A stretch of DNA of 45,111 bases from an uncultured Prevotellaceae bacterium (lineage in GTDB: Bacteria > Bacteroidota > Bacteroidia > Bacteroidales > Bacteroidaceae). Below are positions 1 through 45,111 of this stretch, in pieces. The notes below the pieces were generated by a model, which saw only the letters and a list, made by a program, of their open reading frames with translations, ran no database searches and had not been told where the DNA came from. Every line of letters begins with the position of its first letter. The stretch's first letter is position 1. A program made the translations under genes and the position numbers. The stretch covers positions 1 through 45,111 of the forward strand of contig CAMVIM010000030.1 in the NCBI GenBank assembly GCA_947167515.1, written 5' to 3'.

Positions 1-144
1 AGCCCTCTCCCTCCCCCTCCTCCCCAGTCCTCTATGCTGCGCCCCCGTCGCAGCCTTCTCACCTCCTCCCCTTCCACCCACCCACATCTTCATCCATCCC
101 GCAGGCGTCATTACACACTTCTGTCAGTCGTTATTACAACGGTA
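1..144. other. gene-free pyrimidine-rich edge
   Basis: The first 110 or so bases are dominated by C and T on the + strand (CTCCCTCCCCCTCC-like runs). I see no convincing coding frame on either strand. The last bases of this stretch may be a decayed unit of the 23-bp array that follows. It may be the end of an intergenic region whose gene lies outside the window. Confidence 0.5.
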
Positions 145-305
145 ATGACGAGTGAAAGCCCGAGGTTGATACGGGTGACAGCCATAGGTTGATACGGGTG
201 ACAGAGGAAGGAGGATACAGGTGTGAGACCGAGGACAACACGAGTGTACGAACGTGGTGGATACAGGTGCGCGATGGTGACGAATACAGGTGTACGTTCA
301 TGGTA
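145..305. repeat. 23-bp tandem repeat array, seven units
   Basis: Seven degenerate units begin at 145, 168, 191, 214, 237, 260 and 283, an exact 23-bp period with no spacers. The shared core is RATACRGGTG at the start of each unit, followed by a variable part ending near RGG. Units 1 and 2 share the 13-mer GATACGGGTGACA. Units at both edges decay (the unit from 122 keeps only a GG near its end). Short frames cross it on both strands but look like periodic shadows. The array ends about 40 bp before a promoter-like box, so it could be a protein-binding array or a neutral minisatellite. Confidence 0.8.
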
Positions 306-344
306 CACGTGAAAGGTAGCTGTTTGCAAAAAAACATTCAAACG

Positions 345-376
345 TTTGGCAGTATCAAGGAAAGTCGCTAACTTTG
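345..376 (+). promoter_or_regulatory. Bacteroidetes-type promoter
   Basis: A TTTG box at 345-348 is followed after 20 bp by TAACTTTG at 369-376, matching the phylum -33/-7 pattern. The antitoxin gene starts 22 bp later at 399. Confidence 0.7.
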
Positions 377-398
377 CGGCAGAATTCAGTATGAGAAA

Positions 399-635
399 AT
401 GATAGCAACCACTACATATCCTTCAACAGTTTCACCTGTGGATGCTCTTTGGGCATTGTATCAATCACAGACAAAGAAAGTCCGTGAAGCGTTCAGCAAG
501 CGTGTTATGGCTGAAAAAGAAGAACTCGTAACAAAGAGGCAGCAAGCAATGGTCAAGGAAAGTCTTACAAGAGCTTTTGATGAACTGCGCTCAGGCAAAG
601 TGCATCAGGATGCATATAAACTGTTTGACGAATGA
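399..635 (+). CDS. small antitoxin-like protein
   Basis: A 78-residue, largely helical, charged protein (KKVREAFSKR, EELVTKRQQA) with no membrane segment. Size, helix-rich make-up and a 4-bp ATGA overlap with a RelE-like toxin start suggest a type II antitoxin that would bind and neutralise the toxin. The start is the ATG 22 bp after a good phylum promoter; an earlier ATG at 391 hits a stop after three codons. The partner toxin is broken, so the antitoxin may now be an orphan. I do not recognise a named antitoxin family, so the call rests mainly on gene arrangement. Confidence 0.6.
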   Translation: MIATTTYPSTVSPVDALWALYQSQTKKVREAFSKRVMAEKEELVTKRQQAMVKESLTRAFDELRSGKVHQDAYKLFDE

Positions 636-759
636 GAGTAACAATAGGGTATCTTGACGAGTTTAAACGAGGGGTAAAGGCTCTCTGCAAAAAATACCAA
701 GTTTAGTCCAGCAGATAGAAGTTCAGTAAAAAGGGATTCTCAACTCTCTCACTCCTATT
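632..759 (+). pseudogene. truncated RelE/ParE-like toxin
   Basis: The reading frame 632-706 overlaps the antitoxin stop by 4 bp and encodes 24 residues (MRVTIGYLDEFKRGVKALCK, then KYQV) that resemble the first strand and helix of RelE-type mRNA interferases. It then stops. A shifted frame continues in a toxin-like way with LVQQIEVQ, hits another stop, and then runs into the next gene. The family normally has about 85-110 residues, and the catalytic C-terminal half is absent, so this is a decayed toxin. The alternative that it is a functional leader peptide is weak. Confidence 0.6.
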
Positions 760-1119
760 ATGATACCCCGTGACGAAGTGCTTGAAAAGATCTTCAACTA
801 TCAAAGAGCGAAGGCCAAAAGGCAGACTCTGACCGATGTGGTGGATTTCCTTGAGAAGCATTCTGAAAAGTTGGAACGTCAAATCCGTGAGTTGGCTCGC
901 AAATGTGAAAAACTTCAGCATTCCGGCAAGAGCATTCAAGCATACCATAAGACGCTGACTCATCTGGAGGGTCTCAGACATCAGCATATCCATACTTTGG
1001 AACTTCAAAAAGAGTTGCTCGAACGCATGTTAGATGCAGGAAAAATGGTAGAAGTGGCAGAAGAGGAATTTGAAACAGCAGCACAACGTTTCAAAGCAGA
1101 AACGTCGCAAGAGGGATAG
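760..1119 (+). CDS. hypothetical coiled-coil protein
   Basis: This 119-residue protein has no signal peptide or membrane segment. Residues roughly 25-110 are strongly helical and rich in Glu, Lys, Arg and Leu, with heptad-like spacing (LEKHSEKLERQIRELARK, then LELQKELLERML), so a coiled coil or helical bundle is likely. I do not recognise the family. It starts at ATG 760, just where the degraded toxin remnant ends, so the fusion of toxin debris and this gene may mark an old recombination point. Codon use looks ordinary for the window. A structural or partner-binding role is possible, but nothing seen fixes a function. Confidence 0.55.
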   Translation: MIPRDEVLEKIFNYQRAKAKRQTLTDVVDFLEKHSEKLERQIRELARKCEKLQHSGKSIQAYHKTLTHLEGLRHQHIHTLELQKELLERMLDAGKMVEVAEEEFETAAQRFKAETSQEG

Positions 1120-1183
1120 AATCATAGCATAGGCTTTTCCTTCTCCCCCCAACCATTCAACAACTTATTACAAAAACTCTGCA

Positions 1184-1204
1184 GAGACCAGTGCCACTGG
1201 TCTC
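1184..1204. repeat. hairpin in the nagB upstream region
   Basis: GAGACCAGT and ACTGGTCTC form a perfect 9-bp stem with the loop GCC. It abuts the direct repeat that follows. No T-run follows, so terminator function is unsure. The rest of 1263-1419 holds an AT-rich run of ATTATGCATTATG-type words and no clear promoter box. Confidence 0.5.
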
Positions 1205-1236
1205 AGATGCAGTTTTGTGCCAAGATTCGGACGCTT
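1194..1236. repeat. dispersed repeat, copy 1
   Basis: This stretch contains AGATGCAGTTTTGTGC, then AAG, then TTCGGAC. It matches 2499-2541 almost base for base (about 34 of 43 by eye, and near identity over the central 28). The two copies are in the same orientation and enclose nagB. Immediately after it (1238-1262) is a divergent copy of the CTAAAGGTTC box also seen at 17883 and 25611. Confidence 0.7.
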
Positions 1237-1419
1237 ACACCTCATCGAACTAAAGGTTCTTCAATTTTTCAAGCCCTCCTATTGTGCCTAACCAATTATG
1301 CATTATGCATTATAAATTATGAATTGAATAAAGCCAACGATACTACATCTTTTTTTACTATTCCTTTAAGGTGCAAGTCCGCGGCTTTTCAAGAAATAAT
1401 CACAAACAATTAATAATTT

Positions 1420-2211
1420 ATGCGAGTGATTATTGAACCCGACTATGCAACCATGTCAAAGTGGGCTGCTAACTATGTGGCAAATCGTATCAAGGAGGCA
1501 AACCCTACACCCGAGAAGCCTTTCAAACTCGGATGTCCTACAGGTTCCTCACCACTTGGATTGTACAAAGAACTGATTAAGAAGTGTGAAGTAGGAGAGC
1601 TATCCTTCCAGAATGTCATCACCTTCAACATGGATGAGTATGTCAATCTGCCAGAAGATCATCCTGAGAGTTATCACAGCTTCATGTGGAACAACTTCTT
1701 CAGTCATATCGACATCAAACCAGAGAATGTGCATATCCTCAATGGCAATGCCAAAGACCTTGTCAAGGAATGCGAAGATTACGAGAAAGCCATTGAAGCC
1801 GCAGGAGGGATTGACCTCTTCATGGGCGGTGTAGGTCCAGACGGGCACCTCGCTTTCAACGAACCAGGCTCCTCGCTGTCATCCAAAACACGTATTAAGA
1901 CACTTACCTCAGACACTATCCATGCCAACAGCCGCTTTTTCGATGGCAATCTCAACCTTGTTCCCAAGCGGGCATTGACAGTTGGTATCGGTACTGTGAT
2001 GGCAGCAAAGGAAGTGCTCCTTGTATGTAATGGTCACAATAAAGCCCGTGCCCTCAAACACTGCATCGATGGTGACATCAGCCACAAATGGACATCCTCC
2101 ATGCTGCAAATGCATCCTCACGCCATCGTGGTATGCGATGAAGCCGCATGCGATGAGTTGAGTTTGGGTACATACAAGTATTATTTGGATAAGGAAAGAG
2201 GTAATCTGTAA
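1420..2211 (+). CDS. nagB: glucosamine-6-phosphate deaminase
   Basis: Converts glucosamine 6-phosphate to fructose 6-phosphate and ammonia in the cytosol, linking amino-sugar use to glycolysis. At 263 residues it is close to the 266 of E. coli NagB. Visible hallmarks are the phosphate-binding GCPTGSSPLGLY near residue 38, the catalytic Asp72 in NMDEYV, and GPDGHLAFNEPGS carrying the active-site Asp, His and Glu. The C-terminal lid region is complete. It stands alone between two direct copies of a short repeat, upstream of the polysaccharide locus. No phylum promoter was found in the 300 bp upstream. It may feed from host-glycan amino sugars released by the secreted enzymes in this window. Confidence 0.95.
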   Translation: MRVIIEPDYATMSKWAANYVANRIKEANPTPEKPFKLGCPTGSSPLGLYKELIKKCEVGELSFQNVITFNMDEYVNLPEDHPESYHSFMWNNFFSHIDIKPENVHILNGNAKDLVKECEDYEKAIEAAGGIDLFMGGVGPDGHLAFNEPGSSLSSKTRIKTLTSDTIHANSRFFDGNLNLVPKRALTVGIGTVMAAKEVLLVCNGHNKARALKHCIDGDISHKWTSSMLQMHPHAIVVCDEAACDELSLGTYKYYLDKERGNL

Positions 2212-2360
2212 TAAATTATAGATTCCTCATATCTTTCCATAATCAGATATCCATAACCGCGTCCTATCTGGCAAGTGAGTTGTGAGGCGTTTTCTTTTTA
2301 AGCAACTATTCCTAACTCCTCATTCCTTTTCAGTATCAAGATAAATGATGCTAGATACTA

Positions 2361-2395
2361 TTGCAAATAATTAACGTGTTGATTTTATAGCTTTG
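2361..2395 (+). promoter_or_regulatory. probable polysaccharide-locus promoter
   Basis: TAGCTTTG at 2388-2395 fits the TAnnTTTG box. The upstream TTGC at 2361-2364 is 23 bp away, slightly too far. If used, it gives a leader of about 145 bp before the first locus gene. The 2212-2360 stretch otherwise shows nothing recognisable. I saw no inverted repeats around it, so an invertible promoter is not supported. Confidence 0.45.
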
Positions 2396-2498
2396 TTCAC
2401 AGCAGGTAGAAAAAGCATATGTAGTCACACATAAAAGAAGTAAATAACCATAATTATCCGACAACTTAATGCAGACTCGTGACAGAAAGCCTATCTCA

Positions 2499-2541
2499 CA
2501 GGTTTTAGATGCAGTTTTGTGCTAAGGTTCGGACATTTACC
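2499..2541. repeat. dispersed repeat, copy 2
   Basis: Second copy of the element at 1194-1236. The core AGATGCAGTTTTGTGC at 2507 is followed by TAAGGTTCGGAC. It ends 1 bp before the ATG of the first polysaccharide gene. An in-frame GTG at 2519 lies inside this repeat, which argues against using that GTG as the start. Confidence 0.7.
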
Positions 2542-2542
2542 A

Positions 2543-3658
2543 ATGAAACAAATAGGAATCGTTAGTTGTAACATCAACTGCAACTTTACAAATTATGGTT
2601 CTGCGTTGCAATCATGGGCATTGTGCAGGGCTATTGAGAAGATTGACACTTCCATCATCACGAAACTTGTGGACTATTGTCCGACATTACATTTAGAGTC
2701 TGACGCTTTGAATCCTGCTAGGAAGATGTGGGATCAAGACGAAGAGACCAAGAAAAATATTGAGTTGTCAATGCCTGCGATTCGGGAAAACTATTATAAG
2801 TTTGAAGATTTCTATACGAAGCGCTTTAGAAGAACTAAGAAAAAATACACTTCACAAAATTTTAATGATATCATTGCAGACGAGGGCATCGATGGGTATG
2901 TATGTGGCAGTGATACCATCTTTTGTATAGATGAATGGAAAGAGTTTGATGATGCTTATTACGCCAACTATGACTGTATGAGAAATCGAAGTGTGGCATA
3001 CGCTGCCAGTTTTGGTGACTCTCACTTTAAAGAGGAAGAATATTCTATATTGAATAATAGGCTACAAAATTTTAAAGCGATAGCACTCCGCGAGAATGAT
3101 ATGGTGGAATATGTGCGGGAACAAGTAAAAGTGAGGGTAGAAAGAGTAATCGACCCTACTTTATTGTTGGAGGCTTCGGAATATGAAGACATAACAGCAC
3201 CACGCCAAGAAACAGAAAAATATTTGTTGATGTATTCTCGCAGATACAATAAGAAGATGGAGGAATATGCGGATGCTTTGGCAAAGAAGAACGGCTGGAA
3301 AGTCGTGGAGATTAGCATCCGTGCCACCAATGCAGACAGACATACGATGCGTTATGACGCAGGTGTGGAAGAATTCCTTTCGCTAGTAAAAAATTGCGAG
3401 TGTATGGTGACCAATTCTTTTCATGGAATCATCTTCAGTACGCAGTTCCGACGTCCGTTTTATTGTTTCTCGCGAGAACAGGGTGATAAAAAGATCGGAG
3501 AACTACTTGCGTTGTTTGGCTTAGACAATCGGATATTGGTAAATGGGACAGAACAAGTTCCATCATCAGTCGATTATGATGAAGTACATCATCGTATCCA
3601 GACAATGAGAGATTCCTCCATAGACTTCTTGAAATACGAATTAAAGATTATTTCGTAA
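2543..3658 (+). CDS. polysaccharide pyruvyltransferase family protein
   Basis: Members of this family (PF04230) transfer pyruvate from phosphoenolpyruvate to sugars of cell-surface glycans, forming ketals, although some relatives do other chemistry. The 371-residue protein starts IGIVSCNINCNFTNYGSALQ, typical of the family N-terminus, has a CGSDTIF motif (the family GSDxxW region), and ends with the NSFHGIIFSTQFRRPFY block that marks the C-terminal domain. I prefer ATG 2543 over GTG 2519, because the latter lies in a dispersed repeat. It is followed after 6 bp by the iron-sulfur protein gene. These two families are often neighbours in Bacteroidales capsule loci and may act together. Confidence 0.85.
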   Translation: MKQIGIVSCNINCNFTNYGSALQSWALCRAIEKIDTSIITKLVDYCPTLHLESDALNPARKMWDQDEETKKNIELSMPAIRENYYKFEDFYTKRFRRTKKKYTSQNFNDIIADEGIDGYVCGSDTIFCIDEWKEFDDAYYANYDCMRNRSVAYAASFGDSHFKEEEYSILNNRLQNFKAIALRENDMVEYVREQVKVRVERVIDPTLLLEASEYEDITAPRQETEKYLLMYSRRYNKKMEEYADALAKKNGWKVVEISIRATNADRHTMRYDAGVEEFLSLVKNCECMVTNSFHGIIFSTQFRRPFYCFSREQGDKKIGELLALFGLDNRILVNGTEQVPSSVDYDEVHHRIQTMRDSSIDFLKYELKIIS

Positions 3659-3664
3659 AGACAG

Positions 3665-4873
3665 ATGAGCATCAATATAGCAGAAAAAAATAAATGCTGT
3701 GGTTGTGGGGCTTGTGTTCAAGTGTGCAGCCATCAAGCCATTATTATGCGAGAGGACGAAGAAGGTTTCCGCTATCCTATTGTGGATAAGGTAAACTGTG
3801 TGGAATGTGGTCTTTGTGAAAAAGTTTGTCAATATGTCAACCAAGTCGAGAAAAACAAAGAAACACAATCAGCGTTCGGAGGGCATATTACAAATGAGAA
3901 GGTTTTAAATGAAAGCACTTCAGGAGGTGCCTTTACGGCAATCGTCAATGAATGGTGCGATAATGACTACGTGATTTTTGGAGCAGAAGCAGATGGATTA
4001 AACGTGTTCCATTCTTTTATAACAGATAAAGGCAATTTATCTAAATTCCGCCGTTCCAAATATTCTCAAAGTGTAATAGGGAATACTTATGCCGATGCAT
4101 TAACCTTTTTGAAGGAAGGGAGGAAAGTACTCTTCTCAGGCACCCCTTGTCAAATTGCCGGATTGAGAGCATTTCTACGTGGTAAAACGTATGAGAATCT
4201 ATTAACAATTGAGGTTATTTGTGAAGGTGTACCAAGTCCTCTATTTGTGAGAAAATACGAGGATAAAATAAGGGCGAAATATAGTTGTGGCATTGCTACA
4301 TTGGATTACCGTTATAAGGACGGTGACCGTTGGGATTATGAAGTGATGCGCACATCACTTCATAATCCCAACGGTGTGACTATCAAGTGTGACCGCTGGT
4401 TCAATCCATTTTGGTCAATTTGGCTGAATCACCTTATGAGTCGCCCTTCATGTTATCAATGTCTTTATACGACCTCTAATCGAGTCGCAGACATTTCTCT
4501 CGGTGATCTGTGGGGAGTCCATATTTATTGCCCGGACTTATATAACTCCAACAAAGGGGCTTCCCTCATAATCACCAATACAGAGAAAGGTGAGAAAGTC
4601 GTGAAGAGTATCATGGGGAATGGTTTTGAAGGACGTGAACTTGACTTCTCTCAGGCACTGAAATATCAAGGTCCCATGAGGAAATCCATATCAGAAAACC
4701 CTCAAAGAAGTGAGTGTATGACAGATTTACGGAGTTCAATGGATTATGATTCAATTATAAAGAAATGGGCAAAACCTTCAAGTCTTCGACTGCTCATCTC
4801 AAAATATGTATGGGGAAATAATCGTCAGAAAGTAAATTGGTGGCGATTTAAGCAAGCAATAAAGAAATATTAA
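3665..4873 (+). CDS. F420-hydrogenase beta-subunit-like Fe-S protein
   Basis: A 402-residue protein with two 4Fe-4S ferredoxin motifs at the N-terminus: Cys11, 14, 17, 21 and Cys45, 48, 51, 55. These are followed by the FrhB/FdhB-type domains (SGTPCQIAGLRAFL near residue 160; ADISLGDLWG near residue 280). Relatives in archaea bind flavin and transfer electrons to F420. Bacteroidales are not known to rely on F420, so here it is probably a flavin/Fe-S redox enzyme modifying a sugar or its pyruvyl group. It sits 6 bp after the pyruvyltransferase-family gene and 10 bp before the PLP enzyme, consistent with one transcript. The substrate is unknown. Confidence 0.85.
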   Translation: MSINIAEKNKCCGCGACVQVCSHQAIIMREDEEGFRYPIVDKVNCVECGLCEKVCQYVNQVEKNKETQSAFGGHITNEKVLNESTSGGAFTAIVNEWCDNDYVIFGAEADGLNVFHSFITDKGNLSKFRRSKYSQSVIGNTYADALTFLKEGRKVLFSGTPCQIAGLRAFLRGKTYENLLTIEVICEGVPSPLFVRKYEDKIRAKYSCGIATLDYRYKDGDRWDYEVMRTSLHNPNGVTIKCDRWFNPFWSIWLNHLMSRPSCYQCLYTTSNRVADISLGDLWGVHIYCPDLYNSNKGASLIITNTEKGEKVVKSIMGNGFEGRELDFSQALKYQGPMRKSISENPQRSECMTDLRSSMDYDSIIKKWAKPSSLRLLISKYVWGNNRQKVNWWRFKQAIKKY

Positions 4874-4883
4874 TCTTCAAAAT

Positions 4884-5942
4884 ATGTACTATTTAAATAA
4901 AAGAATTGAGAATCTGGAAAGAATTTTTGACCAGAACGAAAGAAAGGATTATTTGCGTCTTGACCTCAACGAGAACCCTGGTGGTCTGCCCCAAGAGTTT
5001 ATTGATGAGGTGTTGAAGGATGTTACGCCTCAGTTTGTTGCACAGTATCCTGAGACATTGCACTTTACAGAGGTCTTGGCAAATTTCCTAGGTACAGACA
5101 TCGGTCACCTATGTCTGGTGAATGGCTCTGCAGAGGGCATCCGTTATATTATACAAGCCTTCACATCAGAGAATGGAAGAATTGTTGGTGTGGTGCCATC
5201 CTACTTTATGTTCCAAGTCTATAGTGAGATGTATGGGCGTAATTTTGTAAAGGTGCCCTATAATGAAGATCTCACGATGGACGTGAATAACATCATTCGG
5301 GAGATGACTGATGATACGCAACTGCTTATCTTGCTCAACCCTAATAACCCGATGGGTAATGTCTATACAGATGAGGAGTTTGAATTGATTATCCAGAGAG
5401 CAAAAGAAAAACAAATTACAGTACTGGTCGATGAAGCATACCATTATTTCTATCCCAAGACTTTCATTAAGTACGCACTGAATGATGAGCATGTGTTTGT
5501 GACCCGTACCTTCTCCAAACTCTTCTCTATGGCTGGTTGCCGTTTGGGTTATGTGGCAGGATGGCCCGAGGGGGTAAAAATGGTGCAGAAGCTTTGTACG
5601 CCTCACAACACCAATGCATTTGCCATGAAGTTTGCAGAAGAGATAATTACACATCCTAATATACTACAGTCTTTGATTGATAACTTCAATGAAGGACGTA
5701 AGTATCTGATAGAAACTCTTGATGCTAATGGTTACCAGCACAAAGGAGAGGCAGGCAACTTCATCTTCATTAAAGTTAAGACTGATGCACCAACCATAGT
5801 TGCCCGTATGAAGGAAGAGAAAAAAATCTTGATCAAGAGTTATCCTAATGTGGGCGAATTCGGTACATGCCTCAGGGTTTCTATCGGTGAAAAGAAATAT
5901 ATGGAGCAATTCTGTCAGGCTTTGTTCGAATTAGATAAATAA
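4884..5942 (+). CDS. HisC/CobD-like PLP enzyme
   Basis: A fold-type I PLP enzyme of the histidinol-phosphate aminotransferase group, 352 residues. The N-terminal LDLNENPGG (27-34), NPNNPMG (152-158), DEAY (183-186), the PLP lysine K212 in TRTFSKLF and Arg220 are all in place. True hisC is unlikely, because the gene sits between a capsule Fe-S gene and a cytidylyltransferase, 1 bp from the latter. CobD-like relatives decarboxylate phospho-threonine or phospho-serine, and some Campylobacter capsule homologues make ethanolamine phosphate or serinol phosphate. By context I infer that it supplies an amino-alcohol phosphate for CDP activation. A transaminase role on a nucleotide sugar is the alternative. 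Confidence 0.85.
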   Translation: MYYLNKRIENLERIFDQNERKDYLRLDLNENPGGLPQEFIDEVLKDVTPQFVAQYPETLHFTEVLANFLGTDIGHLCLVNGSAEGIRYIIQAFTSENGRIVGVVPSYFMFQVYSEMYGRNFVKVPYNEDLTMDVNNIIREMTDDTQLLILLNPNNPMGNVYTDEEFELIIQRAKEKQITVLVDEAYHYFYPKTFIKYALNDEHVFVTRTFSKLFSMAGCRLGYVAGWPEGVKMVQKLCTPHNTNAFAMKFAEEIITHPNILQSLIDNFNEGRKYLIETLDANGYQHKGEAGNFIFIKVKTDAPTIVARMKEEKKILIKSYPNVGEFGTCLRVSIGEKKYMEQFCQALFELDK

Positions 5943-5943
5943 C

Positions 5944-7275
5944 ATGGTAAAAGTTATCACATACGGCACGTATGACCTGCTGCACTATGGTCATATACGC
6001 CTTTTGGAACGTGCCAAAGCCTTGGGTGACTACCTCATTGTTGGTGTCACAGCAGATGGCTTTGATCAGGCCAGAGGCAAAATCAATGTGCAACAGTCTT
6101 TGATGGAACGTGTTGAAGCTGTAAAAGCTACTGGTCTGGCAGACGAGATTGTTGTGGAGGAATATGAAGGTCAGAAGATAGATGACATTCGAAGACTAGG
6201 CGTTGACATCTTCACTGTTGGATCTGATTGGAAAGGTCATTTTGACTACCTGAATGAATATTGCAAGGTGGTTTATTTGGACAGAACACAAGGTGTGTCA
6301 AGTTCTGAAATCAGAGCAGAAAAGCGTGAGTTACGTATCGGTTTGGTTGGAGAATCTCCGCTTCTCAATAAATTTGAGCACGAGAGTCACTATGTCAATG
6401 GTGTATCTATCAGCGGTGTATGTACGCAGGATGGTACAGATCTTTCCGAAGAACTACATAAACTCCCATTATATACAAATAAATTAGAAGAACTTCTTGA
6501 TGCGTCAGATGCAATCTATATTGTATCACATCCTACCAAACACTATGAACAAGTCAAGGCTGCACTCTTGGCTGGGAAGCATGTGTTATGCGAGTCACCT
6601 ATTTGTATAGGCGTGAAAGATTATGAAGAACTACTGTCGATTGCTGATAAACAAAAACTCATATTGGCAGATTCACTAAAAACCGCCTATGCCACGGCAT
6701 ACAATCGTATGCTTTTGTTGGTGAAGAGTGGAATCATTGGCGAAGTAAAGTCTGTGGATTCTATATGCACAAGCCTTTCCGATTTGGAACGACGTTCTGG
6801 CAAACCAACCCCAAATACTTGGAACAGCATCTGTGCCTGGGGACCAACGGCCATGCTCCCCATTTTTCAATTGTTAGGAACAGAATATGTTAGCAAACAG
6901 ATAGCTTCACATCTTATAGCGGATCATTTCGATACCTTTACTAAGATTGCTTTTGTATATCCTAGTGCTGTGGCATCTTTAAAGGTAGGTAAGGGTGTGA
7001 AGTCTGAGGGTGAACTGATTATTTCTGGCACAAAGGGGTATGTGTATGTTCCTGCTCCTTGGTGGAAGACGGAGTATTTTGAGGTACGCTACGAGAATCC
7101 CGCTGATAATAAACGCTATTTTTATCAGTTAGATGGAGAAGGAATACGATATGAGCTAGTTTCGTTCATTAAGGCAATACAGAAGGGTGGAAATTCTTAT
7201 TTGGAAACAACAATTTCTAAATCAATAATTACAATAATAAACAATTTCTATCACAATCAAAGATTATCGATTTAA
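5944..7275 (+). CDS. cytidylyltransferase fused to Gfo/Idh-like domain
   Basis: Two-domain protein of 443 residues. Residues 1-128 are a TagD/GCT/ECT-type nucleotidyltransferase: YGTYDLLHYGH (HxGH at 14-17) and RTQGVSSSEI (114-123), which activate a phosphorylated alcohol with CTP. From residue 130 the protein resembles Gfo/Idh/MocA dehydrogenases (HPTKHYEQVKAALLAGKHVL), but the dinucleotide loop reads GLVGES instead of GxGxxG and the usual EKP motif is ESP (217-219). The second domain may therefore not be a normal NAD-dependent dehydrogenase. It lies 1 bp after the PLP gene and 4 bp before licD. Its likely product is a CDP-linked small alcohol or amino alcohol for the LicD transferase. Confidence 0.85.
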   Translation: MVKVITYGTYDLLHYGHIRLLERAKALGDYLIVGVTADGFDQARGKINVQQSLMERVEAVKATGLADEIVVEEYEGQKIDDIRRLGVDIFTVGSDWKGHFDYLNEYCKVVYLDRTQGVSSSEIRAEKRELRIGLVGESPLLNKFEHESHYVNGVSISGVCTQDGTDLSEELHKLPLYTNKLEELLDASDAIYIVSHPTKHYEQVKAALLAGKHVLCESPICIGVKDYEELLSIADKQKLILADSLKTAYATAYNRMLLLVKSGIIGEVKSVDSICTSLSDLERRSGKPTPNTWNSICAWGPTAMLPIFQLLGTEYVSKQIASHLIADHFDTFTKIAFVYPSAVASLKVGKGVKSEGELIISGTKGYVYVPAPWWKTEYFEVRYENPADNKRYFYQLDGEGIRYELVSFIKAIQKGGNSYLETTISKSIITIINNFYHNQRLSI

Positions 7276-7279
7276 TAGT

Positions 7280-8047
7280 ATGAAAAAAATTTCTTTCGAA
7301 GAAGCAAAAAGCATTCAATACGAATTACTTAAAGAAATTCATTCTTTCTGTGAAAAGAATAATCTTACATATTTCTTAGGTTTCGGCACTCTCATTGGAG
7401 CAATAAGACACAATGGATATATTCCTTGGGATGATGATATCGACATTTTTATGCCATATAATGATTTTTTAACATTATCCTCTTTATATGTTTCTGATAA
7501 GTATTCTATTAAATCATGCATGAAGACCGAAGGTTATGGGTCTCCAATTGGGCGTATTTATGATAATAGAACTATTAGTATCAAAGGTCCGTTTATCACC
7601 TTAGGCTTAAGTATTGATATATACCCTCTTTTTGGAGCTCCTAAAGATGAAATTATAATGAGAAAACATTGCGAATTGTTAGCAAAATACGATAAGTGGC
7701 GCAGAATTCTTCGAAAAATTAGAAATGGATTGGCTAAATATTATTTATGGCCAAAACGAACAATGGCATTCGGATTGTTGCATAAATTGTGTGTTCGAAT
7801 GATAAATCAATATTCAAAATATTCATTTGACGATACGGATTATGTCATTATAGGTGGTGCTATGCCAAAACCATATGATAAAGTTCTTTTTGAAAAAAGA
7901 GAATTGCATGTGTTTGAAGATCGAGAATTCTATATTCCGACAGAATACCATAGACTATTATTATCTCAATATGGTGATTATATGAAATTACCGCCAATTA
8001 AAGAAAGGAAACCATATCATGGTGTGGATCATTGTTGTTGGAAATAG
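7280..8047 (+). CDS. LicD family phosphotransferase
   Basis: LicD proteins transfer phosphocholine or similar phospho-groups from a CDP carrier to glycans. The 255-residue protein has the family start FLGFGTLIGAIRHNGYIPW followed by DDDIDIF (51-57), whose aspartates form the metal site. The remaining body and the C-terminal LSQYGDYMKLPP block (family YGDxxxxPP) are complete. It directly follows the cytidylyltransferase fusion (4 bp gap), which supports use of that enzyme's product. The DNA is AT-rich from here to about 12670. The transferred group is unknown. Phosphoethanolamine, phosphocholine or another amino-alcohol phosphate are all possible. Confidence 0.9.
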   Translation: MKKISFEEAKSIQYELLKEIHSFCEKNNLTYFLGFGTLIGAIRHNGYIPWDDDIDIFMPYNDFLTLSSLYVSDKYSIKSCMKTEGYGSPIGRIYDNRTISIKGPFITLGLSIDIYPLFGAPKDEIIMRKHCELLAKYDKWRRILRKIRNGLAKYYLWPKRTMAFGLLHKLCVRMINQYSKYSFDDTDYVIIGGAMPKPYDKVLFEKRELHVFEDREFYIPTEYHRLLLSQYGDYMKLPPIKERKPYHGVDHCCWK

Positions 8048-8098
8048 GTGATATGGATGAATACAGAACAGTAAGGACGGAAAGAACGAGTATTTGTG

Positions 8099-9559
8099 AT
8101 GAACCCAAAGACAAACAAACAGAAAGTAATTAAAGGCTTGTCAACACAGACGATTGTTACAATTGCTCTTGGAGTGGTAGAGATTGTTTCTTTCTCTATA
8201 ATGTCACGTCTGTTGACAAAAGCTGATTTTGGTTATTATGCTGCTATCAATGCTGTTGTAATAGTCTTTGCCAGTTTCTCTGAGACGGGGATTGGATCAG
8301 CCATTGTACAATGTAAAGCACTTACAAAGCGTTTCGTAGATAATGCTTTTACAATGAGTCTACTGTTTGGCACCATTATTTCTGTTGTACTCTTTTTGTT
8401 TTCTGATATATTGGCTGATGCTGTTGCCGATCAATCCATGGCGTTGCCTTTGAAATTAATGTCGATAACATTACTGTTGCATTGTTTGACATCGGTTTTT
8501 ACAAGTTTGATGCATCGAAGATTGGAGTTTTTGCGAATTGGAGCAATAAATCTAACATCCTTAGTGGTTACAACGATTGTTGCTATATGGCTAGCATACG
8601 ATGGTTATGGTTATTATGCCATTATTACTAAGTCCGTTCTTCAATCACTCATAACTTTTATATTGGCGATGTATTTCTGTAAAACTAAATTTGATTTGTC
8701 ATTAGACAGGGAAACATCATTGACAATCTTTAAATATAGTGCTTGGCTTATGGCAAGTGTCGTATTTCGAAATTTGTCACAGCAGATAGATAAATTAATG
8801 ATGCCAAGACTGTTGTCCGTAAATGCTTTAGGAGCATACAATCGTCCCAAAGAGTTCGTAACTCAGATTTCGAGTAAAATTAATGGAATATTTGACACAA
8901 CACTTTTCCCGATATTATCAAGCATTCAAGATGATAAGCAGAAATTAGAAAAGTCTTTTTTAAAGTCATTATACTTTCTGAATATCTTTTCTTTCGTTTT
9001 GTGTTTAGAGTTTTGTATAAATAGTAAACTTCTAATACGAATTTTTTTAGGAGAAGAATGGTTATCGTTGGAGACAATCTTTATCATCATATCATTGTCG
9101 ATTATTTTTAATATTGATGGAAGACTTGCAGATTGCTATTTAAGAAGTTTAGCTTTGACCAAACAACAGTTTTATTTTCGTATTATAGAAACTGTAATGA
9201 AGACAGGAGGAACAATTGTAGGATCCCAATGGGGTATTATTGGTGTTGTTACAGCTGTTACATCAATTGATATTATTATGAAACTTCTTAAGTTAATGTA
9301 TGTGTCTGTTAAACTTCATGTTAAAATATTCGTTATGTTATGTGAAATTATTAGTTCTTGGCGTTTTTCTTTTATTATAATTCCACTATGTATTGTTGCT
9401 TTATATAGTTTACCAGAATCAATGTTAGGGGATATTCTTCTTCAATGTTTTTATATTATAATTTGTTTGGCAATTTTTCTTTTATTCCCTAATTTGGTGG
9501 GTAAAAAATACCATAAAAACTTTCTTGTTCCATTGCTTCAAAAAATAAGAAAACAATAA
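8099..9559 (+). CDS. Wzx-type polysaccharide flippase
   Basis: A very hydrophobic protein of about 486 residues with 12-14 predicted membrane segments. It belongs to the PST/MOP group that flips lipid-linked oligosaccharide units across the inner membrane. The N-terminal stretch (KGLSTQTIVTIALGVVEIVS, then SRLLTKADFGYYAAI) and the mid-protein LSQQIDKLMMPRLL followed by LGAYNRP are typical of WzxC/RfbX-like exporters. The ATG at 8099 is chosen over the GTG at 8096. A 51-bp gap separates it from licD. AT-rich DNA matches the neighbouring polymerase and glycosyltransferase genes, suggesting that this block was acquired together. Confidence 0.9.
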   Translation: MNPKTNKQKVIKGLSTQTIVTIALGVVEIVSFSIMSRLLTKADFGYYAAINAVVIVFASFSETGIGSAIVQCKALTKRFVDNAFTMSLLFGTIISVVLFLFSDILADAVADQSMALPLKLMSITLLLHCLTSVFTSLMHRRLEFLRIGAINLTSLVVTTIVAIWLAYDGYGYYAIITKSVLQSLITFILAMYFCKTKFDLSLDRETSLTIFKYSAWLMASVVFRNLSQQIDKLMMPRLLSVNALGAYNRPKEFVTQISSKINGIFDTTLFPILSSIQDDKQKLEKSFLKSLYFLNIFSFVLCLEFCINSKLLIRIFLGEEWLSLETIFIIISLSIIFNIDGRLADCYLRSLALTKQQFYFRIIETVMKTGGTIVGSQWGIIGVVTAVTSIDIIMKLLKLMYVSVKLHVKIFVMLCEIISSWRFSFIIIPLCIVALYSLPESMLGDILLQCFYIIICLAIFLLFPNLVGKKYHKNFLVPLLQKIRKQ

Positions 9560-9573
9560 AAATAGCATCTGCT

Positions 9574-10752
9574 ATGAGAATAAGGTTAAATAGATTGGAT
9601 ATTGTATTATTATTGCTGATAATTATTAATATCATCAATTATTTATATCCTAAAGGGCAAGGCATCGAATTGCAACATAGATGGGAAGATAATATAGTTT
9701 ATTTTTTATATGCTGGTGTCATCTCCCTCATGTTACCTTCTCTATTTGTAAGGGTAAGATATTTTTCATGTATGTGTTTTATGTCGTGGATGATATTGTT
9801 TTATATTATTTATGCATACACAGATGGGGATAAGTTTAACCAAAACGTCGTTATAAGAACATTCATGGTAGCATGTTCTTTTGTTTTCTTCGAAGAAGAA
9901 ATATATAAAAGAAAAATCAATATTCAATTGTGTAGATTATATGCGTTGACTCTTTTTATTCAATATTCAATATTAATAATTTCAGAAAATAGGTTGATGA
10001 CAGCAGTTTTGAATGTTCATACAGTAGGGGGACAAAGTTTAGCTAATTCTGTTGTTTTTATACTTCCACTAATTTTTTATTTGTTTAAGTCAAAAACATC
10101 CACCATATTTTATTTGGCAGGTTTTATAGTTGTGTTTATTTCTTTGAGAAGAACTGCTATAATAACTTATCTATTAATGCTCCCTTTTATATATAAAAAG
10201 ATTGTTCAATCTGTATCAAGGAAACAAGCCTTTTTGTTTTTGTTGGTATTATGTGTAGCTGTCTTTTTTATTATTAGTAAATATCGGATAATAATAGAAA
10301 TGCGTTTCTTAAATCTATACGAAGCAAATAGTGAAGGAGAATATGGCAGTGGAAGGACTGGGTGGCTGATTGTTTTGTTAAAAGAGTTCGTTTCTTCTCC
10401 AAAGAATTGGCTTCAAGGATTTGGTTTGGGGGCTGTTTCTAAAAGCATGTCTCTTCATGGCTATCCTTTTGGTCATGCTCACAATGGATATGTTGAAATA
10501 CTTTATACGTATGGATTGATTGGTTTTTGTTTGTGGTTCTATGCTTTTGTCAAAATTGCTGTGGTCGCGAAAAAAAATGCATTTAGATATAATTTAAAAC
10601 TTATATTATATTTGTGTTCCTTTCTTTTCTTTCTTATTTCTGTGATGTCTGGGACAACATTTTTGCCAAGTGTACTTGCTATTTCATTATGTGTCAATAT
10701 GATAATATATAAAGACAAGTGTCATGTTGCAAAGAATGAAGGTTATTCATAA
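9574..10752 (+). CDS. O-antigen/capsule polymerase (Wzy-like)
   Basis: An inner-membrane protein of 392 residues with about ten hydrophobic segments. A longer extracytoplasmic loop carries GSGRTGWLIVLLKEF and the HAHNGYVEILYTYGLIGF motif, the usual mark of Wzy/O-antigen ligase (PF04932) proteins. It would join flipped repeat units into polymer in the periplasm. It lies 14 bp after the flippase gene, the standard Wzx-Wzy pairing. A WaaL-type ligase cannot be excluded by sequence alone, but the position inside the biosynthetic locus favours polymerase. The DNA is among the most AT-rich in the window. Confidence 0.85.
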   Translation: MRIRLNRLDIVLLLLIIINIINYLYPKGQGIELQHRWEDNIVYFLYAGVISLMLPSLFVRVRYFSCMCFMSWMILFYIIYAYTDGDKFNQNVVIRTFMVACSFVFFEEEIYKRKINIQLCRLYALTLFIQYSILIISENRLMTAVLNVHTVGGQSLANSVVFILPLIFYLFKSKTSTIFYLAGFIVVFISLRRTAIITYLLMLPFIYKKIVQSVSRKQAFLFLLVLCVAVFFIISKYRIIIEMRFLNLYEANSEGEYGSGRTGWLIVLLKEFVSSPKNWLQGFGLGAVSKSMSLHGYPFGHAHNGYVEILYTYGLIGFCLWFYAFVKIAVVAKKNAFRYNLKLILYLCSFLFFLISVMSGTTFLPSVLAISLCVNMIIYKDKCHVAKNEGYS

Positions 10753-10773
10753 CTAGAAAACATACTGTAAAGA

Positions 10774-11904
10774 ATGAAAAAATCAGATAATAACGAAAAA
10801 AAAGTGTTTTTTTTTGCTAGTTTCGGAAACCTTTTTGAGCTTCCTGCAGGAGGTGGACAAACATCTGCCCGGAGAATGATGAAGACTCTAAAAGAAATCG
10901 GCCTTAATGTTTATCCAACCAATAGGCATCGTCCCAGACAAACGAAAGTAATTCTTAGAAAAATAGAAATCTACTTTTGGGCATTTCTCGATCCAATATT
11001 ATTTGGGTGCTCCTTATTGCATAGAGACCGTAAGAACGCAATAGTTTTGTTTATCGGTTATAGTGGTGCTATGCTTCTAATGGAAACGGCTATCGGAATA
11101 GTTTCAAAGGCATTAGGTTACAAGGTGGTATTTTACTTAAAAGGTGGTGGAACTAAACAACTCTATGATAAAGGTAATTCTTTTTATAGAGCCACTTTTA
11201 GAAACACTCTAAAATTATATAATGAAGTATTCGTTGAGGGTGAGGAAAATGCGGAACTTATTCGGAACATTTCCAAGACAAAGGTGTTTTATATGCCAAA
11301 CTTTACGGAGGATGGATTTGCTCCCGATGAATTACCAGCCAAACCTAAAGATGTTATCAATATAATTTATTTCGGAAGAATTAGCAGAGATAAGAATATT
11401 ATCTTTGCCATAGATGTGTATGATGAAATATGTAAAGAATATAATAATGTTTTTTTCAATCTTGTTGGAAATAGTGAAGATGATTATGGTAAGATAGTGA
11501 GGGAGCGAATTTCTAATTCAAAGAATAGCAATTCTATCAAAAGAGTTGGGAAAATAAGCCATGATGAGTTGAAATTAATTTTAAAGGAGCATCATATTTT
11601 TTTGTTTCCATCTAAAGAACCTAGGGAAGGACATAGTAATTCTCTTAATGAGGCAATGGCTTGGGGAGTTGTTCCTGTTGTCAGTTATAACAATTTTCTT
11701 CCAAGTATTGTTGGTGATAATACACTGGTTGCAAATGGTGATAGCGTCAGGGATTATTTTGACATAATTAAGAATCTTATAGAAAACCCGAAAATAATGG
11801 AAAAAAAATCCACCCAAGTATATATGAGAGTAAAAAAGAACTTTACTCAGAGTAAAGTAGAAAAACGCCTTCTTCGAGAGATTGAAGATATTTTTAAATC
11901 ATGA
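10774..11904 (+). CDS. GT4 family glycosyltransferase
   Basis: A cytosolic or membrane-associated GT-B glycosyltransferase of 376 residues that adds a sugar to the growing repeat unit. The C-terminal half has YFGRISRDKN (199-208), the start of the Glycos_transf_1 domain. It also has the donor-binding E-x7-E motif (Glu285 to Glu293 in EGHSNSLNEAMAWG). The N-terminal acceptor domain shows a GGGQTSARRM loop near residue 26. The gene follows the polymerase by 21 bp. Donor and acceptor sugars cannot be told from sequence. Confidence 0.88.
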   Translation: MKKSDNNEKKVFFFASFGNLFELPAGGGQTSARRMMKTLKEIGLNVYPTNRHRPRQTKVILRKIEIYFWAFLDPILFGCSLLHRDRKNAIVLFIGYSGAMLLMETAIGIVSKALGYKVVFYLKGGGTKQLYDKGNSFYRATFRNTLKLYNEVFVEGEENAELIRNISKTKVFYMPNFTEDGFAPDELPAKPKDVINIIYFGRISRDKNIIFAIDVYDEICKEYNNVFFNLVGNSEDDYGKIVRERISNSKNSNSIKRVGKISHDELKLILKEHHIFLFPSKEPREGHSNSLNEAMAWGVVPVVSYNNFLPSIVGDNTLVANGDSVRDYFDIIKNLIENPKIMEKKSTQVYMRVKKNFTQSKVEKRLLREIEDIFKS

Positions 11905-11976
11905 TGAAGAATAGTTTTATGGCAAGGGTCCGTCAATTTTTCTAAAGAAGTATTTGTATTATGTAAAACGATTCTT

Positions 11977-12672
11977 ATGGCAACACTTAAAACCCCAAAA
12001 GGAAGAATAAAATACAAGCAACATAATATGTATTTAGGCTCCAAGAGAATCAATAAAGAAATTGCTGGCAAAAATCTTATTCTGGTGAGTGAAATCATGG
12101 ATAAGAATAATGTGTATTTTGGGTTATATGCAGGCTCCATTCTCGGTGCTGTCAGAGAACATGACTTTATTGATTGGGATGAAGATATCGATCTTTATTT
12201 CCTTGAAGAAGAACTCTCCAAATTCTTATCAGCACTTTATGATTTAGTAGATAATGGTTTTGAATTGTTAAGATACGAGCGTCGTGGACTTTATTCTGTT
12301 AAAAGAAATGGAGAATACATTGATTTTTATATGCAGAAAAAGATTGCGGATGGGGTATGGTCTGTAGGAGAAACACCAACATTAGAGGAGGATGTAATGG
12401 ACACGATTTTTGTGCCTTTGAGAGGTGGTCAATATAGGGTACCTCGGAATTATGACAGATGTCTAACTCTATGGTATGGGGATTGGCGGACTCCTGTACA
12501 ATATGCAAGCTATGAATTGAGTAAATTCCAAATTTTTAAAGCTCAATCATTACAAGTAATAAAAAGAATGCTACCAGACAGTCTTTATCATTGGATGTTG
12601 GAGAGACATCATCGAAAGAAACGAGAAGCCTTTTACGAGAAATGCTATAAAGCTGGTTATTTGAAAAGATGA
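11977..12672 (+). CDS. second LicD-like protein
   Basis: A 231-residue LicD-family protein unlike the first one outside the motif regions. GSILGAVREHDFIDW (53-67) followed by DEDIDLY (68-74) gives the metal-binding aspartates, and PRNYDRCLTLWYGDWRTP near residue 150 is the family C-terminal block. It would transfer a phospho-substituent to a glycan. It is the last of the AT-rich block, and 72 bp separate it from the glycosyltransferase gene. The C-terminal 50 residues are basic and may contact membrane or lipid-linked substrate. Whether it uses the same CDP donor as the LicD at 7280 is unknown. Confidence 0.85.
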   Translation: MATLKTPKGRIKYKQHNMYLGSKRINKEIAGKNLILVSEIMDKNNVYFGLYAGSILGAVREHDFIDWDEDIDLYFLEEELSKFLSALYDLVDNGFELLRYERRGLYSVKRNGEYIDFYMQKKIADGVWSVGETPTLEEDVMDTIFVPLRGGQYRVPRNYDRCLTLWYGDWRTPVQYASYELSKFQIFKAQSLQVIKRMLPDSLYHWMLERHHRKKREAFYEKCYKAGYLKR

Positions 12673-12804
12673 GGATAAATAGTTGTGAGTGGGTGAGGGG
12701 AGGACTACCTTAACGATAACCTTAACGTTAAAAATGAGGGAAGGAGCGGGAGTAAAGGTTTATAGGTTATAGGTGAGTGGTTATTGGTTATTGAAGATGG
12801 ATAC

Positions 12805-13764
12805 ATGAGAGATGGTAGGCTGGATTTTCTGAAGGGGTTGATGATATGGAGCGTGGTGATGGGGCATGTCATCAATGCGCTGTGCGATGATACGAATGGG
12901 TTGCACACCCTGCTGAGAACGTTCGACCTTCCGATGTTTATGTATATCAGCGGTTTCCTGCTGAAGGGGAGCATGAAACGGCATGGGGGGAGGCAACTGC
13001 TGATGAACAAGGTGACGATGCTGCTGGTGCCTGCCTTGGTGTGGGCTGGCATATCGATGCTATTAGGTGACAGGTGCTTCTATTATTTTCTTTGGGCTGT
13101 ATTCTTCTGCTGTGCCATCGTGTGGTGTGTGCACACCTGCTGCCGTAAGATGCAAAGGGAATGGCCTATACTGATAGGCATAGCCCTGCTGCTGCATGTG
13201 GTGCCGGTGAGTGTGGTGAACATGAGTTTCTTGGTTCCTTTTTTCCTGTTGGGATATATGAGCAGGCAGATTGTGCCTGTCAGATGGATATGGGGTGTGG
13301 CTGCCTTGGTGGTTTTCGTGGTGCTGCTGATGGGGGTGTGGAGTCCTAAATACTCGATATGGAACAGTGGGGGCTATGTGCTCTCGGATCCTGCATACAT
13401 GATTCCGGTGGTGTTGCTGCGATTGGGGATAGGTGTGGCGGGAATCTATGCTGTTTCTTTTCTGATGGGAATCATTTATGACAAGTTGAATGGTGCTGTT
13501 GGCGTAAGGTTCTTCGAAAGAGTCGGGAAAGAGACTTTGGCTATTTATGTGATACAACATGTGGTGGTGGAGATAGGACTGCAACGTTTGGCAGGCATGG
13601 AGTGTGTCAGTGGTATGCTGGCAAAACACCCATGGGTGATGGGTTATGTGGCTGCACCGTTGGTGTCGTTGGTGTTGCTGTTAGGGATGTGTGAGTTGGC
13701 ACTCTTGTTGAAGAAGTCCGCTTATTCGAAATGGTTGTTTGGATTCAAAATGGTAAAATCATAG
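12805..13764 (+). CDS. acyltransferase family 3 membrane protein
   Basis: An integral membrane O-acyltransferase (PF01757) of 319 residues, predicted to acetylate or succinylate a sugar of the polysaccharide. The N-terminus RLDFLKGLMIWSVVMGH contains the family histidine, and FDLPMFMYISGFLL follows. About ten membrane segments run to the C-terminus. The ATG at 12805 is preferred over an in-frame TTG at 12784. Base composition shifts sharply toward G+C compared with the gene before it, so this and the following genes may be an older part of the locus. The 132-bp gap upstream holds low-complexity GGTTATAGGTG-type words and a doubled CCTTAACG. Confidence 0.88.
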   Translation: MRDGRLDFLKGLMIWSVVMGHVINALCDDTNGLHTLLRTFDLPMFMYISGFLLKGSMKRHGGRQLLMNKVTMLLVPALVWAGISMLLGDRCFYYFLWAVFFCCAIVWCVHTCCRKMQREWPILIGIALLLHVVPVSVVNMSFLVPFFLLGYMSRQIVPVRWIWGVAALVVFVVLLMGVWSPKYSIWNSGGYVLSDPAYMIPVVLLRLGIGVAGIYAVSFLMGIIYDKLNGAVGVRFFERVGKETLAIYVIQHVVVEIGLQRLAGMECVSGMLAKHPWVMGYVAAPLVSLVLLLGMCELALLLKKSAYSKWLFGFKMVKS

Positions 13765-13796
13765 TTTGGTGTTAAGAGTATAGAGTTGAATAATAT

Positions 13797-14567
13797 ATGA
13801 CAGAAGAACGGAATGGGTGTCTCGTATTTGACGGGTACACCCTTATTAAAGATTCATTGGACTGTGTGCCAATGGATGGAAAATATGTGATTAATACCAT
13901 CAGTCCGAATTCATATGGGATTTCCGTTTATGATCAGGAGATGAATGATGCCCTGAAGGGAGCTGACTATCTGGATTTGGATGGTGTGTATTTCGGATGG
14001 TTGCCGTGGTTCAGGGACGGCAAAAAGGCGAAGAGAATCACAGGATGGGATTGCTTCATGTACTATGCCAATAAACTGAATGAGTCTTCGGGGAAGATTT
14101 TTCTGTTGGGTTCGACAGAAGAGACGTTGAGGCTGATGAAAGAACACATGGCGAAGGATTTCCCGAACGTGAAGGTGGATACCTATAGCCCGCCCTATAA
14201 ACCTGCATTCAGTGAAGAGGATAATCAAAAAATGCATGAGGCTATTAACAGCTTTGAGCCTGATGTACTGGTGATTGGCATGACAGCTCCTAAACAGGAG
14301 AAGTGGGCTTATCAGAACAAGCCATATTGCAATTTCCATGTCAGCATCGCCGTGGGCAATGTGTTCGACTGGTATGCGGGCAATACGAAGCGCCCTAACA
14401 TCTTCTGGCAGAAGATTGGTATGGAGTGGCTGGTGAGGATTTTCTATAGACCGGAGATTTTCCGCAGGAACATCGGTAACCAGATGAGGTTTTTCCGTCA
14501 TCTGGCTTTAGACCTTCTACATATCAGGAAGTTCAGCAAGAACACTCCTGCCTTGAGAATGAGATAA
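13797..14567 (+). CDS. WecG/TagA/CpsF glycosyltransferase
   Basis: A GT26-family enzyme of 256 residues that adds the second sugar (ManNAc-type in WecG and TagA) to a lipid-linked first sugar. Signature blocks are INTISPNSYGI near 33, LDLDGVYFGW (56-67), the KIFLLGSTEET loop, VLVIGMTAPKQEKW, and VGNVFDWYAG with RPNIFWQKIGMEWLVRI at the C-terminus. It acts on the cytosolic face of the membrane. No initiating sugar-phosphate transferase (WecA or WbaP type) is present in this window, so that step must be encoded elsewhere. It is followed by the dehydrogenase gene after 30 bp. Confidence 0.92.
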   Translation: MTEERNGCLVFDGYTLIKDSLDCVPMDGKYVINTISPNSYGISVYDQEMNDALKGADYLDLDGVYFGWLPWFRDGKKAKRITGWDCFMYYANKLNESSGKIFLLGSTEETLRLMKEHMAKDFPNVKVDTYSPPYKPAFSEEDNQKMHEAINSFEPDVLVIGMTAPKQEKWAYQNKPYCNFHVSIAVGNVFDWYAGNTKRPNIFWQKIGMEWLVRIFYRPEIFRRNIGNQMRFFRHLALDLLHIRKFSKNTPALRMR

Positions 14568-14597
14568 TGAAAACTAACAACAAATAATAAGATTATA

Positions 14598-15611
14598 ATG
14601 ATTAAAGCTGCAATTATTGGATTGGGGAAGATGGGCATGAGCCATGCCGCCATCTTGGGCGGACTCCCCAACGTGGAAATGGCTGCGATGTGCGACACAG
14701 ACAGCCTGTTACAGAGTGCCTTCAAAAAACTCACGAAGATTCAGTGTTACACCGACTACAAGAAGATGATTGAGGAGGTGAAGCCCGACTGCGTGTATGT
14801 GGTGACACCTACGAAACTGCATTACGAGATGGTGATGTTCGCACTGGAACATGGTTGCCATGTCTTCTGCGAGAAGCCTTTTGCCCTGACCGCTGAGCAG
14901 GGTGAGAAGATGGTGCAGATGGCAAAGGCCAAGGGACTGGTGAACCAGGTGGGATACCATAACCGCTACATTGGGACGTTCAATGAGATGAAGCGCCTGT
15001 TGGCAGAGGGAGTGATTGGTAAACCTTTCTATTTCATGGGTGAGGCCTATGGCCCAGTGGTGCTGAAGTCAAAAGGAGGCACATGGCGCTCGGACAAGAA
15101 GAATGGCGGTGGCTGCATTGAGGACTATGCGGCTCATGTGCTGAACCTGATCAACTATGTGACGGGCTCAACTCTGGTGGATTGTAAGGGCATCCAAATG
15201 CCAAGCATCTTCAGCGGTGAGGTGGATGATGCCGTGTATGGCTCCCTCTATCTGGCCAATGGACTGAAGGGACAGATCTCTGTGAACTGGAGTGATGATA
15301 CGGTGCGTAAGATGACGACCTCTGTGAAGGTGCATGGTGATGGCGGCAAACTGGAGGCCGATGCCACCACTCTGAAAATCTATGTAAAGGAGGACAAGCC
15401 TCAGTATGGGTTGCAGAAAGGCTGGAACTTCAAGTACATCACAGATGTGACAGACCAAGTGGAGTTCAATCTGCGCGGTGAGGAATACACGGCAGAGAGC
15501 GAGGCGTTCATCAACAGCATCCTGACGGGTAAGGTGGATGACCGCAATTCTTTTGAGAGTGCATTGCAAACAGATTATATCATTAAGAAAATGGAGGAGG
15601 AAGCAGCATGA
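14598..15611 (+). CDS. Gfo/Idh/MocA family oxidoreductase
   Basis: An NAD(P)-dependent sugar or nucleotide-sugar dehydrogenase of 337 residues. The Rossmann loop GLGKMG (8-13) and the catalytic CEKP (91-94) are intact, unlike those of the fusion protein at 5944. The C-terminal alpha/beta domain (GGGCIEDYAAHVLNLI) has the family histidine. It overlaps the next gene by 4 bp (ATGA), so the two are co-translated and probably act on one substrate. The context suggests synthesis of a modified sugar for the polysaccharide. The exact sugar is not determinable here. Confidence 0.92.
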   Translation: MIKAAIIGLGKMGMSHAAILGGLPNVEMAAMCDTDSLLQSAFKKLTKIQCYTDYKKMIEEVKPDCVYVVTPTKLHYEMVMFALEHGCHVFCEKPFALTAEQGEKMVQMAKAKGLVNQVGYHNRYIGTFNEMKRLLAEGVIGKPFYFMGEAYGPVVLKSKGGTWRSDKKNGGGCIEDYAAHVLNLINYVTGSTLVDCKGIQMPSIFSGEVDDAVYGSLYLANGLKGQISVNWSDDTVRKMTTSVKVHGDGGKLEADATTLKIYVKEDKPQYGLQKGWNFKYITDVTDQVEFNLRGEEYTAESEAFINSILTGKVDDRNSFESALQTDYIIKKMEEEAA

Positions 15612-16480
15612 TGGATAGAGTAATATTGGGCGATAACCAGTTTTTTGCAGTGAATCACCTCTCAGACGAGAGAAGTAGGGCACAGGCTATCCGCTTTAAG
15701 GAGGATCAGGCCATCATCGATGTGTTGGACAATGCCCGTGCTTGTGGCATCAACACGTTTATGTGCACCACGCATGATCGCATTGCCAATATCTGCAAGT
15801 ATATGAGAGAACGTCCGGAGGAATATAAGGACTTCAAGTTCCATCCTTGTATGCCTTATGCACACAAGTATGCCAATGCGGTGACGGAGTTGGGTATATT
15901 GGGAACGCTGAAGGCTTATATCCCGGGCAATATCCTTGCTGTGACAGGCAAGGCGGGTATGGCTTACATGCGTAAGGATTTCCCTACGCTGTTGGAACTG
16001 CTGATTGATGCTGAGATGAAGATGTTCGAAGGTATGAACACCCCCGTCATCTTCTTGCAGAATGTGATTGTTGACTTGCTCTATGGACTGGGAATGGATG
16101 AACTCTTCGTTCACTATGCTGAGTACATCAAGAAGAAGTACAATGCGGAACCTGGTTTCATCACGATGAACATGCCCCGCATGGTGGACATGTGTGAACG
16201 TTTGGGCATCGAGAATCCCATCATTTGTTCCTCCATCAACAAGATTGGTTTTCGCATGAGTGGAACGATAGAGGAATATGAGGAGTATCTGAACTCAGAC
16301 CGCAAGTTCCGTCCGATGGCGATGCAGTGTCTGGCTGCTGGTGCCTTGAAGCCTGCAGAGGCTATGGAGTATGTGACCAGATTTCCGAAGATTGAGTCTG
16401 TGCTGTTCGGTGCATCGAGCAAGGCACATATCCAGCAGACGAAGGACTTGATTGAGCAAGGCTTCGCAAGACATCAATAA
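15608..16480 (+). CDS. AKR-like TIM-barrel protein
   Basis: A 290-residue soluble protein. It starts DRVILGDNQFFAVNHLSDE and ends FPKIESVLFGASSKAHIQQT, the latter resembling the end of aldo/keto reductase barrels, where the phosphate of NADP is bound. The classical AKR tetrad is not obvious, so I call it AKR-like rather than a proven reductase. It is translationally coupled (4-bp overlap) to the Gfo/Idh dehydrogenase. The two may carry out successive steps on a nucleotide sugar. ATG codons at 15608 and 15611 are both possible starts. Confidence 0.65.
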   Translation: MMDRVILGDNQFFAVNHLSDERSRAQAIRFKEDQAIIDVLDNARACGINTFMCTTHDRIANICKYMRERPEEYKDFKFHPCMPYAHKYANAVTELGILGTLKAYIPGNILAVTGKAGMAYMRKDFPTLLELLIDAEMKMFEGMNTPVIFLQNVIVDLLYGLGMDELFVHYAEYIKKKYNAEPGFITMNMPRMVDMCERLGIENPIICSSINKIGFRMSGTIEEYEEYLNSDRKFRPMAMQCLAAGALKPAEAMEYVTRFPKIESVLFGASSKAHIQQTKDLIEQGFARHQ

Positions 16481-16642
16481 TCAATGTGCTCAATTCCACA
16501 TGTCGTAGGGCTTTCAACAAACAGGGTGGTCGTAACATTCCATGGAATGGATGTACAGGCTGTGCATCGAACCGAGAAGGATGTGGAGGCGGTATGTCAT
16601 CGGAAATCCGCTCTTCCTCTGGAACATACAGAAGGAAAAGGG

Positions 16643-16711
16643 TTAAAGGCCGTATTTCTCCTTGAAGATATACCACCAGAAACGGATGTGGTCGAGAATG
16701 GATTTCAGCAT
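16643..16711 (-). CDS. possible 22-aa micro-ORF
   Basis: A minus-strand frame of 22 codons begins [16 protein letters not shown] and ends in EKYGL. It is aromatic and basic, like small membrane peptides. Its ATG lies 8 bp after a strong TACCTTTG box (minus, 16720-16727), so the transcript would be nearly leaderless. It lies opposite to the polysaccharide genes, in the gap 16481-16767 that otherwise shows no convincing gene. It may be a peptide, an antisense RNA, or chance. Confidence 0.3.
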
Positions 16712-16719
16712 TTGAGGCA

Positions 16720-16727
16720 CAAAGGTA
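16720..16727 (-). promoter_or_regulatory. minus-strand promoter box
   Basis: TACCTTTG read on the minus strand, the commonest form of the -7 box in this window. No -33 TTTG is found at the ideal spacing. Transcription from it would run antisense into the gene at 15608. Confidence 0.45.
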
Positions 16728-16767
16728 CAACATATTCAGCAAAACAGAAAAGTTTCAAGAGAGTTTC

Positions 16768-17853
16768 GTGCAAGAAAAGTTTTTTCAACTCCTGCGATAC
16801 ACGCTTGACAAGGCTCATGCCCTTCCTAGCGAAATGTCTGATGGGGAGTGGAGGATGCTTTTGGAGATAGCCCAGCAGCAGTCACTGTTGGGTTTGTTGT
16901 TTGATGGCATTCAACAGTGGATGGAGAAGGCTGAAGCACACATCAAACCACCCAAGGATGTGTTGCTCAAGTGGTTCTCCATCAGTGAAAGACTCAAGGA
17001 CAGCAATAGAAAGGCTAATGCTGCCTGTGCTGAAGTGGCAAGGCTTTTTGCCAAGAGCGGTTTCCGAACCTGCATCCTCAAGGGGCAGGGCAATACGCTG
17101 AACTATCCAAGTCCGTTCGTCAGGACGAGCGGCGACATCGACCTGTGGGTGGAAGGTGGAGCGAACAGAGTGCTGGATTTTCTGCGTGGCAAGCGTGTAT
17201 GTGGTCATGTGGCTTACCATCATGCAGATGCTGGCTCTCACAAGGGAATAGCAGTGGAGGTACACTACCGCCCCTCATTCATGAACAATCCTGTCCATAA
17301 CAAGCACATGCAGGAATGGTTCAGGAAGGTGCAGGAGGAACAGTTCTCCCATGAAGTGCATCTGCCGGAAGAGGAAGGATGGGTATGCGTACCAACTTAT
17401 GCTTTCAACCGCATCTATCAACTGGCACATATCTATAAGCATATCATACAGGAAGGCATTGGCCTTCGCCAAATCATCGACTATTACTTTGTGCTGAAGC
17501 AGGGATTTACGGAGGAGGAACGGGTACATGATGAGCGTTTGCTGAAGCACTTGGGTTTGTATAAGGTCGCTTCGGCGTTGATGTGGGTGCTCAAGGAGAC
17601 GTTGGGATTGGACGAGAAATATTGGTTGGTGGCACCTAATGAGAAGGTGGGACAATTCCTGTTGGAAGAGATTATGCTGTCGGGGAACTTCGGACAGTAT
17701 GACCAGCGGGTGAAGCATGGGGCATCGCCATGGGAGAAGAACCTCCAGCGCCTCCAGCGTGATTGGCGGCTCATGTGGTACTTCCCTTCGGAATGTCTGT
17801 GGGAACCCCTCTTCCGATGGTATCACTTCTTCTGGCGGTTGCGCCACAAGTGA
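16768..17853 (+). CDS. nucleotidyltransferase-fold protein (NTP_transf_5)
   Basis: A 361-residue soluble protein whose start FFQLLRYTLDKAHALPSEMS is typical of the PF14907 family found in capsule and lasso-peptide-like loci. The nucleotidyltransferase core shows ILKGQGNTLNYPSPFVRTSG followed by DIDLWV near residues 95-125, including the aspartate pair. IYQLAHIYKHIIQEGIGLRQ and DYYF (about 215-240) are the conserved helical block. GTG 16768 is the best start, as no ATG is available upstream in frame. The substrate is unknown. A 96-bp internal piece of this gene (17555-17650) is duplicated at 19232-19327. Confidence 0.8.
   Translation: MQEKFFQLLRYTLDKAHALPSEMSDGEWRMLLEIAQQQSLLGLLFDGIQQWMEKAEAHIKPPKDVLLKWFSISERLKDSNRKANAACAEVARLFAKSGFRTCILKGQGNTLNYPSPFVRTSGDIDLWVEGGANRVLDFLRGKRVCGHVAYHHADAGSHKGIAVEVHYRPSFMNNPVHNKHMQEWFRKVQEEQFSHEVHLPEEEGWVCVPTYAFNRIYQLAHIYKHIIQEGIGLRQIIDYYFVLKQGFTEEERVHDERLLKHLGLYKVASALMWVLKETLGLDEKYWLVAPNEKVGQFLLEEIMLSGNFGQYDQRVKHGASPWEKNLQRLQRDWRLMWYFPSECLWEPLFRWYHFFWRLRHK
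17555..17650 (+). repeat. 96-bp duplicated segment, source copy
   Basis: This part of the NTP_transf_5 gene is repeated in the same orientation at 19232-19327 with one difference (AAGGAGACG here, AAGGAAACG there). As it is in frame inside the intact gene, this is the parental copy. Confidence 0.9.
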
Positions 17854-17874
17854 ACCCCATCGGATTGGTGTAAT

Positions 17875-18040
17875 TACTCAACTTTGACTACGTCGAGCTA
17901 AAGGTTCGCAAGTTGAGTAGAAAGGAAAAGAAAGGAAAAGGAGTTAAAAGGAATAGAAAGGACGTCACTCATTAGCAATGACATTTGTCCCTTTAACTCC
18001 ACAAAAGTGAAGCTTGCGAAACTTTATTAAGTTTCGGAAG
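17875..18040. repeat. inverted-repeat element C
   Basis: TACTCAACTT (17875-17884) and AAGTTGAGTA (17910-17919) form a perfect stem around a TTTGACTACGTCGAGC box, which matches 25611-25635 at 23 of 25 positions. A purine-rich AAAGGAAAAGG run follows. Then comes ATGACATTTGTCC with CTTTAACTCC, the reverse of words in element A. A small perfect hairpin CGAAACTT/AAGTTTCG lies at 18017-18036. It contains no gene. The rest of 18041-18280 shows nothing coding. Confidence 0.65.
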
Positions 18041-18280
18041 TTCCAAACGCTTCATTTTCAACAACGAATAAAGCGAATCATTCTAATTTACCATGCGGCG
18101 AGAAGATGTATTTTCCTAATGCCGCAAGCGGCAACGAATGGAATCGAATGGCTACACTCAGCATTCGTTTTTATTCGTTGCACCCTTGGGTGCATTGTGC
18201 ATTGTATAAATTCGTCATATTCGAAATATTCGTTGTTGAGAAAAACATCCGAAACTTGAGTAATATAATTATAACACAGA

Positions 18281-18323
18281 AAAACTCCGTCAACCTCAAA
18301 CACGAGATTGACGGAGTTTTTTT
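18281..18323 (+). terminator. hairpin terminator
   Basis: AACTCCGTCAA and TTGACGGAGTT pair over 11 bp (18283-18293 with 18308-18318) and run into a T7 tract. The A-run on the left makes it bidirectional. It isolates the polysaccharide locus and repeat debris from the PIN toxin-antitoxin pair. Confidence 0.85.
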
Positions 18324-18388
18324 GTGTGATCAGTGGAAAGGAGATTCCCTCATGACACGAACTGCTTCACGAAAAATCACACCAAAGA

Positions 18389-18420
18389 TTTTGTGGTTTC
18401 AGATGAAATGTTTATCTTTG
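18389..18420 (+). promoter_or_regulatory. promoter of the PIN toxin-antitoxin pair
   Basis: TTTTG at 18389-18393, 19 bp, then TATCTTTG at 18413-18420. This is a near-ideal phylum promoter, 26 bp upstream of the antitoxin ATG. Confidence 0.8.
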
Positions 18421-18446
18421 CCGCGGAATCAAAAACATTGAAGATC

Positions 18447-18698
18447 ATGGCAACAAGACTCGGACCTTCACAGCAGGTGCAGTTACATTCATTCTGGAAC
18501 CTCCTCCAAACAACAGATGAGAAGGTTCAGAGAGAGCTCTATGTGTTGTTGTATCGTAAGTATGCCAATAAAAAGGAGGGGGGAAAAACTCAAGCACCCA
18601 CTTTCCTTCAAATGCAAGGTGTATTGAAGGGACAAGGTGATGAGCAAACGGACCGCCAGATGCTGGATGAATATTTGCAAGAAAAATACGGTGTATGA
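18447..18698 (+). CDS. antitoxin-like partner of PIN toxin
   Basis: An 83-residue protein with two helical halves joined by a Gly/Lys-rich stretch (KKEGGKTQAP). It shows no clear DNA-binding motif. It overlaps the PIN toxin start by 4 bp (ATGA) and has its own strong promoter, the classic order of antitoxin before toxin. It would bind and silence the nuclease and perhaps repress the operon. The family is not one I can name. The start is the first ATG after the promoter. A longer upstream frame exists but would begin before the promoter. Confidence 0.7.
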   Translation: MATRLGPSQQVQLHSFWNLLQTTDEKVQRELYVLLYRKYANKKEGGKTQAPTFLQMQGVLKGQGDEQTDRQMLDEYLQEKYGV

Positions 18699-19153
18699 AC
18701 ATCTTTTGTGACACCAACATCATTATGGAGTTCCTTCAGCAACGAAAGTTCGTCACTGAAGTTGGACAAATTCTCGCTTATGCCATTCAGCAAGAAGATG
18801 ATTTGTTTATTTTGTCAGGTTCATTTTATACCATAACATACCTGACAGAGCGATACTTGAAAAGTGACCAGACATTAACCAAGGAGGAACGGCTTCGTAA
18901 ATTGAGATACATTCTTAATGGTGTCTTGGGAACGTTCAAACTCTGCAACCAGATGGATGACATCTTCAGTGAGGGTGTCAACGATATCTTATTTGATGAT
19001 TTGGAGGATAGTTATCAGGCACATGTGGCAGAGAAGACTGGCTGTGAAGTGTTGCTCACTGTCAACGACCGTCATTTTGCGCACTTTGCAGAACATTCAA
19101 TGATTAAAGTGATGACACCTCAGACTTTCATCAGCACATATATACAGGATTGA
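18695..19153 (+). CDS. PIN domain toxin (VapC-like)
   Basis: A 152-residue PIN-domain ribonuclease, expected to cut tRNA or other structured RNA when free of its antitoxin. Acidic metal-binding residues are visible: Asp6 in IFCDTNIIMEFL, Glu52 in TYLTERYL, Asp105 in FDDLEDSYQ and Asp125 in TVNDRHF. The gene is complete and overlaps its antitoxin by 4 bp. A second, truncated PIN start lies 20 bp downstream, so this site has collected toxin genes. It is probably an accessory addition between the polysaccharide locus and housekeeping genes. Confidence 0.85.
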   Translation: MNIFCDTNIIMEFLQQRKFVTEVGQILAYAIQQEDDLFILSGSFYTITYLTERYLKSDQTLTKEERLRKLRYILNGVLGTFKLCNQMDDIFSEGVNDILFDDLEDSYQAHVAEKTGCEVLLTVNDRHFAHFAEHSMIKVMTPQTFISTYIQD

Positions 19154-19172
19154 AAGCTGCTGATGCTTTTCC

Positions 19173-19241
19173 ATGTCATTTACAAAACGACTACATACTC
19201 ACTTGGGCATTGATACAAACCTGATATTGGAGTTTGTATAA
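19173..19241 (+). pseudogene. truncated second PIN-like gene
   Basis: A 22-codon frame begins MSFTKRLHTHLG and goes on IDTNLILEFV before a stop. The DTNLILEF words match the N-terminal PIN motif of the intact toxin (DTNIIMEF). The stop arises exactly where the 96-bp duplicate of the NTP_transf_5 gene begins (19232), so insertion of the duplicate appears to have cut the gene. Nothing of the remaining PIN domain follows. Confidence 0.6.
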
Positions 19242-19327
19242 GGTCGCTTCGGCGTTGATGTGGGTGCTCAAGGAAACGTTGGGATTGGACGAGAAATATT
19301 GGTTGGTGGCACCTAATGAGAAGGTGG
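19232..19327 (+). repeat. 96-bp duplicated segment, inserted copy
   Basis: A copy of 17555-17650 (95 of 96 identical), outside any intact gene. It joins the truncated PIN remnant on the left to the last codons of the minus-strand BASS transporter region on the right. The low divergence suggests a fairly recent event. Confidence 0.9.
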
Positions 19328-19339
19328 CGATGCACCCTT

Positions 19340-20281
19340 TCATTGGCTGCTGGATTTGTCAGTCATCCCATAGAGTTTGGCCACTAAGGTACCGCTGATG
19401 TTGTGCCACACGCTGAAGAGGGCGCCGGGGATGGTGGCGAGAGGAGAAGCGGCAAAGTGGAGAGTGGCGAGAGAGCAGGCGAGACCGCTGTTCTGCATGC
19501 CCACCTCGATGCTGATGGCGGCACGTTTGGGGTGAGAAAGTCCTAAGAGGCGGCCAAGGCCATAGCCCAGTGCAAGGCCGCTGAGATTGTGCAGGATGAC
19601 AACCGAGAGGATGATGAGGCCGCTGGTCAGAAGTTTCTCGGCATTGTGACCCACGATGATGCCGACCAGAAGGGTGATCATTATGGAGGAAAAGGCTGGG
19701 AGATACGCCACGGCGTGTTTGGTGAAGGTGGGCAGATATTTCTGAATGAGGAATCCTGCCACGATGGGGGCAATGACCACATAGACGATGGAAAGGAGCA
19801 TGCCCCACGCATCCACATGGACAAAGGTGCCTGCCATCAGCCAAGTGAGCAGGGGCGTCAACAGCGGTGCGAGTAGGGTGGAGGTGGCGGTCATGCCGAC
19901 CGACAAGGCCAGATCGCCTTTGGCCAGATAGGTGATGACATTCGAGGCTGTGCCGCCTGGGCAGCAGCCCACAAGGATGACACCCAGTGCCAGGTCGGCA
20001 GGTAGACCGAATATTTTCGTGAGTAGCCACGCCATGAGCGGCATGATAGTGAACTGCGCCAGACAACCAATCAGCACATCTTTCGGACGGCTGAACACCA
20101 CTTTGAAGTCGTTGATGTTCAGCGTCAAGCCCATGCCGAACATGATGAGACCCAGCATCGGGTTGATGACCTGCGTGTCAATTCGACTGAACGGTTCGGG
20201 CAGCAACAGCGACACTACTGCCATGAGCAACACCAGCACTCCCATCCATCGGGCTATGAAATCACAAACTTTTTTCATCAT
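19340..20281 (-). CDS. bile acid:sodium symporter family transporter
   Basis: An inner-membrane secondary transporter of the BASS family, 313 residues with nine or ten membrane segments. GLIMFGMGLTLNINDF near residue 47 and LVGCCPGGTASNVITYLAKG near 105 are the family signatures around the sodium sites. Members move bile acids, pantothenate-like or other organic anions with sodium, and the substrate here is unknown. The 3' end lies close to the duplicated 96-bp block, so its natural terminator may have been displaced. The tRNA gene upstream on the same strand has its own terminator, so this gene needs a separate promoter, which I did not find clearly. Confidence 0.9.
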   Translation of the reverse strand: MMKKVCDFIARWMGVLVLLMAVVSLLLPEPFSRIDTQVINPMLGLIMFGMGLTLNINDFKVVFSRPKDVLIGCLAQFTIMPLMAWLLTKIFGLPADLALGVILVGCCPGGTASNVITYLAKGDLALSVGMTATSTLLAPLLTPLLTWLMAGTFVHVDAWGMLLSIVYVVIAPIVAGFLIQKYLPTFTKHAVAYLPAFSSIMITLLVGIIVGHNAEKLLTSGLIILSVVILHNLSGLALGYGLGRLLGLSHPKRAAISIEVGMQNSGLACSLATLHFAASPLATIPGALFSVWHNISGTLVAKLYGMTDKSSSQ

Positions 20282-20330
20282 CTTTCGCCAATACTATTTT
20301 CCATCAATACTTTGTCATGTCCTTTATCGC

Positions 20331-20368
20331 AAAAAGACACCTACGAATCTTCGTAAGTGCCTCTTTTT
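20331..20368 (-). terminator. terminator of the tRNA gene
   Basis: On the minus strand GGCACTTACGAA pairs with TTCGTAGGTGTC around a short AGA loop (two G-U pairs) and is followed by TTTTT. It lies directly downstream of the tRNA. The A-run on the other side could make it work both ways. Confidence 0.8.
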
Positions 20369-20369
20369 G

Positions 20370-20443
20370 TAGCGGGGGAGGGGCTCGAACCCTCGACCTC
20401 CGGATTATGAATCCGACGCTCTAACCAGCTGAGCTACCCCGCC
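20370..20443 (-). tRNA. tRNA with CAT anticodon (Met, or Ile2)
   Basis: 74 nt, read on the minus strand. The acceptor GGCGGGG pairs with CCCCGCT, with a G-U at 1:72. The D arm is GCTCAGCTGGTTAGAGC, the anticodon stem TCGGA/TCCGG carries the loop TTCATAA (CAT), and the T arm is GAGGGTTCGAGCCCCTC. CCA is not encoded. Elongator Met is most likely. Initiator is unlikely because it lacks the 1:72 C-A mismatch and the GGG/CCC anticodon-stem pairs. Lysidine-modified tRNA-Ile2 cannot be excluded. Confidence 0.9.
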
Positions 20444-20472
20444 ATCGCTGTGGGTTTTTCCGTTAGCGAGTG

Positions 20473-20480
20473 CAAAGGTA
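20473..20480 (-). promoter_or_regulatory. tRNA promoter box
   Basis: TACCTTTG on the minus strand, 30 bp upstream of the tRNA 5' end. It is divergent from the fabI promoter about 105 bp away. Confidence 0.7.
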
Positions 20481-20584
20481 GCACTTTTCACGGAACTGAC
20501 AAAAGATTTGGTGAGTTTTTTTCTTTTGTTGGCAAAAAAGAGCGATTTTTCGCTGTTCTATCTTCTGATTTCACTTTTTATTCG

Positions 20585-20592
20585 TACCTTTG
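20585..20592 (+). promoter_or_regulatory. fabI promoter box
   Basis: TACCTTTG followed by GCAGCCG, a textbook phylum -7 box. The leader to fabI is about 55 bp. The -33 element is weak. Confidence 0.75.
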
Positions 20593-20649
20593 CAGCCGAT
20601 TTTAGAAAAAGGATAACGTATTATTAATTAGGTAAAAACGAATTAAGTT

Positions 20650-21513
20650 ATGGCTTACAATTTGTTGAAAGGCAAGAAAGGCATCATTTTTGGTGCATTG
20701 AACGACCAATCCATCGCATGGAAAGTGGCAGAACGCGCTGTGGAAGAAGGTGCACAGATTGTGCTCACCAACACTGCTGTGGCTTGCCGTATGGGAACCA
20801 TCGCCGAACTGGCTGAAAAAACGAATGCAACGGTGATTGCTGCCGATGCCACCAGCGTGGACGACCTGGAGATGCTCTTCACGGAGTCACAGAAGGCATT
20901 GGGCGGTAAGATTGACTTTGTGCTCCACTCATGCGCCATGAGTGCCAACATGCGCAAGAAGCGTACCTACGACGACCTCGACTATAGCCTCCTCGACAAG
21001 ACACTCGACATTTCCGCCATCTCCTTCCACAAGATGCTGCAGGTGGCCAAGAAGCTCGACGCACTGGAGGAGAATGCCAGTGTGCTCGCCCTCACCTATG
21101 TGGCCAGCCACCGCACTTTCTTCGGATATAACGATATGGCAGATGCCAAGTCACTGCTGGAGTCCATCGCCCGTTCCTTCGGCTACATCTATGGCCGCGA
21201 GAAGGGTGTGCGTGTGAACACCATCAGCCAGTCGCCCACCTACACCACTGCCGGTTCGGGCATCAAGGGCTTCGACGGTCTCTACGATTTCTCCGACCGC
21301 ATGTCGCCTCTGGGCAATGCCAGTGCCGACGAGTGTGCCGACTACTGCATCGTCATGTTCTCCGACCTCACCAAGAAGGTCACCATGCAGACCCTCTTCC
21401 ACGATGGTGGCTTCTCCAACATGGGCATGTCCCTGCGTGGTATGACGCAGTACAACAAGTCCTTCATCGAGGAGAACACCGATAAGGAAACAGGTAAGAT
21501 CATCTACGGATAA
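20650..21513 (+). CDS. fabI: enoyl-ACP reductase (NADH)
   Basis: Reduces trans-2-enoyl-ACP in the last step of each fatty-acid elongation cycle, in the cytosol. The 287-residue protein has the FabI nucleotide loop GIIFGALNDQSIAW (11-24). It also has the catalytic Tyr-x6-Lys pair, Tyr160 and Lys167 in FFGYNDMADAK, and the NTISQSPTYTTAGSGI segment of the substrate loop. It is longer than E. coli FabI (262 residues), as in other Bacteroidetes. It is a single-gene unit with its own promoter and a downstream hairpin, convergent with the 1265-aa protein gene. It is the target of triclosan-like inhibitors in the family. Confidence 0.95.
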   Translation: MAYNLLKGKKGIIFGALNDQSIAWKVAERAVEEGAQIVLTNTAVACRMGTIAELAEKTNATVIAADATSVDDLEMLFTESQKALGGKIDFVLHSCAMSANMRKKRTYDDLDYSLLDKTLDISAISFHKMLQVAKKLDALEENASVLALTYVASHRTFFGYNDMADAKSLLESIARSFGYIYGREKGVRVNTISQSPTYTTAGSGIKGFDGLYDFSDRMSPLGNASADECADYCIVMFSDLTKKVTMQTLFHDGGFSNMGMSLRGMTQYNKSFIEENTDKETGKIIYG

Positions 21514-21521
21514 CTTCCTCG

Positions 21522-21552
21522 AATTATACAAATTTGCATTTTGTATAATTTT
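21522..21552 (+). terminator. fabI terminator
   Basis: AATTATACAAA and TTTGTATAATT pair perfectly over 11 bp with a 7-nt loop, ending in TTTT, 9 bp after the fabI stop. Confidence 0.75.
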
Positions 21553-21594
21553 CAATGTTCATACGATAGCAAGCATTCTTTGAATCAATACATC

Positions 21595-21638
21595 AGCAAG
21601 GGCGGATGCAAGGATTGTTCCCTGCATCCGCCCTTGCT
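21595..21638. terminator. strong 16-bp hairpin between convergent genes
   Basis: AGCAAGGGCGGATGCA and TGCATCCGCCCTTGCT form a perfect 16-bp stem with a 12-nt loop. It lies between fabI and the convergent secreted-protein gene. The T-run is poor, so it may act as a transcript-end stabiliser or bidirectional barrier. Confidence 0.7.
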
Positions 21639-21656
21639 ATTGTTTGTCCGTTGGGT

Positions 21657-21770
21657 ATTGATGTGAGGTGCCGTTTCCACCCTACGTGCAATGTCGTTGC
21701 TATTGCAATTTGCACGGCGTACCAATTGTATGTTGTACGGCGAATGTATTGTAATTTGTACTGCGTTGCG
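21657..21770. repeat. second 23-bp tandem array
   Basis: Three clear 23-bp units start at 21702, 21725 and 21748, each beginning ATTGYA and holding TTGYACKGCG. One or two weaker units precede them (from 21657 and 21679, sharing ATTG-ATGT and CGTTGC). There are no spacers. The period equals that of the array at 145-305, though the base sequence differs. The array ends 21 bp before the stop of the minus-strand gene. Confidence 0.75.
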
Positions 21771-21791
21771 GTGAGAGAGGATGTGGGGGCT

Positions 21792-24700
21792 TTATTTCAC
21801 TCGGATGGTCTTGCCGTTGACGATGTAGATGCCGCCTGGCTGCATGGCAGAGGTGAGGATGGGGGTGCCTTGCAGGGTGTAGGCTCCGGACTTGCCACCT
21901 CGGAGAAAGGGGTGTGGGGCAGTCACTGCCTGAATGGCATCGGGGGTCTCTTCGGGGATGTAGGTGAGGGCGAAGTTGTCGAAGATGGCCCAGTCTTGAC
22001 TGATGAGGGTGGACTTCTTCACGCCGATGCGGAGTTTGCCGTCTTCACCCACGGTGCAGAGAAGGCTGTTGGGGTAGAGGTCGGAACGGAAGTAGGCGCT
22101 GGTCTGCTCCATGGTGTTGGGCACATAGCCGTAGCCTGTGGCCATCACGCCAATGGCGCCTTTTTTGCCCGCCTCTTCGATGATGGATTGGAGGGGTGTG
22201 CTCACCTCTTCAGTACCTTTGGCATAGAGGACGGCATTCAGTTTCTCTGTGCCAGCCTTGTGGGTGGAGGCGGCGTTGGCTGTGGTGCCAGCACGATAGA
22301 AGCCCTGGCAGGTGAGGAGGTACTGTCCTTGGGGCAGTCCTTCAATCACTTGATAGACATCGAAAGTGGTGTTGTACTTTTCGGCACAGTTGTAATCTAC
22401 TGTGGGAGAGCCTGACCAGCCTGCTTTCGAGTTGCCTTCGAACGAGGGGTTGACGATGTAGCCTGTGTAGTCCGTCTTTTCGATTTCGGGAAAGGAGGAC
22501 ACGCTCTCAGCGCGTACCTCGTTGTTTTCGTCCAGATAGACACGGATGGTTTCACCTTTCTTCAGACTGTAGTCGTTGAGCGCGGCAGTGTTGATAGCCA
22601 CGTTGATGACTCCGTCGGCTGTGGCTGTGATGTAGGCAGAAGTATCATCGATCAGTTGGGCTGTCAAGTTGCTGCCCGACACCATCACGGCGAGAGAATG
22701 TGCCACGGAGTGGTTCTGCTGCACGGTGAAGGTGACAGTGGCCTTGTCGCCATTGATGGTGGTGGGCTCGTAGAAAACAGGTGCCACCTTCCCTTGAACT
22801 TGCAAGTCCTTCAGCGTGGCTGTGTTCGCACCTTTGAAGTTGCTGGCGATGAAATAGTTGCGGTCGGCATCGGGGGCGATGACACCGTTCCATCCTGTGG
22901 GCAGACTGCCTTTCAGCGGCACAAGCAGAGAGGCCATCTCTTGGGTCTTTTCTGCGTTGATGTTGCTGTAGTAAACCAGATTGCGTGCATCCACTACGGC
23001 ACCAGCCGCTACACTGCGTGAGGTGTTGGAGTACATCGGGTAGAGCTTAGATGTGTAGATGGAGTTGTTGGCACCACGGTCGCCGAAGCCTATCTTCTTG
23101 CCGTTGCCTGCCGAGATGACGCCCAGTTCGTTGTCGATGTTGACCCAGTCGCTCTCGAAGGTGGTCTTGGCACTTCCGTCCAGCTGCTTGTGGGTCATGC
23201 CTTCGCCTTTATTATAATATAATGTACGCATAGTCTTCATCAGTTCGTCGGTGGAGATGGCAAGCAGACCACCCTTCTCGGCTGTGATAGTGGCGGTGCT
23301 GTTGGCTGTCACGTAGTCGAGGTAGATGAAGGCGTTCTGTGGGGTGGAATAGAGGGCGAAGCGATTGTTGAGCGTGTTGTCGTTGGTGTTCAGTTCACCG
23401 TTCATCACGTAACCATTGCCCTTCAGCTGGTAGATACCGCTCACCACAGGGGTGGCGTTGGTGCCCTTGCCGCTCACTTCATACCATCCGAGAAGGTTGC
23501 CTGTGTTGTTGGCGCGATAAGGCACCACAATCTTGTTCTTGTCGGGCGAGTTGGCGGCAAAGTAGCCAGTGTAGGACTTCAGGCCATTGCTCCACGAGAA
23601 GCAGGTGAAGCGGTCGTCGGTGGCGGCGCGCACCACGTTCTGGCAAGGAATCAGCTTGGCCTCTCCATACTCTTTGTTGAAGTCGTCCCAAGCCGTGGGC
23701 GTGAGGTCAGCAGTCGACAGTACGTCGTGCATCAGGTAGGTCATCATCACACGGTGGGCTTCCACACCCATGCGTCGGGCACCGACATCGGGACGGAGTA
23801 GCCACGAGCCATCAGTTGTGGTCTTCTGACGTGCCTTGATGTACTTGTAGGCCATATTTTCCAGCATCAGCGCATTCGGGTCGCGCTGGAAGCAAGCCTG
23901 TGTGGTGTAGGAGGTGATTTGGTCGTAGAGGAAGAGGCTCCAGTCGTTGCCGTTTGGCATGGCCAGTTCGCCATCGGCCAGGGCCAACCAGTTGAGGATG
24001 TTGTCCTGCACCTGCTGGTTGTTGTGCATCAGGGCGTTAGTCTTCCATGTCTCTTCTCCACGGAGTACCTGCTGGAACATCTTGAGTGCCAAGGCAGCCT
24101 CACCCAACTCCTGCATCACAACATTCTGGTAGGATGTGTGGAAGAGATTGTGGTTCTGCAGCGAGTAGTCGTCGTAGAGGTTCTGGCCTTTGTAGAGGTC
24201 AGCCACTGTCTTGGTGTCGTATTCGGGGTCGATGGGAGTTGTGTTGTTGAGGTCGGCAGGGTGCGAGTAGCTGTTGATGGCGAACTCGCGCAGACGCTCA
24301 AACCACTTCTCGGCTTCAGGGTCGGTAGGGAAGAGGCCGAGGGCGGCAGCAAGAATATCTGCCTCCCAACCATTCTCCTCTGCCTTGGTGTCGCCAGCAT
24401 AACCTGTGGGGATGTCACGCTCCAGCTCGTAGTTGCACTCAGCCTTCAGTAGCATGTGGATGTAGTATTTCTGGTCTCCAGTGAGCTTGTGCCACTGGAA
24501 GAAAGCGGAGTAAGCCACCGACATGGCCCAGAGGGATGACTCCCACACAGCGTCAGATTTGGAGGTGCTGCCCCAGTAGTTGCCGCCAGCACAGACTTTG
24601 AGCTTGTTGGCCTTATGGGTGGAGTAGGCGAAGACGAGCGACTTCATGGCCATGTCTTCTATCTTGTCCCATGTGATGCCTGAGGGCAGGGTCACTCCTG

Positions 24701-25589
24701 CGGGCTTGCCATACTTGACGAGGAAGGCACAGATCATGGAGAGGTCGGCATTGGGACGTACGCCACGTTCGTCGTTGCCCATCGTGTTCTCGCCTTTGAA
24801 GCAGCCACATGCTTCATTGACGGAGTTCGGGGCTTGACACTCTTGGAAGTCGTTGACCATGTACGTGGAGAAGTTGGCCAGCATCTGCAGAAGGTCTTTC
24901 TTCATAGTGGCTTCGGGCACGAAGTCGGCTGTGATGACACCCTCGGTGAAGGATGAAACACTCTCTTCAGTCGGGTCTTCTGGTTCGGTGTAGTCATCAG
25001 GCATCTTGTAGAGACGCACATTGTCGAGGAGAACGGATGCACCGGCTCCATTCACGAAGTTGATGTTGACACCTAAGGTGATGGTAGCCTCTGCCGTCAG
25101 TTCAAAGAGGGCTTCAGTGGTTGTCCATGCGGATGGGATGCCTGTAGCGAAGGACAGGGACGTGTATGCCGTTCCTGCCACGACCGAAGCGGTGGTTGCC
25201 GAGGTGGTGGCGGCTTTGTTGTCGATGGCGAACTTATATTTGCCTGCTTGCAGCCTCACGTTCTGAGTGAGCGAAACGGCTTGGGCAGTCCATGCGTTGC
25301 GGAGATAGAGCATCTTCTGTCCGTTGGAGGGTGTGCCAGGAGCACCGTAGTTGTTGTCGGTGGCGGTGGCAGAGGCGGTCATGAGGTCAACCACTGCATA
25401 GCCTCCTGTGGGAGCCGTGAGTGTCCAACCTGTGACGGATGAGACGGCATAGCCTCCACGCGAATCGGCAGTTCCGCTGGCTGCATCCTGTTCGAAGGAT
25501 GGGTTCAGGATGTACTGTGCTGTCACATCCTCTTGTGCATTGGCGGAGAGGGCCAATGTGAAAAGTAGTAAGGCAATAGGTTTTTTCAT
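21792..25589 (-). CDS. large secreted protein, putative glycan-active
   Basis: 1265 residues. A signal peptide (LLLFTLALSANA, cut before QEDVT) sends it out of the cytosol. Residues about 25-195 form a jelly-roll, carbohydrate-binding-like domain (YILNPSFEQD, VLLDNVRLYKMP). About 230-640 is helix-rich with Trp/His/Tyr clusters (GNYWGSTSKSDAVWESSLW, then LQNHNLFHTSYQNVVMQE), as in alpha/alpha-toroid lyases and hydrolases. About 640-1080 looks beta-rich. Another binding domain (YIVNPSFEGNSKAGW) and a Prevotella-type tail (GIYIVNGKTIRVK) end the protein. A polysaccharide lyase or hydrolase is my inference. I cannot name the family. The gene is alone and convergent with fabI. Confidence 0.6.
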   Translation of the reverse strand: MKKPIALLLFTLALSANAQEDVTAQYILNPSFEQDAASGTADSRGGYAVSSVTGWTLTAPTGGYAVVDLMTASATATDNNYGAPGTPSNGQKMLYLRNAWTAQAVSLTQNVRLQAGKYKFAIDNKAATTSATTASVVAGTAYTSLSFATGIPSAWTTTEALFELTAEATITLGVNINFVNGAGASVLLDNVRLYKMPDDYTEPEDPTEESVSSFTEGVITADFVPEATMKKDLLQMLANFSTYMVNDFQECQAPNSVNEACGCFKGENTMGNDERGVRPNADLSMICAFLVKYGKPAGVTLPSGITWDKIEDMAMKSLVFAYSTHKANKLKVCAGGNYWGSTSKSDAVWESSLWAMSVAYSAFFQWHKLTGDQKYYIHMLLKAECNYELERDIPTGYAGDTKAEENGWEADILAAALGLFPTDPEAEKWFERLREFAINSYSHPADLNNTTPIDPEYDTKTVADLYKGQNLYDDYSLQNHNLFHTSYQNVVMQELGEAALALKMFQQVLRGEETWKTNALMHNNQQVQDNILNWLALADGELAMPNGNDWSLFLYDQITSYTTQACFQRDPNALMLENMAYKYIKARQKTTTDGSWLLRPDVGARRMGVEAHRVMMTYLMHDVLSTADLTPTAWDDFNKEYGEAKLIPCQNVVRAATDDRFTCFSWSNGLKSYTGYFAANSPDKNKIVVPYRANNTGNLLGWYEVSGKGTNATPVVSGIYQLKGNGYVMNGELNTNDNTLNNRFALYSTPQNAFIYLDYVTANSTATITAEKGGLLAISTDELMKTMRTLYYNKGEGMTHKQLDGSAKTTFESDWVNIDNELGVISAGNGKKIGFGDRGANNSIYTSKLYPMYSNTSRSVAAGAVVDARNLVYYSNINAEKTQEMASLLVPLKGSLPTGWNGVIAPDADRNYFIASNFKGANTATLKDLQVQGKVAPVFYEPTTINGDKATVTFTVQQNHSVAHSLAVMVSGSNLTAQLIDDTSAYITATADGVINVAINTAALNDYSLKKGETIRVYLDENNEVRAESVSSFPEIEKTDYTGYIVNPSFEGNSKAGWSGSPTVDYNCAEKYNTTFDVYQVIEGLPQGQYLLTCQGFYRAGTTANAASTHKAGTEKLNAVLYAKGTEEVSTPLQSIIEEAGKKGAIGVMATGYGYVPNTMEQTSAYFRSDLYPNSLLCTVGEDGKLRIGVKKSTLISQDWAIFDNFALTYIPEETPDAIQAVTAPHPFLRGGKSGAYTLQGTPILTSAMQPGGIYIVNGKTIRVK

Positions 25590-25608
25590 AAGAGAAGTTT
25601 GTAATTTA

Positions 25609-25789
25609 AGTTTGACTTCGTCAAGCTAAAGGTTCTTGAAGTTAAAGAAGTTAGAGGAGTTAAAGAAGTTAGAGACGAATGTCATACTGCTGTTTCCATT
25701 GTCAGAAGGTATCGTCTTTAACTTCTGAACGAAGCGTTAACTTCTTTAACTCCTATAACTTCTACAACTTGCGAAAGTCGAGTTAACTG
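25609..25789. repeat. inverted-repeat element A (no gene inside)
   Basis: It starts with a TTTGACTTCGTCAAGC box (25611-25635). The left arm (25638-25682) is built of GAAGTTARA words and ends in AGACGAATGT. A 25-bp centre follows. The right arm (25708-25770) starts GGTATCGTCTTTAACTTC and runs TTAACTTCTTTAACTCC. The arms are imperfect reverse complements and could fold as a long hairpin. The same arm sequences flank the four-helix-bundle gene at 27022-27546. Confidence 0.75.
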
Positions 25790-25799
25790 TTTGTTTTTA

Positions 25800-26993
25800 T
25801 TACTTCAGTCTAGCCAGCGTATCCTTAATGCGCTTCATCGACTCGACGATGTTTTCATCGCTGGTGGCATAGCTCATGCGGAAACATTCAGGAGAGCCAA
25901 AGGCATCACCACCTACGGTTGCCACATGTCCCACTTCGAGGAGGTACATGGCGAAGTCGGTGGAGTTGTTGATGACGCGGTCACCGTCTTTCTTGCCAAA
26001 GTAGCTGGAGCACTTGGGGAAGAGGTAGAACGCACCTTGTGGGTTGTTCACTTCAAGACCAGGAATCTCCTTGGCGAGTTTCACGATGAGGTTCTTGCGA
26101 CGTTCGAATGCCTGACGCATGTCCTCCACACACTGCTGGTCGCCAGCGAAAGCGGCCTCGGCAGCCTTCTGAGAGACTGAGCAGGGACCAGAGGTGTACT
26201 GACCTTGCAACTTGTTGCAGCCCTTCACAATCCATTCGGGAGCCGCAATGAACCCGATGCGCCAACCTGTCATGGCGTATGCCTTCGACACACCGTTGAT
26301 GACCACCACACGGTCTTTGATGTCGTCGAACGAAGCCATTGAGGCATGCTTGCCCACATAGTTGATGTGCTCGTAGATTTCGTCGGCAATGACAATGACA
26401 TTCTCATGCTTCAGGAGCACATTCTTCAGACCTTCCAGTTCTTCCTTGCTGTACACAGAACCCGTTGGGTTGCTGGGTGAGCAGAGGATGAGTGCACGGG
26501 TCTTGGGGGTGATGGCAGCTTCCAACTGGGCAGGGGTGATCTTGAAGTCCTGCTCGATGGGTGCATCGATGAACACAGGAGTGCCCTCGGCCAACAGCAC
26601 CATCTGAGGATAGCTGACCCAGTATGGAGCAGGGATGATGACCTCGTCACCAGCATTGATGATGGCCATGATGGCATTGCAGACAGACTGCTTGGCACCA
26701 TTAGAACAAAGAATCTGAGAGGGTTTGTAGTCCAATCCGTTCTCGTTCTTCAGTTTGTTCACGATGGCCTGCTTCAGTTCTGGGTAGCCAGGCACAGGGC
26801 TGTAGCGGCTCCAGTTGTCCTCCACAGCCTTGATGGCGGCCTTTTTGATGTGGTCGGGAGTGTTGAAGTCGGGTTCACCGACACTCAGGTTAATCACGTC
26901 CACGCCCTGAGCCTTCAGCTCGGAGCTCTTCTGACTCATGGCAAGAGTGGCAGAAGGGGAAAGTCTGTTAAGACGGTCTGATAGTTGTTCCAT
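25800..26993 (-). CDS. aspC: aspartate aminotransferase, class I
   Basis: A cytosolic PLP enzyme of 397 residues that exchanges amino groups between aspartate and 2-oxoglutarate. It belongs to the I-gamma type found in Bacteroidetes and Thermus. LSVGEPDFNTPDHIKKA (36-52), YSPVPGYPELKQA, the CSPSNPTG loop (171-178), DEIYEHI (204-210), the PLP lysine K237 in NGVSKAYAMTGWR and the C-terminal FRMSYATS arginine are all present. It sits between two repeat elements and seems to be a single-gene unit. Substrate range may include other amino acids. No TAnnTTTG box is visible upstream. Confidence 0.92.
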   Translation of the reverse strand: MEQLSDRLNRLSPSATLAMSQKSSELKAQGVDVINLSVGEPDFNTPDHIKKAAIKAVEDNWSRYSPVPGYPELKQAIVNKLKNENGLDYKPSQILCSNGAKQSVCNAIMAIINAGDEVIIPAPYWVSYPQMVLLAEGTPVFIDAPIEQDFKITPAQLEAAITPKTRALILCSPSNPTGSVYSKEELEGLKNVLLKHENVIVIADEIYEHINYVGKHASMASFDDIKDRVVVINGVSKAYAMTGWRIGFIAAPEWIVKGCNKLQGQYTSGPCSVSQKAAEAAFAGDQQCVEDMRQAFERRKNLIVKLAKEIPGLEVNNPQGAFYLFPKCSSYFGKKDGDRVINNSTDFAMYLLEVGHVATVGGDAFGSPECFRMSYATSDENIVESMKRIKDTLARLK

Positions 26994-27021
26994 ATTATAT
27001 TGAATTTTGATAGTTATTTCT

Positions 27022-27546
27022 ATAGAAGTTAAAGAAGTTATAGAAGTTATCGCTTCGCTTAGAAGTTAGAGACGAATGTTTTTAATCATCTGTTATTCCC
27101 TTATTGTCTTTGATGGCTTGGCAGTAGGCATTTAGGACAATGCTTGCCTCCTCTATTTTTGCCCACATATAGTTGGCTGTTTCTTCTGAGTAGTACCCAA
27201 CATCATGACTGAGGACGATGTAATAGCGGCACTCTTCTAATGAGCCTTGTGCAGTATTAAAAAAGCGTAGTTTATCACTTTTTGAGAGTTTCTTGTACCC
27301 CTCAGCTATGTTAGCCGCAATGGATATCGCTGCTCTTTGAAATTGCGGCACCAACGCAAATTTCTCATCGTCAGGAAACATGGACTTTGTCTGATAGAAA
27401 GCCAACACAAACTCGTGTGCTCGTTTCCATGCTGCAACTTCTTTGAACGTTGTGCTTGCCATTTTTGTGTTTTGGAATATTCGTGTTAAGGAGTTTGGTA
27501 TCGTCTTTAACTTCTCTAACTCCTTTAACTTCTCTAACTTCTTTAT
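27022..27546. repeat. inverted-repeat element B enclosing a gene
   Basis: The left arm (27025-27079) has GAAGTTAAAGAAGTTATAG, then CGCTTCGCTTAGAAG, and ends AGAGACGAATGT. The right arm (27497-27545) starts GGTATCGTCTTTAACTTC and continues in TCTAACTCC words. Both arm ends are those of element A, but here the four-helix-bundle gene replaces the 25-bp centre. The CGCTTCG interruption is also found in the right arm of element A, in reverse. Confidence 0.7.
27082..27462 (-). CDS. four-helix bundle protein (23S rRNA IVP-like)
   Basis: A 126-residue protein of the family first found in intervening sequences of 23S rRNA genes (PF05635/TIGR02436); relatives include the Avd accessory protein of retroelements. 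Typical blocks are FKEVAAWKRAHEFVLAFYQ near the N-terminus, FALVPQFQRAAISIAANIAE (about 44-63), GYKKLSKSDKLRFFNTAQGS and LEECRYYIVLSHDVGY. It probably forms a basic pentameric bundle that binds nucleic acid. ATG 27462 is the natural start; the longer frame upstream would read through repeat DNA. Its flanks are two arms of an inverted-repeat element also found without a gene at 25609. No promoter was recognised, so transcription may come from ribBA. Confidence 0.88.
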   Translation of the reverse strand: MASTTFKEVAAWKRAHEFVLAFYQTKSMFPDDEKFALVPQFQRAAISIAANIAEGYKKLSKSDKLRFFNTAQGSLEECRYYIVLSHDVGYYSEETANYMWAKIEEASIVLNAYCQAIKDNKGITDD

Positions 27547-27550
27547 CCTT

Positions 27551-28768
27551 TTATTTATTGAAATGCAATGTATGTCCCATACGCTCCTTCTTCGTGTGGA
27601 GGTAGCGCTCGTTGTAGGGGTTGGGGGTGATTTCGATAGGCACGTTCTCCACGATTTCGAGTCCATACCCTTCCAATCCTACACGCTTCACGGGGTTGTT
27701 GGTCAACAGGCGTATTTTGCTGATGCCGATTTCTCTGAGGATTTGGGCGCCCACACCATAGTCGCGCAAGTCGGGGTCGAAACCGAGGTGAATGTTGGCA
27801 TCCACCGTGTCGAGCCCCTGCTCCTGCAATTTGTAGGCGGCAATCTTGTTCATCAATCCGATGCCTCGTCCTTCCTGAATGAGATAGACCACTGCACCCT
27901 TGCCCTCCTTCTCAATGAGCTGCATGGACTTATGCAACTGTTCTCCGCAGTCGCATCGCTGACTGGCAAAGATGTCGCCTGTGGCACAACTGGAGTGCAT
28001 GCGCACCAACACGGGCTCGTCGGGCTTCCATTCCCCCTTGATGAGTGCCACATGCTCCAGTCCGTTGCTCTTCTGACGGAAGGGGATGATGCGGAAGTGT
28101 CCGTAAGCTGTGGGCATATCGGCCTCCACACCTTTCTCCACCAGGCTCTCACGCTGCAGGCGATAGGCGATGAGGTCTTTGATTTGGATGAGTTTCAACC
28201 CCAACTCCTCGGCTTTCTTGATGAGTTCGGGCATACGCGCCATCGTACCGTCGGGATTGAGAATCTCGATGAGGGCGGCAGCGGGACGCAGACCTGCCAA
28301 ACGTGCCAAGTCGATGGCGGCCTCTGTGTGGCCTGCACGACGCAGCACACCGTTGTCCTGTGCATAGAGCGGATTGATGTGGCCAGGACGTCCAAAGTCG
28401 CTGGACTTCGCCTCGGGATTGGCCAGCCATTGGATGGTGGCGGCACGGTCAGCAGCACTCACGCCCGTGGTGCAGCCCTCCAGCTTGTCCACCGTCACGG
28501 TGAAAGGAGTGCCGAGCATGGAGGTGTTATCCTCCACTTGATGGGGCAACTCCAGTTCCTTGGCACGTGAGATGGTGATGGGTGCGCAGAGTACGCCACG
28601 ACCCTCGCGTAGCATGAAGTTCACCTTGTCGGGGGTGATTTTCTCGGCGGCTATGATGAAGTCGCCCTCGTTCTCACGGTCTTCATCGTCCACGACAATC
28701 ACGAACTTTCCCTCTCGAAAGTCCTCTATAGCCTCTTCTATCTTACTGAACTGAAAGGATTTTTTCAT
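27551..28768 (-). CDS. ribBA: bifunctional DHBP synthase / GTP cyclohydrolase II
   Basis: Performs two early steps of riboflavin synthesis. The N-terminal domain (about 1-205) turns ribulose 5-phosphate into dihydroxybutanone phosphate, and the C-terminal domain (about 206-395) opens [15 protein letters not shown] (27-38) and [17 protein letters not shown] belong to the RibB active site. [17 protein letters not shown] holds the three zinc cysteines of RibA (C-x10-C-x-C), and [14 protein letters not shown] follows. At 405 residues it is of normal fused length. Its start overlaps the end of the LptF/G permease gene by 26 bp, so the two are one transcript. No FMN riboswitch was seen upstream, as the start is inside the upstream gene. 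Confidence 0.95.
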
Positions 28769-30662
28769 ATATGTGGTCTTTGATTTGTTCTGAATACTTG
28801 ATGATGGCTCTCAGGTCTTTACGGCGGCGGCGGTAGAAGCGGAACGACCGCGTATCGACCACGGGATAGCCGTTGAGCAGACGCAGCACTTGACGATCCT
28901 TGCTGTTTGACAGCACATCGATGACATATTCCATCATGAGGTTGATACCCTCGGCCTGCATATCCTCGCGCGTTGAGAACCAGTAGCGCACAATGTAGGC
29001 CATGTAGCCGAAGAAAGTAGAGCGTGGCAACTCGCCCAGATATTCTCGACTGGTCGTGATGAGCTGCTCCAGCGTCTTGTGCATGTCGGCATAGTCGGGG
29101 TCGTTGATGATGACCTCTTTGCGAGTGATGTTGCGCTTGGGGCGGATGCCCAGCAATTGTCGCCACAGGTTGACGTAGGCATCCATGTTGAACACGGCGG
29201 AGTCGTTGTTGGACTTCACCGTGAAGAACACGCCCAATGGGGCCAATACGATGGTGCTCAGCCACATGCCCAGCCAAACGGGCATATCGCCCTCGCGGCT
29301 CACCTTCATACCAAAGGTGTTGATGATGTAATAGACGATGAAGATGATGACAGCCACCACCACAGGGAAACCCAGTCCACCCTTGCGGATGATGGCTCCC
29401 AAGGGGGCACCGATGAAGAAGAACATCAGGCAGGCCAGTGCCATGGTGATTTTCTGCCAATACTGAATCCAGTGGCGGCGAATCTGCTTGTCGCCATATT
29501 CAATCACTTCGGCCTTATAGTTCATGTCCATCTCCTGAAAGCCCACCTTCTGCAAAGCCTCCATGATGATGCGCTGCTTGTCTTGCGAACTGGTGCCCTT
29601 CAGCAGGGAGTCAAGGTTGACGCTCGATTTCGGTACATTGGCACTTCGAGCGATGACACCTTGGATGTGTTTCTTTTCTTCGGCTTCCAGCTCATCCTTT
29701 TTAGCCTTTTCCATGTGGACAATGGCGAGAGAGTCATAATCAGAGATGCGCGACTTGTGCGGGATGTTGAGCGATATCCGCTGCATGTCGTTGTAGAAGA
29801 TGGTGCTCAGACTGTCGTAGTAGTTCTCCATCGAGTCGATGTCTTGTGTCAGTTGATCCATGTTCTTCGTCAGTGCAGAAGTCGCGATGTCCTCTTGGTC
29901 AGCCATGTTGAAGTTGGTGTCGAAGTCGATGACGAAATGCTTCTCCACAAAGGTCTCTCGGCGATAGGGCACGTCTCGGGTTTGTAGGGCACTGCTTTGC
30001 AGGTTCTCGAACTGCTCGCCTTGGTAGAGGTGGAGCAACAGGTGCTTCTTGTCGCTGCTCGTTTCCAGTTTACCCGAATCGGCCAGAATGATGTGTGCCC
30101 TGTTCACCCCGTCTTGCAGGTTGTAGATGACGATGTCGTAGAGCATGCCCGTGTCCTTATTCTTCTTCTGGATGTAGAGGTTGATGTTCTCGATGCCATC
30201 GTAGAAGACCCGTTCGGGGATGTCCAGCTCGGGCGACTTCATCTTCATTGATTCCAGCAGCATCAGCAGGTTCTGCTGAGCTTCAGGAGCAATCTTGTTC
30301 TGAAAATGGAACGAACTGAGGGAGAGGAGGCTGATAAGGATGATGAGGGGGCGGAGTGTGCGGAAGAGCGAGATGCCTGCCGCCTTGATGGCCAGCAGTT
30401 CCAGCCGCTCACCAATGTTGCCGAACGAAATGAGCGATGCCAGCAGGATGGCCAATGGCAATGCCAACGGCACCAGTGTCTCGGCCGCATAGAAGAAGAA
30501 TTTCAGATAGACATCGAACGACAGGCCCTTGCCTACAAGGTCGTCGATGAACTTCCACAGAAACTGCATCATGACGACAAAAAGACTGATGCAGAACGTG
30601 CCTGCAAACAGCGAGAGGAAGTTCCTCAGGATAAATAGGTCGAGTCGTTTGATGAGTTTCAT
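28743..30662 (-). CDS. LptF/LptG family permease
   Basis: An inner-membrane part of the LptB2FG exporter that lifts lipopolysaccharide to the outer membrane. It is 639 residues, nearly twice the size of E. coli LptG. Three membrane segments near the N-terminus ([20 protein letters not shown] onward) are followed by a large periplasmic domain (about 130-400) with a long charged insert. Three more segments follow (about 400-500, [20 protein letters not shown]), and then a cytosolic C-terminal tail of about 130 residues that is usual in Bacteroidetes. It shares a transcript with ribBA and is divergent from prfB through a palindromic promoter region. Whether it is F or G is not decided. Confidence 0.9.
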
Positions 30663-30698
30663 GCGTGTGCTCTTGTGCGAAGATGCACAATTTCAAGG

Positions 30699-30761
30699 TG
30701 CAAAGGTACGAAAAAGTTAGGAGTTAGAAGTTAGGAGTTAGAACTTTTTCGTACCTTTGCA
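30699..30761. promoter_or_regulatory. palindromic divergent promoter region
   Basis: TGCAAAGGTACG onward (30699-30718) and its exact reverse complement ending CGTACCTTTGCA (30742-30761) form 20-bp perfect arms. Each arm contains a -7 box: TACCTTTG minus at 30701-30708 for the LptF/G-ribBA unit, and plus at 30752-30759 for prfB. The 23-bp centre is made of AGGAGTTAGA words. Both genes thus share a mirror-image control region. Confidence 0.85.
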
Positions 30762-30778
30762 GCCAAAATCACACAATT

Positions 30779-31891
30779 ATGATTACAGCAGAACAACTGA
30801 AAGACATCAAAGACAGGACGGAAGCCCTGCGTCGCTACCTGCAGATTGAACAAAAACAGATGGAGGTGGAAGAGGAAGAACTGCGCACTCAGGCTCCTGG
30901 ATTCTGGGATGACCAGAAGGCAGCGGAGGCGCAGATGAAAAAGGTGAAGACCCTGAAGAAATGGATAGATGGCTACAACGAGGTGAAGGCGGCGACGGAT
31001 GACACGGAGGTGGCTTTTGACTTCTACAAGGAAGAGATGAGTACGGAAGAAGAGGTGGATGGCTACTATGCCAAGGCTTTGGGAATGATTGAAGACCTGG
31101 AACTGAAGAACATGCTTCAGGGAGAGGCCGACAACATGGACGCCGTGCTGAAAATCAATGCAGGTGCCGGTGGTACGGAAGCGCAGGATTGGGCGCAGAT
31201 GCTCATGCGTATGTACCAGCGCTATGCGGAGCAGCATGGATATAAGGTGACCATCAGCAACTTCCAGGACGGTGAAGATGCCGGCATCAAGACCGTGACG
31301 ATGGAGATTGCCGGAGATATGGCATATGGCTACCTGAAGGGCGAGAGTGGTGTGCATCGCTTGGTGCGTGTCAGCCCCTATAATGCGCAGGGCAAGCGCA
31401 TGACTTCCTTCGCCAGTGTGTTTGTCACGCCGTTGGTCGATGACACCATCAATGTGGAGATTGAACAGGCACGGATTTCGTGGGATACATTCCGAAGCAG
31501 CGGTGCTGGTGGTCAGAACGTGAACAAAGTGGAGTCGGGTGTGCGATTGCGGTATCAGTACAAAGACCCTTACACAGGCGAGGAAGAAGAAATCCTCATT
31601 GAAAACACGGAAACACGCGACCAACCCAAGAACAAGGAGAATGCGTTGCGACTGCTCCGTTCAATGCTCTACGACAAGGAGCTACAGCACCGCATGGCAG
31701 AGCAGGCCAAGGTGGAGGCAGGCAAGAAGAAGATAGAGTGGGGTAGCCAGATTCGTTCCTATGTGTTCGATGACCGTCGTGTAAAAGACCACCGCACAAA
31801 CTACCAGACGAGCGATGTGGGCGGTGTGATGGATGGCAAGCTGGATGGCTTCATCAAGGCTTACCTCATGGAGTTCGCAACTGAAGAATAA
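30779..31891 (+). CDS. prfB: peptide chain release factor 2
   Basis: Recognises UGA and UAA and releases the finished protein at the ribosome. The 370-residue product has the helical N-terminal domain, the codon-reading loop at residues 199-201 reading SPY where RF2 of E. coli has SPF, and the catalytic GGQ at 244-246 (RSSGAGGQNVNKVESGVRL). The programmed +1 frameshift site found in many prfB genes after the YL near codon 21-25 is absent: the frame runs straight through RRYLQIEQ. Therefore autoregulation by UGA read-through is not available. It heads an apparent operon with the CYTH protein, VanZ and the NSS transporter. Confidence 0.95.
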   Translation: MITAEQLKDIKDRTEALRRYLQIEQKQMEVEEEELRTQAPGFWDDQKAAEAQMKKVKTLKKWIDGYNEVKAATDDTEVAFDFYKEEMSTEEEVDGYYAKALGMIEDLELKNMLQGEADNMDAVLKINAGAGGTEAQDWAQMLMRMYQRYAEQHGYKVTISNFQDGEDAGIKTVTMEIAGDMAYGYLKGESGVHRLVRVSPYNAQGKRMTSFASVFVTPLVDDTINVEIEQARISWDTFRSSGAGGQNVNKVESGVRLRYQYKDPYTGEEEEILIENTETRDQPKNKENALRLLRSMLYDKELQHRMAEQAKVEAGKKKIEWGSQIRSYVFDDRRVKDHRTNYQTSDVGGVMDGKLDGFIKAYLMEFATEE

Positions 31892-31897
31892 GGTATC

Positions 31898-32416
31898 ATG
31901 GCGCATCTGGAGATAGAACGCAAGTTTTTGGTGAAGGGCGAGTGGAAAACTTTTGCTGACAGCAAGACGCATATTGAACAGGGTTATTTTGCCACCGAAC
32001 CAGGCAAGACGGTGAGGGTGCGTATCCGCGATGATAAGGGTTACTTGACCATCAAGGGCCCCTCTCGGAAGGATGGCTTTGCAAGGTATGAGTTCGAGAC
32101 AGAGATTCCGTTGGAGGATGCCCGCGAGATGATGAGTCTCTGTATGCCAGGCAGGGTGAACAAAGACCGTTATTTGGTGAAGAATGGCAAACATACCATT
32201 GAGGTGGATGAGTTCTTTGGCGACAATGAGGGACTGGTGTTGGCGGAGATAGAGCTGGAGAGCGAGGACGAACCGTATGAGAAGCCAGATTTCTTGGGCA
32301 AAGAGGTGACGGGTGATTATCACTACTACAACAAATACATGCTGCGCCGTCCGTATAAGTTGTGGAAGGATGAAGTGGCGTTTGAACAGTCAGAAGATTC
32401 GACTGAACGGCTATGA
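31898..32416 (+). CDS. CYTH domain protein
   Basis: A 172-residue triphosphate tunnel metalloenzyme. The signature E-x-E-x-K is Glu5, Glu7, Lys9 in LEIERKFLV. Arg/Lys and Glu residues line the predicted tunnel (VRVRIRDDKGYLTIKG, then FEVEIPLE-like FETEIPLE, and LAEIELESED). Bacterial relatives hydrolyse inorganic triphosphate or, rarely, make cAMP. Triphosphatase is more likely for this single-domain form. It starts 6 bp after prfB and overlaps the VanZ gene by 4 bp. Cytosolic; the physiological substrate is unknown. Confidence 0.9.
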   Translation: MAHLEIERKFLVKGEWKTFADSKTHIEQGYFATEPGKTVRVRIRDDKGYLTIKGPSRKDGFARYEFETEIPLEDAREMMSLCMPGRVNKDRYLVKNGKHTIEVDEFFGDNEGLVLAEIELESEDEPYEKPDFLGKEVTGDYHYYNKYMLRRPYKLWKDEVAFEQSEDSTERL

Positions 32417-32805
32417 TATTGAAGGAATATATCTGGACAACGCTCGTGACGGTGGCCATCGTGGTGCTGAGCACCATCCCCATCCCCGAGAATCCGCCAC
32501 TGGGTGATGTGCCGCTGATGGATAAGTGGGTGCACATGGTGATGTATGGGGGGCTGCGCTTTGTGATGTGGGTGGATCATATGGTGAGAAGCAAACGGGA
32601 GTTCTCGTTGACGGCTCGTGGCTTGATGCTCGTCTACGCAATAGTCCTTGGAGGTTTGATGGAGTTGGTGCAGGCCTACCTGACCACGTGCCGTTCGGGC
32701 GACTGGATTGACTTCGAGGCTGATGCCATCGGTGCGGCGGTTGGAGGTTTGCTGTGTCTTTATCTCAATAAGTTATGGAAAGAGAAAATTTTGGCTCGAA
32801 AATAG
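32413..32805 (+). CDS. VanZ-like membrane protein
   Basis: A 130-residue protein with four hydrophobic segments (TLVTVAIVVLSTIPIP near the N-terminus; LMLVYAIVLGGLMELVQAYL; GAAVGGLLCLYL). It fits the VanZ-like family (PF04892), whose DKWVHMVMYGGL and CRSGDWIDFEADAIG motifs are clear. The role is not established outside vanZ glycopeptide tolerance. It overlaps the CYTH gene by 4 bp and the next transporter gene by 31 bp, so all are co-translated. No resistance function should be assumed. Confidence 0.88.
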   Translation: MILKEYIWTTLVTVAIVVLSTIPIPENPPLGDVPLMDKWVHMVMYGGLRFVMWVDHMVRSKREFSLTARGLMLVYAIVLGGLMELVQAYLTTCRSGDWIDFEADAIGAAVGGLLCLYLNKLWKEKILARK

Positions 32806-34151
32806 GTGCCATTCTTGCGGCAGCAGGTTCTGCTGTGGGACTGGGCAACGTGTGGCGTTTCCCCATCGAGACAGGACAGAACGGTGGGGCAGCGTTTATC
32901 ATCATCTATGTCCTGTGTATCCTGCTGTTGGGACTTCCCATCATGATTAGTGAATTTCTCATTGGCCGTTACACCCATGCCAACACGGCGGGCGCATTCC
33001 GCATTGTGTCGGACGGCTCCCCTTGGAAGTGGGTAGGCCGCATGGGCGTGTTCACAGGCTGGTTCATCTTGTGCTACTATGTGGTGGTGGGCGCATGGAC
33101 GATGCATTATACTTTCCTTTCGGTCACCAACGCCTTCTACGATGTGCCGGCGCAGGAGTATGAGGGCATCTTCGACCGCTTTGTGGCCAACCCGTGGGTG
33201 CCCACCTTGTGGCTCTTTCTCTTCATCGGTGTCATCCACTATGTCATCACCCGTGGGGTGCAGTCGGGCATTGAGCGCTCGGCAAAAGTGATGATGCCCA
33301 CCCTGTTCGTCATCACCATTTTCTTAGCCATCTGCTCGGTCATGCTGCCAGGGGCATCGAAAGGTGTGGAGTTTCTGCTCAAGCCCGACTGGAGCAAGGT
33401 GGATAGCACCACCATTCTCGATGCGATGGGACAGGCATTCTACTCACTGAGTCTGGCGATGGGGTGCTTGTGTACCTATGCCAGCTATTTTGATAAGAAG
33501 ACACCGTTGGCGAAATCTGCTGTGAACGTGGCTTTCATCGACACGGGCATCGCCATCATGGCAGGCTTCATCATTTTCCCGTCGGTGTTCAACATCGGCA
33601 TGAATCCCAACGAGGTAGGTGTGGGCGCGAGCCTGACTTTCGTGTCGTTGCCCAATGTGTTTCAGCAAGCCTTGGGCGATGGAAGTTTTTTGGCAGTTGT
33701 CTTCTCCACTGCATTTTACTTTCTTCTTTTTGTGGCTGCTCTCACCAGCGCCATCTCCCTGCATGAGGTGGCGACGGCCTATGTGACCGAAGAGTTCAAT
33801 CTGTCGCGCAAGAAGGGGGCAACCCTTGTCACCCTCACCATCTTGGTGCTGGGCACGTTGTGCTCTCTCTCTTTCGGCCCATTGAGTGGTGCGACGCTTT
33901 TCGGTCGTAATATTTTCTCCCTCTTCGATGATTTCTCTGGCCGCTTCCTCCTGCCTTTGGGCGGTATGCTCATCAGTCTCTTTGCAGGGTGGGTGCTCGA
34001 CCGCCAACTCTACCGCGACGAAATCAGCAATGGAGGCGACCTGAAGACCCCCTATTTCAAACTTCTGATTTTCTCTTTGCGCTTCATTGCTCCCCTTGCC
34101 ATCGGTCTTGTCTTTCTCGACCAAATCGGAGCGTTCGATGTCTTTAAGTGA
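32775..34151 (+). CDS. neurotransmitter:sodium symporter family transporter
   Basis: An inner-membrane sodium-coupled amino-acid-type transporter (NSS/SNF family), 458 residues, 11 or 12 membrane segments. The first segment SKIGAILAAAGSAVGLGNVW followed by RFP holds the conserved unwound sodium/substrate site. SLSLAMGCLCTYASYF near 225 and SAISLHEVATAYVTEEF near 325 match segments 6 and 8. Bacterial relatives (LeuT, TnaT, MhsT) carry hydrophobic amino acids; the substrate here is not known. The start lies inside the VanZ gene. A strong hairpin follows about 95 bp downstream. Confidence 0.93.
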   Translation: MERENFGSKIGAILAAAGSAVGLGNVWRFPIETGQNGGAAFIIIYVLCILLLGLPIMISEFLIGRYTHANTAGAFRIVSDGSPWKWVGRMGVFTGWFILCYYVVVGAWTMHYTFLSVTNAFYDVPAQEYEGIFDRFVANPWVPTLWLFLFIGVIHYVITRGVQSGIERSAKVMMPTLFVITIFLAICSVMLPGASKGVEFLLKPDWSKVDSTTILDAMGQAFYSLSLAMGCLCTYASYFDKKTPLAKSAVNVAFIDTGIAIMAGFIIFPSVFNIGMNPNEVGVGASLTFVSLPNVFQQALGDGSFLAVVFSTAFYFLLFVAALTSAISLHEVATAYVTEEFNLSRKKGATLVTLTILVLGTLCSLSFGPLSGATLFGRNIFSLFDDFSGRFLLPLGGMLISLFAGWVLDRQLYRDEISNGGDLKTPYFKLLIFSLRFIAPLAIGLVFLDQIGAFDVFK

Positions 34152-34244
34152 AGTGTCTGAAGTCGAGAGGGCTCGAAGAATGATTGGCTGTTAGCATCAT
34201 CGCAGGAATGCTACTTCCTCCTTACGTACAATGGCATTATATGT

Positions 34245-34287
34245 AGAGTGGCTTGCCGCTTGTGCGGAAGCCACTCTTGACAGTTTT
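34245..34287 (+). terminator. strong hairpin after the transporter operon
   Basis: AGAGTGGCTT and AAGCCACTCT pair over 10 bp, with an inner CCGC/GCGG stem and a TTGT loop, followed by GACAGTTTT. It is the probable end of the prfB-CYTH-VanZ-NSS transcript. Confidence 0.7.
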
Positions 34288-34308
34288 ACTTAATAAAATT
34301 TTCTTCAC
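34284..34308 (-). repeat. decayed copy of a protein C-terminal tail
   Basis: This 25-bp block repeats the last codons of the GH98 gene (34398-34423) with one base missing. On the minus strand it reads GGYVKKIL where the intact gene ends DGQVKKIFIK; the missing base removes the stop. It may be the remnant of a second secreted-protein gene. Confidence 0.55.
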
Positions 34309-34399
34309 GTATCCACCTTTGTGCTTAACGTCAGCTGGTTCAGGCTTCCTTCGTCGCCTTCCCACCAGCCGAGCACTGCACCCCAAGTGCGCGAAAATT

Positions 34400-37300
34400 T
34401 TACTTAATAAAAATTTTCTTCACTTGTCCATCTGCTGTGCGGATGATGTTCAGGCCATGTTGCAGTTGGTTGTGACGAACGCCAGATGTATCGAAGATAC
34501 CCACATTCTTTGAGGTATTCTCGCTGGCTCGTACCAACTCAATGGCATCGGGCTCGTCTGGTATGTGGTTGACGCTGCATTCCAGCAGCAGGAACTCGCC
34601 GTTATACGCAACCGTATTGTTCCCGGGTTTGAATCGGACGATGTAGTCGCCTGCCTCTTCGACCGTGAACTCCAATACATGTTCTGGGGAAGAAGTGAGA
34701 TTGGCTGATAAGACTCCATTGGCGTTAGGTGTAGCAGTCTGAATCTCTGATGAGGCCACCACGGTACCATTTTTGTTGAGCACCTCCACTCTGTAGGTGG
34801 GGGACTCCTTCCATGCTGCCATGGCGTAGGTAACCTTGTACTCGCCAGACTCTAAGGTGAGTGGATAACCGTTCATGCTGCCATATTCCACATGGTCTGT
34901 GCGCCAATATAAACCCTTGCCCTGATAGCCTGTAAAGCCTGCGAAGATGCGTGCACCGCTGGTGTAAGAGGTGGGGTATTTGTGGACTTCACCGTTATCC
35001 TGTACCGAATACCATCCTTCTGGCACCGTGCCGTTGGGTGAACTTTCGAGGTCGAGTTTGTACTTGGACGTCGTGTCTTCAAACACGGGTTGCAGGGTCA
35101 TGTTGTCATCGGGCATGGTGAAGGTGATGCCGTTTTCAGCCCCATCTACAGGGAGATAGACATCCATCGTGTAGAAGATGGAGTTGATGACTTGCAGCGA
35201 TTTGAGTACATAGCCTGATTCGGGCTTAACAGTCAACGTCACCTCTTCGCCCTCGGCGGCTTCGCTCACGTTGGCGGTCACAGTTCCGTGCTCAGACTCA
35301 CGAATATAGACTCCATAGAGATAGTCTTTGGCATCTTCGGGGCGATAGGTCACATTATCTATATACAGAGCCACACCACTGGTGTTGGTGATGGTGAGCG
35401 TGTTTTTGCCCTCTCTCAGTGAGTAGGTGGCTGTCCCCACGGCGTTTTTCCATTCGTTGGTCTCTGTGGCTTGATAGCTAAGTGCCTTAATGGAACCGTT
35501 CACTTTCACACCCAACACTCCCTTTTTGGGAGCAGTATAGCGTACACAGATATAGTAGTTGCCAGCTTTTTTCACCGTGAATTCATGACGCAATGAACCA
35601 GCCGTGTTCGTGCCCATGTTAGCAAAGCCGTTACCAGCGTGTCCTCTGACGCCCTTGTACCAGTTGAAGGGGTCAAGCACACAATCTTGGATGCTCTTGT
35701 AGTCCATGTCTTCAGCCTCGATGGTGACAATGCCGTTGTACTCCTCGGGTTGTTTGGGCAGGTCTTCCGAAAGAGGAGTCTGGCTTACCACGTCGGTGCT
35801 ACGCTCAGTTCCATTGCCAGCGCAGTTGATGGTGAGGTCGAGTGGCCCCATGTGATTGACTTCCAAGGTGTAGGTGCCATTTTCTGCATCCCATGTGGGT
35901 GTGGCACTGACTGTTGCATCCACTCGCTTGGTGAGTTCGTAGGTGGGTTCTGCCGATGCCCCTTTGATGACAATCTTGTCCATCACCTGTGTGGTGGTGT
36001 CAGTGCGGTAGTTGTTCAGGTAGAAGTCGATGTGGTCGCTGTACTCATGAATGATGCCACTGCTCAGTTTTCCCCATGTGAGTTCCATGCTTTCACAGGT
36101 GTTGTACTTAAGTGGAATATTGGCCGTTGCGGTCTTCTTCTTGTTCATGTAAGAGTAGGGTGTGTAAGTGACCAGCTGGTTCTTAAAGCGGTTCACATAG
36201 AGGTCGCCCGTGCTCACTTGGGGGTATCGTCTGTTGAATTCGGCGGTCTTTGTATATTGACTGCTCCATTTTGTGGTGTAGTTTGACTTCTTTATCTGCA
36301 CGGGAATATTCTTGGCGGCATCGTCGTATAACCCATTGACAATAGGAATGGTGCCGTAGCGGCCCGTGCTCTTGAGGTATAAGAAATTGTTCATCCATCG
36401 TCCGTCACCTCGGTTGAAGGGGTCTGTTTGTTTATAGACGCCGTCGTAGAGGTCGCCCCATGCGGCATATAGCTGTTCGTCGCTGCCCGAAGTCACATCG
36501 TTGATGACCACAATCTTGGTCTTTTCCAAAACTTCTTCGCGTGTGGGAATATACATGGTTCCGTCGATAATCTTGCGGAACATATCAATCCATGCGTTGT
36601 CGAAGCCTTTGAACGTCTTCCAGCCACGACGTGTGTAACCATTGACTGTCGTCTTGCCAACATCACCTGTACCCTCAAAGTCCTCTGTCCAAATCAGCTC
36701 AGGACCATCCCATACGGCACCACCGTTCACACACATCTGCTCCATTACGGTGCCGATGCCGGCAGACACAGGATACTGGCATTTGTCTTCGCCAACAAGG
36801 GCATCTGTGGCACCCTTCCAACCGCAGTTGTCGTAACGAACTCCATAATTCTTTGCCAACCCCGCCACAAAGGGTCCCCAAGACACACTCTCGTTGTTGT
36901 AAAAGCAACTAGAGGTGGTGTATTTGTAGAGCCAAAGGATGGCTTCGGGATAGTCCTGACAAGCTTTCAGCAAGTCCTTATTGCGTTTCATCATGCCCAG
37001 CGGGTTGAGAGGGTGAGACCAGATGTTTCCGCAGAAGGAGACGGTCAGCACACCGCCATACTGGTGGTGCATGGGCACCAACTTGGCAAACAGGGCGATA
37101 CGTGTTGCCTGTGGGCTAGAGCTTTTGTCGTTGGCCTCATCGAAACCCCAGAACTGCTCAGCATAGTTCCAACCGAGGAAGTTGGGGAAAGTCTTGAAAA
37201 AGTATTCAAACGTCTCCAAGTCCCAATCCTGAATGTGCGTGTGTCCGCCACTGGCAGGTTGACAGGTGAACCACATGCCGTTCTTCTGGCATACTGTTGC

Positions 37301-37585
37301 CCACGATTTGTAGGTCTTCACCGCATTTTGAGGTCTTTCATACTCATTCCTCGTTGTGTTGTAGGCACACGACAGCGACAAGTTCATACACACATACGGC
37401 TTGATGTCATCAGGAATCAAGTCGATAATTTTCTGTGGGTCGGCTTTGTTCCACACATCCACATGGATGAGCCACATCGGGTGTTTCGAGTCGATAGGTC
37501 GGCGCTGCTGTGCCGACATTGCTTGTGCTGCCACCATCAAGAGGAGGACGAGCACCATTCGGATGTTCAAAAGTTTCTTCATCAT
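34400..37585 (-). CDS. secreted GH98-family glycoside hydrolase
   Basis: 1061 residues. A signal peptide (VLVLLLMVAAQAMSA) precedes the GH98 catalytic domain (about 28-330): HPMWLIHVDVWNKADPQKII (35-54), PASGGHTHIQDWD and WNYAEQFWGFDE, with Glu143 a candidate acid. Characterised GH98 enzymes are endo-beta-galactosidases that cut blood-group glycans or xylanases in some subgroups. The GH98 C domain follows (about 330-590), then a CBM35/6-like module (VTIEAEDMD, about 620-760), an InlB-type repeat (about 770-850), a beta-sandwich and the VKKIFIK tail. Export or surface display is likely. Two ATGs (37585 and 37582) are possible. The substrate is inferred, probably mucin or plant glycan. Confidence 0.88.
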   Translation of the reverse strand: MMKKLLNIRMVLVLLLMVAAQAMSAQQRRPIDSKHPMWLIHVDVWNKADPQKIIDLIPDDIKPYVCMNLSLSCAYNTTRNEYERPQNAVKTYKSWATVCQKNGMWFTCQPASGGHTHIQDWDLETFEYFFKTFPNFLGWNYAEQFWGFDEANDKSSSPQATRIALFAKLVPMHHQYGGVLTVSFCGNIWSHPLNPLGMMKRNKDLLKACQDYPEAILWLYKYTTSSCFYNNESVSWGPFVAGLAKNYGVRYDNCGWKGATDALVGEDKCQYPVSAGIGTVMEQMCVNGGAVWDGPELIWTEDFEGTGDVGKTTVNGYTRRGWKTFKGFDNAWIDMFRKIIDGTMYIPTREEVLEKTKIVVINDVTSGSDEQLYAAWGDLYDGVYKQTDPFNRGDGRWMNNFLYLKSTGRYGTIPIVNGLYDDAAKNIPVQIKKSNYTTKWSSQYTKTAEFNRRYPQVSTGDLYVNRFKNQLVTYTPYSYMNKKKTATANIPLKYNTCESMELTWGKLSSGIIHEYSDHIDFYLNNYRTDTTTQVMDKIVIKGASAEPTYELTKRVDATVSATPTWDAENGTYTLEVNHMGPLDLTINCAGNGTERSTDVVSQTPLSEDLPKQPEEYNGIVTIEAEDMDYKSIQDCVLDPFNWYKGVRGHAGNGFANMGTNTAGSLRHEFTVKKAGNYYICVRYTAPKKGVLGVKVNGSIKALSYQATETNEWKNAVGTATYSLREGKNTLTITNTSGVALYIDNVTYRPEDAKDYLYGVYIRESEHGTVTANVSEAAEGEEVTLTVKPESGYVLKSLQVINSIFYTMDVYLPVDGAENGITFTMPDDNMTLQPVFEDTTSKYKLDLESSPNGTVPEGWYSVQDNGEVHKYPTSYTSGARIFAGFTGYQGKGLYWRTDHVEYGSMNGYPLTLESGEYKVTYAMAAWKESPTYRVEVLNKNGTVVASSEIQTATPNANGVLSANLTSSPEHVLEFTVEEAGDYIVRFKPGNNTVAYNGEFLLLECSVNHIPDEPDAIELVRASENTSKNVGIFDTSGVRHNQLQHGLNIIRTADGQVKKIFIK

Positions 37586-37615
37586 TTTTTTCGGTGTAGT
37601 TTAGGTTTCTGCTTG

Positions 37616-37623
37616 CAAAGTTA
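37616..37623 (-). promoter_or_regulatory. GH98 gene promoter box
   Basis: TAACTTTG on the minus strand, 30 bp upstream of the GH98 start. The stretch 37624-37777 has C/T-rich DNA but no gene. Confidence 0.65.
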
Positions 37624-37777
37624 CGACAAAAATGCAGCTCACCCTTTTCTTTTGAGTTTCTTGTCTTTTTGAAGAGGTTACATTTCTTCTTTTCCCCTTG
37701 GCTGAAAGATTTTACGTGACAAAACGCCCTTTTTTGTTGGTGGGTGCATGAAAAAGACGTGGTTTTTCGGCGAGAGT

Positions 37778-37809
37778 TTTGGAGGGCTCGTGGAAAATCC
37801 TTATCTTTG
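37778..37809 (+). promoter_or_regulatory. pta-ackA promoter
   Basis: TTTG at 37778-37781, 20 bp, then TATCTTTG at 37802-37809. The leader to pta is about 25 bp. Confidence 0.8.
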
Positions 37810-37839
37810 TATCGTAAAATCGATAAATCCAAACAATTT

Positions 37840-38847
37840 ATGGCTTTAATAGAAAGTATTATTGCGCGTGCAAAAGCAAACAAGCAGCGCATTGTGCTCC
37901 CCGAATCGCTGGAGGAGCGCACTCTGACTGCCGCCGACAAGAGCCTTGCCGACGACATTGCCGACATCATCCTGATCGGCAATCGTGACGAAATTTTTGC
38001 ATTGGCTGACAGGTTGGGTCTGAAGAATATTGGTAAGGCCACCATCATTGACCCTGCCACTTCGGAAAAGACGGAGGAATACGCTCAACTGCTGTTCCAG
38101 CTGCGCCAGAAGAAGGGCATGACTATTGAGAAGGCACGCCAGCAGGTGCTCGACCCATTGTATTTCGGCTGCCTCATCATCAAGAGCGGCGATGCAGACG
38201 GACAAATCAGCGGTGCGCTCTCAACTACGGGCGACACGCTTCGTCCAGCCTTGCAGATTATCAAGTGCGCTCCTGGCATCACCTGCGTGAGTGGTGCGAT
38301 GCTGCTTATCACCCAGACTCCGCAGTATGGCGAGGGGGGCGTGCTCGTGATGGGCGATGTGGCTGTGACCCCGATGCCAGATGCTGCTCAGTTGGCTCAG
38401 ATTGCTGTCTGCACGGCTCAGACCGCCAAGAGTGTGGCAGGATTTGCTGACCCACGTGTGGCGATGCTGTCGTTCTCCACAAAGGGCAGTGCCAGGCATG
38501 AGGTGGTGGACAAGGTCGTGGAAGCTACTCGTCTGGCCAAGGAACTCGATCCAGCTTTGAAGATTGACGGTGAACTGCAGGCAGATGCTGCTTTGGTTTC
38601 ATCGGTAGGTCAGAAGAAGGCTCCGGGCAGCGAGATTGCTGGAAAGGCCAACGTGCTCGTGGCTCCTTGTCTTGAAGTGGGCAACATCGCCTACAAGCTC
38701 GTGCAGCGACTTGGCAATGCCGATGCTATTGGCCCTATCCTTCAGGGTATTGCACGACCTGTGAACGACCTTAGTCGTGGCTGTTCAGTAGATGATATTT
38801 ACAAGATGGTGGCCATTACGGCTTGCCAAGCTCAAGACGCAAAGTAA
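37840..38847 (+). CDS. pta: phosphate acetyltransferase
   Basis: Converts acetyl-CoA and phosphate to acetyl phosphate and CoA, in the cytosol. The 335-residue protein has only the catalytic PTA/PTB domain, without the long N-terminal regulatory half of E. coli Pta (714 residues). RIVLPESLEERTL near the start, DGQISGALSTTGDTLRPALQ (about 120-140), and FSTKGSARHEVVDKVVEAT (about 208-228) are all standard. ATG 37840 follows the promoter by 30 bp, and a longer in-frame extension to 37744 would precede the promoter, so it is rejected. ackA follows after 9 bp. Together they make ATP during fermentation. Confidence 0.95.
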   Translation: MALIESIIARAKANKQRIVLPESLEERTLTAADKSLADDIADIILIGNRDEIFALADRLGLKNIGKATIIDPATSEKTEEYAQLLFQLRQKKGMTIEKARQQVLDPLYFGCLIIKSGDADGQISGALSTTGDTLRPALQIIKCAPGITCVSGAMLLITQTPQYGEGGVLVMGDVAVTPMPDAAQLAQIAVCTAQTAKSVAGFADPRVAMLSFSTKGSARHEVVDKVVEATRLAKELDPALKIDGELQADAALVSSVGQKKAPGSEIAGKANVLVAPCLEVGNIAYKLVQRLGNADAIGPILQGIARPVNDLSRGCSVDDIYKMVAITACQAQDAK

Positions 38848-38856
38848 AAAGATAAA

Positions 38857-40053
38857 ATGAAGAAAATTTTGGTACTTAACTGCGGCAGCAGTTCTATTAA
38901 ATATGCATTGTATGACATGACCGACCAGAGTGTGATTACCTCTGGTGGTATTGAGAAGATTGGTTTGCCCGACTCGTTCATTACGGTGAAGTTGAACGGG
39001 GAGAAGCATAAGATGGAAAAGCCTGTGAAGGAGCATACGGCTGGTGTTCAGTGGATTTTCGAGGTGCTCACGCAGGGCGAATATGCCGTGCTGAAGAGTC
39101 TCGACGAGCTGGATGCTGTGGGTCACCGCATGGTGCATGGTGGCGAGAAGTTCAATAAGTCCGTGTTGCTTACTCCTGAGGTGATGGAGGCATTCGCAGC
39201 CTGTAACGACTTGGCTCCACTGCACAATCCTGCCAACATCAAGGGTGTGAATGCGGTGACAGCTCTCCTGCCTAACATTCCACAGGTGGGTGTATTCGAT
39301 ACCGCTTTCCATCAGACGATGCCTGACTACGCTTATATGTACGCCCTGCCATACGAGCTCTACACGAAGTATGGTGTGCGTCGTTATGGTTTCCACGGCA
39401 CCAGCCATCGTTATGTGAGTCAGCGTGTGTGTGAGTTCTTGGGAGTGAAGCCCGAAGGCAAGCGCATCATCACCTGCCACATTGGTAACGGTGCCTCCAT
39501 CGCAGCCGTGAAAGATGGCAAGTGCGTGGATACGTCCATGGGTCTCACCCCGCTGGAAGGTCTCATCATGGGTACGCGTTCGGGTGACATTGATGCCGGT
39601 GCAGTAACTTTCCTGATGGACAAGCTGAATCTCGACACGAAGGGCATCAGCAACCTGTTGAATAAGCAATCAGGTCTCTTGGGCGTGAGTGAAGGTTTCT
39701 CTGACTTCCGCGACATCCTTGCTGGCATCGCAAATGGAAATGATAAAGCACGTCTGGCCAAGGACATGTACTGCTACCGCATTAAGAAGTACATTGGTGA
39801 GTATGCCGCCGCTATGGGTGGTGTGGACATCATTCTCTTCACAGGCGGTGCTGGCGAGAACCAGTACGAGGTACGTGAGGGAGCCACACAGGGCTTGGAG
39901 TTCATGGGCATCAAGCTTGACGATGCCAAGAACAAGGCTTGCCGTGCGAAGGAAGCCATCCTCTCCGCCGATGATTCAAAGGTCGTCATCTGCTGCATCC
40001 CTACGGATGAAGAGCTGATGATTGCACTGGACACATTGGAACTGACTAAGTAA
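38857..40053 (+). CDS. ackA: acetate kinase
   Basis: Makes ATP and acetate from acetyl phosphate; the second step of the pathway started by pta, 9 bp upstream. The 398-residue protein has the ASKHA-fold motifs LVLNCGSSSIKYALY (5-19), VGHRMVHGG with its arginine, FDTAFHQTMP near 148, GFHGTSHRYV, HIGNGASIAAVKDGK and FTGGAGENQ. All match the family with normal length. Cytosolic. A simple-word inverted repeat follows and may end the transcript. Confidence 0.96.
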   Translation: MKKILVLNCGSSSIKYALYDMTDQSVITSGGIEKIGLPDSFITVKLNGEKHKMEKPVKEHTAGVQWIFEVLTQGEYAVLKSLDELDAVGHRMVHGGEKFNKSVLLTPEVMEAFAACNDLAPLHNPANIKGVNAVTALLPNIPQVGVFDTAFHQTMPDYAYMYALPYELYTKYGVRRYGFHGTSHRYVSQRVCEFLGVKPEGKRIITCHIGNGASIAAVKDGKCVDTSMGLTPLEGLIMGTRSGDIDAGAVTFLMDKLNLDTKGISNLLNKQSGLLGVSEGFSDFRDILAGIANGNDKARLAKDMYCYRIKKYIGEYAAAMGGVDIILFTGGAGENQYEVREGATQGLEFMGIKLDDAKNKACRAKEAILSADDSKVVICCIPTDEELMIALDTLELTK

Positions 40054-40064
40054 AAAATAGTTGG

Positions 40065-40150
40065 AAGTTAGGAGTTGCCATGCGGATTATATGTTGCTTG
40101 GAGAACTCGCTGAATAGAGCTCCTAATTCCTAACTCCTAACTCCTAACTT
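40065..40150. repeat. simple-word inverted repeat
   Basis: AAGTTAGGAGTT (40065-40076) and AACTCCTAACTT (40139-40150) are exact reverse complements; the right side repeats the CTCCTAA word several times. It fills the ackA-parC gap. The same AGGAGTTAGAAGTT words form the centre of the prfB palindrome. Confidence 0.65.
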
Positions 40151-40158
40151 TATATCAA

Positions 40159-42912
40159 ATGAGCGAATATAACGACGAAAACGACATCATGGAGGAGCCT
40201 TTGGAGGATGAGGCTTTGGACGCATCTCCTCCTGCCAATGGTCAGCCACCGAAGAGTGACTATGATCCCACCTTGATGAAAGACAGCATCACTCACCATC
40301 TGAGTGGCATGTACCAGAACTGGTTCCTGGATTACGCCTCGTACGTGATTCTGGAACGTGCTGTGCCACACATCATGGATGGTCTCAAGCCCGTGCAGCG
40401 ACGCATCCTCCACTCAATGAAGCGGATGGATGATGGACGTTACAACAAGGTGGCGAACATTGTGGGGCACACCATGCAGTTCCACCCTCATGGCGATGCC
40501 TCCATCAAGGATGCTTTGGTGCAGATGGGGCAGAAGAACCTGCTCATTGACTGCCAGGGAAACTGGGGCAACATCCTTACGGGTGACGATGCTGCCGCAG
40601 GTCGTTATATCGAAGCTCGACTCTCTAAGTTTGCACTCGATGTCTTGTTCAATCCCAAGACCACCGAGTGGAAACTCTCTTATGATGGCCGTAACAAGGA
40701 ACCAATCTCACTGCCCGTCAAGTTCCCGCTCCTCCTCGCTCAGGGAGTGGAAGGCATTGCTGTGGGTTTGAGTTCCAAGATACTACCTCATAACTTTAAC
40801 GAACTCTGTGATGCCGCCGTGCATTATCTGCACGATGAACCATTCCAACTTTATCCAGACTTCCAAACGGGTGGCTCCATCGATGTGTCCAAATACAACG
40901 ACGGACAGCGTGGCGGCTCCGTTCGTGTGCGCGCCAAGATAGAGAAACGTGACAGCAAGACTTTGGCCATCACAGAGATTCCATACGGCAAGACAACGGG
41001 GTCACCCTCGAAGCCGAGCCAGTTTATCGACTCCATTCTTAAGGCCATTGAGAAAGGCAAGATTAAGGCTCGAAAAGTAGAAGACCTGACGGCTGCAGGT
41101 GTGGAGATTGTCATTCACTTGATGCCTGGAGCATCGAGTGACAAGACCATCGATGCCCTCTATGCCTTCACCGACTGCGAAATCAGCATCTCACCCAACT
41201 GCTGTGTCATCGACGACCGCATGCCCAAGTTCCTCACCATCAGTGATGTGCTGCGCAAGAGTGTGGATTACACCAAGTATCTCATCAAGCGCGAACTGGA
41301 GATTCGTCGGGGTGAACTCTTGGAGCAGTTGCACTTTGCTTCGCTTGAGAAAATCTTCATCGAAGAGCGCATCTACAAGGCCAAAGAGTTTGAGAATGCC
41401 AAGACAATGGACATCGCCATCGACTATGTAGATTCTCGCCTCAAACCTTTCTACGAACTTTTTGTGCGCGAGGTGACTCGTGACGACATCCTCCGACTGA
41501 TGGAGATTAAGATGGCGCGCATCCTCAAGTTCAACAAAGACAAGGCTGATGAACTCATTGCCCGACTGAAAGCCGAACTGGAGCAGATTGAGCGCGACCT
41601 TGCTAATCTGGTGGAAGTGACCGCCGATTGGTTCCGTTTCCTCCAGAAGAAATACGGCGCTGAGCACCCACGTCTCACCGAGATTCGTAACTTTGACACC
41701 ATCCAAGCTGCTACGGTGGCAGAAGCCAATCAGAAACTCTACATCAACAGGGCAGAAGGATTTATCGGTACGGGTTTGAAGAAGGACGAGTTCGTCTGCA
41801 ACTGCTCCGACATCGACGACATCATCCTCTTCTACAAAGATGGCACCTACAAGGTTATCAAAGTGGCCGACAAGGTGTTCATCGGCGAGACCGAACGCAG
41901 CAAGGTCGAGAAACGGAAAGTGGAGGTGATTCATGTGGCGGTGTTCAAGAAGAACGACACGCGCACCATCTATAATGCCACCTACAAGGACGGAGCCACA
42001 GGCGTGACCTACATCAAGCGTTTCAATGTGCCCAGCGTGACCCGCGACCGCGAGTATGACCTGACGATGGGCACACCGAAGTCGAAAGTGACGTGGTTCT
42101 CGGCCAATAGCAACGGCGAGGCCGAAATCATCAAAGTGACTTTGAAACCGCAGGAACGTCTGAAGAAGCTGGTCTTCGAGAAGGATTTTAGCGACATTGA
42201 CATCAAGGGACGAACGGCAAAGGGAAACCAACTGACCAAGCACGAAATTTACCGCATCCAGCTCAAGGCGCATGGCGGCAGTACGCTGGGTGGACGCAAG
42301 GTGTGGTGGGATCCCGACATTCAGCGCATCAACTACGATGAGCACGGCGAATATCTGGGCGAGTTCCTGAACAATGACCAGATTCTTGTGGTGCTGACGA
42401 CTGGCGAGTACTACCTCACCAACTTCGATGCTAACAACCACTATGAGCAGAACATCCTGCGCATAGAGAGATACAAGGCAAAGAAAGTGTGGACAGCTGT
42501 TCTTTGGGATGCTGACAACCAAAACCAACCTTATATCAAACGCTTTCAGTTTGAGGAATCGAAAAAGAAGCAGAGCTTCCTTGGCGAGAACTCGGAAAGT
42601 CAACTGATTCTTCTGACGGACACCCCCTATCCACGTCTTGAACTGACCTTCTCCGAACCCGACACCTTCCGTGGACCGCTCGAAGTGGATGCAGAGGAAT
42701 ACATTGGCGTGAAAGGATTCAAGGCTAAGGGTAAACGTCTCACCACCTACGCCCTCGACCAAGTGAAGGAACTGGAGCCGACTCGCTTCCCCGACCCCGA
42801 AACCGAGGTGGAAAAGGTGGAGGAAGAACAGGAAGAGGTGGTTGACCCAGATGAGGGAAAAAGTGATGATGACATCAGAGATGAGATAACAGGACAGCTA
42901 AAACTATTCTGA
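40159..42912 (+). CDS. parC: DNA topoisomerase IV subunit A
   Basis: Cuts and rejoins DNA to unlink sister chromosomes, working with ParE. The 917-residue protein has an acidic N-terminal extension (about 1-40), then the breakage-reunion domain: ERAVPHIMDGLKPVQRR (66-82), the quinolone-region stretch HPHGDASIKDALVQMG and the active-site Tyr150 in AAAGRYIEARLS. The C-terminal beta-pinwheel from about 530 lacks a GyrA box (QRRGGKG type), which favours ParC over GyrA. The acidic tail ends GQLKLF. The stop overlaps the next gene by one base. parE is not in this window. Confidence 0.92.
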   Translation: MSEYNDENDIMEEPLEDEALDASPPANGQPPKSDYDPTLMKDSITHHLSGMYQNWFLDYASYVILERAVPHIMDGLKPVQRRILHSMKRMDDGRYNKVANIVGHTMQFHPHGDASIKDALVQMGQKNLLIDCQGNWGNILTGDDAAAGRYIEARLSKFALDVLFNPKTTEWKLSYDGRNKEPISLPVKFPLLLAQGVEGIAVGLSSKILPHNFNELCDAAVHYLHDEPFQLYPDFQTGGSIDVSKYNDGQRGGSVRVRAKIEKRDSKTLAITEIPYGKTTGSPSKPSQFIDSILKAIEKGKIKARKVEDLTAAGVEIVIHLMPGASSDKTIDALYAFTDCEISISPNCCVIDDRMPKFLTISDVLRKSVDYTKYLIKRELEIRRGELLEQLHFASLEKIFIEERIYKAKEFENAKTMDIAIDYVDSRLKPFYELFVREVTRDDILRLMEIKMARILKFNKDKADELIARLKAELEQIERDLANLVEVTADWFRFLQKKYGAEHPRLTEIRNFDTIQAATVAEANQKLYINRAEGFIGTGLKKDEFVCNCSDIDDIILFYKDGTYKVIKVADKVFIGETERSKVEKRKVEVIHVAVFKKNDTRTIYNATYKDGATGVTYIKRFNVPSVTRDREYDLTMGTPKSKVTWFSANSNGEAEIIKVTLKPQERLKKLVFEKDFSDIDIKGRTAKGNQLTKHEIYRIQLKAHGGSTLGGRKVWWDPDIQRINYDEHGEYLGEFLNNDQILVVLTTGEYYLTNFDANNHYEQNILRIERYKAKKVWTAVLWDADNQNQPYIKRFQFEESKKKQSFLGENSESQLILLTDTPYPRLELTFSEPDTFRGPLEVDAEEYIGVKGFKAKGKRLTTYALDQVKELEPTRFPDPETEVEKVEEEQEEVVDPDEGKSDDDIRDEITGQLKLF

Positions 42913-43805
42913 TGAAATCTATATATATAATAATGTGTAAAGGCTTAGCGATAGCGTGGATGCTATTGCTAAGCCTTTGTGCTTATGGGCAAAACGTGTC
43001 GGGGGCTGCTTACATCGCAGACACAACTGGTTTCATCAGTACCTTGCCAATCAATAAAGAGGTGCTTCACTCCACCTTGGTGGGGGTGGGGTGGGCGAAC
43101 GTGCTTGACACTTATCTCTCGCCCTACAATTACAAGGGCACCGACATCCGGTTGCAGCGTGAAACCATGCGCATGACGAAGATGTGGGGTGGGAGAGTGT
43201 CCAATCAAGTGTTTATTGATGTGAATGCAGCCTTCACCGAGAACCATGCCCGCAATCTGAAAGAATATGCTGGAGGAATCCGTTATACTCAGGGGTGGTT
43301 CTACAACTTTGGTAAAGGCAATGTGGTCAATCCCGTGGAGCGGTCACAATCGCGTTTCAATATCGCTGTAGGGTTGGCTGCCTCGGCTTATGTCGGAGGT
43401 ATTTATATTGACCGTAATGGGAACAATCCTGCACAGGCAAAGGCTGACCTGATGATTGATGTGAGTGCAATGGCCACCTATGACATGGTCATTGCCCGTC
43501 ACCACTACCTATGGCGCTATCAAGTGTCTGCCCCTTTCATTGGCATCGCTTTCTCGCCAGCCTTTGGCCAGAGCTACTATGAGATGTTTGAACTCAAGCA
43601 TCGTGACCACAATGTTCTCTTTGCTTATCCTGGCAATATGCCTTCCATGCGCCACCGTCTGACCCTCGATGTCCCCATCCGAAAATACACGCTACGTGTG
43701 GGCTATGTGGCACAGATAAACCAGTCTCTGTTCAATCACTTGAAGTATCATAGTTGGACTCACGACTTCGTGATAGGTTTCAACAAATACCTGTATCGGA
43801 AATGA
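42912..43805 (+). CDS. DUF3316-like exported protein
   Basis: A 297-residue protein with a signal peptide (GLAIAWMLLLSLCAYG, cut before QNVSG). It is rich in aromatic and alternating beta-strand patterns (FNIAVGLAASAYVGGIY, LTLDVPIRKYTLRVGYVAQI) and ends in Tyr-Leu-Tyr-Arg-Lys. This resembles DUF3316 proteins of Bacteroidales, likely periplasmic or outer-membrane. The function is unknown. It begins on the last base of the parC stop and overlaps the S41 peptidase gene by 4 bp, so the three genes are coupled. A role in envelope biology is inferred only from the signal and partner. Confidence 0.75.
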   Translation: MKSIYIIMCKGLAIAWMLLLSLCAYGQNVSGAAYIADTTGFISTLPINKEVLHSTLVGVGWANVLDTYLSPYNYKGTDIRLQRETMRMTKMWGGRVSNQVFIDVNAAFTENHARNLKEYAGGIRYTQGWFYNFGKGNVVNPVERSQSRFNIAVGLAASAYVGGIYIDRNGNNPAQAKADLMIDVSAMATYDMVIARHHYLWRYQVSAPFIGIAFSPAFGQSYYEMFELKHRDHNVLFAYPGNMPSMRHRLTLDVPIRKYTLRVGYVAQINQSLFNHLKYHSWTHDFVIGFNKYLYRK

Positions 43806-44812
43806 GAAATTGTTTGCTTTTCACTTTGGTGGTTCTGCTTTTCTCCTCTTGTGTGAAGGAAGACTATTATGACAATTCCAGGCAGGGTAACTACGAAGCC
43901 TTGTGGCGTATCATGGACGAGCACTACTGCTTCTTCGACTACAAGAAGGAGGAACTCGGAGTCGATTGGGACGAAGTGCATGCACGTTATGCTCGTCAGG
44001 TGAACGAGGGCATGAACAACATCCAGCTCTTTGAGGTGCTTTGCAACATGCTCGCCGAACTGCAAGACGGGCATGTCAACCTCAGTGCCTCCTTCGACTT
44101 TGGACGCAACTGGAGTTTTTATGAAGACTATCCTGAGAACTACAACGACAGCATTGCTAAGCTCTACTTGGGGCATAACTACATGATAGCCTCGGGACTC
44201 AAGTATGTCATTCTCGACGACAACATCGGCTATGTGCGTTGCGAGACTTTCGAAGACGGCATCGGCAATGGCAACGTGAGTTCCATGCTCAACGTCCTTT
44301 CTTCTTGCAATGGACTCATCATCGATGTGCGCGGCAATGGTGGAGGTCAACTCACCAATGCCGAGAAACTGGCCTCCCACTTCACCAACGAGCCCATCCT
44401 GGTCGGCTACGTGTCCCACAAGACCGGCAAGGGGCGCAACGACTTTTCCACTCCCCAAGCCGTCTATCTCGACCCCGCCACCGATGGCATCCGCTGGCAG
44501 AAGTCCGTCGTGGTGCTCACCAACCGCGCCGTCTATTCCGCCGCCAACGACTTTGTCAAGTGCATGAAACTCTGCCCCAACGTCACCATCATGGGCGACC
44601 GTACAGGCGGTGGCTCCGGCATGCCCTTCAACAGCGAACTTCCCAACGGGTGGACCGTCCGCTACAGTGCAGTCATCTTCTACGACAAAGACATGCAGCA
44701 CACAGAGTTCGGCATCGACCCCGACATCTCACTGTCATTGTCAGGTGCAGACATCCTGCAAAAGAAAGACACCTACATAGAAAAAGCGCGGGCGTTTTTG
44801 AGTGAAAAATGA
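43802..44812 (+). CDS. S41 family peptidase, lipoprotein
   Basis: A C-terminal-processing-type serine peptidase of 336 residues, anchored as a lipoprotein: VVLLFSSC puts the lipid on Cys17. AELQDGHVNL (86-94) is the N-terminal helper motif. GLIIDVRGNGGGQ (171-183) and LTNRAVYSAANDF carry the catalytic Ser246; the DRTGGGSGMPF loop follows. No PDZ domain is clear, so it is closer to the tricorn/IRBP-like short forms. The start at 43802 gives the lipobox at the right distance; the longer frame from 43754 does not. Its last codons (SEK and stop) lie within the inverted repeat at 44801. Confidence 0.9.
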   Translation: MRNCLLFTLVVLLFSSCVKEDYYDNSRQGNYEALWRIMDEHYCFFDYKKEELGVDWDEVHARYARQVNEGMNNIQLFEVLCNMLAELQDGHVNLSASFDFGRNWSFYEDYPENYNDSIAKLYLGHNYMIASGLKYVILDDNIGYVRCETFEDGIGNGNVSSMLNVLSSCNGLIIDVRGNGGGQLTNAEKLASHFTNEPILVGYVSHKTGKGRNDFSTPQAVYLDPATDGIRWQKSVVVLTNRAVYSAANDFVKCMKLCPNVTIMGDRTGGGSGMPFNSELPNGWTVRYSAVIFYDKDMQHTEFGIDPDISLSLSGADILQKKDTYIEKARAFLSEK

Positions 44813-44910
44813 AGAGTGAAAAATGAAAAATCTAAGTCTCCTTTGCTGATGGAAACACTCTGGATGGCGAGTAACTTAGATTTTTCACTTTTCACTCTTC
44901 ACTTTTCACT
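44801..44910. repeat. 36-bp-arm inverted repeat
   Basis: Left arm 44801-44836 and right arm 44875-44910 are reverse complements with two mismatches, built of AGTGAAAAATGA-type words and ending in AATCTAAG. The 38-bp loop has no obvious function. The left arm overlaps the end of the S41 gene, and the right arm is 9 bp from the tRNA-Leu promoter box. Confidence 0.85.
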
Positions 44911-44919
44911 TTTTTTCCT

Positions 44920-44927
44920 TACCTTTG
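44920..44927 (+). promoter_or_regulatory. tRNA-Leu promoter box
   Basis: TACCTTTG, 10 bp upstream of the mature tRNA 5' end. Confidence 0.75.
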
Positions 44928-44937
44928 CACCGCAAAA

Positions 44938-45018
44938 GCGCTTGTGGCGGAATTGGTAGACGCGCCAGACTTAGGATCTGGTATCTCCGATGTGCAGGTT
45001 CGAGTCCTGTCAGGCGCA
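44938..45018 (+). tRNA. tRNA-Leu (TAG)
   Basis: 81 nt. The acceptor GCGCTTG pairs with CAGGCGC (one G-T pair) and the discriminator is A. The anticodon stem CCAGA/TCTGG holds the loop CTTAGGA with anticodon TAG. The variable arm is of class II (TATCTCCGATG region), and the T arm GCAGG/CCTGT has loop TTCGAGT. CCA is not encoded. Confidence 0.93.
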
Positions 45019-45056
45019 CAAAAAGCGGTAAGCATTCGTTTAAATACACGTTGTAG

Positions 45057-45111
45057 CAGTTGTAGTTTCGTTGTACCTTTGCAGTCGCAATAGTGCACAC
45101 AACTACAACTG
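45057..45111. repeat. inverted repeat around a promoter box at window edge
   Basis: CAGTTGTAGTT (45057-45067) and AACTACAACTG (45101-45111) are exact reverse complements. Between them is TACCTTTG (45074-45081), a + strand -7 box for a gene beyond the window. Confidence 0.6.

Follow-up and report, generated by a model that had tools for sequence, protein, structure and literature searches.

A gene of the IVP family, a small family familiar chiefly from insertions in rRNA genes, lies between ribBA and aspC in an uncultured Prevotellaceae bacterium. It is framed by complementary arms and, together with them, very probably constitutes an insertion element. Comparison with other IVP loci suggests that such genes reside in paired-arm elements that come and go between the genes of gut bacteria, an overlooked kind of mobile DNA. 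The protein family and the anatomy of a stem with an ORF inside it are known; the operon-borne setting, the variable tandem arms and the gene-less copies appear to be new. The window referred to below is the whole stretch of DNA that was analysed, 45,111 nucleotides in length.

An IVP gene and its arms between ribBA and aspC

The product of the 126-aa gene scored 106.1 bits against the PF05635 profile (23S_rRNA_IVP), for which the curated cut-off is 33.8, and is thus a member of this family; a relative in the PDB is 2gsc (6.1e-15). Its neighbours are ribBA (27551-28768) and the aminotransferase gene aspC (25800-26993), and all three genes lie on the (-) strand. Read in the sense direction, the element consists of an arm of GAAGTTARA-like units, GACGATAC, the IVP gene, ACATTCGTC and a complementary arm (Table 1), with GACGATAC and ACATTCGTC being core ends common to the members of one sub-family. 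The earlier note had described the gene as framed by a left and a right arm, and 27021-27049 does pair with 27508-27536, over 29 nt and with 90% complementarity. Reading its arm words as a fixed terminal repeat was wrong, and fixed terminal repeats were rejected, since the sequence of the arm units differs among loci. The 551-nt strand of the gene-bearing element folded with a z of -5.9 relative to shuffles, and its complementary ends form a stem with the ORF in the loop, as in an intervening sequence (IVS) of rRNA. An IVS also lies within a 23S rRNA gene. No rRNA match was found anywhere in the window, or in the 20 loci scanned of 30 in a phylum sample of IVP loci, and the gene is flanked by ribBA and aspC; insertion into rRNA was therefore rejected and the element is not filed as an rRNA intervening sequence. 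A defence label was likewise rejected, as PADLOC gave no match for the IVP protein.

Table 1. Positions of the IVP element, its gene-less relatives and the pta|ackA junction in the window
Feature	Position	Strand	Basis or remark
IVP gene, 126 aa, four-helix-bundle family	27082-27462	(-)	PF05635 E=1.4e-30, TIGR02436 E=8.7e-28
5' arm (sense direction), purine-rich, GAAGTTARA-like units	27507-27545	(-)	inverted repeats and position
3' arm (sense direction)	27021-27049	(-)	inverted repeats
Upstream core end, GACGATACC in sense; GGTATCGTC at these positions	27497-27505	(-)	
Downstream core end, ACATTCGTCT in sense; AGACGAATGT at these positions	27070-27079	(-)	
Gene-less relative, arms 25639-25671/25738-25770, core 25674-25716	25609-25789	(-)	
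Second gene-less relative, core 17961-17989, shorter arms, weak fold	17880-18040	(+)	
Gene-less hairpin, GTGAAAA-type arms, ATCTAAGT core ends	44801-44910	(+)	fold z -10.3
Gene-less hairpin like flanks of GxxExxY gene L413	18055-18248	(+)	
pta|ackA junction, short in source genome	38848-38856	(+)	

Arm pairing and tandem units at IVP loci

Arm pairing was scored at 112 IVP loci, 76 from the genus and 36 from other families of the order, as the best pairing of the 200 nt upstream with the 200 nt downstream. The set comprised 32 of the 34 loci found first (the long, weak ORFs L004 and L005 were omitted) and 80 chosen from a longer list. The profile start was substituted where no ATG lay near it (L017, L027, L193, L215 and L221), and at two loci with internal stops (L157 and L182) the flanks were taken from the first in-frame stop, giving low scores. 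Mean pairing was 21.0 within a locus versus 9.05 between loci, so that the pairing is specific to each locus, in support of the stem-framed architecture proposed at the outset. Scores of at least 14 were found at 58 of the 76 genus loci and 21 of the 36 others. In 400 kb of the source genome, by comparison, 3 of all 274 ORFs had flanks at this level: both IVP genes, with 24.0 and 22.0, and a single further ORF with 14.0, which is 1 of the 272 ORFs that are not IVP genes. The between-locus 99th percentile (22.3, a value inflated by orthologous loci) was exceeded at 42 of 76 genus loci and 9 of 36 others, and by 12 of the 30 best-scoring IVP loci that made up the phylum sample. The earlier note had asked whether the gene always lies between arms: it does so at 54 of 78 non-redundant loci, while the remaining 24 are armless by the measure used, so that exceptions occur and are not the rule.

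The arms are built of short tandem units, mostly heptamers. Self-match averaged 0.70 versus 0.45 in shuffles, the tandem signal lay beyond 95% of shuffles in 42 of 51 IVP arms, and 7 nt was the modal period, found in 33 of the 51. In 400 kb of the source genome there were 25 inverted repeats scoring at least 20, versus 0 in one Markov shuffle, and the two of these with loops of more than 400 nt both contain IVP genes. The IVP genes tend to lie in the direction of their neighbours: at callable loci, the upstream gene was co-directional in 49 of 51 cases, the downstream gene in 62 of 63 and both in 41 of 44. Both neighbours were co-directional in 23 of 27 cases in the phylum sample. Two loci from distant relatives (L330 and L353) appeared by eye to carry IVP elements inside a gene and not between genes. 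The two omitted loci (G000:C59 and C72) have ORFs of some 220 aa that match IVP weakly and only in part; such ORFs recur in the genus and are perhaps a separate family.

Presence and absence at orthologous sites

For the ribBA|aspC junction, 45 genomes of the genus were searched, and the sequence was examined at the 30 best aminotransferase loci. The IVP gene was present in the source genome only, the other 29 junctions being free of it; many of these are short spacers and some others are repetitive spacers. The site is also empty in RUG418, a rumen Prevotellaceae whose aminotransferase is 98% identical. When the core of the gene-less copy at 25609-25789 was sought within 400 nt downstream of aspC, it too was found only in the source genome and at none of the other 29 loci. 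A second case is the IVP element of genome G027 (L174), which stands where its sister G006 has a 22-bp junction between flanks that are 97% and 92% identical; the matching site in G006 holds neither IVP gene nor arms. Arms and gene are thus present as a unit in one genome and absent from relatives at two sites, which bears out the insertion-like nature proposed in the earlier note. At the G006/G027 site, the sole close empty site for a gene-bearing element, no target duplication was seen, and no movement event was observed. CCTCCCC-rich palindromic repeats occur at junctions of other genomes, both ribBA|aspC (L126, L131, L135 and L143) and pta|ackA (L365, L369, L382 and L384).

Gene-less copies in the window and across the genus

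The same two words that end the arms around the gene, AGACGAATGT and GGTATCGTC, had been noted at 25609-25789 around only 25 bp, and this was confirmed; RNA of 25634-25775 folded with a z of -7.1 relative to shuffles. A third relative had been placed at 17875-18040. Its core is 26/29 identical to a core found in other genomes, which upholds the relationship, but the arms are shorter and the fold of 17880-18040 (z of -0.87) is no better than that of shuffles. The hairpin at 44801-44910 has arms and ATCTAAGT core ends of types that surround IVP genes in other genomes. The hairpin at 18055-18248 matched the two flanks of the GxxExxY gene L413 with scores of 34.5 and 31.0, the maxima in 400 random stretches being 16.0 and 22.5. 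The same part of the window has a 96-nt direct repeat, 99% identical, with one copy within a nucleotidyltransferase gene (17555-17650), the other after it (19232-19327) and a PIN-domain gene between the copies.

In the source genome, the arm word of the window matched 94 times with up to 2 mismatches (overlapping matches counted), compared with 2 matches for the reversed control, and at each of 13 sites inspected the arm was faced by a second one across a short core. The core pattern GACGATAC-N-ACATTYGTC had 76 matches in 18 of 45 genus genomes and a second, AAATCTAAGTNAC-N-GTNACTTAGATTT, had 52 copies in 11 of 45, with 0 for the reversed control in both cases. The second core also frames the IVP genes L185-L187. 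Since gene-bearing and gene-less copies have core ends in common, and reversed control patterns gave 0, the gene-free derivatives anticipated in the earlier note are well supported as relatives. In 20 gene-less copies from 9 genomes, the arm units differed among genomes; these copies were picked by core pattern, so that the likeness of their cores follows from the selection and only the differences in their arms are informative. Cores of the window type were present in 9 of the 11 genomes that have a sub-family IVP gene and in 7 of the 26 that have none (Fisher test, p=0.0034), the genomes being drafts of unequal completeness and the sets compiled by hand. The gene-less copies are short and multi-copy, with inverted ends and no coding capacity, as are MITEs, and they share their ends with IVP-bearing elements, IVP not being a known transposase. 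From their sequences they look like non-autonomous, MITE-like derivatives.

Evolution of the protein and the arms

Arm similarity and protein similarity were correlated (rho 0.184, reached in 0 of 500 permutations) over 5729 non-orthologous pairs of 5778, from the 108 loci that had sufficient residues (L157, L182, L190 and L193 were dropped). Because the two similarities correlate among non-orthologous pairs, the arms appear to travel with the IVP gene but to change faster. L033/L160 and L161/L168 occupy two unrelated sites and have like arms despite this; protein identity is 87% and 83% for the pairs within a site and 83-89% across the two sites. L151/L162 and L164 share one site, and their IVP proteins are only 21-22% identical and their arms different. 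L001 and L026 have similar IVP proteins (0.78 of the self score) and different arms. In the same 108-locus set, dN/dS was 0.03-0.16 in 13 IVP pairs with more than 60% identity and pS of 0.3-0.75; very close pairs, with few changes, gave 0-0.51 and distant pairs 0.21-0.54, with 49 pairs listed and the rest not computable. Substitution patterns of this kind indicate that the IVP protein is under purifying selection.

GxxExxY genes and the pta|ackA junction

GxxExxY genes (PD-(D/E)XK), which are unrelated to IVP, also lie within arms of similar style, so that the paired-arm architecture is not specific to IVP. At the 30 best GxxExxY loci, arm pairing was 17.5 within versus 9.1 between loci and was at least 14 at 17 of them; both neighbours were co-directional in 10 of 11 cases. 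The tandem signal was weaker than in IVP arms, with 9 of 17 arms beyond 95% of shuffles and a period of 9 in 10 of 17. For a GxxExxY protein, PADLOC gave a single match, and a weak one (8.5e-4). Classed by eye in 30 genomes, the pta|ackA junction held IVP genes in 5, GxxExxY genes in 4, CCTCCCC-type palindromes in 4, another insert with a short palindrome in 4 and tandem units only in 7, and was short in 6, including the source genome. The junction (38847-38857 in the window; loci L357-L386) is therefore a recurrent insertion site that has taken up several unrelated kinds of insert across the genus. At L362 (G014) and L372 (G003), a GxxExxY gene follows a left arm of GTGAAAA/ATCTAA type, as if an element had inserted into an element.

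A model for the elements and competing explanations

The elements are best read as intra-operonic relatives of rRNA intervening sequences, a kinship that the protein family and the anatomy of the Coxiella IVS indicate and that agrees with the intergenic, insertion-like relative envisaged in the earlier note. The reading that we favour in full is that of a small insertion element with tandem-unit arms, core ends and, in sense within an operon, a single IVP gene; it is held with moderate confidence because its movement is a step that we infer. Read-through transcripts would adopt the shape known from rRNA intervening sequences, a stem whose loop contains the IVP gene, and could be trimmed by RNase III, processing as in rRNA being possible by analogy. 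The IVP protein would then bind the hairpin or the core and, with the help of host enzymes, promote the copying of elements to new sites, its action being in cis or, where the copy is gene-less, in trans. That IVP is a mobility factor we infer only tentatively.

Mismatches in the arms bear on how their pairing is kept. In IVP arms there were 62 G·U and 83 A·C mismatches (p=0.096), and in 19 gene-less copies 25 and 21. There is thus no G·U excess in either, which leaves selection on an RNA stem unsupported and suggests upkeep at the level of DNA, a view for which we consider the chances to be even. Template switching between arms is a mechanism of quasi-palindrome correction. Taking place during DNA replication, it would keep the arms complementary while their units drift.

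It is less probable, and on the whole unlikely, that the hairpins came first, as palindromic tandem-unit repeats moved by another agent (perhaps a DDE transposase), with IVP and GxxExxY as passengers that entered their loops. Such an origin would fit the greater number of gene-less than gene-bearing copies, the presence of the window-type core even where no IVP gene of the sub-family exists (7 of 26 genomes), the two unrelated gene families in like arms, and the similar IVP proteins of L001 and L026 in different arms. However, the hairpin is missing along with the gene at both empty sites examined, arm type follows IVP protein similarity, each IVP sub-family has core ends of its own, and the period is 7 in IVP arms versus 9 in GxxExxY arms. 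It is very improbable that the IVP genes are a fixed part of the host genome, with hairpins that serve regulation as attenuators or mRNA stabilisers, and have undergone many losses rather than gains, since, despite the co-directional position in operons, the purifying selection (dN/dS of 0.03-0.16 in 13 pairs) and the strong folds, 29 of 30 ribBA|aspC junctions have no IVP gene, IVP proteins of 21-22% identity occupy one site with different arms (L151/L162 versus L164), near-identical gene-less copies lie at many sites, and G·U pairs are not in excess.

Relation to known systems

In the Coxiella IVS, as described in an excerpt of the published account, a 28-bp stem has an ORF in its loop and tandem heptamers before the start codon (PMC4990558). 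The window element resembles this 23S rRNA IVS with its S23p/IVP ORF in the protein family, the ORF between inverted arms and the heptamers before the start, and the IVS is thought there to be selfish or mobile, as is proposed here for the window element (PMC4990558). Unlike the 23S rRNA IVS, window-type elements lie between protein genes, have varied arm units, occur in several copies per genome and have gene-less relatives. Excision by RNase III is known for the 23S rRNA IVS and would apply to the window element by analogy only.

MITEs such as BrickBuilt of Porphyromonas gingivalis are likewise intergenic and multi-copy, have inverted ends with tandem repeats inside and contain no transposase; in the excerpt available, BrickBuilt has 23-nt repeats and IS-like ends (PMC4596501), whereas in the window elements it is the arms that are made of the repeats, and an IVP gene is present in the presumed parent. 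REP/RAYT systems also consist of short palindromic intergenic repeats, and CGTC-tagged REPs too are described, in the part of the account consulted, as having no known transposase (PMC3733652). The arms of the window elements are longer and tandem, and PF01797 (Y1, REP-associated transposase) had 0 matches in the source genome (98.85% complete) while matching in 5 of 14 control genomes, so REP/RAYT was rejected. The Avd protein of diversity-generating retroelements is distantly related (NF033474, 1.5e-7, 31.6 bits versus a cut-off of 80). A retroelement with Avd was rejected, as PF00078 (reverse transcriptase) had 0 matches in the source genome, with 18 of 41 genomes matching. The search of the source genome for mobility enzymes covered Y1 transposases and reverse transcriptases only.

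Implications

More than 25 years after the discovery of IVP-coding intervening sequences, an excerpt of PMC4990558 describes it as unclear where they come from, how they spread and what they are for. Among open-licence papers, preprints excluded, no account was found of intergenic IVP elements that sit in operons, have tandem arms of variable sequence and are accompanied by gene-less copies. It is possible, and we suggest it with some reserve, that IVP and GxxExxY elements form one class of mobile element that has no known transposase, with a single gene in locus-specific tandem arms (units of 7 and about 9 nt, respectively) set in sense within operons. Their gene-less derivatives would then make up a large share of the palindromic intergenic repeats in these bacteria, the rRNA IVS would be a special case, an element inserted in rRNA, and the mobility protein proposed in the 1990s would be IVP. 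Because copies lie between protein genes, are missing from matching sites of sister genomes, exist with and without the gene and recur within a genome, their movement, the processing of their RNA and the function of the protein become testable. If the elements do move without a known transposase, this would be a new mechanism of mobility and would explain a common class of intergenic repeats.
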